From an uncultured SAR86 cluster bacterium (GTDB lineage: Bacteria > Pseudomonadota > Gammaproteobacteria > Magnimaribacterales > Magnimaribacteraceae), in contig CALJGK010000024.1 of the NCBI GenBank assembly GCA_938075195.1, positions 1 through 39,256 of the forward strand: DNA of 39,256 nt, given 5' to 3'. Position numbers and translations under genes: made by a program. A model generated the notes under the pieces. That model had not been told where the DNA came from. It saw only the letters and a program-made list of their open reading frames with translations, and made no database searches. This document shows positions 1-39,256 of the stretch, piece by piece. Positions within the stretch are counted from its first letter, which is position 1. Each line of letters begins with the position of its first letter.

Positions 1-1170
1 GTTGCTTATGGTCTTGAATTCAGAGAAGAGCAGTTTACTGTTGTATCTGGAAATAAAGAAAGTTGGGAAATTGGACCGTACTTTAACCAAGGAGCTGGTA
101 TAGGTTCTAACGGTTTTGGTGGATTCAATCCTGATATGGCTGGAGTCTGGGATAGAAGTAACGTTGCTGTATATTTAGACCTTGAAGCTGATCTTACAGA
201 AAACTTCTTAATGGGTCTTGCTGGAAGGTATGAAGATTTTGATACTTTCGGAACTACAAGTAACTTCAAAATATCTGGTCTATACACAGTTAATGATGAT
301 CTAAGCTTAAGATTCACAACTAGTACGGGCTTTAGAGCACCTACTCCAGGACAAGGAAATATATCTAATATTTCTACAGTGTCTGGAACGGATGGTGTGT
401 TGTTCCAAAAAGGAACACTAGCTCCAACTAACCCTGTATCCGTAGCGTATGGTGGTAAAGAACTTCAACCTGAAGAATCTTTTAACGTATCTTATGGTGT
501 CGTTTGGAATGCAACTGATGCTTTATCTATTACCCTTGATGCTTATTCAATTGAATTAGAAGATAGAATTACACAAGGTAGTGACGTATCACTTACTTCA
601 GCTGACATCGCTAGTCTTCTAGCACAAGGTGTTCCTGGAGCTGGTGATTTAACTAACTTTAGGTTCTATGTAAACGACTTTGATACAACTACCGAAGGTG
701 TAGACTTAGTAGCTACATACTCAGCTGAAATGTTCAACGGCAATACAGACTTAACTTTTGTCTGGAGTACAGTTGAAACAGAAGTTGATAAAACTAGTGG
801 TCTAGTTGGTGCAGCAAGAATCGGTCAAATAGAAAGTTTACTTCCTGAATCAAGATGGAACCTAACAGCTGTTCACAATACTGGTGACTGGTCATTATTG
901 GCTAGATATAACTGGGTTGATGAGTGGATCTGGTGGGATATATATGCTGATCCTGTTTTCTCTGAAACAGTTGATGATATGTTTACTCTTGATCTAGAAG
1001 TTAGAAGAGATCTAGGTGCTTACACACTTACATTAGGAGCACAAAATGTTACTGATGAAGTCCCTGATAATCCTGCATCTACTCTATGTTGTGGTATGAA
1101 GTACCCTGAAGGTTCGCCTTTAGGATTTAATGGTGCTTTCTACTACTTTAAAGTAGGTATGGATTTCTAA
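1..1170 (+). CDS. TonB-dependent receptor, C-terminal part (5' end outside window)
   Basis: The reading frame is open from the first base, so the N-terminal plug domain and signal peptide lie upstream of the window. About 389 residues remain and all look like beta-barrel: alternating aromatic strands, acidic extracellular loops, a 'TGFRAPTPGQ' strand motif common in TonB-dependent receptors, and a last strand ending in YYFKVGMDF with the C-terminal aromatic residue that outer-membrane proteins need for assembly. An adjacent cysteine pair (LCCG) near the end may form a loop disulfide. By family, the protein would import a scarce substrate across the outer membrane using TonB energy; the substrate cannot be read from this fragment. 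The gene ends just before a strong hairpin terminator. Confidence 0.9.
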   Translation, partial: VAYGLEFREEQFTVVSGNKESWEIGPYFNQGAGIGSNGFGGFNPDMAGVWDRSNVAVYLDLEADLTENFLMGLAGRYEDFDTFGTTSNFKISGLYTVNDDLSLRFTTSTGFRAPTPGQGNISNISTVSGTDGVLFQKGTLAPTNPVSVAYGGKELQPEESFNVSYGVVWNATDALSITLDAYSIELEDRITQGSDVSLTSADIASLLAQGVPGAGDLTNFRFYVNDFDTTTEGVDLVATYSAEMFNGNTDLTFVWSTVETEVDKTSGLVGAARIGQIESLLPESRWNLTAVHNTGDWSLLARYNWVDEWIWWDIYADPVFSETVDDMFTLDLEVRRDLGAYTLTLGAQNVTDEVPDNPASTLCCGMKYPEGSPLGFNGAFYYFKVGMDF

Positions 1171-1187
1171 ATTAGATCTAAAAAAGG

Positions 1188-1213
1188 AAGGGCACTTAGG
1201 TGCCCTTTTTTTT
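1188..1213. terminator. Bidirectional rho-independent terminator between convergent genes
   Basis: An 8-bp perfect stem (AAGGGCAC / GTGCCCTT) with a TTAG loop is followed by a run of eight T on the plus strand. An A-run at 1180-1185 provides a U-tract for the minus strand. It serves the receptor gene on the plus strand and the amidohydrolase on the minus strand. The T-run reaches into the stop codon of the minus-strand gene. Confidence 0.88.
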
Positions 1214-2891
1214 ACTTTGAATAAACAATTGATCCATCAACAATAGTCATTTCAACTTGCGAGGACATAATTTCATCTTCTGGAATAGTCATAATATCTT
1301 TAGATAAGATTGTTAAGTCAGCAAGCTTTCCTGCTTCAATAGTACCTTTTATATCCTCTTCAAATACTGAATAAGCAGCCCATTTGGTAAACATGTAAAG
1401 GCCTTCTTCTCTCGTAACAGATTGTTCAAGATTCCAATAATCTTGATAGTAACCATCCAGATCTTTTCTGCTAACAGCCGCCTTAAATTCAACCCTAAGA
1501 TCTCCTATCTCTACAGGAGCATCTGATCCTCCAGCTACAAGTACGTCTAAATCAATTAAATTTCTCCAAGTGTATGCATTATTTAATCTCTCTTCTCCCA
1601 AGCGTTTATGAGCAAAGTATAAATCTCCAATAGCATGAGATGGTTGCATAGATGCAATCACATTCAAGTCTGCATATCTTTGTTGATCCTTTGGTAAAAT
1701 ATTTTGTGCATGTTCTATTCTCCATCTAGGCTCTTCAATCATTCTGTTGGCAGATGAAACAGTATTGAAGGCCTCCTCATACCAATCTAAAGTTACACTA
1801 TTAGCCAAATCTCCAATAGCATGCGTTTGGACTTGTATTCCATTCACTAGGGCTTTTATTAGCTTAGGCATTGTTTTATTTTTTTGAAAAATAAGAAAAC
1901 CCTTAGTTTCGTAATCATCATATTTTTTAAAAAACGCAGCACCCCTTGATCCTATTGCACCATCCGCATATAGCTTTACACCTCTTGCAGTAAGCATATG
2001 ATCTTCATCAAAATACGGACCATTATCAATAAATTTTAGAGCGTCATCTCCGTCACTAACATAAAATTGAATCCTTACCGGGAGACCTTCTTCATCTTTA
2101 ATTTCTTTTAAAAGTTCATAATCTGATAAAGGTGATCCAGCGTCATGCAATTGTGTCCACCCCATTTGCGCAGTTCTAATCAAACCCTCTTTCAAAGCCT
2201 GTTTTTCTTCTGTTCTCGATTTCTTGGGTATTATGGATTCTACAAGCAATGATGCTTTATCAATCAAGACGCCATTGGGCTCTCCATTTTGGTCTTTATC
2301 TATCTTGCCTCCAATTGGATCAGGTGTATCTCGATCTATTCCGGCCATTTCAAGAGCCAAACTATTTACAATAATTGCATGACCATCGGCTCTCTCAAGG
2401 GCAATAGGTTTATCTGTGGAGATTGCATCTAGTTCTTCTATAGTAGGAAATCGAGCTTCAGGCCATTTCTTCTCTATCCACCCTCTTCCTATAACCCAGG
2501 ATCCTTCTGGTATTGTATTTGAATGAATCTTAACTTGTGTCAGCATCCCCTTTAAACTCTCTGCCCCTTGGAGATTAAGATTGATCTCTCTATATCCAAT
2601 GCCTTTTAAATGAGCATGCGCGTCTATAAAGCCCGGATAAACAAAAGAATTCTCAAGATTTAGAATTTCTGTTGTTCCGCATTGATAGGTTAAAGAATCT
2701 TTATTGGAGCCTACAAATATAAATTTTCCGTCAAGTATTGCTAAGGCTTCTGCTTTAGCTTGTTGTTCATTGGCAGTGTAAATCTCGGTATTGAAAATAA
2801 GTAAATCTGCTCCTTTACATTCTTGTTCAGTCTCACATGCTGAAAGAAGTATCACAACAAAACCTAATGAGAAATTTTTATAAATATTCAT
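1212..2891 (-). CDS. YtcJ-like amidohydrolase (Amidohydro_3), lipoprotein
   Basis: A 559-residue metal-dependent hydrolase of the amidohydrolase superfamily. Residues 1-19 form a lipoprotein signal peptide with lipobox LSAC (Cys19), so it is probably membrane-anchored and periplasmic. The metal site starts at FIDAHAHL (His92, His94); later motifs are ADGAIGSRGA, QTHAIGD, RIEHAQ and GGSDAPV with the catalytic Asp. Family members cleave C-N bonds of amides, formamides or cyclic ureides, but the substrate is not predictable. ATG start preceded by AAAGG at proper distance; that site overlaps the stop codon of the CoA-transferase 12 nt upstream, so the two are co-transcribed and perhaps translationally coupled. 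Confidence 0.87.
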   Translation of the reverse strand: MNIYKNFSLGFVVILLSACETEQECKGADLLIFNTEIYTANEQQAKAEALAILDGKFIFVGSNKDSLTYQCGTTEILNLENSFVYPGFIDAHAHLKGIGYREINLNLQGAESLKGMLTQVKIHSNTIPEGSWVIGRGWIEKKWPEARFPTIEELDAISTDKPIALERADGHAIIVNSLALEMAGIDRDTPDPIGGKIDKDQNGEPNGVLIDKASLLVESIIPKKSRTEEKQALKEGLIRTAQMGWTQLHDAGSPLSDYELLKEIKDEEGLPVRIQFYVSDGDDALKFIDNGPYFDEDHMLTARGVKLYADGAIGSRGAAFFKKYDDYETKGFLIFQKNKTMPKLIKALVNGIQVQTHAIGDLANSVTLDWYEEAFNTVSSANRMIEEPRWRIEHAQNILPKDQQRYADLNVIASMQPSHAIGDLYFAHKRLGEERLNNAYTWRNLIDLDVLVAGGSDAPVEIGDLRVEFKAAVSRKDLDGYYQDYWNLEQSVTREEGLYMFTKWAAYSVFEEDIKGTIEAGKLADLTILSKDIMTIPEDEIMSSQVEMTIVDGSIVYSK

Positions 2892-2903
2892 TTTATTTAT
2901 CCT

Positions 2904-4133
2904 TTATTTATCTGACCAAAAAATAGATTTATTGTTCTTCAACTCTTCTAACTCGGAATCTTTGAAGCCCATTTCTTTAAGAACCTCTTTAGTGTGTTCA
3001 CCTACTTTGGGTGCTCTATTGAATTCAACCTTCTCTTCTTCTTCTATCCTGAAAGGACTATTGATAGTCATTAAGTTTTCAAAAGATTCATGCTCTAAAG
3101 GCACTAGTGTTTCTGTTTCTAAAAATTGCTTATCATGAGCATGATCTGTTGTTCTTCCTAAAACACCATAGGTTACACCTGAATCTCTTAGCAAATTATC
3201 AATTACACTTAGATCTCTACTTTTAAATTCTTCTGACAGTTCGCCTCTTATAGTGTCTGCATTTGCAAAAGGATCATCAAATGAAAAAAGCTCCCTCGTT
3301 TCCCAATCTCTCCTGTTCAAGATACTTATAAGCTTAGGCCACTCTATTCTTGAATTAATCATTCCCAGTGCAAACTCTCTATTATCTTTCGTAGAATAAA
3401 AGTCATAAAACGGATGCCTTGGTAATGGTTCAGGTCTTTCAGGAAATTCTATATTCATTAAAGCGGCTTGGATAAAAACACCATTAGCCCATGCTCCATT
3501 AGCCATTAATGAGGTTGAAACTTCACTTCCCTCTCCAGTTCTTTCTCTCTTATAAAGAGCTGTCATGATTGCTCCATAAAGTGCCATGCCGGTAGGATGA
3601 TCTCCCATTCCTGGAGTTGACCAAGCTACAGGATGGCTATTAGAAGGTCTAACAAAATCCATCAGACCACTTCTAGCCCACCACGCCATTGAATCGTAGG
3701 CTGTTCTGTCTGCTTCAGGCCCAACTTCCCCATAACCAGTAAGAGAAGCATAAATTAAACTTGGATTATGTGGTCTGATATCTTCCACAGTAATATTAAG
3801 TTTTTTTCTTACTGGAAAGGGCATATTTGTTATAAAGACATCTGCTTCTTTTACAAGATTAATCAAGATTTTATGAGCCTCTTGATCTTTGAGATTTAAA
3901 GAAATGCTTTTCTTATTTCTAGACGTAAGTTCCCAACAATAGTTCTCAGGGCCTTCTGGCATCCTTCCGTTAGAAATTAAGTTCCTTAGACTATCTCCAC
4001 TTTCAGGTTCTATCTTGATTACTTCTGCACCATAGTCCGACATAATCGTTGCTGCTGATGGTCCTGCAATAAAACTAGCGGCATCAATTACCTTTAAACC
4101 CTTTAAAAGAGGGTCTTTATTTTCTTTTTCCAA
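2904..4133 (-). CDS. CaiB/BaiF family (family III) CoA-transferase
   Basis: Transfers CoA between an acyl-CoA and a carboxylic acid in the cytoplasm. The N-terminus has the family signature GLKVIDAASFIAGPSAA followed by DYGAEVIKIE, and the catalytic aspartate sits in GDHPTG (Asp178 from this start). At about 409 residues it has normal family length. Start choice: a TTG at 4133 lies six bases after a GGAG; a second TTG at 4145 gives four more residues but has no ribosome site. No ATG is available. First gene of a two-gene operon with the amidohydrolase, divergent from an MFS transporter and a crotonase, suggesting activation of an imported organic acid. The acid itself is unknown. Confidence 0.88.
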   Translation of the reverse strand: MEKENKDPLLKGLKVIDAASFIAGPSAATIMSDYGAEVIKIEPESGDSLRNLISNGRMPEGPENYCWELTSRNKKSISLNLKDQEAHKILINLVKEADVFITNMPFPVRKKLNITVEDIRPHNPSLIYASLTGYGEVGPEADRTAYDSMAWWARSGLMDFVRPSNSHPVAWSTPGMGDHPTGMALYGAIMTALYKRERTGEGSEVSTSLMANGAWANGVFIQAALMNIEFPERPEPLPRHPFYDFYSTKDNREFALGMINSRIEWPKLISILNRRDWETRELFSFDDPFANADTIRGELSEEFKSRDLSVIDNLLRDSGVTYGVLGRTTDHAHDKQFLETETLVPLEHESFENLMTINSPFRIEEEEKVEFNRAPKVGEHTKEVLKEMGFKDSELEELKNNKSIFWSDK

Positions 4134-4139
4134 AATTTT

Positions 4140-4143
4140 CTCC
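4140..4143 (-). promoter_or_regulatory. Shine-Dalgarno GGAG that fixes the CoA-transferase start
   Basis: GGAG on the minus strand with a six-base spacer (AAAATT) to the TTG at 4133. It overlaps the alternative TTG at 4145, so the downstream TTG is the better start. Confidence 0.6.
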
Positions 4144-4155
4144 AAATTCTTAGAA

Positions 4156-4163
4156 ATTATAAT
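4156..4163. promoter_or_regulatory. Self-complementary ATTATAAT, possible shared divergent -10
   Basis: This 8-bp palindrome reads TATAAT on both strands. It lies between the minus-strand CoA-transferase/amidohydrolase operon and the plus-strand MFS/crotonase operon. I find no convincing -35 on either strand in this AT-rich gap, so the call is weak. Confidence 0.3.
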
Positions 4164-4237
4164 AACTAATTTATTAAATAATTTTTAATTAATCTTATTT
4201 GAAGGTATCTTGTAAGCTTCTTATTGGGGAAAAATAT

Positions 4238-5485
4238 ATGCAACAAAGATTTAAAGTTATAGCTCTAACAGTGGCAGCGGTATTTATATGTTATATAGAT
4301 AGGGTTGTGATTTCTTTAGCTATCATCCCTATGAGCGCCGAAGCAGGATGGTCGGAAACTCAAAAAGGAATAATTCTAGGCAGTTTCTATATTGGTTACA
4401 TGGTAACTCAGATTTATGGGGGGTTGCTTTCAGATAGGATAGGCGCAAAAATAGTTTTGGGTGTTGGGTTGATTGTTTGGTCTATATTTACCCTTATAAC
4501 CCCTTGGGCATTCTTTGGCGGTATGATCTCCCTTATCATCGCAAGAATAGGCATGGGCTTAGGAGAAGGTATAACCTTCCCTGCTTGGCATAGTCTCTAT
4601 GCGCGGTGGGTTCCTTTTAGCGAGAGAGCTAGATCAGTAGCAATAACAAATAGCGCAATTCCTATAGGTACTATATTCGGACTAGTCGTAACACCAATCA
4701 TAATTTTGAATTTAGGATGGCAATGGGCCTTCTATTTGTACGGCGGGCTGGGTTTTGTCTGGTATATTTTCTGGCAAAGAATAGTCGAGTCTTCTCCAAA
4801 AGAAGATTTAAATATTTCATCTGAAGAACTAAAGTTTGTTACAGAAAATGCTCCAGCAAATGAGAAAGCTGAAGCCCTTCCCTTTTCAGAATGGCGATCA
4901 AATCGAGCGCTATGGGCAATAACTGTTGCTCATTTCTGCAGTAACTATAGTTTATTTGTTTTCTTATCATGGCTGCCCATATTCATAAAAGATGGCCTTG
5001 GTGTACCTATGGCAGCAGTTGGGCTGCTGGCAATGCTACCTCATATTGCTTCTTTCATATTTATTAATATTGGTGGTTACTTTGCGGACTACTTAACCAA
5101 TAGAGGGATTCGCCTTCTTACCGTTAGAAAACTTTGTAATTCAATAGCATTTGGAGGAAGTGGGATATGTTTGTGTATTGTTCCAGAGCTTGAAAGTGTT
5201 GCTGGAATCATTGCAATAATGTGTTTAGGAAATGTTTTCGGTGGGTTTAGTGCAGGAGGTTTTATCGTAAATCATGCTGATATTGGTCCCAAACACACAG
5301 GAAGATTAATGGGCATTACTAATATGGTGGCTGCACTGCCTGGTCTTGTTGGAGGTGTGCTGACCGGAATAATCCTAGATGCAACAAACTCATGGGATAT
5401 GGTATTTTATGTAGTAGCTGGTATAACTTTCTTTGGAGGGATCTTTTATTTCCTCTTTGCCAGTACTGACAAACAATTTGATTAA
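4238..5485 (+). CDS. MFS transporter, anion:cation symporter (SLC17-like) type
   Basis: A 415-residue inner-membrane permease with about twelve hydrophobic segments. An early arginine in the first helix (CYIDRVVIS), the loop GGLLSDRIGAK between helices 2 and 3, and GEGITFPAWHSLYARW followed by ERARS match the ACS/SLC17 branch, which carries organic anions with protons or sodium. Start: ATG 4238 follows GGGGA by seven bases; an in-frame TTG at 4199 lacks a ribosome site and adds a polar tail before helix 1. The crotonase gene begins 7 nt after the stop, and the CoA-transferase operon is divergent, so the cargo is probably a carboxylate fed into CoA metabolism (inference). Confidence 0.87.
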   Translation: MQQRFKVIALTVAAVFICYIDRVVISLAIIPMSAEAGWSETQKGIILGSFYIGYMVTQIYGGLLSDRIGAKIVLGVGLIVWSIFTLITPWAFFGGMISLIIARIGMGLGEGITFPAWHSLYARWVPFSERARSVAITNSAIPIGTIFGLVVTPIIILNLGWQWAFYLYGGLGFVWYIFWQRIVESSPKEDLNISSEELKFVTENAPANEKAEALPFSEWRSNRALWAITVAHFCSNYSLFVFLSWLPIFIKDGLGVPMAAVGLLAMLPHIASFIFINIGGYFADYLTNRGIRLLTVRKLCNSIAFGGSGICLCIVPELESVAGIIAIMCLGNVFGGFSAGGFIVNHADIGPKHTGRLMGITNMVAALPGLVGGVLTGIILDATNSWDMVFYVVAGITFFGGIFYFLFASTDKQFD

Positions 5486-5492
5486 AATAAAT

Positions 5493-6302
5493 ATGAATAC
5501 AACTATAAAAAAAGAGTTAAAAGATAATGGGGTCTTAATTTTAACTCTCAATAGACCTGAAGTTCTTAATGCAATGAATAAAGACTTAATCATGGGTCTT
5601 TACGAGACCTTCCAAGAAATAGAGAAAGAAAAAGATTCTAGGGTGATAGTTATTACAGGAGAAGGTAGAGGATTTTGTTCTGGGGCAGATCTAGCAAATG
5701 GTGGCTGGCCGAGCGAAGAAGGTATGTCGGGAGGCGAGATAGGTGCAAACAATATGGAAATTGGCTTTAATCCTTTGATAAGACTAATAACCTCTATAGA
5801 TAAACCAGTTATAACCGCAATAAATGGTATGGCAGCCGGAGGTGGTGTAGGTTTAGCCCTATCAGGAGACTTAATAGTCGCTTCTGAATCTGCAAAATTT
5901 AAATTGGTCTTTGGACCCAATCTTGGGATCATTCCTGATGTTGGCGCTTCTTGGTTTGTACCCAACTTAGTAGGAAGAGCAAGAGCTAACGGAATGGGAT
6001 TGCTTGGAGATGATATATCAGCTAAACAAGCTAAAGAATGGGGATTAATTTGGGACTATTATCCTGATGACCAATTCATAGAAGAAACGCTAAAAATAGC
6101 CAACAGACTGGCTGATGGAGCTATTAAGGGCTTAAAAGCGGTATCTAAAGCACACAATAAAGCTCTTTCTGGCACTCTAAGTGAACAACTAGATCATGAA
6201 AGAGATACTCAAAGAGTCTTGTTAGATAGTGAAGAATTTAAAGAAGGTGTTGGGGCATTTCTTAGTAAAAGGAAACCTAATTTTAGAGATTTAGATCAAT
6301 AA
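5493..6302 (+). CDS. Enoyl-CoA hydratase/isomerase (PaaG-like crotonase)
   Basis: A 269-residue crotonase-fold enzyme acting on acyl-CoA thioesters. Oxyanion-hole segments are GRGFCSGADL (about residue 58-67) and NGMAAGGGVGLALS (about 111-124). The segment GIIPDVGASW, then GRARANGMGLLG and AKEWGLIW, closely follows PaaG, the epoxyphenylacetyl-CoA isomerase, with its catalytic Asp (here Asp149). The hydratase-type paired glutamates are not both present, so isomerisation is more likely than hydration. The chosen ATG starts 7 nt after the MFS stop and gives a normal family N-terminus; there is no good Shine-Dalgarno. Its 3' end overlaps the convergent CIA30 gene by 7 bp. Substrate unknown. Confidence 0.87.
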   Translation: MNTTIKKELKDNGVLILTLNRPEVLNAMNKDLIMGLYETFQEIEKEKDSRVIVITGEGRGFCSGADLANGGWPSEEGMSGGEIGANNMEIGFNPLIRLITSIDKPVITAINGMAAGGGVGLALSGDLIVASESAKFKLVFGPNLGIIPDVGASWFVPNLVGRARANGMGLLGDDISAKQAKEWGLIWDYYPDDQFIEETLKIANRLADGAIKGLKAVSKAHNKALSGTLSEQLDHERDTQRVLLDSEEFKEGVGAFLSKRKPNFRDLDQ

Positions 6303-6838
6303 AGCTCTAGACCTGCTACATCTATATCGGCATAGAAATCTTTTCCATAAGCAACGATACCGATACTCTTAATTGTTGTTGGATCAAATTCTTCGGGAAC
6401 AAACCGACTAAACCTTCCTTCACTTTTGTTAAATGAAGAAAAAGGTATTTCTAGCCATTGCCAATCTTTTGAAGCAATAAAAGGTGAGCCGTAATACAAC
6501 CATGGCAGTCTAGTCTTTGACGTTCGTAGAAAAAGATAATATTCCTCACCGTTCCCTCGAGTTCTAATCTTCAAACCCTTATAAGGTAAGTCTTCTATCT
6601 CCAACTCAGCTCTAAACTGAATAAAGCCTCCGTTATTTTCAGTGCTGACTTGTCCTTCCATGTGATAAAAAGAAAGACCATTTTCTTCCTTCTCTAAAAA
6701 ATTAACTTCGGAAATACCACCCATAACTTGATCAGAGAAAGGAGTCCACTCAACTCTTTTGTCATTTAAATTATCAATAACTTCTGGCATTGCTTTTAAA
6801 GAAATAAGTAAACTAAATATAACTATAAATATTCTCAT
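6296..6838 (-). CDS. CIA30-domain protein, exported
   Basis: About 180 residues with an N-terminal hydrophobic stretch (MRIFIVIFSLLISLKA) that looks like a signal peptide. The mature part matches the CIA30 domain: an opening NDKRVEWTPFSDQVMGGIS, then GGFIQFRAEL, a KGLKIRTRGNG strand, W-rich strands and DIDVAGLEL at the end. This jelly-roll domain is related to carbohydrate-binding folds. It was named for a mitochondrial complex I assembly factor, but bacterial copies have no proven role. Two ATGs are possible (6838 and 6853); neither has a clear ribosome site. The gene stands alone, convergent with the crotonase and divergent from the quinoprotein dehydrogenase. Confidence 0.75.
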   Translation of the reverse strand: MRIFIVIFSLLISLKAMPEVIDNLNDKRVEWTPFSDQVMGGISEVNFLEKEENGLSFYHMEGQVSTENNGGFIQFRAELEIEDLPYKGLKIRTRGNGEEYYLFLRTSKTRLPWLYYGSPFIASKDWQWLEIPFSSFNKSEGRFSRFVPEEFDPTTIKSIGIVAYGKDFYADIDVAGLELY

Positions 6839-6930
6839 ATATAAGTTAATCATATAGTAAATCTTATGAAGGTGTATATTCCAAAAGGTAAAAAAAAGAG
6901 TTAGAGTAAGACTAATAATTGGGAAAATTA

Positions 6931-9141
6931 ATGAAGAATAAAATCTACTTTTTAGTATTTGCACTAGCGATAATTATTTCTGGTTGTAGTAATTCCGAGG
7001 AAGAGACTATTGCTGAAAAATCTATTGATTCAGGATCTTCGTCTATAGGTCTAATAGATGATGACAGAATATTATCTGCAGAATCTGAACCTGGAAATTG
7101 GTTAGCCTATGGAAGGACTTACGAAGAACAAAGATTCTCCCCCTTAGAGCAAATCAATAAAGAAACAATAGGTGATTTAGGACTAGTTTGGTCTAAAGAT
7201 ATGGGTACCAATAGGGCACTCGAAGCTACTCCAATAGTCGTTGATGGAATAATGTTTTTTACAAGCACCTGGAGCAGAGTTTATGCGGTTGATGCTTTGA
7301 CAGGAGAAACAATCTGGAAATTTGATCCAAAAGTTCCCGGAGAATGGGCAAGAAAAGCCTGTTGTGACATTGTGAATAGAGGTGTTGCGGTATACAACGG
7401 TAAAGTTTATTCCGCTAGTCTTGATGGAAGACTTTTTGCTTTAAACGCTGAAAATGGAGAACTAGTTTGGGAAGTTGACACCATCATTGATAGAACAAGA
7501 GCTTACACAATAACAGGAGCTCCCAGAGTGGCTAAAGGTAAAGTTTATATTGGAAATGGGGGAGCCGAATATGGCGTAAGGGGATATGTTACGGCTTATG
7601 ACTCAGAAAGCGGAGAGCAGGAATGGAGGTTTTATACAGTCCCTGGTAATCCTGATTTAGGCTTTGAAGATCCTGCAATGGAAATGGCTGCAAAAACTTG
7701 GAAAGGAACTAACTGGTGGGAATTTGGAGGTGGAGGAACAGTATGGAACTCAATAGTCTTTGATCCCGACTTTAATAATATTTATCTAGGTGTAGGAAAT
7801 GGCTCTCCTTGGACAAGAGAAATACGCTCACCTGGCGGTGGAGATAATTTATTTCTTTCGTCTATAGTTGCTGTTGATGCAGATACAGGTGTTTATAAGT
7901 GGCATTATCAAACTACGCCTGAAGATAATTGGGACTATACTGCTGTTCAAGATATGTCGCTAGCAGATATGGAAATTGATGGAGAAATGAAAAAAGTTCT
8001 ACTTCAGGCTCCAAAAAATGGCTTTTTCTATGTAATTGACCGAGAAGACGGGAAAGTTCTCAGAGCACATCCATTTGCAGCAGTTACTTGGGCAACTCAT
8101 GTTGATCTTGAGACTGGAAGACCGGTTGAAAATCCAGAAGTTGACTATACAGAAAATGGTGCCTGGGTCTTACCAGGTCCTCTAGGTGCCCATAATTGGC
8201 AGGCTATGTCGATCGATATTGATGCTGGGTTAGCCTACATACCTACTCAAGAAAATGCTTTTTTCTATGCAATACAGGAGGACTACAAAAAAACGGGTGT
8301 CTATAAAAGAGATCCGGGAAGATGGAATATGGGTATAGAAATGAGCTCGTTAGCTCAAAATATTTTAAATAATCTAGAATCACAACCAAAACCTGGAGGT
8401 TTTCTAAAAGCCTTTGATCCCCTTACAGGTGAAACAAAATGGTCAGTGCCTATTCCCCATTACTGGAATGGCGGTGTCCTTGGTACAGCTGGTGGACTGG
8501 TATTCCAAGGAGATGCATTAGGAATGTTTTCTGCTTATGACAAAGAAACAGGAGAAAGGCTTTGGGAATTCAATACATACACCTCAATGCTTGCTCCTCC
8601 CATCACTTTTGAAATTGATGGAGAACAATATGTATCAATCCTCACTGGCTCTGGTGGTGGTGATATGTTTGGTGGGGAGCCTTTACCACCGATAGAGGTA
8701 CAAGCCTCTCTAACGTATAATAATTTTGGAAGAATGCTTACTTTCAAGCTTGGGGGTCAAAAAACTCTCCCTATTCCAAATGTAAGAGATAAAACAATTC
8801 CAGAACAGAAACTAGTGCAAGTTAGCATTGATCAATTGCAAAATGGAGAAGGCAACTACAATGATTATTGTGCAGTTTGTCACGGATTTATTGTTAAATC
8901 TGCTGGTGGCATACCTGACTTAAGGAAAATGTCTGCTGGTACTCATGATGCATTTAATCAAATTGTTTTAGAAGGCCTGCTTGCAAGTAACGGTATGGCG
9001 TCATTCTCAGATGTTCTTTCTGAACAGGAAGTAGAAAATATTCATCATTATGTCAAAGCAAGAGCTCATGAAGATAGAGAAGTGGCTCTTGGTAACTTGG
9101 AAGCTCCTCAATTTACTTGGTTTGGACAAGAAGAGGAGTAG
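6931..9141 (+). CDS. PQQ-dependent quinohaemoprotein alcohol dehydrogenase, lipoprotein
   Basis: A 736-residue periplasmic dehydrogenase that would oxidise an alcohol and pass electrons through haem c to the respiratory chain. A lipobox ISGC (Cys19) predicts membrane anchoring. The eight-bladed propeller shows tryptophan-docking repeats (such as LDGRLFALNAENGELVW), a vicinal disulfide pair Cys144-Cys145 that contacts PQQ in this family, and DNWDYT with the likely catalytic Asp. A C-terminal cytochrome domain has CAVCH (Cys647, Cys650, His651) and a likely axial Met in NGMASF. The ATG follows GGGA at six bases; an in-frame TTG at 6919 has none. No PQQ synthesis genes lie in the window. The next gene is convergent, 1 nt away. 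Confidence 0.9.
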   Translation: MKNKIYFLVFALAIIISGCSNSEEETIAEKSIDSGSSSIGLIDDDRILSAESEPGNWLAYGRTYEEQRFSPLEQINKETIGDLGLVWSKDMGTNRALEATPIVVDGIMFFTSTWSRVYAVDALTGETIWKFDPKVPGEWARKACCDIVNRGVAVYNGKVYSASLDGRLFALNAENGELVWEVDTIIDRTRAYTITGAPRVAKGKVYIGNGGAEYGVRGYVTAYDSESGEQEWRFYTVPGNPDLGFEDPAMEMAAKTWKGTNWWEFGGGGTVWNSIVFDPDFNNIYLGVGNGSPWTREIRSPGGGDNLFLSSIVAVDADTGVYKWHYQTTPEDNWDYTAVQDMSLADMEIDGEMKKVLLQAPKNGFFYVIDREDGKVLRAHPFAAVTWATHVDLETGRPVENPEVDYTENGAWVLPGPLGAHNWQAMSIDIDAGLAYIPTQENAFFYAIQEDYKKTGVYKRDPGRWNMGIEMSSLAQNILNNLESQPKPGGFLKAFDPLTGETKWSVPIPHYWNGGVLGTAGGLVFQGDALGMFSAYDKETGERLWEFNTYTSMLAPPITFEIDGEQYVSILTGSGGGDMFGGEPLPPIEVQASLTYNNFGRMLTFKLGGQKTLPIPNVRDKTIPEQKLVQVSIDQLQNGEGNYNDYCAVCHGFIVKSAGGIPDLRKMSAGTHDAFNQIVLEGLLASNGMASFSDVLSEQEVENIHHYVKARAHEDREVALGNLEAPQFTWFGQEEE

Positions 9142-9142
9142 C

Positions 9143-9703
9143 TTACTGGTCTAAGATCATTGTTTTAGCAGGCAAATCTAATGGGGGCACTTCAATAAAT
9201 TCAAATGAAGGGCTCCCTAATTCCAGATCCCCTTCCTGAATGTCGTAAACATCGGAATCCTTTCCTTCATTGTCTTTATTTAAGACACCATAAGATTTTT
9301 TTCCATTAAGTTGCTGACCCTCTTTAATTTTATGAAGAGCATCTTGTGCCTTCTTGTGGTTGTTATCATTCCAGACCAACCTATAGGCTCTGGGATCACC
9401 AAATGATTTATTAAACTCATCAACTTCACTAACCCAAAGGAAAAGACTTCCTTCATTGCTCTGTGCTTTGTTAGGTTCTTGTATTACAACCCAATTAATA
9501 TTAAATAGTTCAGGTAATTCTTCTGAAGTTGGCCAGCCTAATATTCCCTCATACCCCTTCCAACTAAATATATAAAAGAAAGTTAAAACAACAATACCGG
9601 TTAATTTTATCTTTTTAGAAAAACCAGTATAAAAACAAAATATCAACAACAAGGCTGAAATGATTACGTAAGACAAAGTCAATAAGATCCTTTCTTCTAG
9701 CAT
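9143..9703 (-). CDS. Uncharacterised two-helix membrane protein of the ExbB/ExbD-like operon
   Basis: I do not recognise this 186-residue protein. Two hydrophobic helices lie near the N-terminus (about residues 8-27 and 33-52), ending in a W- and G-rich turn (SWKGYEGILGW). The remaining 130 residues are hydrophilic with mixed charge, contain VWNDNNHKKAQDALHKIKEG, which looks helical, and end in a proline-rich tail with acidic residues. It is the last gene of a tight set: its start lies 2 nt after the stop of the ExbD-like gene. That spacing suggests a third subunit or a load-bearing partner of the channel pair (inference). No signal peptide or catalytic motif is visible. Confidence 0.6.
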   Translation of the reverse strand: MLEERILLTLSYVIISALLLIFCFYTGFSKKIKLTGIVVLTFFYIFSWKGYEGILGWPTSEELPELFNINWVVIQEPNKAQSNEGSLFLWVSEVDEFNKSFGDPRAYRLVWNDNNHKKAQDALHKIKEGQQLNGKKSYGVLNKDNEGKDSDVYDIQEGDLELGSPSFEFIEVPPLDLPAKTMILDQ

Positions 9704-9705
9704 GA

Positions 9706-10320
9706 TTATTTAGATCCGAGTGCTTTTGTAAGAAGTCTTTTAGGGATTTGATTGGTATCAGAAACCTCTTTATCTCCATTTACAAAGAATCTTAGAGCGG
9801 TAATCTCATCCCCTACTCCATTAAGAAAATGTTGGCCATAATAAATAAGCTCTACTGAAGGATTTAATTTTTCTACCTTCACAGTCACGGGCAATGGTTC
9901 TTTAAAGTTAGACTTATAATGAAGGAGGTTAATTACATATTCTCCGGTCTGTAACCCTCTTACAGTTATTGTCTCTTGATTAATTGGACTAGAAACAACA
10001 TCACCTTTCAGATTGATATTATCTGCTAGGTTTCCTCTGTCATCCCGATCTAAATGCATTAAGCCTGAGTCTCTATTGTGATACCAAACTAATTTTCCCT
10101 GAGGATCCTCTACCACAGCATCTACATCATCAGGATGCTCGTCAGGCCATTGGACAGAGATTAACACCTCGGCTTTTGTATTAATATTGCCAGATTCTTC
10201 TGAGCTATTTATCAACATAAACGCTATTGCAAACATGAAAGCAAAACCGAGCAGTGCATTAAAGAGGAGATCTGTAAAAACATCCTGTTCTTCAGATTTC
10301 AAAAGGATTTTATTCTTCAT
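9706..10320 (-). CDS. MotB/ExbD-like one-helix protein with DUF2135/YfaP-like periplasmic domain
   Basis: A 204-residue protein with a short charged cytoplasmic start, then one membrane helix at about residues 17-37. Asp13 and Asp17 lie at the cytoplasmic entry of that helix; DLLFNALLGFAFMF resembles the MotB segment around its proton-carrying Asp. The periplasmic part is neither an OmpA-like peptidoglycan-binding domain nor the usual ExbD fold. It reads ISVQWPDEHPDDVDAVVEDP then SGLMHLDRDDRGN, resembling the beta-sandwich domain in YfaP/DUF2135 proteins (W...DLDL.V.DP.G pattern), and continues with GEYVINLLHY strands. The start overlaps the stop of the ExbB-like gene by ATGA. Domain assignment is by eye. 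Confidence 0.62.
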   Translation of the reverse strand: MKNKILLKSEEQDVFTDLLFNALLGFAFMFAIAFMLINSSEESGNINTKAEVLISVQWPDEHPDDVDAVVEDPQGKLVWYHNRDSGLMHLDRDDRGNLADNINLKGDVVSSPINQETITVRGLQTGEYVINLLHYKSNFKEPLPVTVKVEKLNPSVELIYYGQHFLNGVGDEITALRFFVNGDKEVSDTNQIPKRLLTKALGSK

Positions 10321-10931
10321 GGGTACTTTGAATTAAGGTGATTTAATGTCTGACTCAAGCTTGAATCTAATAAAAAATATTGAAATTTAAGGAGCATACT
10401 CGTTATAAGCCCTGTAAGAGTTGTGTACAAAGCAACTGCCATTCCACCACTCATGGTCGAAAGTAACTTTTGAAGTATCTGAGGATCAAAATCTCTAATT
10501 TCTCCAATTGGGAGCAGCATTAGGATAAAGCCGATCACGGTTCCAGTTAAACCAAGCTTTAGAAGAATATCTACAATCAAGTAGCCTATAGAGTGTCTAT
10601 TAGAAAGTTCATCTTCAAGCAAAGATAGTTTATTTAAAGAACCATATTCACTTTTAAGCTCTATTTCTTTTATAAATCTACCGATTAGGGTGTTCTCATT
10701 AGGGCTATCTATACTTGAAATCTCTTTATCTAAAGATAAGGCATTAAAAAACCAGTGCACACTAGAGATAAAATAGATTAATAAAATCACTAAAGATATT
10801 TTGCTTTTGTCTGATTCGATAATTAATCCGAATAAGCCTAAGTAATACAATAAATAGGCTGAGAAAACTATCAGGGAAAGAAGCAAAGATGCTTTCAAAA
10901 GTAAGTAATTCGGTTTTTTATAAATTAACAT
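10317..10931 (-). CDS. MotA/TolQ/ExbB proton-channel family protein
   Basis: A 204-residue polytopic inner-membrane protein with four predicted helices (about 11-36, 45-66, 113-138 and 151-178). The last two carry the family hallmark: LKLGLTGTVIGFILMLLPIGE, then MSGGMAVALYTTLTGLIT, matching the ExbB/TolQ small-residue helices with threonines that line the ion path. In this family five such subunits surround two MotB/ExbD helices to form an ion-driven rotary motor. The cytoplasmic loop between helices 2 and 3 is short (about 45 residues) compared with MotA. It overlaps the ExbD-like gene by 4 bp and follows the GFA gene by 5 nt. Confidence 0.8.
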   Translation of the reverse strand: MLIYKKPNYLLLKASLLLSLIVFSAYLLYYLGLFGLIIESDKSKISLVILLIYFISSVHWFFNALSLDKEISSIDSPNENTLIGRFIKEIELKSEYGSLNKLSLLEDELSNRHSIGYLIVDILLKLGLTGTVIGFILMLLPIGEIRDFDPQILQKLLSTMSGGMAVALYTTLTGLITSMLLKFQYFLLDSSLSQTLNHLNSKYP

Positions 10932-10936
10932 AAATC

Positions 10937-11293
10937 TTAATCGTGACTTGCTCCATCAACTTGGTTAATTTTTATAGTAGATGGCAACAATATATCATCA
11001 ACACACATAATATTTATACTTATCTGTGAGGGATCTCTTCTCCGTAGATGATGAGTATATACGCCACAAAAAGTGCAAAAATAATGCTTTGCTATGTTCT
11101 TGTTCCATTGGTAATTATTAAGAGTGGATTCTCCTGACAAAAGATAAAAATCTTCTTTCTTGATTGGCTTCATGATGACTGATTTCTTGAGGCACAACGA
11201 ACAATTACACGTATAAAGTTCATCTAAAATTTGATCAGTAAAAAACTTAAACTTTATTAGCTTACAGTGACAAGAACCCAGGAATTGATTCAT
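10937..11293 (-). CDS. GFA/CENP-V-type zinc protein
   Basis: A 118-residue member of the family named after the glutathione-dependent formaldehyde-activating enzyme Gfa. It has the expected zinc cysteines: Cys8 and Cys10 in SCHC, Cys29, Cys31 and Cys34 in CNCSLC, and Cys73 and Cys76 in FCTFCG. The structural and catalytic zinc sets are therefore both present. The ends fit a complete domain. Family members bind S-hydroxymethyl-glutathione or related adducts, but many have unknown substrates. It directly abuts the SDR stop upstream (0 nt gap) and precedes the ExbB-like gene by 5 nt, so it is embedded in the same transcript. Confidence 0.8.
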   Translation of the reverse strand: MNQFLGSCHCKLIKFKFFTDQILDELYTCNCSLCLKKSVIMKPIKKEDFYLLSGESTLNNYQWNKNIAKHYFCTFCGVYTHHLRRRDPSQISINIMCVDDILLPSTIKINQVDGASHD

Positions 11294-12076
11294 CTATATA
11301 TGACCTGACTGGCCTCCATCAACCTCAATAGAAGTGCCACTCACGTAGGAAGCCGCTTCTGAACACAAAAATGTAATGAGTGAGGCTACCTCTTCAGAAG
11401 TGCCATATCTACCTACGGGAACAGATGCACCGTTTCCTTTAATGACATCTTCCATATTTCCTCCAGTGGCTTCAGCAATCTCGGTTGCTGCCCTTTCCCA
11501 CATAGCAGTATGTATTAAACCCGGCAATACGGAATTAATTAAAACACCGTCTGGTCCATATTTTCTTGCAAGAGATTTAGAAATAGAAATCATAGCCGCT
11601 TTAGTTGCCCCATAATCTATTAATGCTGCATTGGGATATTTGCCGGCTGAACTTGAAATCATAACCACCCTTCCCCATTTTTTTTCTCGCATTCCTGGAA
11701 GGAAAGATCTAGTGCATCTAACGGCAGATAAAAGGTTCAGCTCGTGAAGTTCCTGCCAGTCTTCATCAGTCATATAAAGAAAATTTCTTGAAGGTGAAGC
11801 ACCAACATTATTTACTAAAATATCTACATTCCCTTCAGAAAGAACGTTATCTATGAAATCTTGGGTAGAGTCTTTTTTTCCCATATCTGCTACAAAGCCT
11901 TTTATAGAGCCATTCTTTATATCTGAAGATGCCAGCTTGTCTATTGATTCCGAACTTCTTGCGCAAAAAGAAACATTAGCTCCATGTTCAGCAAGCATTT
12001 TTACTGCAGCCTCTCCAATGCCCAGACTGGCACCAGTGACTACAGCCCTTTTTCCCGTTAAATCTAAATTTATCAT
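11294..12076 (-). CDS. Short-chain dehydrogenase/reductase
   Basis: A 260-residue classical SDR using NAD(P)H. The Rossmann motif TGASLGIG lies at residues 14-21; NNVG, ISSSAG with the catalytic Ser, and YGATKAA (Tyr-x-x-x-Lys) follow. The C-terminus ends SGTSIEVDGGQSGHI, typical for 3-ketoacyl-reductase-like SDRs. An arginine after the second strand (FCARSSES) favours NADP (inference). The ATG at 12076 is preceded by GGAGAG; a TTG at 12091 adds five residues but lies on top of that ribosome site. Substrate not predictable. It abuts the GFA gene downstream and follows the GNAT stop by 1 nt. Confidence 0.87.
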   Translation of the reverse strand: MINLDLTGKRAVVTGASLGIGEAAVKMLAEHGANVSFCARSSESIDKLASSDIKNGSIKGFVADMGKKDSTQDFIDNVLSEGNVDILVNNVGASPSRNFLYMTDEDWQELHELNLLSAVRCTRSFLPGMREKKWGRVVMISSSAGKYPNAALIDYGATKAAMISISKSLARKYGPDGVLINSVLPGLIHTAMWERAATEIAEATGGNMEDVIKGNGASVPVGRYGTSEEVASLITFLCSEAASYVSGTSIEVDGGQSGHI

Positions 12077-12077
12077 T

Positions 12078-12551
12078 TTATTTCTCTCCAAGAATTAAGT
12101 TCATTTTAGTATTACCCCTTAGGTATCTATTATCATCATTCTGGGCATTTAATTCAAAACCACAAGAAAGATATAAATTAAGAGCAGGCTTCAGAATGTC
12201 ATTTGTGATCAAAAAAATCTCACTTGCTTCCCTCTCTTTCGCAAATTTTATACACCTTTTTAATAACTGCTTACCAATTCCATGATTCTGATGATTTTTT
12301 TCAACTGCCATTTTTGCTAATTCAAATATTCCAATTTCAGTAGGTACCATTGCCGCAGTTCCGACCACTTTGCCTCCTTTGATAGCAAAAAATATTTCTC
12401 CGTTCTTTTCCAAAACATAGCTATGAGGATTTTGTAAGATACTTAGATCCTCTTCTTCCATTTCGAAATATTCCTCTATCCATTGTCTATTAAGAAGTTC
12501 AAAATCTAATTTATATTGCTCTTGATAAGCAACTATTTTTAGATCACTCAT
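12078..12551 (-). CDS. GNAT family N-acetyltransferase
   Basis: A 157-residue single-domain GNAT. The acetyl-CoA pyrophosphate loop is HQNHGIGKQLL (about residue 86-96), preceded by a strand ELAKMAVEK and followed by FLITNDILKPALNLYLSCGFE, the usual motif B. Acetylated substrate unknown; this subgroup includes small-molecule and free amine acetylases. Its start overlaps the end of the nucleosidase gene by 8 bp, so translation is probably coupled. Confidence 0.85.
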   Translation of the reverse strand: MSDLKIVAYQEQYKLDFELLNRQWIEEYFEMEEEDLSILQNPHSYVLEKNGEIFFAIKGGKVVGTAAMVPTEIGIFELAKMAVEKNHQNHGIGKQLLKRCIKFAKEREASEIFLITNDILKPALNLYLSCGFELNAQNDDNRYLRGNTKMNLILGEK

Positions 12552-13104
12552 TTAAAGAATCCAATAATCTTTTAAAAAATTTAGCACCATCTGAAACATT
12601 TTTTTGCCAGTCTGTGGATGCCTTTTCATCAGCTTTGTCACTAATGTATTTGAAGCAAAGGAAGCCTATATCCTCAATAAGACATAATTTTGCGATGGCA
12701 TAGGACTCCATGTCATACAAATCGGTATCTATGTCTTGAATAGAATTAACAAAACTATCTCCAGTGCCGCAGCTAAGACCATCTCTATTCAAGCTGATAT
12801 TACCAATTTGATCTAAAGGGGTTTCTCCTATTTCAAAGCCTAAAGGACTTGCATCCATATCTCTTTGCTTAAATAATGTAACTTCATGAAGACCACTCAA
12901 ATCTGGACTTGATGATCCTGCGGTGCCAAAATTAATTATGTACTTTGGCCTTTTTTCCCTTATAGCTTTTCCTAGTGTGATTAAAGCATTCACTTTGCCT
13001 ATTCCTGTATAGACAACCCTCCATCCTGTTAAAAGGTCTCTACCTATTTCATCTTCGAGTGCCACCGCTATTAAAGTTTCCTCTTTATTTACTTTAATCG
13101 TCAT
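12544..13104 (-). CDS. Short MTA/SAH-type nucleosidase (PNP_UDP_1 fold)
   Basis: A 186-residue member of the nucleoside phosphorylase superfamily. Landmarks of methylthioadenosine/S-adenosylhomocysteine nucleosidase are present: an N-terminal acid in VALEDEIG (about residue 15-21), YTGIGKVNA, INFGTAGS, the ribose-binding Glu in DMESYAIAK (Glu133) and the adenine-side Asp in ISDKAD (Asp157). It is clearly shorter than the usual ~230 residues, with loss mainly in the middle, so the substrate may differ. It would release a free base from a nucleoside. The gene overlaps apt upstream by 11 bp; an adenine-releasing enzyme next to adenine phosphoribosyltransferase makes a coherent salvage pair. Confidence 0.78.
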   Translation of the reverse strand: MTIKVNKEETLIAVALEDEIGRDLLTGWRVVYTGIGKVNALITLGKAIREKRPKYIINFGTAGSSSPDLSGLHEVTLFKQRDMDASPLGFEIGETPLDQIGNISLNRDGLSCGTGDSFVNSIQDIDTDLYDMESYAIAKLCLIEDIGFLCFKYISDKADEKASTDWQKNVSDGAKFFKRLLDSLNE

Positions 13105-13609
13105 AACTTAGTAAACTAATAATTGGTACATCTAATAAAACAGCTCCACCCAGCGACTTTAGTTCAATAATTACAGCGCCTCCTACAACCTGTGCATTTT
13201 GGCTTTCCAGTAAATCTTTAGAACATTTCATTGAACCGCCAGTCGCCAATAAATCATCTATTATCAGCACCTTTTTTTTATGTAGGTCAATCCTTTGCAT
13301 GCTCAAAGTATTCGATCCGTACTCAAGGTTATAGCTTTTTTCAACCAATTCTCCAGGAAGCTTGCCAGATTTCCTTATCATCAACGATCCAATACCCAAG
13401 GACTCTGCAACTAAAGTGCTAAATAGAAAACCTCTAGCATCAATGCCTGCAATAAAATCTGGTCTTAAGGGCTGAATGCTCTCACATAGTTTTTCTTTTA
13501 CTATCTTTAAGGCTTGTGCATCAGCTAACAGAGGACTGATATCTCTAAAAAGAATACCTTTAGAAGGAAAATCAGGAAATGTTTGAATCCAATTTTCAAG
13601 AATATCCAT
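13094..13609 (-). CDS. apt: Adenine phosphoribosyltransferase
   Basis: Converts adenine and PRPP to AMP in the cytoplasm. The 171-residue length is typical. It has the N-terminal FPDFPSKGILFRDISPLL block characteristic of APRT, GIDARGF, the RKSGKLPG loop, and the PRPP-binding loop VLIIDDLLATGGS (residues 114-126). It starts 8 nt after the hydroxylase stop and overlaps the nucleosidase gene by 11 bp, which supports joint adenine recovery. One of the most secure assignments here. Confidence 0.95.
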   Translation of the reverse strand: MDILENWIQTFPDFPSKGILFRDISPLLADAQALKIVKEKLCESIQPLRPDFIAGIDARGFLFSTLVAESLGIGSLMIRKSGKLPGELVEKSYNLEYGSNTLSMQRIDLHKKKVLIIDDLLATGGSMKCSKDLLESQNAQVVGGAVIIELKSLGGAVLLDVPIISLLSYDD

Positions 13610-13617
13610 ACGTTAGT

Positions 13618-14823
13618 TCAAATAGCTTTTCTAAGAAAGGGAAGAAATACAATATTGATAATTAAGTATGTAAATAAAACATAGAGAAGAAGCATCTCAG
13701 GGCTAATGAAGTAGAGATAGGCTACACAACCAAAAATCATAGTTACTCTTAGATATTCAAGCATGAGTATTCTTTCTGCATCTAACCATTTAGCTGTGCA
13801 GTACATAGAAAAGCTGACAACAGATAGTAAAATCACTCCTTGATAATATTCTAGAGAATTACTGGGGAAAATAACTACCGCAGCGTAGGTCATACAAAGG
13901 AATTGTACTAAAGCATAAAATTTTATGAATTTACCAGTTTCAGGATTGTGCTTACTAAATTCTTCCATATTAAATTTTTCTTTAGATGAGCCTTTCATGC
14001 TTCCATCAGGAGACCAGCCTGTTCTAGCGGTTAAAACATTAATTAAATTAGAAAAAGTTAAGGAATAAGCAATATCTTTAAAGATCTTTGAATAAATATG
14101 GAAATTTGCTTTCAAAGGATCAAAAGTTTTAATTGAACCTCTAATTCCATATACACATTCTTCATCTTCATGCTCTTCTTGAAATGTTGAGAATAGTCTG
14201 TCCCATATAACAAAGACACCACCATAATTTCTATCTATATAAAGATCGTTTTGTGCATGGTGAACTCTGTGATTTGAAGGTGTAACAAAGATCCATTCAT
14301 ACCAACCAAGTTTGGGTATATGTCTTGTATGAACCCAGAATTGGTAGATTAAGTTTATAGAAGCTACAGACACCATTACATAAGATGGAACACCTATTAA
14401 GAATAAAGGGATATAAAAGACCCAGGATATAAGAAATCCAGTGCCCGTTTGTCTCAAGGCAGTTGAAAGGTTGTACTCTTCGCTTTGGTGATGTGCTACG
14501 TGAGAAGCCCAAAAAATTTGTCTCTCATGACTGATTCGATGGAACCAATAATAAAAAAAGTCGTATGCTATGAAAGCAAAGATCCAAGTAATTATTAGCT
14601 CACTATTCATCCTCCATAGAGAAAAATAGGTCTCTATGTGGTAATAAATAAAACCACTAAAACCAATTTTTAAAACAGAACTAGCGCCTCTTAAAGAGCC
14701 CATAAATAAACTGCTAATTGTGTCATTTAATCGATAGGTATTTTTTTTTGTTAACCACCCATAGATAAACTCTACTATCAGAGCTAGTAGAAAAAAAGGA
14801 ACTGCTAATGCAACATAATCCAT
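13618..14823 (-). CDS. Fatty acid hydroxylase / sterol desaturase family di-iron enzyme
   Basis: A 401-residue integral-membrane oxygenase. The eight-histidine di-iron set is visible: HRISH (His95, His99), HVAHH (His108, 111, 112) and NHRVHH (His185, 188, 189), plus histidines at 165-168. Several helices precede and separate the motifs, and a further block of four or five helices follows at the C-terminus (about 300-400), longer than a minimal domain and reminiscent of alkylglycerol monooxygenase-like proteins. It probably hydroxylates or desaturates a lipid at the inner membrane; substrate unknown. ATG start, 8 nt after the GST stop upstream. Confidence 0.87.
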   Translation of the reverse strand: MDYVALAVPFFLLALIVEFIYGWLTKKNTYRLNDTISSLFMGSLRGASSVLKIGFSGFIYYHIETYFSLWRMNSELIITWIFAFIAYDFFYYWFHRISHERQIFWASHVAHHQSEEYNLSTALRQTGTGFLISWVFYIPLFLIGVPSYVMVSVASINLIYQFWVHTRHIPKLGWYEWIFVTPSNHRVHHAQNDLYIDRNYGGVFVIWDRLFSTFQEEHEDEECVYGIRGSIKTFDPLKANFHIYSKIFKDIAYSLTFSNLINVLTARTGWSPDGSMKGSSKEKFNMEEFSKHNPETGKFIKFYALVQFLCMTYAAVVIFPSNSLEYYQGVILLSVVSFSMYCTAKWLDAERILMLEYLRVTMIFGCVAYLYFISPEMLLLYVLFTYLIINIVFLPFLRKAI

Positions 14824-14831
14824 AAAATAAT

Positions 14832-15611
14832 CTACATTTTATACCAGTCTAGATAAGAGCCCATGATTTCTGAGAATTCTTTTTTCTTAGAGAGTGTCTT
14901 GAGATGAGAAAAACACAATGGATAGTCTGTTTGGAAACTATGACTAATGGGAATGAGATCAGCCTTCTTGAGAGCTTCTACATAATGACCTTCTCTTAAA
15001 AATTGTGATAACTCACAAACAAAGGAAATATCAGCTATCGTCAATTCATTACCAACTATAAAATTCGATATCGACAGAGCCTCTTCCACGCCATTAAGAT
15101 AAAACTCATAAGCTTCTTTCATTCTCTTGTAAGTCGAGTGAAGTACAGTATCCATCTCCAACAGATAAACTTGGAATTCTCTTGAAAAAACTAAATTGAC
15201 GTCTAAAAAACTATCTATTCTTGATTGAAGACTTATGTTTTTTCCCCCGTATAATGAAGAATCTTTACTTTGTCTAGCAACAGCTCTCAAAATACTATTG
15301 GATTCGAAAACACCCATTCTTTCATCACCTACAAATGCCGCAGGCACTGTTCCAAATGGATGTTCTTTGATAAAACTATCAGTTTTATAAAGATGACCTT
15401 CAAAACCTCTTTTCCCTTTTCTTTTAAAAGAATCAAGCTCTAATTTATCTTCATCAGATATAATCCGTGCATCAAAGTCCCATAACCATTTTGATAATTC
15501 TTTTGGTTTATCACCTATTACTTCAATTTCTACACCAGCAAGTTTTGCAGTTATGAGTGATTTCCAAACTCTAGGATTTGGAAGATAAGAAAATATCCTT
15601 ATTTCTGACAA
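14832..15611 (-). CDS. Divergent glutathione S-transferase-like protein
   Basis: A 259-residue GST-fold protein. The N-terminal thioredoxin-like half starts IRIFSYLPNPRVWKSLITAKLAGV and reaches the cis-Pro segment HPFGTVPAAF and FESNSILRAVA, but an insertion of about 30 charged residues separates the second strand from the glutathione-binding loop. The C-terminal half carries NFIVGNELTIADISFVCEL, the N-capping motif of the GST helical domain. It resembles the GST part of elongation factor 1B-gamma more than standard bacterial GSTs. The start is TTG at 15611; no ATG lies nearby and the preceding GST stop is only 3 nt upstream. Activity unproven. Confidence 0.75.
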   Translation of the reverse strand: MSEIRIFSYLPNPRVWKSLITAKLAGVEIEVIGDKPKELSKWLWDFDARIISDEDKLELDSFKRKGKRGFEGHLYKTDSFIKEHPFGTVPAAFVGDERMGVFESNSILRAVARQSKDSSLYGGKNISLQSRIDSFLDVNLVFSREFQVYLLEMDTVLHSTYKRMKEAYEFYLNGVEEALSISNFIVGNELTIADISFVCELSQFLREGHYVEALKKADLIPISHSFQTDYPLCFSHLKTLSKKKEFSEIMGSYLDWYKM

Positions 15612-15614
15612 ATC

Positions 15615-16226
15615 TTATTGAGTCTCAATAGCCTTCTTAAAAGCCGGGCGACTTTCAATTTTTTCTACGTATGATTTTATGTTGGTCATTTCATCTGAGA
15701 CACAACCCAATCTATTACTCATAAAACAAGAATGCCCCAACATAATATCTGCACCCGAAAAATCACCTATTAGATAATCCTTACCCTCAAGATCTTCGTT
15801 AACTGGTTTTAAGGCATTGGCAAGAAGCCTCTGAGCTTGACCTAGTACCGTTTCATCTCTTCTTTCAGGAGGGAGAATAATAGTATGAACAACTATTGTG
15901 TTCATTGGTGGCATAACCATACCTTCGCAATAATGAAACCATTGAAGATATTTAGCAAAATGTTCAGAATCAACAGAAGGCTTTAATCCACCGTTTTTAT
16001 GTTTTTCAAGAATATAGTCTGTTATTGCTCCAGATTCCCAGATTTGTGTGTCACCATCTTCTAGGACAGGTACTCTGCCTAGTGGATGTCTTGCTCTATG
16101 CTCATCTGACTTTAGATCTGTAGGACTAAATGCCATATTGTTTAGTTCATAAGGCAATCCAAGCTCTTCAAGCAACCAAAGAATCCTTCCGGCTCTTGAG
16201 TTTGGTGCAAAATGCAGTTTTAACAT
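15615..16226 (-). CDS. Glutathione S-transferase
   Basis: A 203-residue soluble GST. The N-terminal domain begins MLKLHFAPNSRAGRILWLLEELGLPYE, with the Ser/Asn region that activates glutathione in theta/beta-like enzymes, then HPLGRVPVLEDGD with the cis-Pro and WESGAITDYI, which binds the glutathione glutamyl group. The helical domain has YLIGDFSGADIMLGH. The ATG follows a strong AAAGGAGAG ribosome site, and a 56-nt gap separates it from the ACT gene upstream, so it is likely the first gene of the run that ends at 9143. Confidence 0.88.
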   Translation of the reverse strand: MLKLHFAPNSRAGRILWLLEELGLPYELNNMAFSPTDLKSDEHRARHPLGRVPVLEDGDTQIWESGAITDYILEKHKNGGLKPSVDSEHFAKYLQWFHYCEGMVMPPMNTIVVHTIILPPERRDETVLGQAQRLLANALKPVNEDLEGKDYLIGDFSGADIMLGHSCFMSNRLGCVSDEMTNIKSYVEKIESRPAFKKAIETQ

Positions 16227-16282
16227 AATTCTCTCCTTTGATTATTTTTATTCATTATAAACATAAAAATAAAGTTACGGTT

Positions 16283-16684
16283 TTAGAAAATACTTATTGA
16301 AGATATTACCTTTAAGGCTTTATTGACCTTATTACTTTCTACAAAAATATGATCATGGAAGTAGCCTGAAAATACATTTGTAGAAATATTAGATTTAGTC
16401 AACTTATTAGAAATGGTAGAAATGAGTCCATAGCTTTCAAGACTTGAATGAACTCCCAAAGAAATACATTTAAAAACTGAATCATATTTTATATCATTTT
16501 TATCTGCACAATGTTGTGTGATTACTAGTGTCAGTCCTTCATCTTCCATGAAGGTAGCTATTGGATTTAAAGTTTTAAATAAATTTGTAGGCTCAGCATC
16601 TGAGGTCATAAAAACGAAAGATTCTTTAACAATATACGGATCAAGATTTTTTAAAATCTTCTCTAGATTAGTTTCACCAGACAT
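16283..16684 (-). CDS. ACT domain-containing protein (COG3602-like)
   Basis: A 133-residue protein with two ACT-like halves. Features are PYIVKESFVFMTSD near the start, MEDEGLTLVITQHCAD, ISLGVHSSLESYGLISTISNKL and the ending GYFHDHIFV. These match a family of small stand-alone ACT proteins that often bind amino acids, though no function is established. It starts 2 nt after the DUF4396 gene stop and is last in the TSUP-SDR-photolyase-DUF4396-ACT set. Confidence 0.75.
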   Translation of the reverse strand: MSGETNLEKILKNLDPYIVKESFVFMTSDAEPTNLFKTLNPIATFMEDEGLTLVITQHCADKNDIKYDSVFKCISLGVHSSLESYGLISTISNKLTKSNISTNVFSGYFHDHIFVESNKVNKALKVISSISIF

Positions 16685-16686
16685 AG

Positions 16687-17142
16687 CTAATGACAGGCGA
16701 TATTATATTTTTTCAATCTATAGTAGTTGTAAGGTAAAGGTGTAATAAACCCTGCTATTAACATTAAAGGTACAACCCATATGACCAAAACTCCTCCAGC
16801 AAAAATAACGTCAACAGTATTCATAGCCATCTCCATAGAGATCATAGAAATCAGCGACATACCTGTAGCAGTGCTGAATGCCTCTTTTAAATTCATCTGA
16901 CGAGAGAGGATAATAGTTTCCAGAATGATGGAAGTTATCAAGCCATTGATAATGGCTAAAGTCATAATTCCTAGTAATGGAAATGATATTTCATTGATTT
17001 GAAAAAATAATATAGTTCCGAAATCTCCAATTGAGCACCCTAGCAGACACCATAGTGTATTGATCGATGACTGCCTCCATGTATGACGACAAGTCCAAGA
17101 AATTCCCGATGATTCTTGTTTATTGGTTTCTTGATTACTCAT
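16687..17142 (-). CDS. DUF4396-type membrane protein
   Basis: About 151 residues with three to four hydrophobic segments after a polar N-terminus. The phrase INTLWCLLGCSIGDFG, followed by a methionine-rich helix SLISMISMEMAMN, matches the DUF4396 family, where similar Cys-Leu-x-Gly-Cys and Met-rich helices occur and have been guessed to bind metal. The role is unknown. The ATG at 17142 overlaps the photolyase end by 8 bp; an upstream TTG at 17166 would give a longer start but adds no recognised sequence. N-terminal Cys-Arg-His (WTCRHTW) may be another metal ligand. Confidence 0.7.
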   Translation of the reverse strand: MSNQETNKQESSGISWTCRHTWRQSSINTLWCLLGCSIGDFGTILFFQINEISFPLLGIMTLAIINGLITSIILETIILSRQMNLKEAFSTATGMSLISMISMEMAMNTVDVIFAGGVLVIWVVPLMLIAGFITPLPYNYYRLKKYNIACH

Positions 17143-18574
17143 TAATATCTTTTTTTGTAGTAGCAAAAGCCTCTAAGGCAATTTCTCTTGAAATTTTTAA
17201 ATCAACAATAGGCTCAGGATAGTCCTTACCTAGCTCTATCCCAGCAGACTCAAGTACTTCTTTTGGAGCCTCCCACGGACTAAAAAGATATTTATTTGGT
17301 AAATCTTTAAGCTCAGGGACATACTTCTTTGTGTATTCGCCATCTGGATCAAACTTCAATCCCTGAGTAATAGGATTAAATATTCTAAAATATGGAGCCG
17401 CATCAGCTCCTGACCCAGCTACCCATTGCCAACTAGCACTATTACTTGCTAAATCTGCATCTACCAGGCAATCCCAGAACCATCTTTCTCCTTCCTGCCA
17501 ATGAATAAGTAAGTTTTTTACCAAGAAAGAACCTACTACCATCCTTAGTCTATTATGCATATATCCCGTTTTCCAAAGCTCTCTCATGCCAGCATCAACA
17601 ATTGGATATCCAGTATTTCCTGACTGCCAGAGTTTAAGGAGCGTCGCATCCTGTTTCCATGGAAAAATATCAAATTTCTTTTGAAAATTCACTTTGGGTA
17701 AATCTGGAAAATGATAAAGAAGATAAGACGAAAATTCACGCCATCCCAATTCACTATGAAAGTGAGCTAGACTTTTTTCAATACCCTCTTCTGTCTCCTT
17801 TGTTTTCGCTCTGTACCAGACTTCATTAGGAGAAATTTCTCCAAAATGTAAATGGGGGGAGAGTCTCGATACAAATTTTTTAGATGGGAAATTTCGGCCT
17901 TCTTTATAGTTCATTAAGCCTGAATCTAAAAACTCTTCTAGGCTTTGATCAGCCCCTTCTTCGCCAGGGCTCCACTCAGGTTCAAAATCTCTATACCAGT
18001 CTATTTCAGGTATTAGATCTAGATTTTCTATACTTTCTGAATTCAATTTATTCGTATACAGATTATCGAGATTCAAAGAACTAGTTGGAAATCTAGGTTC
18101 GTCCGCATTCAAGCATCCCTTCTTATAAAATGGAGTGAATACCCTATAAGGGGTTCCATCATCTTTTGAGATCTTCCAAGGCTCCCAGAGTAAAGCACCT
18201 GAGAAACTCTCGACATTAATATTTTGACTCTCAAGATCTTTCTTTACAGCTTTATCTCTATCTATCCTCCAAGGCTCGTAGCATCTATTCCAGGAAATAT
18301 AAGAGATATCTTCTTCCTTCATAATATTATTAAAAATATCAGAGGGATTTCCTTTATAAATTAATAAATTTCCTCCCAAGCTTTCATTCAGTTTCTCTAG
18401 AGATTTATGTAACCACCATCTACTAGCCGCTCCCATAGCAAATTCACCAGAATTAACATCATCTAAGATATAAACAGGGATGATTGATTCATACTGACTA
18501 GCAGCCTCTAATGATGGATTATCTTTAATTCTAAGATCTTGTCTGAACCAGTGTATGGCTATTCCTTTTGACAT
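17135..18574 (-). CDS. Deoxyribodipyrimidine photolyase / cryptochrome family
   Basis: A 479-residue flavoprotein of the photolyase family, probably repairing UV-induced cyclobutane dimers with blue light. The antenna-binding half begins GIAIHWFRQDLRIKDNPSL; the FAD half has SPHLHFGEISP, GWREF, TGYPIVDAGMREL, MHNRLRMVVGSFLVKN and ASWQWVAGSGADAAPYFRIFNP. This order and the length fit class I CPD photolyases; a bacterial cryptochrome role cannot be excluded. The ATG at 18574 matches the family N-terminus; two upstream starts (ATG 18595, TTG 18598) would overlap the SDR. The 1-nt gap to that SDR suggests one transcript. Confidence 0.9.
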   Translation of the reverse strand: MSKGIAIHWFRQDLRIKDNPSLEAASQYESIIPVYILDDVNSGEFAMGAASRWWLHKSLEKLNESLGGNLLIYKGNPSDIFNNIMKEEDISYISWNRCYEPWRIDRDKAVKKDLESQNINVESFSGALLWEPWKISKDDGTPYRVFTPFYKKGCLNADEPRFPTSSLNLDNLYTNKLNSESIENLDLIPEIDWYRDFEPEWSPGEEGADQSLEEFLDSGLMNYKEGRNFPSKKFVSRLSPHLHFGEISPNEVWYRAKTKETEEGIEKSLAHFHSELGWREFSSYLLYHFPDLPKVNFQKKFDIFPWKQDATLLKLWQSGNTGYPIVDAGMRELWKTGYMHNRLRMVVGSFLVKNLLIHWQEGERWFWDCLVDADLASNSASWQWVAGSGADAAPYFRIFNPITQGLKFDPDGEYTKKYVPELKDLPNKYLFSPWEAPKEVLESAGIELGKDYPEPIVDLKISREIALEAFATTKKDINE

Positions 18575-18575
18575 A

Positions 18576-19343
18576 TTAAGCAGTGAATCCTCCATCAATC
18601 ATATGAACGGAACCAGTTATGAATTCACTCTCGTCACCAGATAGAAATAATAATAAATTTGCTATTTCTATTGGTTCTGCATATCTCTTTAATGGAATTG
18701 TTTGTTCTATCTGGGTTTTAGGATTGTCTTCTTCATTTATATCATTCATGCCATCTTCTAAAACTCTCATCATGTTGGTTTCTACAGGAGAAGGATTTAC
18801 AGAATTAACTCGAATATTCATATCCGCACATTCCTTTGCAGCAGACTTGATCAAGCCTACTACGGCATGTTTGCTCATAACATATGGGGATAAAAGTGAA
18901 GCACCTGTAACACCAGCAACGCTTGAAGTAACAACAAAGCTTCCTCCACCTCTTTCACTCATATGCGGAATAGCTGCTTTAAGGCCTAAAAATGGACCTT
19001 TGGCATTAACCGCCATTACCTTATCGAAAGTTTCTTCGTCATATTCAGTTATTGGTTGTACATCTCCAGCCACTCCTGCATTTGCAATGAATACATCTAA
19101 ACCTCCATGTCGCTCAATAGCTAATTCAACAGCCCTTTTATTATCTGCAAGGATGCTCACATCTCCTTGAAAGTAACTTAATTTATTAGAATTAATTTTA
19201 TTTGATACTTCTATCAAGGCGTCTTCATTAAGATCTACCATGACAACATTTGCACCTTCTTTGATAAATAACTCAACAGCAGCCCTGCCAATACCACCAG
19301 TGGCTCCAGTAATAATTGCAACTTTATCTTCTAATCTTTTCAT
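18576..19343 (-). CDS. Short-chain dehydrogenase/reductase
   Basis: A 255-residue classical SDR. TGATGGIG (residues 12-19) binds the cofactor, with an acidic residue after the second strand (MVDLNED) that favours NAD(H). NAGVAG, VTSSVAGV with the catalytic Ser, YVMSKHA (Tyr-x-x-x-Lys) and the closing TGSVHMIDGG complete the fold. The ATG at 19343 has GAGAG at six bases; a TTG 36 nt further upstream adds a tail not found in the family. Substrate unknown. It lies between the TSUP permease and the photolyase. Confidence 0.87.
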   Translation of the reverse strand: MKRLEDKVAIITGATGGIGRAAVELFIKEGANVVMVDLNEDALIEVSNKINSNKLSYFQGDVSILADNKRAVELAIERHGGLDVFIANAGVAGDVQPITEYDEETFDKVMAVNAKGPFLGLKAAIPHMSERGGGSFVVTSSVAGVTGASLLSPYVMSKHAVVGLIKSAAKECADMNIRVNSVNPSPVETNMMRVLEDGMNDINEEDNPKTQIEQTIPLKRYAEPIEIANLLLFLSGDESEFITGSVHMIDGGFTA

Positions 19344-19371
19344 ATGTCTCTCAATGGAAGTCTTCCTCTTA

Positions 19372-20130
19372 TCACACAAGCAGATAAAGACCTCTGATTA
19401 TAAATAGGGCTCCTACAGACAGGATTATGATTTGTGTCCATCGGAAAAAAATATCATCATCTATTATATCTAAAACTCTCTTTCCTAGAGTAGTTCCTAT
19501 CACAGAAAGCACAACTGCAGTTGCTAACAATAAAGGATCAGGCCAGTTTTCGAAACTGAAAGAGACAATCAGACCTCCAAAGAAGACTATTTTAGAAATA
19601 TGACCAATCGTTTGTGCAACTGCTTTAGTTGCTACTACTTGATGGCGTGTCATTTCTACTCTTTGAAAGAAAATATCAAGCAATGGACCACCTACTCCAG
19701 CAATCAGATTGGTAAAAACAACTACAAAACCAGCCAGGACTGCTATAGGAGGCTTGGTGATATCTAAAGAAAGTTCTTTCGGAACTAACCAGGCAATGAA
19801 AGGCAAAATGCCAAGTGCAAAAATGACAGTTATCTGATTTGGTTGAAATGCTATAAAGAATAAAATGATTAAAGAAAAAATACTTCCAAATAAAAGACTA
19901 GAGATAACCTGCCAATTGATATCATTTCTATTTAGCCAAGCCCTATATCCATTTGAAGTTGTCTGTATGAGACCGTGGAGAACCATAGCGGGCGCAACTG
20001 GCAGTAAACTCACCAAAATCCCCATGAGAATTAATCCACCCAGCATTCCAAAAATAGAAGAAAGGAAAGCTGTTGCAAAGGTTGCTAGAACAATAATAAG
20101 AAAGAAAAGTTCTAACTCTACTTCGAGCAT
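19372..20130 (-). CDS. TSUP (TauE/SafE) family permease
   Basis: A 252-residue inner-membrane protein with seven to eight hydrophobic helices. The repeat hallmark is visible as SIFGMLGGLILMG in the first half and NLIAGVGGPLLDIFF in the second, each with the Gly-Gly pair of TauE/SafE transporters, which move sulfite, sulfoacetate or other small organic anions. Direction and cargo unknown. It heads the TSUP-SDR-photolyase-DUF4396-ACT set, after a 67-nt gap downstream of the PhoD-like gene that could hold a promoter. Confidence 0.82.
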   Translation of the reverse strand: MLEVELELFFLIIVLATFATAFLSSIFGMLGGLILMGILVSLLPVAPAMVLHGLIQTTSNGYRAWLNRNDINWQVISSLLFGSIFSLIILFFIAFQPNQITVIFALGILPFIAWLVPKELSLDITKPPIAVLAGFVVVFTNLIAGVGGPLLDIFFQRVEMTRHQVVATKAVAQTIGHISKIVFFGGLIVSFSFENWPDPLLLATAVVLSVIGTTLGKRVLDIIDDDIFFRWTQIIILSVGALFIIRGLYLLV

Positions 20131-20197
20131 AACTTAAGAAATTTGCATATTAATTTTATATATTTGGGTGAAATTCTTATATCTGTATTTAATAATT

Positions 20198-21832
20198 TCA
20201 TATATAAATCTTATCCTGAGAGATTATTTTACCGGTCTCTTCATCTTCAGGGTTATGACCGCCGCATGAATTAAGCAATGCTATTGCCTGATCATCAATC
20301 AAGTTAAAAATAGTAAAACCATTCACTTCCTTTACAGGAGAAATTTGATTACAAAGTAAATAATCAGGATTATCTGCAGTTATGCCTCTAGCAAAAGAAG
20401 GCCAAGTTCCGGTAGAACTGCTGATTGGACCTACTAAGAAAGTTTTAACATAATTTTTAATTTTCAAGTCAGCAGATTCTAATATTTCGCTTGCTCCCAT
20501 AGCATGGATATCACCTGAGAATATAAATCTTGAACCCTCTCTTTTAGCCAATGATTCTAAAATACGCTGGTGTTGCAAAAACCAACCTTCTTGCCATAGA
20601 TATTTGTTGGCTTGAGTGGTCAGTCTTCCCTTCAATCCAGATAGAAGTTCGTTTACGACTATGCCTGAAGCCCCTTCTTCAGCCACTACATCAGGATACC
20701 ATTCCCTCCATTTACCTGCTGTATAGCCAAGAGGGTGAGAGGGAATAAAACCCAAATGTTTAGCTTTAGAATTATCAATTCTTGAGAGAAGCCATTTTTC
20801 ATCTTGGTCAGAAATCAGAACAGCTTTTTCATTACCTAAGGTCATATTGCCTGCACAATCTGCCAAAAGACCTTCAAAGGCATTGCCATACCTTATTCTT
20901 CCTATTTTTCTTCCTGGTTTGTCATCGGGAGTATCGAGTAATGGCGGATAAAAGAGATCAGCCATCTTTTCAAATGCTCCACGACTAAATGCGTCAGCTG
21001 GGAAAGTAACTAGATCTTCTTCTGCATCATCATTTTCAAAATAATCATGATCATCTGGGATGAAGAAAATAGGTGTACTTTTAAATCTAGTACCATACAA
21101 AGAAGCAATTTGTTCATTGCCAATTTTCTTGAGGACTGACTCATTAGTTGAACTATTAGCATTTTCCAATCTGTTAAAAGAGCCATATCTGAATTTTAAA
21201 TAGCCCCCTAAAAAAAACTTTATTAATTTACTGTTACGTCCAACAGGCGGTGAATCCTCTCTTCTTAAATCCCAATATACGTGATCTCCAATGGAGATAG
21301 CAAAGTCAGGTTTATTAGACAGGCCCTCATCAAATATTTTTTGCCTAAATTTAAATGGTTTAAAAAACTCTCTACCAGAAGCCTTAAAGCCATCTCCGCC
21401 GCCAGGGCAAGTGAAAGTCATCATGGAGACTTTAGTTATTTCAGATTCTGGATTTGGAAAAGTTTTTAATTTCCATGCACTATATAGAGGTTGTTCTTGT
21501 GAAGTTAATTGCAATTCATAAGTCTTATCTGACGTTAATTTATTGACTACAAATTGCCAGTGCTTCCCTTCCCTATCGATTCGCTTTCCAGTTGATTTAA
21601 TTTTGCCATCAAGTATTAGATCAAGACTTGAAACCCCTTTAGATAGAGACGTAGATACCGCAAGCTTTTCATGGCTTGCAGAACACAAGATATGTTTAAC
21701 TTTAGTATTACTTGGGCTTCGGAAAATATAACCACCTGCAAGCAAAGTAGCCAAGACTGCAGATGTCTTTAAAAAATTTCTTCTAGAGAGCACTTGCCTT
21801 CTATAGGCTATCGAATGCTTGGCTAGCAGCAT
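20198..21832 (-). CDS. PhoD-like phosphatase with Tat signal
   Basis: A 544-residue exported metallophosphoesterase. The N-terminus has a twin-arginine motif SRRNFLK (Arg17, Arg18) followed by a hydrophobic stretch, so folded export through Tat is expected. An immunoglobulin-like domain spans about 45-130; the catalytic part has AISIGDHVYWD (Asp183), FIPDDHDYFEND (about 258-268) and IFSGDIHAMG, the PhoD metal ligands. It probably hydrolyses phosphodiesters or monoesters in the periplasm. The start is uncertain: ATG at 21832 overlaps the aminotransferase by 32 bp, while GTG at 21793 would give a shorter leader with AAGG close before it. Confidence 0.85.
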   Translation of the reverse strand: MLLAKHSIAYRRQVLSRRNFLKTSAVLATLLAGGYIFRSPSNTKVKHILCSASHEKLAVSTSLSKGVSSLDLILDGKIKSTGKRIDREGKHWQFVVNKLTSDKTYELQLTSQEQPLYSAWKLKTFPNPESEITKVSMMTFTCPGGGDGFKASGREFFKPFKFRQKIFDEGLSNKPDFAISIGDHVYWDLRREDSPPVGRNSKLIKFFLGGYLKFRYGSFNRLENANSSTNESVLKKIGNEQIASLYGTRFKSTPIFFIPDDHDYFENDDAEEDLVTFPADAFSRGAFEKMADLFYPPLLDTPDDKPGRKIGRIRYGNAFEGLLADCAGNMTLGNEKAVLISDQDEKWLLSRIDNSKAKHLGFIPSHPLGYTAGKWREWYPDVVAEEGASGIVVNELLSGLKGRLTTQANKYLWQEGWFLQHQRILESLAKREGSRFIFSGDIHAMGASEILESADLKIKNYVKTFLVGPISSSTGTWPSFARGITADNPDYLLCNQISPVKEVNGFTIFNLIDDQAIALLNSCGGHNPEDEETGKIISQDKIYI

Positions 21833-23021
21833 TCTCTATAAAGTCTATATCTTCGAGACTATGTGCTAGAGATATAAAATGATTATGATAACCGAGCATG
21901 TAGACTCCTCGCTTTACGCACTCATCTATCCATTGAAAGTGAGTTTCAAAACTTACACCTTCGAGTCGATAGTAAGGCATTGAAGGGATGCCTGAAGCTA
22001 TTAAATTGAAACCTTTTTTTTGTGCAACTTGTACCAAGCGATTATTAAGATCTTCTCCGTATTGTTTTAGCTTAGAAGGTGCATCCACCTTTTCTAATTC
22101 ATTCAGAGTAGCAATAGCAGCGGCCATTGGCGGAGCGCTAAAAAATTGAGTACCGGTGAAGTAAACTCTCTCTGCAGCTTCTTTTAACTCATTTGTTCCA
22201 ACCAGGGCGGCCAAAGGATGACCATTTGCAATAGCCTTACCAAAACAGATCATATCCGGAGAGAAGCCAAAAGTGACATTTGAACCTTTCAGATTTATTC
22301 TAAATCCAGCTCGCACATCATCGACAATAGTTAAAACACCATATTTTTTACATAAACTTGTAACTTTTTTCCAGTAACCATCCTCTGGTAAGGAATTATC
22401 TCGGGAAACAGGATGATCGTAAGGTGAAGATATAAAACACGCTATTTTGTTGCCTTGATCCTGAAGTAAATTTTCCAATTGATCTATATCATTCCATTTT
22501 ACTTTGAGGATGTGCTGATTGTCAGAAGGAATGATTCCTGGTCGACTCTCATCTTGCATCCAAGGAGCTACTCCATGATAGCCGTCATCTATTTTTATTA
22601 TTTTTTCTTTTTTGGTAAATTCTCTGGCTATCATTACTGCCAAGCTAGTTGCGTCACCTCCATTTTTTCCAAAAAGAGCCCAGTCAGCAATATCAATCAT
22701 ATCGACCAATTTTGAAGCGAGATCAACCATGACTGGAGAGGCAATACTAACAGTATTCCCTTTGTCAGAAGATAACTGAAATGCTTCTTCAACTTCAGGA
22801 TTATTGTATCCAAGTATCGAAGGGCCATAACCACACATTAGATCTACATAACGATTGTCATCTAGATCCCAAAAATAAGCTCCTTCAGATTTCGAGAAAA
22901 ATTTTGGGCCAGAATCTCTGACGGCGTATTTATAGTGGCCAAAGATTCCTCCTGGTATTACCTCCCTAGCTTTAGAAAGGTATTCATCTGAATTCTTAAC
23001 TTCGTAGGTAGTATTTTTCAT
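21801..23021 (-). CDS. Class III aminotransferase, glutamate-1-semialdehyde aminomutase-like
   Basis: A 406-residue PLP enzyme. It opens with AREVIPGGIFGHYKYAV like GSA aminomutases; PLP contacts include GKNGGDATSLAVMIARE, DDGYHG, the Asp in TIVDDVRAGFR (Asp234/235) and the Schiff-base lysine in CFGKAIANG (Lys262). Several active-site residues differ from HemL, for example DDVRAGF in place of the usual DEVMTGFR, and its operon context is not tetrapyrrole synthesis, so I infer a different amino substrate. It lies 6 nt after the CmcJ-like oxygenase and overlaps the PhoD-like gene, suggesting a three-gene pathway. Confidence 0.85.
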   Translation of the reverse strand: MKNTTYEVKNSDEYLSKAREVIPGGIFGHYKYAVRDSGPKFFSKSEGAYFWDLDDNRYVDLMCGYGPSILGYNNPEVEEAFQLSSDKGNTVSIASPVMVDLASKLVDMIDIADWALFGKNGGDATSLAVMIAREFTKKEKIIKIDDGYHGVAPWMQDESRPGIIPSDNQHILKVKWNDIDQLENLLQDQGNKIACFISSPYDHPVSRDNSLPEDGYWKKVTSLCKKYGVLTIVDDVRAGFRINLKGSNVTFGFSPDMICFGKAIANGHPLAALVGTNELKEAAERVYFTGTQFFSAPPMAAAIATLNELEKVDAPSKLKQYGEDLNNRLVQVAQKKGFNLIASGIPSMPYYRLEGVSFETHFQWIDECVKRGVYMLGYHNHFISLAHSLEDIDFIENAASQAFDSL

Positions 23022-23027
23022 TCGGGT

Positions 23028-23822
23028 TTAATTAAAGAAACAAACTGCTCTTACCTCTATACTCTTTCTTGGTGATGCTCCTTCAGGAGTTTCCGGGTAA
23101 TCAAACGCACTATGTAAGGTTGGAATAAAAGGTTGTTCATCAGAATCATATGTTTTAAACATAAGTACTTCATCTTTGTTCATTTCTGGATAAAAGTACC
23201 ATTTATGTGAATCATTATGAGATGACTGACAAATTTCAACCGTTAGTGCTTCCTCCTGACCAGGAAGATAATTAAATAAATCTGTAGGTATTAATTCTTT
23301 TTCAGACACTGTTCTTTTATCACATACTGCAAAAGGAGTATCAACTCCGTCTTTATCAAACCTTCTCCAAAGGTTATAAACAATAACTCTTTTTGGTTTA
23401 AGGCCAGTCTCTTTTAAAAAAGGGTCCAGAGTGGCACCGAAGTTAGTGGTGAAATCATTATGGACAAGTCTATGCCCACCTTTTCTTTCTCCAGAATCGG
23501 CTTGGGCTTCATTTCTGGATATATGAGAAATAATGTGAACTGTATCTGCCTCTACTTTTTCTTTGACGTAAGTACTCATTTCATCGTAATAAATACGAGC
23601 CACTTCTTCGTCGTCAAAAAAATCTTTTACTTGGGATTCATGCTTGATGAGTTCAAAACCGCCCATTGTGATATCAAAATTTGATTCGCGAGCATCATGG
23701 ACAACCTTTTTATAGGATTTATGATCTGGCATACTTTCATCAGGTTCACTAAGTCCAAATGCCGGTTTCGCCTCATTTTCTTTTAGAGGTTTTCTGTAAT
23801 TAAAATCTGCTTCTATATTCAT
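23028..23822 (-). CDS. CmcJ/NvfI-type oxygenase-like protein
   Basis: A 264-residue protein of the family that includes CmcJ (cephamycin methoxylation) and fungal NvfI, related to iron/2-oxoglutarate oxygenases. Visible features are VHNDFT with the HxD pair (His121, Asp123), YNLWRRF, AVCDKR, WYFYPEMNKDEVLMFKTYDS, LHSAFDYP with the distal His237, and the final PRKSIEVRAVCFF whose Arg could hold the cosubstrate. All three metal ligands are thus plausible. Bacterial members are mostly uncharacterised. It is the first gene of a set with the aminotransferase and PhoD-like gene, and a perfect inverted repeat sits right before its start codon. Confidence 0.78.
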   Translation of the reverse strand: MNIEADFNYRKPLKENEAKPAFGLSEPDESMPDHKSYKKVVHDARESNFDITMGGFELIKHESQVKDFFDDEEVARIYYDEMSTYVKEKVEADTVHIISHISRNEAQADSGERKGGHRLVHNDFTTNFGATLDPFLKETGLKPKRVIVYNLWRRFDKDGVDTPFAVCDKRTVSEKELIPTDLFNYLPGQEEALTVEICQSSHNDSHKWYFYPEMNKDEVLMFKTYDSDEQPFIPTLHSAFDYPETPEGASPRKSIEVRAVCFFN

Positions 23823-23824
23823 GC

Positions 23825-23859
23825 TTGTAATATAAGTTAATTAAAAGAATATATTACAA
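23825..23859. repeat. Perfect 10-bp inverted repeat just upstream of the CmcJ-like gene
   Basis: TTGTAATATA (23825-23834) and TATATTACAA (23850-23859) are exact inverted copies around a 15-bp AT-rich spacer. The near arm ends 2 bp from the start codon (23822). Either a dimeric regulator binds here or, if the mRNA starts upstream, the leader folds and hides the ribosome site. An overlapping smaller repeat, CAACA/TGTTG, lies at 23857-23871. Confidence 0.6.
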
Positions 23860-23919
23860 CATTTTTTGTTGAGAGATTATTAATATAAGAATCATAGAAA
23901 TAGCTCTATATTCTATTTA

Positions 23920-25248
23920 CTAAACACTGTCCCTGTATTCCTTGTATTGCATTGCAGCATTTTTTTCACTCTTCTGATATTGCATAAAGGCTCTAAAAAC
24001 CCCTAAATCTAGATCTGGATCTAAACCTTCCCCCATTCTAATTAGATTGAGACACCAAAAAGCTTGTTGGCCCCATCCATTAATACCTTTAATGACTGAA
24101 AAAGGTGAATTTAGCCCTAATAAACCAGGGCCGACTTGCATTGTTTTCTCTAAAGTTGGAGTTTCTATTAAATCTTTATCAAGTAGTTTATTTGCAATAT
24201 TAGAATCAATACAAAAAGGTCTCGCTATTCCAATAACATCGCATGCATTCTCATTTAGAGCATCATTCATACCTTTAGAAGTCCTGAATCCTCCAGTAAC
24301 CATTAAGGGACCATTGAAAACATTTCTAATGTCTTTTGCATAATCTAAGAAGTAAGCTTCTCTAGCAATTGTGCTCTCACGTCTTTTTTCAGCCCTTTCA
24401 GGGTTAAGGCCCATATCAATACCCACCAAATGAGGTTGTTCATATGTACCTCCTGAAATTTCGAGAAGATCTAATCCTTCTTCATTTAACCAAGTAGCGA
24501 CTTGAATGGCATCTTCATGTGAAAATCCTCCTTTTTGAAAATCTGCAGAATTTAATTTTAGGGATATTGGAAAATTTACTCCTACGGCTTCTCTTACAGC
24601 TCTAACTATTTCCAGTAAAAATTTTGCTCTCTTTTCTAAAGTTCCACCCCATTCATCCTCTCGTAAATTTATATCAGGTGAAAGAAATTCTGATATTAAA
24701 TATCCATGAGCTCCATGAATTTGAACACCAGTAAATCCAGTATCTTTAGCTATCCTGGCGCAGTGTGCAAATTTCTGAACAATATCTAAAATTTCCTCAT
24801 GAGCTAAAGCACGGGGTTTGCCAAATTGAGCTCCCGGCATTTGAAGCTGGACTTCGGATGGTGCTACAGGAGTTTCTGCAACCGCAGCAGGAGTTTGTCT
24901 TCCAGCGTGGGATATTTGCATCCATAAATGAGTGTTATTCTTTGTACCCGCTTCAGCATAAGCAATTAATCTTGATAATTGTTCATTCGTTTGGGGTCCC
25001 TCAATTACAACATTACCAGGCCTTTCGAGATAGCGATGATCAACTTGCACATTTCCAGTTAGCAAGATTCCTGAACCGCCTGAAGACCATCGATCATATA
25101 AATTAACATGTTTAGTAGTAGCTCTATTTTGCTCATCAGCCAATCCTTCGGTCATAGCGCCCTTGCAAATACGATTTTTTATTTGCGCTCCACAAGGAAG
25201 ATTAAGTTTGTCTGTTATCTCTGTCATGTTGTTAGTATTTTTCTCCAT
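23920..25248 (-). CDS. NADH:flavin oxidoreductase, old yellow enzyme family
   Basis: A 442-residue FMN-dependent TIM-barrel ene-reductase. FMN and active-site motifs are QISHAGRQ (Gln111, His114), the substrate-binding GVQIHGAHGYLISEFLSP (His178, His181, Tyr183), SPDINLREDEWGG, and MVTGGFR with GIARPF for phosphate binding. It is a single-domain protein: the iron-sulfur and Rossmann extension of 2,4-dienoyl-CoA reductase is absent. It probably reduces activated C=C bonds. The start overlaps the SDR end by 17 bp; an internal ATG at 25227 is an alternative. Last gene of the amidohydrolase-TPR-GST-SDR-OYE group. Confidence 0.88.
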   Translation of the reverse strand: MEKNTNNMTEITDKLNLPCGAQIKNRICKGAMTEGLADEQNRATTKHVNLYDRWSSGGSGILLTGNVQVDHRYLERPGNVVIEGPQTNEQLSRLIAYAEAGTKNNTHLWMQISHAGRQTPAAVAETPVAPSEVQLQMPGAQFGKPRALAHEEILDIVQKFAHCARIAKDTGFTGVQIHGAHGYLISEFLSPDINLREDEWGGTLEKRAKFLLEIVRAVREAVGVNFPISLKLNSADFQKGGFSHEDAIQVATWLNEEGLDLLEISGGTYEQPHLVGIDMGLNPERAEKRRESTIAREAYFLDYAKDIRNVFNGPLMVTGGFRTSKGMNDALNENACDVIGIARPFCIDSNIANKLLDKDLIETPTLEKTMQVGPGLLGLNSPFSVIKGINGWGQQAFWCLNLIRMGEGLDPDLDLGVFRAFMQYQKSEKNAAMQYKEYRDSV

Positions 25249-26116
25249 CCTCTCTAGAAGAAAAGAATTTAGCCATCTCTTCTTCGGAGTTTTGTCTTAT
25301 CTCTTTTCGTGAAAGTATATTTTCAAAGTGTGATTTCAAGGAGTCATCCCATGCAGGATGAGACAGAATATAAAAGATATTTTCTTTTATGGCATCAAAA
25401 ACAATCTCAGCAATTTCTTGAGGTTTCTTACCTTGGCGAAGCATTGCTGACATAATTTCTGCTCCAATTTCTGGTTTAACTTCTTGAGCTTCTCCTAAAT
25501 GGCTTGGTCGGTTTCTTTCAGATTTATCAATATTGGTATCGACAAAACCGGGGCATAATACTGAGGCATTAATTTTTGCTCCTCTAGCAATTAAATCTCT
25601 ACTTAAGCCCTCTGTAAGGGCCATCACCGCATGTTTACTCACCCCGTAAGTACCAGCCCCTGGAAGTAATCCAGCCATAGAGACTGTGGTCACTACATGA
25701 CCTTCTTCGCCATGTTCCAACATATGAGGAAGAAAAGTTTGTATGCCCTTAAGAACCCCATGATAGTTCACGCCCATAACCCAATCCCAATCATGATTCT
25801 CAATTTCCCAAATTGCCTTACTTCCTGAATTAGCACCTATTCCAGCGTTATTGCATAAGACATGAATATTTCCATACTCTTCGGTCGCCTTTGAAAATAA
25901 TTCTTTAATTGAATCTTCTACTAATACATCTGTCTTAATTCCTATAACTCTGTGTTGATATTGTCTAAGACTCTCTACTGTTTTTTCTAATGCCTCTTCT
26001 TCAATATCAGCAAGAACTACTTGCATCTTTTCTTGGGCAAATTTTTCAGCTAATGCCTTTCCAATTCCACTTGCCGCTCCTGTTATGACAGCTGTTTTTC
26101 CTTCAAAGTTTTTCAT
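25232..26116 (-). CDS. Short-chain dehydrogenase/reductase with C-terminal extension
   Basis: A 294-residue SDR. TGAASGIG (residues 12-19), LADIEEE with an acid favouring NAD, NNAGIGA, TVSMAGLLPG with the Ser, and YGVSKHA with the Tyr/Lys pair are present. After the core, about 40 residues (SHPAWDDSLKSHFENIL and onward) extend the usual end, as in SDRs that act on bulky hydrophobic substrates such as steroids or long-chain compounds (inference). Sits 14 nt after the GST start region and overlaps the ene-reductase gene, so reduction of C=O and C=C in one pathway is plausible. Confidence 0.87.
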   Translation of the reverse strand: MKNFEGKTAVITGAASGIGKALAEKFAQEKMQVVLADIEEEALEKTVESLRQYQHRVIGIKTDVLVEDSIKELFSKATEEYGNIHVLCNNAGIGANSGSKAIWEIENHDWDWVMGVNYHGVLKGIQTFLPHMLEHGEEGHVVTTVSMAGLLPGAGTYGVSKHAVMALTEGLSRDLIARGAKINASVLCPGFVDTNIDKSERNRPSHLGEAQEVKPEIGAEIMSAMLRQGKKPQEIAEIVFDAIKENIFYILSHPAWDDSLKSHFENILSRKEIRQNSEEEMAKFFSSREDGEKY

Positions 26117-26130
26117 ATATTTATTTTGTT

Positions 26131-26880
26131 TTATTTCATATTGGCTAACTTTTCTTGAATAGCTATATAAGCTTTTTTGTTAGCATTTTTGATAGTTTCC
26201 ATCGGTGGAGCTTCTTTACTAATATCTCCTAATTCATATAAAGCGACATGAATATCATCATGAAAATCAACTTTCCTCATTTCGATAAGCCATCTTTTTA
26301 TATTAGGATAAGATTCAAAATCATAAACGTTGGTAAACATACTTTGAAGTTGGCCCATCTCAACATAAGCAGATATATCAGCAATGGTTAGATTGTCTCC
26401 AGCTAAATAACGTGAATTATTTAACCATCCAGTGTCAATTGCTTGAAAAGATTTTTCTATAGTAGCTTTAGATGCTTGTAGAAAATCTTCTGAGAAATTA
26501 AGATCTTTTCTTACCTTTGGTGCAACCAATGAAATAGATGATTCTCTTACGTTTCGATGATGAAGATGAAGATAGGAATCTACTTTAGCTCTTGCTTCTG
26601 GATTACTTGGATATAAATCATTCCAACCGTATTTATTGCATAGGTAGCACATGATTGCGTGAGATTCTGAAACAACAAATCCTGTTTCCGTATCCTCAAA
26701 ACTTGGAATAGTTCCTGTAGGAAACTTTTTAAGATATTCAGGATGTCGACTCCCTCCTTCTGAAGAGGAACCTGGATTTATTAATTTAAGCTCAAAAGGA
26801 GTCTGTTTAATTAACAACAGCCATAAAACAGCTCTCACGGGCTGAGAAAAAGGCACTCCATAAATTATTTTATTTTGCAT
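26131..26880 (-). CDS. Theta-like glutathione S-transferase
   Basis: A 249-residue GST. It begins KIIYGVPFSQPVRAVLWLL with a Ser in the theta-class catalytic position, then FPTGTIPSFEDTETGFVVSESHAIMCYL with the cis-Pro and Glu-Ser glutathione contacts, and in the helical domain LAGDNLTIADISAYVEM. The C-terminal extension of about 30 residues is typical of theta enzymes, which include dehalogenases; substrate unknown. Its stop lies 14 nt before the SDR start and its own start 20 nt after the TPR lipoprotein stop. Confidence 0.87.
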   Translation of the reverse strand: MQNKIIYGVPFSQPVRAVLWLLLIKQTPFELKLINPGSSSEGGSRHPEYLKKFPTGTIPSFEDTETGFVVSESHAIMCYLCNKYGWNDLYPSNPEARAKVDSYLHLHHRNVRESSISLVAPKVRKDLNFSEDFLQASKATIEKSFQAIDTGWLNNSRYLAGDNLTIADISAYVEMGQLQSMFTNVYDFESYPNIKRWLIEMRKVDFHDDIHVALYELGDISKEAPPMETIKNANKKAYIAIQEKLANMK

Positions 26881-26900
26881 TTAACTACCTATTAATAAAA

Positions 26901-28580
26901 TTAGAGATGAGATGCTGTTAAATCTATATCTGCAGCCATCCATGCTTGATTCCATTTTTTATAAACTTCTTTGGACTTTTCTATCTTGCCTTGCGATTCA
27001 AGTGATTGGTATAAGCCATAAAGAGACCAACCATTATTCTGATTCCACTTTAGATCTCTTCTATAAACCTTTTCAGCTTCTTCAAATTTACCGGATTTTA
27101 ATAAAGCCGCCCCGAGGTAGTGCCTCATAGGCTGCGCCCAATCTGGCGGTTCAGTATAATTATTTTTATCTTCTATCATGACTCCTTTTGTAAAAGAATT
27201 GATAGCATTTATGTAATCTCCTTTTGCCATGAAGAATTCACCCTCAAGTCCAAATGCAGCTACACTCAAAACCGAAGATGCAGGTGTAGCTCCAACCCTA
27301 TACTTATCTGCATTAGGAGAATTAGCTAAGGCTTTTAATTTATTTAGTTCATCTGTTGCTAAAGCAAAGTTTCCTTTTGCTAAATGAGCGCTTCCCAAGA
27401 CATAAGACCAAATACCATCTAAGTAAGGAGTACCCTGATGAGCAGGTTCTAACGAAATAATCTTATCCCACTTTCCAAAGATTTTTAATACTAGCCATGG
27501 AGCAGATACTCTTTTTTGACCACCCATGACCATCACGGCCTCACCTTTTATTCTGTCAGCCATAGTCCAAGCTGCTTTAATTGCAATTTCAAAATTACCT
27601 TGAACTGTAGCAGCATACCTAATGAAATCTAGTGCATGACCGGCATGTATCTTATGCGATAAAGGATAAGTTCCAATATTGGGTAGAGGCATATCACCCC
27701 ATAATTTGGCTAATTCAAGATCGACCTTTTGAGATCTTATATTACTATCAATAGCTTTCTGGTACTGACCTAACCTTACATATATATGTGCTGGCATGTG
27801 GACAACATGCCCAACAATCGGGATGGTTTGCTCTAAAGCATTCGCTGAAACTAAGGCTCTTTCAGGCTCCATAGAAGCTTCTATCAAGTGAATATGTAGA
27901 TGGTAAACTCCTGGATGAGATTGACCATTATTTATTATGTGCTCTAAAGCCTCAGCTACTTCTATTGTTTCTCCTTTAGGACTTCCATTACTGTCCCAAT
28001 AATCCCATCTTCGTATTGACATGTAACTTCCAGCATAGAGAGCTGCTATGTCTGGATCATCAGGGAATTCATTATTGAGTTTTCTCATTTCAGCTAAATA
28101 AGCTTGGTCTCTTTTTTCTGGATCAGGAATGGATTCTTCGTCATAAAAGACATACATGGCCTTGATAATTCTTCTTTCTAAAGGGTCAGCATTTTCTAAT
28201 CTTTCTAAAGCCTTTTTAATTGCCTTTAATCCCTCCCCTTTGGGGTCATCTGGCATTCTTGCATACCTTGAATTAGGATTTGGACCCATAGCATGAGCCA
28301 TGCCCCAATATGGCATAGGATGATCAGGATCTAGTCTGGAAGCTTCTTGGTAGGAAGCAATAGATTCTGGAAAGTAAAAACCCCAGGCAAAACGGAGTCC
28401 TTGGTCAAAGAAAATTTGTGATGCGGGTCTATTTGTAGAGATTTCTCGACTATACGATCCACTTCCTTCAATTAAGATTGCCCTTGGCTCATCTTTAAGT
28501 TCAATTAAATTATCATTTGAGCAACTAACTAAAATAAAACTTATGAATGAAGCTCTAAAAACATTAGAAAGAATGGTCAT
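26901..28580 (-). CDS. TPR lipoprotein with a conserved His-rich segment
   Basis: A 559-residue lipoprotein with lipobox LVSC (Cys20). The rest is built of helical repeats recognisable as TPRs, such as FDQGLRFAWGFYFPESIASYQEASRL at about 58-83 and three C-terminal units around 440-540. Between them lies HPGVYHLHIHLIEAS (His222 to Glu234) followed by GHVVHMPAHIYVR (His258, 261, 265), a density of histidines that suggests a metal site inside the repeat solenoid. The family is widespread in bacteria but has no known function. It starts 7 nt after the amidohydrolase stop, so the two are likely co-produced. Confidence 0.78.
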   Translation of the reverse strand: MTILSNVFRASFISFILVSCSNDNLIELKDEPRAILIEGSGSYSREISTNRPASQIFFDQGLRFAWGFYFPESIASYQEASRLDPDHPMPYWGMAHAMGPNPNSRYARMPDDPKGEGLKAIKKALERLENADPLERRIIKAMYVFYDEESIPDPEKRDQAYLAEMRKLNNEFPDDPDIAALYAGSYMSIRRWDYWDSNGSPKGETIEVAEALEHIINNGQSHPGVYHLHIHLIEASMEPERALVSANALEQTIPIVGHVVHMPAHIYVRLGQYQKAIDSNIRSQKVDLELAKLWGDMPLPNIGTYPLSHKIHAGHALDFIRYAATVQGNFEIAIKAAWTMADRIKGEAVMVMGGQKRVSAPWLVLKIFGKWDKIISLEPAHQGTPYLDGIWSYVLGSAHLAKGNFALATDELNKLKALANSPNADKYRVGATPASSVLSVAAFGLEGEFFMAKGDYINAINSFTKGVMIEDKNNYTEPPDWAQPMRHYLGAALLKSGKFEEAEKVYRRDLKWNQNNGWSLYGLYQSLESQGKIEKSKEVYKKWNQAWMAADIDLTASHL

Positions 28581-28587
28581 GACTTAT

Positions 28588-29799
28588 CTAAACTCTTGAA
28601 CCGGGAAAAAGTCTTAGAAAGTTTTCCGAGTAAAATAAATCCTTAGTCATCTCATCGCGATTAGTTAAAAACCTCTCGAACTTTCCAATTGGGTCAGTTG
28701 TACCTTCTACATGTGGGTAATCACTTGAAAAAAGGTACAGCTCTGGATGCGATAAGTCCATAAGCATTCCTACATCTTCGTGATGGAAAGGAGTAAAGGC
28801 CATCTGCTCAATCAATTGTTCTGAGGGTTTTCTCTTAATCTCACTTAAGTTCTTATCCACGCGACTCCATGTTCTAACAACATAATCGAGTCTTTTCATC
28901 ATTTCAGGAACCCAGCCTGCACCTAATTCAACACTAGCCCCTCTAAGTTTGGGATGTCTTTCAAAAACTCCATCCAAAACCATCATAGAAACGAAAACTT
29001 CAGGACCTTGGTGCATGACAACCATATCTTTAGCACGCACATTCTCTCCTCCGCCCATCCAATCCTTGCTAGGTGGCTTACCGTTATCAGACCAACTTTT
29101 GTCAAGCTGTAAGGGCGATCCTCCTACATGCATCAGAAAAGGAATTCCTTCCTCAGAAAGTTTTTCCCAAAAAGGATCAAGAGCAAGGTGACCAGGTGAC
29201 CTATCACCGCAAGCATAATGAGGAATCCATATGGCCTCTAAGCCTGCTTTAATAGCAAAATCTAATTCTATCATTGCAAGTTCTGGTTCATGAAGTGGGA
29301 TTACCCCAACACCCATCAATCTATTATCGGTTGAACAGAAATCGGACATAGCTCTGTTATGTGCTCTGGTAGCGCCGTACCTTAACTCAGGTGTAATTTG
29401 TACACCCTGCTTATCAACATATTTTGCTTTACCTCTCAAATCCCTAAAAGGTGTTACAACACTATGAGTAGCAAAAACTAATTGCTTCTTAAATCCAAGC
29501 ATGTCCATGGCTATGCTGCGGTCTTCTTTATTGAAAGCACCTAAAGCTTGGATTTCTTTAGATTCAACAATTAATCTATCACCGAGAGCAATTTGAGCAT
29601 CTTTATGTTCTTTGCTGTGTTGGCCTCCATTCTGGACGATAGCATCTACCTCTTCGTCCGTGACCAAACTAGCCTTGTAATTAACAGGTGGTATTAAGTT
29701 TTTAAATTCTTTATCAGCATAATCAATGATAAAGTTTGGTAATTCCATAACGTGGCTGTCAGCGTCATAGAAACTTCTATTATTTGGTGCGTAAGTCAT
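28588..29799 (-). CDS. Amidohydrolase family 2 (ACMSD-like TIM-barrel) protein
   Basis: A 403-residue metal-dependent hydrolase or decarboxylase. The N-terminal metal motif is DADSHVME (Asp14, His16) in place of HxH, as common in this branch; further ligands are His224 in FLMHVGG and Asp360 in LFSSDYPHVEG. Family members decarboxylate or hydrolyse aromatic and related carboxylates, and many are annotated only as amidohydrolase 2. The ATG follows an excellent GGGGG ribosome site. It is first in the group that continues with the TPR lipoprotein, GST, SDR and ene-reductase. Confidence 0.85.
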   Translation of the reverse strand: MTYAPNNRSFYDADSHVMELPNFIIDYADKEFKNLIPPVNYKASLVTDEEVDAIVQNGGQHSKEHKDAQIALGDRLIVESKEIQALGAFNKEDRSIAMDMLGFKKQLVFATHSVVTPFRDLRGKAKYVDKQGVQITPELRYGATRAHNRAMSDFCSTDNRLMGVGVIPLHEPELAMIELDFAIKAGLEAIWIPHYACGDRSPGHLALDPFWEKLSEEGIPFLMHVGGSPLQLDKSWSDNGKPPSKDWMGGGENVRAKDMVVMHQGPEVFVSMMVLDGVFERHPKLRGASVELGAGWVPEMMKRLDYVVRTWSRVDKNLSEIKRKPSEQLIEQMAFTPFHHEDVGMLMDLSHPELYLFSSDYPHVEGTTDPIGKFERFLTNRDEMTKDLFYSENFLRLFPGSRV

Positions 29800-29839
29800 A
29801 TTTTCCCCCTTGCTATATTAGCATTCAAAGGAGAAGAAG

Positions 29840-30403
29840 CTAAAGTTTTGGTGTTATTTTATCGAGAAGATCTTTAAGTTCAGGTTTATTTTGAATAATT
29901 TCTTCAGCTGAAAGTCCCTCAAGTTCATGGGGGAATACTAACCACTTATCAGTTTCATGAAGATAGTAGTCAGGCTTTCTGTCAGTTCTATTCTGCGAAG
30001 GCTTGAAATAAGGAGTAGCTATGCGGATTTCAGGAGTATTTTTTTTACAAGCTGTCTTTAAATCCAAAATAATTTGATCGATTGATTTTCCTGTGTCGAA
30101 TACATCATCAACAATTAATAAAGAATCTTCAGATTCGAGTTTCTTGATTAAATAGCTTAAGCCATAAACTTGAACACTGTCATTTCTTTCACCCATTCCT
30201 GAATAGTATGAAGTTCTTATGGCTATATGATCAGAATCAACTCCCAGAACATCGAATAACTCTTGAACAGCTATACCTATGGGTGCACCTCCTCGCCAAA
30301 CTCCAACAATATAATTTGGACGATAACCACTTTCGTAAACCTTCCAAGCTAGCTTGAATGAATCTTCTAAAAGCTCAGTCGCTCCAATGTAATGCTTTTC
30401 CAT
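29840..30403 (-). CDS. Hypoxanthine-type phosphoribosyltransferase
   Basis: A 187-residue phosphoribosyltransferase. The PRPP loop is LLIVDDVFDTGKS (residues 95-107), YIVGVWRGGAPIG gives the flexible N-terminal loop, and IRTSYYSGMG precedes the catalytic region. The C-terminal KWLVFPHE supplies the base-stacking aromatic. This is closer to hypoxanthine/xanthine-guanine PRTs than to APRT; which base it prefers cannot be read. It converts salvaged purines to nucleotides. A 40-nt gap separates it from the amidohydrolase downstream, and about 105 nt from the receptor gene upstream. Confidence 0.82.
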   Translation of the reverse strand: MEKHYIGATELLEDSFKLAWKVYESGYRPNYIVGVWRGGAPIGIAVQELFDVLGVDSDHIAIRTSYYSGMGERNDSVQVYGLSYLIKKLESEDSLLIVDDVFDTGKSIDQIILDLKTACKKNTPEIRIATPYFKPSQNRTDRKPDYYLHETDKWLVFPHELEGLSAEEIIQNKPELKDLLDKITPKL

Positions 30404-30465
30404 AATTTAATAATGTTATAGAAAGAAATAATACATCAACTGTTTGAGTTTAGGTTTAATCATAA

Positions 30466-30499
30466 AGCCCTCCTCCTACTTTACATTCAGAAGAAGGCT
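30466..30499 (-). terminator. Probable terminator after the TonB-dependent receptor gene
   Basis: Read on the minus strand, AGCCTTCTTC and GAGGAGGGCT pair over 10 bp (two G-U pairs in RNA) around a 14-nt loop. Only a short T-run (TTTAT) follows. The pairing works in minus-strand RNA but is broken by an A-C mismatch in plus-strand RNA, so it serves the receptor gene. Confidence 0.5.
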
Positions 30500-30508
30500 A
30501 TTTATAGA

Positions 30509-32848
30509 TTAAAACTTATAGCTTACTCTTCCCATGATTTGTCTGGGAGGTATGTATTCTATGCCTGTACCTGCAACTCCAAATACATCGGTCATGCTTG
30601 AATTCATGCCATCTTTATCTCCAGCATTAAGAAGCATCAAATCGATACCCCATTGGTCACCAATGAGATCTAAGCTTGTAGTGAAATTCATTATTGAATA
30701 AGAATCTACCTGATCCACTATAGGATTGTTGAAAACCCTTTGCTGGAAATCACCACGATATATAAGTTCAGCCGTAGTTGTGAGTAGTCCATATCGAGTA
30801 TCGATATTATATTCAACACCAAGATTAGCAGTTAATTCTGGGCTTTTTGCTAATTCGTTTCCTCGCAAATTTTCTCTTAAGGAGTAACGTGTTGGTTCTT
30901 CTCCGAAGAAATAGAGTTCTGCTTGCAAGTTATCTAGAGCCTCGTATGAAGAAGTTATTTCAGTATCAAGATATGCCACCCTCAAATCAAATGATAATGA
31001 CTCAGAAACTAGGCCGATTAGTTCGAGTTCTATGCCCTGCATTTCAGATTCAGGTATGTTTGCCACACCACCTCTGTATATATCAGGATCAGTAGATTGA
31101 AATTGCAAATTTTCGTAGTCATAAGTAAAAGCAGATACATTCGCTCTCATTCGACCATCCATAAAGTCAGTTTTTAAACCAATCTCATAAGCATCTATCA
31201 TTTCGCTCTCAAAGAAAGGGAAAATTAATTGTGGTGCTGGTGCAGCTCCAAAGCCTTCATTATCCATTGGGTATCCAAAAGTAAGATTACTTCCTCCAGG
31301 TTTGAATCCTTTTGTATATGAAACATAGACCATAGTGTCTTCATCAATATCATGTTCATAAGCCAGTCTTCCAGTTGTTTCATCTAGTTCATCTTGTATT
31401 AGATATTTTTGTAGACCGAAGAAGTTAGTAACATCACTAGCGAACTCGTCTTCTGTGTATCTCAGTCCAAAAACTATTCTATTTTGATCGTCAATATTTA
31501 CTGTTGCTTGACCATACAAAGATTGAGACTCTCTTGAAGGGTAAGCCTCTGATACAAATCCTAATTCAGCATCGAATGCTGCGAAACAAATCCCTTCAAA
31601 CGGATTTGTTGCACAGATTGGAGCGTGGGTATATGGAGTAAATTGACCATCCATCAATGCAGCTTGTTTATTATTGTTGACATCTTTTACTTCATAGATT
31701 GAATTGGCAATTTCATGATCAAAATAAAATGCACCAAGAATCCAATCAGTATTTCCAAAAATAGGTTCATTGGATATCAAATTAATCTCGAAAGTTTTAG
31801 TTTCAACTACAGAAGTTTCTGGTCTATATTCAGATCTATTATATGGAAATCCAGCCATAGGACCATTAGCATGAACATCACCAAAGTTATGCCTATCGTT
31901 GTCTCGACTTACATAGATATCATCCTCTTGCATGCTTGCAAGAATCTTTAGATTTGCAAAACCTAAATCTGTATTGAATATTCCAGCAAATATTTCTGAG
32001 CTCAGCTCATAAACTGACGCAGAATCTTGCCTTAGTTTTCTGGGATCTTGAGTTGAGTCATCAAGACCTTTCATAGCGGCGCCGTTATTCTCAGCTTCAA
32101 AGTATTGAGCAAATAATCTAAGAGTAGAAGTTTCGTTTAGATCAAAAAGCCAATCAGACCTTAGGGTAGTGTGATTTGTATCATCTAGATCTTGACCGTT
32201 TACTAAGTTTTCAGAAAAACCATCTTGATCCGTGGTGACCCAAGAAAAACGAGTGGCAACAGTGTCGGATAAAGGTATGTTAAGTCCACCTCTAGCCTTT
32301 GCTAAGTCATAGTCGCCTAAAGTAAGATCAACTTTTCCACTTAGAGCATCAAATGAAGGTAGGGTATTTATAACATTAACCGTTCCTCCAGTTGAATTTT
32401 GACCAAAAAGGGTGCCTTGGGGCCCTCTTAATACTTCAATTCTATCTAAATCTATAAAATCAGTTCTCAAAGAGAACTTCGAAGCAATAAATATACCATC
32501 CATATGTAATGCAACAGAGGGAGCCGCTATTGCATTCTGGTTAGTTTCGTCTCCAACACCTCGTATAGAAATAATGGTTTTATAGCCTTCATTTTTTGCT
32601 ACTGTCACTCCAGGAGCTATAGCACTAAGACCAACAAAATCTACTATATTTTTTCTCTCTATCTCGTCACTACTTAAAGCAGTTACCGCTTTTGAAACGT
32701 CTTGTAAACTTTCTACCCTTTTCTCTGCTGTAACAATAACTTCATCGATCACCAACTCATTTGAGAAAGTGTTAGGACTGATTGAGATTATTGATAGCGC
32801 AAGAGAAATTGAGAGGAAAGACCTGAAAAGGGAATTTGATAATTTCAT
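30509..32848 (-). CDS. TonB-dependent receptor
   Basis: A 779-residue outer-membrane receptor. A signal peptide (MKLSNSLFRSFLSISLALSI onward, about 30 residues) precedes a TonB box DEVIVTAEKR (35-44). The plug has SIRGVGDE, DRIEVLRGPQGTLFGQNSTGGTVNVI; the barrel follows and ends GRVSYKF with the terminal Phe. This layout matches the large group of receptors for carbohydrates, aromatics or lipid-like compounds rather than a defined siderophore. The ATG at 32848 lies eight bases after AAGGA; an upstream TTG-type extension is less likely. A promoter and a palindrome lie just upstream, and a purine permease gene diverges from it. Confidence 0.92.
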   Translation of the reverse strand: MKLSNSLFRSFLSISLALSIISISPNTFSNELVIDEVIVTAEKRVESLQDVSKAVTALSSDEIERKNIVDFVGLSAIAPGVTVAKNEGYKTIISIRGVGDETNQNAIAAPSVALHMDGIFIASKFSLRTDFIDLDRIEVLRGPQGTLFGQNSTGGTVNVINTLPSFDALSGKVDLTLGDYDLAKARGGLNIPLSDTVATRFSWVTTDQDGFSENLVNGQDLDDTNHTTLRSDWLFDLNETSTLRLFAQYFEAENNGAAMKGLDDSTQDPRKLRQDSASVYELSSEIFAGIFNTDLGFANLKILASMQEDDIYVSRDNDRHNFGDVHANGPMAGFPYNRSEYRPETSVVETKTFEINLISNEPIFGNTDWILGAFYFDHEIANSIYEVKDVNNNKQAALMDGQFTPYTHAPICATNPFEGICFAAFDAELGFVSEAYPSRESQSLYGQATVNIDDQNRIVFGLRYTEDEFASDVTNFFGLQKYLIQDELDETTGRLAYEHDIDEDTMVYVSYTKGFKPGGSNLTFGYPMDNEGFGAAPAPQLIFPFFESEMIDAYEIGLKTDFMDGRMRANVSAFTYDYENLQFQSTDPDIYRGGVANIPESEMQGIELELIGLVSESLSFDLRVAYLDTEITSSYEALDNLQAELYFFGEEPTRYSLRENLRGNELAKSPELTANLGVEYNIDTRYGLLTTTAELIYRGDFQQRVFNNPIVDQVDSYSIMNFTTSLDLIGDQWGIDLMLLNAGDKDGMNSSMTDVFGVAGTGIEYIPPRQIMGRVSYKF

Positions 32849-32878
32849 TAAAAATCCTTGTCTTGCAATCAAAAAGTT

Positions 32879-32906
32879 ATTCTACTCATGAATAGTAGAG
32901 TTGCAA
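32879..32906 (-). promoter_or_regulatory. Predicted sigma-70 promoter of the TonB-dependent receptor
   Basis: On the minus strand, TTGCAA (32906-32901) and TAGAAT (32884-32879) are separated by 16 bp. Transcription would start near 32872, giving a leader of about 24 nt that contains the AAGGA ribosome site. An inverted repeat fills the spacer. Confidence 0.45.
32881..32899. repeat. Inverted repeat, possible operator in the receptor promoter
   Basis: TCTACT (32881-32886) and AGTAGA (32894-32899) are perfect inverted 6-bp arms around seven bases. The repeat lies between the predicted -35 and -10 boxes and overlaps the -10, a typical place for a repressor to bind. Confidence 0.45.
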
Positions 32907-33050
32907 GAGTTAGCCGATAGAAACGTTAATTATTTCAAAAATTGTCCCTAAGATTCACTTTTTTCTCCTCAATTTTACTTTTTGGTAAAAATTTAATAGT
33001 AACCGATCAATAAATCTTTAAAGTAACAATAAAGGAGATTTCAATTCATT

Positions 33051-34349
33051 ATGAAACTTGCATTAGAAAAATTTTTTGCTCTTGAAGCTCACAATACAAA
33101 TATTCAAAAAGAAGTATTAGCCGGGATAACTACATTCATTACTATGGCATACATCATTTTTGTTAATCCTCAGATGATGGCTCAATCAGGAATGGATTAT
33201 GGTGCAATATTTGTAGGTACTTGCCTAGCTGCTGCTTTCGCTTGTTTGTTTATGGGTCTATATGCAAATTGGCCAGTTGGTCTTGCTCCCGGCATGGGAT
33301 TAAATGCCTTTTTTACTTACACAGTTGTTGGTGAAATGGGTTACTCATGGGAAGTTGCTTTAGGTGCAGTCTTTATAGCAGGCATTCTATTTTTCGTTAT
33401 GAGCATAACCCCCTTAAGAAGATGGATGCTAGATAGCATCCCTTTAAATCTAAGAATTGCAATGGGCGCAGGTGTCGGCTTATTCATTGGATTTATTGGA
33501 CTTAAGAATGGCGGTATCATTGTTGCTAATGGCGCTACTTTCTTAAGCTTAGGAGATTTTACAAATCCAAGTACTTTATTGGCAGGTCTAGGCTTTTTAC
33601 TTATTTCGATACTCTCCATAAGGAAAATACCCGGAGCAATCATTATTGGAATATTGACGGTAACCTTAATGAGTATTTTTTTAAACCTAATTGAGTTTGA
33701 TGGTATTTTTGCACTTCCCCCTGATGTAACTCCGGTTCTATTGGAGTTAGATATTCTTGGAGCTTTAGATGTAACAATGATTAGCGTAATTGTGTCATTT
33801 CTTTTTGTAAATCTATTTGATACCGCTGGCACTCTATTTGGTGTTGCAACCAGAGCAAATCTGATAGAAGAATCTGGGGACATTAAAGATTTAGACAAAG
33901 CACTAAAAGTTGACAGTAGCTCTAGTGTCTTGGGATCTTTTCTGGGTTGTGCTCCTGTAACAAGTTATGTTGAAAGTTCAGCAGGAATTGAAGCCGGGGG
34001 AAGGACTGGGATGACAGCAGTTGTTGTCGGAATCTTGTTTCTTCTAGCTACTTTCCTTTCTCCTTTGGCGGCAGTTGTACCTGCTTATGCAACTGCAGGA
34101 GCTTTGATTTATGTTGCAATCTTAATGTTAAGCGGAATGGAAAGTCTAAATTGGGATGATCAATCAGAATTATTGCCTGCATTAATTATGGTGGTCATGA
34201 TCCCGCTGACATTCTCCATAGCAAATGGTATTGCTCTAGGATTTTTAGCTTATGTATCCATAAAAGTATTTGTAGGGGAAATCAGTAAGATCTCTTCTGG
34301 GGCCTGGTTCCTAACTTTAATATTTGTAGCTAAATTTATCTTTCTATAG
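33051..34349 (+). CDS. NCS2 family purine permease (AzgA/PbuG-like)
   Basis: A 432-residue inner-membrane symporter with about twelve to fourteen hydrophobic segments. Family signatures are AGITTFITMAYIIFVNP at the N-terminus, GLAPGMGLNAFFTYTV, LFDTAGTLFGVA with its substrate-contact acid, and CAPVTSYVESSAGIEAGGRTG. This is the AzgA-like branch (COG2252), whose members import adenine, guanine or hypoxanthine with protons. AAGGAG lies 13 bases before the ATG, rather far. Nearby purine salvage genes (the hypoxanthine-type PRT, apt and nucleosidase) would use its cargo. It is convergent with yghU, with only 2 nt between stops. Confidence 0.9.
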   Translation: MKLALEKFFALEAHNTNIQKEVLAGITTFITMAYIIFVNPQMMAQSGMDYGAIFVGTCLAAAFACLFMGLYANWPVGLAPGMGLNAFFTYTVVGEMGYSWEVALGAVFIAGILFFVMSITPLRRWMLDSIPLNLRIAMGAGVGLFIGFIGLKNGGIIVANGATFLSLGDFTNPSTLLAGLGFLLISILSIRKIPGAIIIGILTVTLMSIFLNLIEFDGIFALPPDVTPVLLELDILGALDVTMISVIVSFLFVNLFDTAGTLFGVATRANLIEESGDIKDLDKALKVDSSSSVLGSFLGCAPVTSYVESSAGIEAGGRTGMTAVVVGILFLLATFLSPLAAVVPAYATAGALIYVAILMLSGMESLNWDDQSELLPALIMVVMIPLTFSIANGIALGFLAYVSIKVFVGEISKISSGAWFLTLIFVAKFIFL

Positions 34350-34351
34350 AA

Positions 34352-35200
34352 CTAAAGTTTTATATCATTAGCATCATGTCTTTCTAAGATTTCTTTATCT
34401 TCTGGACTATTAGGTTTTCTGTTAACTAAGGAACCTCTTTTATAAGCAGGACGTTCAGTTATTTGCTTGGCCCATCGAACTAGGTTCTTATAAGACTCAA
34501 CTTCAAGAAATTCTGAAGCACCGTAAGCATTATTTAAAACTAGAGTTCCATACCAAGAATGAATGGCTATGTCTGAAATGTTGTACTCATCTCCACAGAT
34601 ATATTCTCTTGCATTTAAATTTTTATCCAATAAATCCAGTTGACGCTTAACTTCCATAGCGTATCTATTAATAGGATATTCATATTTTTCAGGAGCATAA
34701 GCATAAAAATGACCAAAGCCGCCGCCTAAATAAGGCGCACTTCCCATCTGCCAAAAGATCCATGACATACACTCTGCTCTAGCCGAGGGATCTGTTGGAA
34801 GAAATTCTCCAAACTTTTCAGCCAAATAAACCAATATAGCTCCTGATTCAAATACACGAGTGGAAGGATCTGTACTTGTATCAAGTAATGCGGGTATTTT
34901 TGAATTTGGGTTTATATCGACGAAACCGCTACTAAATTGTGCACCTTCCCCAATATTAATTAAAAATGCATCATATTCAGCTCCCTCATGACCCAATGCT
35001 AAAAGTTCTTCTAATAAAATAGTTACCTTAATCCCGTTAGGGGTACCTAAAGAGTAAAGTTGAAGTGGATGTTTGCCAACAGGTAATTCCTGTTCATGAG
35101 TAGCCCCTGCTGTTGGTTTATTTATATTCGCAAACCTTCCTCCACTTTCATTGTCCCAAGTCCAAACCTTAGGTGGTACATATTCCGATGAATTACTCAT
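34352..35200 (-). CDS. yghU: Glutathione-dependent disulfide-bond oxidoreductase YghU
   Basis: A 282-residue GST-fold enzyme that, in E. coli, reduces disulfides using two bound glutathiones. The sequence follows YghU closely: an N-terminal extension with PPKVWTWDNESGGRFANIN, then LPVGKHPLQLYSLGTPNG with the Thr-Pro-Asn that contacts glutathione, FSSGFVDINPNSKIPALLD, VFESGAILVYLAEKFG, GGGFGHFYAYAPEKYEY and a C-terminal ERHDA. The extension and motifs make it distinct from ordinary GSTs. The ATG follows a good AAGGAG at seven bases. Single gene, divergent from the cupin operon. Confidence 0.95.
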   Translation of the reverse strand: MSNSSEYVPPKVWTWDNESGGRFANINKPTAGATHEQELPVGKHPLQLYSLGTPNGIKVTILLEELLALGHEGAEYDAFLINIGEGAQFSSGFVDINPNSKIPALLDTSTDPSTRVFESGAILVYLAEKFGEFLPTDPSARAECMSWIFWQMGSAPYLGGGFGHFYAYAPEKYEYPINRYAMEVKRQLDLLDKNLNAREYICGDEYNISDIAIHSWYGTLVLNNAYGASEFLEVESYKNLVRWAKQITERPAYKRGSLVNRKPNSPEDKEILERHDANDIKL

Positions 35201-35328
35201 ACAAGCTCCTTTATTATCAATGCTCAGATATAAACTTTAATTACTTTATTCTTTATAGAAAAGTTAAATTAAAGAATAACTCACTCAAAGCCTCTTTGTA
35301 AGAAATATTAATAATTAACCTAGAATCA

Positions 35329-35356
35329 TTGAAATTTTAAAAAAAATTGATATAAA
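35329..35356 (+). promoter_or_regulatory. Predicted promoter giving a leaderless cupin mRNA
   Basis: TTGAAA (35329-35334) and TATAAA (35351-35356) with a 16-bp spacer each match five of six consensus bases. The expected start of transcription is about 35363, which is the A of the cupin start codon. The ATG also lacks a proper Shine-Dalgarno, which fits leaderless translation. Confidence 0.5.
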
Positions 35357-35362
35357 AGATTT

Positions 35363-35812
35363 ATGAATTTACTAAACAACCAAGACTTAAAATGGAGACA
35401 TTACAAGGATGATAAAAATTTTGATTTCCCTATCGATTATTCCGACGCAGTTTTAGATGCTCGAGATGATGGAAGGCTAGAAATTTTAGTTAAGTGGGCA
35501 CCCAATTCATTTTGTCATTTTCATCGACACACAGCTGAAACAAGTTCTGTTGTGATTCAGGGAGAGTTGCATGTCTCCGATATAGATCTTGAATCGGGGA
35601 ATAAAACTTCTTCTAGGGTTAGAAAAGTGGGGGATTTTGTTCATAAAGAACCTGGAGATATACACATGGAACAAGGTGGTCCGGAAGGAGCTTTGGTTCT
35701 ATTTAATATTTTTGCCCCTGAAGGAGAAGGATCTCTAGCAGAATCGCTCAGTCAAGATGGCAAAGTACTCAGTGTGTCTACCATGAAAAAAATTCTTCAA
35801 AAAAGGATTTAA
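35363..35812 (+). CDS. Cupin-domain protein
   Basis: A 149-residue single-domain cupin. The first metal motif is CHFHRHTAETSSVVIQGELHV (about residues 51-71), with His-x-His and a downstream Glu; the second is DIHMEQGGPEGALVLFN (about 99-115), with one His. Such proteins bind iron, manganese or nickel and range from dioxygenases to sugar isomerases and sensors, so the reaction is open. It starts at the predicted transcription start and its stop lies 5 nt before the NTF2-like gene, making a two-gene operon. Confidence 0.82.
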   Translation: MNLLNNQDLKWRHYKDDKNFDFPIDYSDAVLDARDDGRLEILVKWAPNSFCHFHRHTAETSSVVIQGELHVSDIDLESGNKTSSRVRKVGDFVHKEPGDIHMEQGGPEGALVLFNIFAPEGEGSLAESLSQDGKVLSVSTMKKILQKRI

Positions 35813-35817
35813 ATTGT

Positions 35818-36264
35818 ATGGAGCTAGAAAAAATAAATGAATTCTTATCTTCTTGGAGTAAAGGTGTAATAGAGATCGGAAAGATTCATAGGGAAGATGG
35901 AGATTATATAAAGAGTGCCAAACACTTCTTAAACACTCATTATGCTTTTGAAGAAACTGATGTTTTATTTAAACCAACATTTACAAAAGAAATGGTCTTT
36001 AGAAATAATAAAAAAGATGCTCTTTCATACTTTGTAGGAAGAGATATCTCTGAAGATAATGGCTTTGCCCTTAAGCCTTGGGAAAGCATCCAACTAGACG
36101 AATTAAATACTTTGATAGAAGAAGATATTACTGCGGCAATGGGAACACTTAAGTTTAAACCTCACAAAATAGATGAGACTACTCTAGTGGCTTTTACTTT
36201 TATCTTTAAAAAAATTGGTGAAAATTTAAAGATCAAAGTTCACCATTCTTCACCTGTTACTTGA
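35818..36264 (+). CDS. NTF2/SnoaL-like small protein (family often mislabelled phosphoribosyl-AMP cyclohydrolase)
   Basis: A 148-residue protein that resembles a bacterial family recalled from genome annotations: VLFKPTFTKEMVFR, ALSYFVGRDISEDNGFALKPW, AAMGTLKF and a terminal IKVHHSSPV. These fit the CaMKII-association-domain branch of the NTF2 fold, which forms a cone-shaped pocket. The name phosphoribosyl-AMP cyclohydrolase is sometimes attached to it, but none of the cysteine and histidine motifs of HisI are here. Function unknown. AAGGA lies about 11 bases before the ATG. Paired with the cupin gene. Confidence 0.68.
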   Translation: MELEKINEFLSSWSKGVIEIGKIHREDGDYIKSAKHFLNTHYAFEETDVLFKPTFTKEMVFRNNKKDALSYFVGRDISEDNGFALKPWESIQLDELNTLIEEDITAAMGTLKFKPHKIDETTLVAFTFIFKKIGENLKIKVHHSSPVT

Positions 36265-36360
36265 AACTGAAAAGATTTTTTATAAAAAAGGCTTTCCTTC
36301 ATTTATTTTTCCTAATTTTTAATATTTTTTATCAATAACTTTCATAACTGTATTAAAGAC

Positions 36361-37014
36361 TTAGGATTGAGGAAGCTCTATTAGGCCTAGTTTAAGGTAC
36401 AAAGAAAATAGATCAGTTAAACCTCTCTGTTTTATAATTTTTTCATTCTCTAGAGTGAGAATTGTGACATCTCTAAAATCTACCTTCTCATTTGTAGATG
36501 GATGATAACCGCTGATTTTCAGCACAACGATAACCTCATTGCCAGATATCAACAGTTCTTCTATGTCTTCTCTGTAACCTGGAAGATCTTCTCTAACCTT
36601 CAATGCTAATGCAGATAAACCCTCTAGACCTTCTCCCCAATCAGGAAAAGGGTAATCAGATTTAAAATTATCTGCGTAGAACTCCCCTACTCTAGAAATA
36701 TCTCCATCAGTCCAAATAACCTGCATTGCCTCTCTTACGATATCTTCATAGTTTTTTGGAGTTTCTTGCTCGACGCTTTTATTTTTAAAATATCCATTAA
36801 TAGCAATGTAGGTTTGAATTAGGTTGGCTATGACAAAAGCGAATAAATCGACAAATAAAAATATTATTGCTCCAGAAAATCTACTCAGAGCTGTAACTAA
36901 GTAACCTCTTAATCTTGTCTTATGATGAACTGAACTTACAAGATATAAGGCTAAAATACTTATGACTAAAATGAGCCATTGACCATATTGCAGTACAAAA
37001 AAATAATCTTCCAT
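36361..37014 (-). CDS. SnoaL-like domain protein with N-terminal membrane anchor
   Basis: A 217-residue protein. Two hydrophobic helices (about 8-28 and 45-70) precede a SnoaL-like NTF2 domain (about 85-210) with the typical opening ...AMQVIWTDGDISRVGEFYADNF, the central LPGYREDIEELLISGNEVIVVLKISG and GLTDLFSLYLKLGLI at the end. Family domains cyclise or hydrolyse small hydrophobic ligands, or only bind them; the membrane anchor is unusual. It is the last gene of the four-gene operon starting at 39222 and lies 10 nt after the methyltransferase stop. The start codon is well separated from a clear ribosome site. Confidence 0.72.
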   Translation of the reverse strand: MEDYFFVLQYGQWLILVISILALYLVSSVHHKTRLRGYLVTALSRFSGAIIFLFVDLFAFVIANLIQTYIAINGYFKNKSVEQETPKNYEDIVREAMQVIWTDGDISRVGEFYADNFKSDYPFPDWGEGLEGLSALALKVREDLPGYREDIEELLISGNEVIVVLKISGYHPSTNEKVDFRDVTILTLENEKIIKQRGLTDLFSLYLKLGLIELPQS

Positions 37015-37024
37015 TATCTTTACC

Positions 37025-37645
37025 TTATGTTTTCTTTCCGGTCAAAACCAGAGTACCTGCCCATTGTTTGCTTTGATTGGCTCGCCAATTTTCTACCTTG
37101 ACCAAGCCTGCCTGGTGCAACATATCAATCCACTCTGACTCCTTCAGCATTAACATAGGCGTTTCCACTTTCTCTTCCCAAGTATGAGAGTTCTTGTTCT
37201 CATAATAAAGATCTATGCCTATAATCAATCTTCCATTTTGCTTCAGCCAAGATTCTTCTACTTTCTTTATTAGCGAAAAAGGGTCATTGAGGTAGTACAT
37301 CACTTCCATGGAATGAACTAAATCAAATTTAATAGAAGGTTTATAAGTTCTTATGTCTGTATGTAAATATTGATTTTCATTACCTTTGGCCTTCGCTTTT
37401 GCAATCATTTGCTCAGCACCATCAATGCCAAGGGCTATTGAGCATAAAGGATCTGTTTTAACTCTTCGCACAACCCAACCATTTCCACATCCTATATCTA
37501 GAAAACTATATTTTTTTTTAATTTCTTCTCTTTCTTTTATAGCGAAATCTAACATCTCAGAGACAGAGGCCGCATGGCCTTCTTCCATGCCAACATCCTT
37601 GCCCTCTTCGGCCCACTTTCCAAAAACCTCAGTAGCCTTATACAT
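37025..37645 (-). CDS. Class I SAM-dependent methyltransferase
   Basis: A 206-residue Rossmann-fold methyltransferase. Motif I is FLDIGCGNGW (residues 48-57), with an acid at the end of strand 2 in LGIDGAEQM, YLHTDIRTYKP for the adenine pocket, and FDLVHSMEVMYYLNDP as motif IV/V. The N-terminal EEGHAASVSEML helix is as in small-molecule methyltransferases. Methyl acceptor unknown. It lies between the DoxX-like gene and the SnoaL-like gene with gaps of 12 and 10 nt. Confidence 0.85.
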   Translation of the reverse strand: MYKATEVFGKWAEEGKDVGMEEGHAASVSEMLDFAIKEREEIKKKYSFLDIGCGNGWVVRRVKTDPLCSIALGIDGAEQMIAKAKAKGNENQYLHTDIRTYKPSIKFDLVHSMEVMYYLNDPFSLIKKVEESWLKQNGRLIIGIDLYYENKNSHTWEEKVETPMLMLKESEWIDMLHQAGLVKVENWRANQSKQWAGTLVLTGKKT

Positions 37646-37657
37646 TATTAATATAAT

Positions 37658-38080
37658 CTATGAGGGGTTGTAGGCTGGCTTTGTTACTGAATAAGCCCAG
37701 TAAAAAAAGACGAATTGAAATAAAAGTCGTAAATATAATAATGAGAGAGGAGCTTCTGGAAAAGCTCCAGGCGTTAGAGCCATATAAATATTAGCAGGAT
37801 AAACAGCAACCAAAAGAGCTAGTAATCCCCATCCTGCAATTTTCCTTAACCTGGGTATTAAAACTCCGATACCCCCAATTACTTCGAAGAAACCACTTAT
37901 ATAAACTGCCTCAGCATGTAATGGAAATGCAGGAGGCATAATTGATATGTAAAAATTAGGATTGATAAAATGATCAACACCGACATTGATAAAGAAGGCA
38001 GACAACCCGATGAGAACTATTTTTTTCCACCATCCGCTAGGGAGTTTCATCCAAGAAGAAATTTTAGATAAAACTCCCAT
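37658..38080 (-). CDS. DoxX-like membrane protein
   Basis: A 140-residue protein with four predicted membrane helices. NVGVDHFINPNFYISIMPP and GFFEVIGGIGVLIPRLRKIAGWGLLALLVAVYPANIYM match the DoxX/DoxD-like family, whose members are linked to quinone or thiol redox at the inner membrane in a few cases and uncharacterised in most. It starts 5 nt after the oxidoreductase stop; a redox partnership is possible but unproven. Confidence 0.8.
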   Translation of the reverse strand: MGVLSKISSWMKLPSGWWKKIVLIGLSAFFINVGVDHFINPNFYISIMPPAFPLHAEAVYISGFFEVIGGIGVLIPRLRKIAGWGLLALLVAVYPANIYMALTPGAFPEAPLSLLYLRLLFQFVFFYWAYSVTKPAYNPS

Positions 38081-38085
38081 GCAGA

Positions 38086-39222
38086 TTACTTATGTGGGGT
38101 AACTAAGTATTTTTCGCCAGTAGCTTGTTTGGCGTAAGACTTAATTATTTCAGGCTGGAGCATTTCCTCAAAAGAAATCTCCTGAACATAGTTACTAGCA
38201 AATGTAGTAGTTATTTCTGCAGCAACTCTTTCTCTCATTTTCTGAAATCTTTCCATGCCTATCCTTCCGATCATTGGGGTAAGAAGCCATCCACCAAGCC
38301 CCCATGACATACCGAAAGATCTTTTTAAAATAGTAGGTGATTGATCTAGCCCGCCATAGATATAAACTTGCTTATAAGTATCTGATCCGTAGCGACTATA
38401 TTCTTTAGCTGTTTTGTTAGCGGCAATTTCCATTGCTGCAAGTATCTGTCCAGGCAACTCTCCATTATTACCACCACCCGTTGCATCGAATCCTAAAGTA
38501 GCTCCAGTTTCCACTAAAGCAGAAACTAAACTTTCCATAAAATCATCATCACTAGTGTTACAAATATACTTAGCACCTAAGCTTTTAAGTAGTTCGACGT
38601 GTTCTGATTTCCTAACTATGTTCACCAAAGGAACATCATCATCTTTACAGATTTTTATTAGCATTTGTCCTAAATTAGATGCTGCAGCTGTATGGACAAT
38701 AGCTGTGTGATTTTCCATATTCATGGTTTCAATGAAGCCAAGAGCAGTTAGAGGATTTACAAAAGATGAAGCCGCCTGTGGAGCAGTTGTTCCTTCATTC
38801 ATTACTAAACAACTTGCTGCAGGAACAGCTCTATATTGAGAATACATAGCTCCGCCGGCCAGTCCGACTGTTTGACCTATCAAATCTTTAACATTAGCTC
38901 CAGCATCTACAATGACACCGGCACCTTCATTACCTACAGGCATGGATTCGTCTAATCTTGGTTTCATCGCGCCCATTAAGGCAGGATGTATTTTCATAGT
39001 TGTTACTGTATCGTCTCCAGATCCTGATACATTTATGGTCTCAAGGTCAGCAGCAAAACTTAATAGCAGTCCAAGATCAGACGGATTTATTGGAGAAGCT
39101 TGAACCTCAATCAATACCTGATCATCTGTAGGAACTGGTTTATCGGTTTTTGCGATTGAAATTTCAATATTCCCATCACTGGTCACTTTCGATCTTATTT
39201 CTTTAGAAATTTGGTCAGACAT
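38086..39222 (-). CDS. Zinc-independent MDR oxidoreductase (quinone reductase-like)
   Basis: A 378-residue medium-chain dehydrogenase/reductase. VLIEVQASPINPSDLGLL is the usual N-terminal strand, GNEGAGVIVDAG follows, and HTAAASNLGQMLIKIC is the nucleotide-binding turn with the A-x-x-x-x-G-Q pattern of quinone reductase-like members. The catalytic and structural zinc cysteines of alcohol dehydrogenases are missing. It would reduce a quinone or an enone with NAD(P)H. A strong AAGGGGA lies before the ATG, and it is the first gene of a four-gene operon. Confidence 0.85.
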   Translation of the reverse strand: MSDQISKEIRSKVTSDGNIEISIAKTDKPVPTDDQVLIEVQASPINPSDLGLLLSFAADLETINVSGSGDDTVTTMKIHPALMGAMKPRLDESMPVGNEGAGVIVDAGANVKDLIGQTVGLAGGAMYSQYRAVPAASCLVMNEGTTAPQAASSFVNPLTALGFIETMNMENHTAIVHTAAASNLGQMLIKICKDDDVPLVNIVRKSEHVELLKSLGAKYICNTSDDDFMESLVSALVETGATLGFDATGGGNNGELPGQILAAMEIAANKTAKEYSRYGSDTYKQVYIYGGLDQSPTILKRSFGMSWGLGGWLLTPMIGRIGMERFQKMRERVAAEITTTFASNYVQEISFEEMLQPEIIKSYAKQATGEKYLVTPHK

Positions 39223-39256
39223 TTTAATTTTCCCCTTTTAGTTTTTAAAATTTACA

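Follow-up and report, generated by a model that had tools for sequence, protein, structure and literature searches.

The window analysed here, a stretch of 39,256 nucleotides from an uncultured SAR86 cluster bacterium, is contig C24 of a host genome of 1.39 Mb that is 83% complete. Three genes lie head to tail on its minus strand according to the list of open reading frames (ORFs): those of an A subunit (P0001; 10317..10931; 204 aa), a B subunit (P0002; 9706..10320; 204 aa) and a third subunit (P0003; 9143..9703; 186 aa). Their coordinates bear out the original prediction of an ATGA overlap between A and B and of a 2-nt gap between B and the third gene. Two features of B are marked on the same strand: the codon of Asp17, a predicted ion-binding carboxylate located from row conservation and profile alignment (10270..10272), and a stretch bearing D65, D67, D93, D94 and E116, located from row conservation (9973..10128). 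A PQQ-dependent alcohol dehydrogenase (PQQ-ADH), recognised by its match to TIGR03075, is encoded on the plus strand (6919..9141), convergent with the trio and 1 nt from the third gene. Window neighbours look metabolic by eye, and no Tol, Ton or flagellar gene stands beside the trio within the window, in agreement with the earlier claim that flagellar, Tol-Pal and TonB neighbours are absent.

Results

A channel-type subunit separate from the known sets tested

The A protein matches PF01618 (MotA_ExbB) at 7.2e-9, with 35.9 bits against a cut-off of 22.9, and its hydropathy profile has four peaks, as expected of the MotA/TolQ/ExbB-type channel with four helices that had been proposed. The MotA/TolQ/ExbB superfamily characteristically keeps hydroxyl residues in its two pore helices. 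In the trio these helices, the last two of A, hold Thr131, kept in 42/48 aligned A subunits, and Thr171, kept in 47/48, the phage-labelled rows among the 48 including the bacterial contigs L144, L145 and L146 with phage-like trios. Trios differ in the loop that joins helices 2 and 3, and in 23 viral contigs the A protein is short, at 137-179 aa. Comparison of the A profile with sequences of solved structures gave near-chance matches only (Motility protein A at E 0.93), and PADLOC returned weak ZorA matches confined to the last two helices, the best at 1.2e-4.

A tree built from 54 A subunits separates 48 trio rows, those labelled phage again including L144, L145 and L146, from six known rows with support of 96/89, the references being only E. 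coli MotA, ExbB and TolQ plus three host paralogues, with a warning of long branches from the program. Within these limits, the split agrees with the original placement of the pair outside the known TolQ, ExbB and MotA sets. The host also possesses motors of those sets: contig C60 carries TolQ-TolR and an OmpA-domain protein (Pal), the sole PF00691 match of the genome, while contig C13 carries two ExbB-like proteins and an ExbD together with a TonB-like ORF (TonB-like and TolA-like ORFs at the host loci were judged by eye). Both PF02472 matches of the genome are on contigs other than that of the window. Because the host Tol and Exb loci lie elsewhere and the A tree splits at 96/89, we regard the trio as distinct from the host sets. 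A stray Tol/Ton copy was considered and rejected on the same grounds, with TolQ-TolR-Pal and ExbB-ExbD at their own loci and trio A separate in the tree.

A one-helix B subunit with a predicted beta-sandwich

The hydropathy profile of B has one peak, and P0002 has no match at E<=1 in Pfam, PADLOC or NCBIfam; one weak match, to a group with no assigned function, was found in PHROGs. Structure predictions throughout were of single chains. The B model (mean pLDDT 82, from a 33-row alignment) comprises a helix at residues 4-38 and the strands of a beta-sandwich between residues 52 and 190. With this predicted fold, and with no match to PF02472 or to an OmpA domain, the periplasmic part is neither ExbD-like nor OmpA-like, as had been anticipated. 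With the model as query, a PDB fold search produced nothing at E<=1e-3, and neither ExbD nor OmpA chains are among the 50 matches listed; a viral structure library yielded eight matches at that threshold, of which one is a BACON-domain protein, three are called uncharacterized and four are unnamed.

Kinship with DUF2135, also part of the original prediction, is suggested by relatives of the protein: 7/35 members of the B family match PF09906 (DUF2135) at E<=5, weakly (best 8.8e-4) and with P0002 itself giving none, and a search with the B family profile picks up a protein that matches PF09906 at 3.8e-9 over the overlapping region. The periplasmic part of B is therefore predicted, with the sandwich coming from the model, to be a beta-sandwich related to DUF2135. 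A DUF2135 domain related to the periplasmic domain of B occurs at the C-terminus of a VIT-containing protein of 1118 aa at L153:1083-4436. Ten residues of B (W58, D65, D67, D93, D94, G96, E116, R121, G126 and E172) are identical in 92/92 covering rows, and because this set does not vary it suggests a metal or ligand site.

At position 17, Asp is found in 81/91 of the rows covering that site, Val in 6/91 and Ala in 4/91. Profile alignment places Asp17 weakly on ExbD Asp25 (E 0.0003-0.002, probability 14-41%) and more weakly still on MotB Asp32 (probability under 1%). The proposed likeness of an Asp at the helix entry to these residues thus holds up weakly by alignment, but the residue is not universal. 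Homologues with Val or Ala at this site (L094, L097, L098, L099 and L138-L143) make up ten rows, all of which keep Asp13 and have Lys21, and which count against a motor explanation. We infer that Asp17, where present, would be the ion-binding residue.

A third subunit without a known family

The third protein has only two Pfam matches at E<=1, both far under cut-off, no PADLOC or NCBIfam match at E<=1 and no family in PHROGs. Neither a TonB nor a TolA domain was matched in Pfam, and the best of the sequences of solved structures was near chance (gamma-glutamyltranspeptidase, E 0.69). A simple hydropathy profile shows a single peak, whereas a poor model (mean pLDDT 67) places two helices at residues 2-25 and 30-52, so that of the original description, a two-helix protein of no known family, the second part stands and the first is favoured by the model but not by hydropathy. 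As predicted from the model, the subunit would comprise two transmembrane helices and a small periplasmic domain. G56, P104 and R105 are conserved across 37 cellular-labelled and 28 phage-labelled rows, the latter taking in the bacterial contigs L144, L145 and L146 with phage-like trios, and the C-terminal tail bears Pro and Lys in cellular rows.

The trio is a conserved module of bacteria and phages

That the three genes form a unit, as the original prediction held, is seen in their adjacency across genomes: all three are present at 112/115 loci examined, a count that includes duplicates (SAR86 copies in two collections, L104/L152, L088/L073 and L089/L054), and P0002 may be counted twice among the B rows of this set. 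The three incomplete loci are L110 (a 3.3 kb contig), L054 (a short stretch) and L145, in which the third gene was not found by profile and an ORF of 157 aa comes next. Within the SAR86 set aligned, once near-identical copies are set aside, A proteins are 58-78% identical to that of the window, B proteins 73-94% and third subunits 40-74%; because the trio is conserved to this extent and the same gene order is also kept in far more distant genomes, we consider it more than a chance arrangement. An identical B protein is encoded in a named SAR86 genome.

Relatives of B were found in 29/61 related genomes, all 29 within the window's family, in 29/276 genomes of the class, and in 26/397 genomes of a phylum draw that overlaps the class sample, 2/26 of these being only domain-level or marginal. 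Trio genomes outside the class appear from their gene content to be Alphaproteobacteria. The third gene is present as a tandem pair in L094, L097, L098 and L099, and one genome holds a second trio copy (L093:9546-11887) near genes that look by eye like aldehyde:ferredoxin oxidoreductase and ferredoxin. In a plasmid search with B, only seven Azospirillum records matched, over 69-73% of the protein.

A tblastn search with B matched 27/50,697 phage records, all of them Rhizobium or Sinorhizobium phages. Three of these records label the matching genes hypothetical or give them just a number, and no PQQ gene is annotated in the three stretches. The full trio is present in 23/23 viral contigs (L074 and L154-L175, where L154 is the IMG/VR copy of phage 16-3; L075, which ends inside B, was excluded), the third gene of L174 being cut at the contig end. 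Asp17 is kept in 33/33 rows of an alignment of SAR86 and 19/23 viral contigs. No viral relative turned up when two other cellular B proteins were used as queries.

Spanin-like genes lie upstream of the L169 trio (L169:3627-4233), and an endolysin gene is upstream in L078 (801-1724) and in the bacterial contig L146 (9646-10230). Genes for trypsin-like proteases (phrog_9683) are found upstream in L146 and L168, between the lysis genes and the trio or nearby, and in phage RHph_N34 a late sigma factor comes after the trio. Phages carry a short version of the trio, which has lysis genes close by in the few loci inspected. Overall, the trio is a conserved module found in SAR86, in other members of the class, in another class of the phylum and in phages.

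Many cellular trios track PQQ-dependent alcohol dehydrogenase

The window dehydrogenase matches TIGR03075 at 2.6e-188 (627 bits against a cut-off of 480) and has a C-terminal cytochrome-c-like part whose cytochrome matches are under cut-off. In the class sample, where family totals were assumed (130, 150 and 157), TIGR03075 is over cut-off in 21/29 trio genomes versus 25/247 others (Fisher 8e-13). Two control enzymes show no link: SoxB occurs in 11/29 trio genomes versus 105/247 others (116 genomes, 115 of them over cut-off), and NosZ in 5/29 versus 36/247 (all 41 genomes at E<=1e-100, 26 of them over cut-off). A second set, partly overlapping the first and made up of 54 of the 76 trio-bearing genomes (7/29 of the window's family), has PQQ-ADH in 43/54 trio genomes versus 7/40 controls; these controls were taken from earlier listings, and the class sample of 276 genomes is the better test. 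Counted by family, PQQ-ADH is present in 17/24 trio families versus 4/29 families.

The two loci can also be close. PQQ-ADH lies within 10 kb of the trio in 15/54 genomes and 6/24 families, with 0.26 families expected. Every trio genome of the window's family (29/29) has PQQ-ADH 1043-1077 bases from the B match, and in the window's order the enzyme is present in 29/29 trio genomes and in 3/32 without the trio; the adjacency in this family is one inherited arrangement, stemming from a single evolutionary event, and the genes converge instead of forming one operon. Counting against a PQQ client are the 18/24 families without such closeness at 10 kb, the 8/29 trio genomes of the class sample without PQQ-ADH over cut-off, and the 25 PQQ-ADH genomes of that sample without a trio.

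Individual loci extend the association. On one strand of L095 the trio is preceded by genes for PQQ-ADH, a cytochrome identified by eye, a binding protein, the SoxYZ-like carrier TIGR04557 and the zinc hydrolase TIGR04558, and is followed by one for a putative lipoprotein. In L150 the trio has pqqB, pqqC and pqqE upstream in the same orientation, and further quinoprotein genes are found in L138, L148 and L108. Many cellular trios thus track PQQ-ADH, and on this statistical link PQQ alcohol oxidation is the best-supported client link in cells.

Directly behind the third gene, a small putative lipoprotein is encoded in L095 (6785-7486) and L102 (6837-7553), a possible client or partner; it is DUF3108-like, over cut-off in L102 and just below it in L095.

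The PQQ-ADHs near the trio in L082, L095, L108 and L148 have an Asp two places past the catalytic Asp, which we take to be a lanthanide mark. The window dehydrogenase has Thr, not Asp, at this position, and lanthanide dependence as a general rule was rejected for lack of the extra Asp in that enzyme.

Discussion

The PF01618 match, the four helices, Thr131 and Thr171 of A, the alignment of Asp17, and the helix and predicted sandwich of B together argue for a motor. We consider it probable, though well short of certain, that the products of the trio form an ion-driven complex in the inner membrane, one that belongs to the MotA/ExbB class and serves a client in the cell envelope, in many cells within a PQQ alcohol-oxidation module. 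By analogy with known motors, the A subunits would form a channel ring and the B helices an axle, presumably in a 5:2 assembly, and ion flow past Asp17 would drive the ring against the axle. The beta-sandwich of B and the third subunit could then pass this movement to a periplasmic client, which in many cells might be the cofactor or metal supply of the PQQ alcohol-oxidation module, its assembly, or an outer-membrane step; the short phage copy would do an envelope job of its own. We infer ion flow, assembly, ring-axle arrangement, force transfer and load alike from the analogy. A more specific version appears doubtful: a motor driven by the proton-motive force and dedicated to quinoprotein alcohol oxidation (with PQQ and calcium or a lanthanide), in which the DUF2135 axle with its acidic cluster would load or mature the dehydrogenase or its metal or cofactor supply, and from which phages would have taken a pared-down copy that acts on the host envelope at about the time of lysis.

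The trio might instead be a general, Tol-like motor for envelope maintenance acting on peptidoglycan or an outer-membrane lipoprotein, controlled by a kinase in some lineages, with the PQQ link as a by-product of lifestyle. We regard this as possible, if on the unlikely side. It would fit the gene row L,D-transpeptidase, DUF302, trio and VWA-FHA protein in L079 (3382-8378), L080, L087 and L088, the families having been checked in L079 only, and the protein kinase and phosphoesterase that adjoin the trio in L139 and, judged by eye, also in L141 and L143; the 8/29 trio genomes without PQQ-ADH point the same way. However, the four genomes with the L,D-transpeptidase loci have PQQ-ADH too, the link stands at the family level with two control enzymes showing none, and linkage is close with quinoprotein genes in L095 and with pqq genes in L150.

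A TonB-like energiser of outer-membrane uptake, with the third subunit acting as TonB in the import of PQQ or lanthanides, seems unlikely. Although a TonB-dependent receptor gene lies directly upstream of the trio in L149 and four PQQ-ADHs bear the presumed lanthanide mark, the third subunit lacks a TonB domain and its periplasmic part is short, Thr occupies the mark in the window dehydrogenase, and the host already possesses an ExbB-ExbD locus that includes, by eye, a TonB-like ORF. MEALZ_3990/3991 of Methylotuvimicrobium alcaliphilum, called MotA/TolQ/ExbB, reportedly fall when La replaces Ca (PMC6277846), and would favour such uptake if they were the trio. Anti-phage defence of the Zorya kind, or superinfection exclusion carried by phages, would account for the weak ZorA matches of A and for the presence of the trio in phages, yet that same presence speaks against defence, as do the metabolic look, by eye, of the window's neighbours, the absence of a long tail on A and the lack of any PADLOC match for B and the third protein. 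We judge it very unlikely, and Zorya itself was rejected, with A matching ZorA weakly over its last two helices only.

To our knowledge, few loads are known for the MotA/ExbB motor class. A conserved trio that combines a new axle domain with a third subunit of no known family, a statistical tie to PQQ alcohol oxidation and short copies in phages would offer a new load to find. Its natural variants, with and without Asp17 and with long or short cytoplasmic loops, make it possible to test directly which features the motor core requires, the B rows lacking Asp17 being a natural test of the need for that residue.

No description of the trio was found in the literature within the parts of open-licence PubMed Central articles available to us, nor is such a trio mentioned in the available text of a 2022 review of 5:2 motors (PMC9389320). 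Compared with ExbB-ExbD and TolQ-TolR, the trio shares the A family PF01618 and a one-helix B whose entry Asp aligns with ExbD Asp25, but its B lacks PF02472 and carries a predicted DUF2135-related beta-sandwich, its A has four predicted helices and stands apart in the tree, and its third subunit has no TonB or TolA match. With MotA-MotB it shares a four-helix A with a TM2-TM3 loop and, weakly, the alignment of Asp17 with MotB Asp32, whereas its B has no OmpA-like domain, its A loop is short and no flagellar gene was seen in the window. The likeness to ZorA-ZorB is a distant one, in the last two helices of A; trio B has no ZorB match, A (204 aa) has no long tail, and phages carry the trio. The generic ion transporters of a 2025 MotAB survey (PMC12505986) are likewise non-flagellar A-B pairs with varied periplasmic parts, their B subunits being described there as carrying a compact peptidoglycan-binding fold, but a DUF2135 axle, a PQQ link or a phage-borne copy is not mentioned in the available portion of that survey. 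Finally, the B domain is profile-related to YfaP/DUF2135 proteins and differs from them, P0002 itself having no Pfam match, in being joined to a motor-type transmembrane helix.
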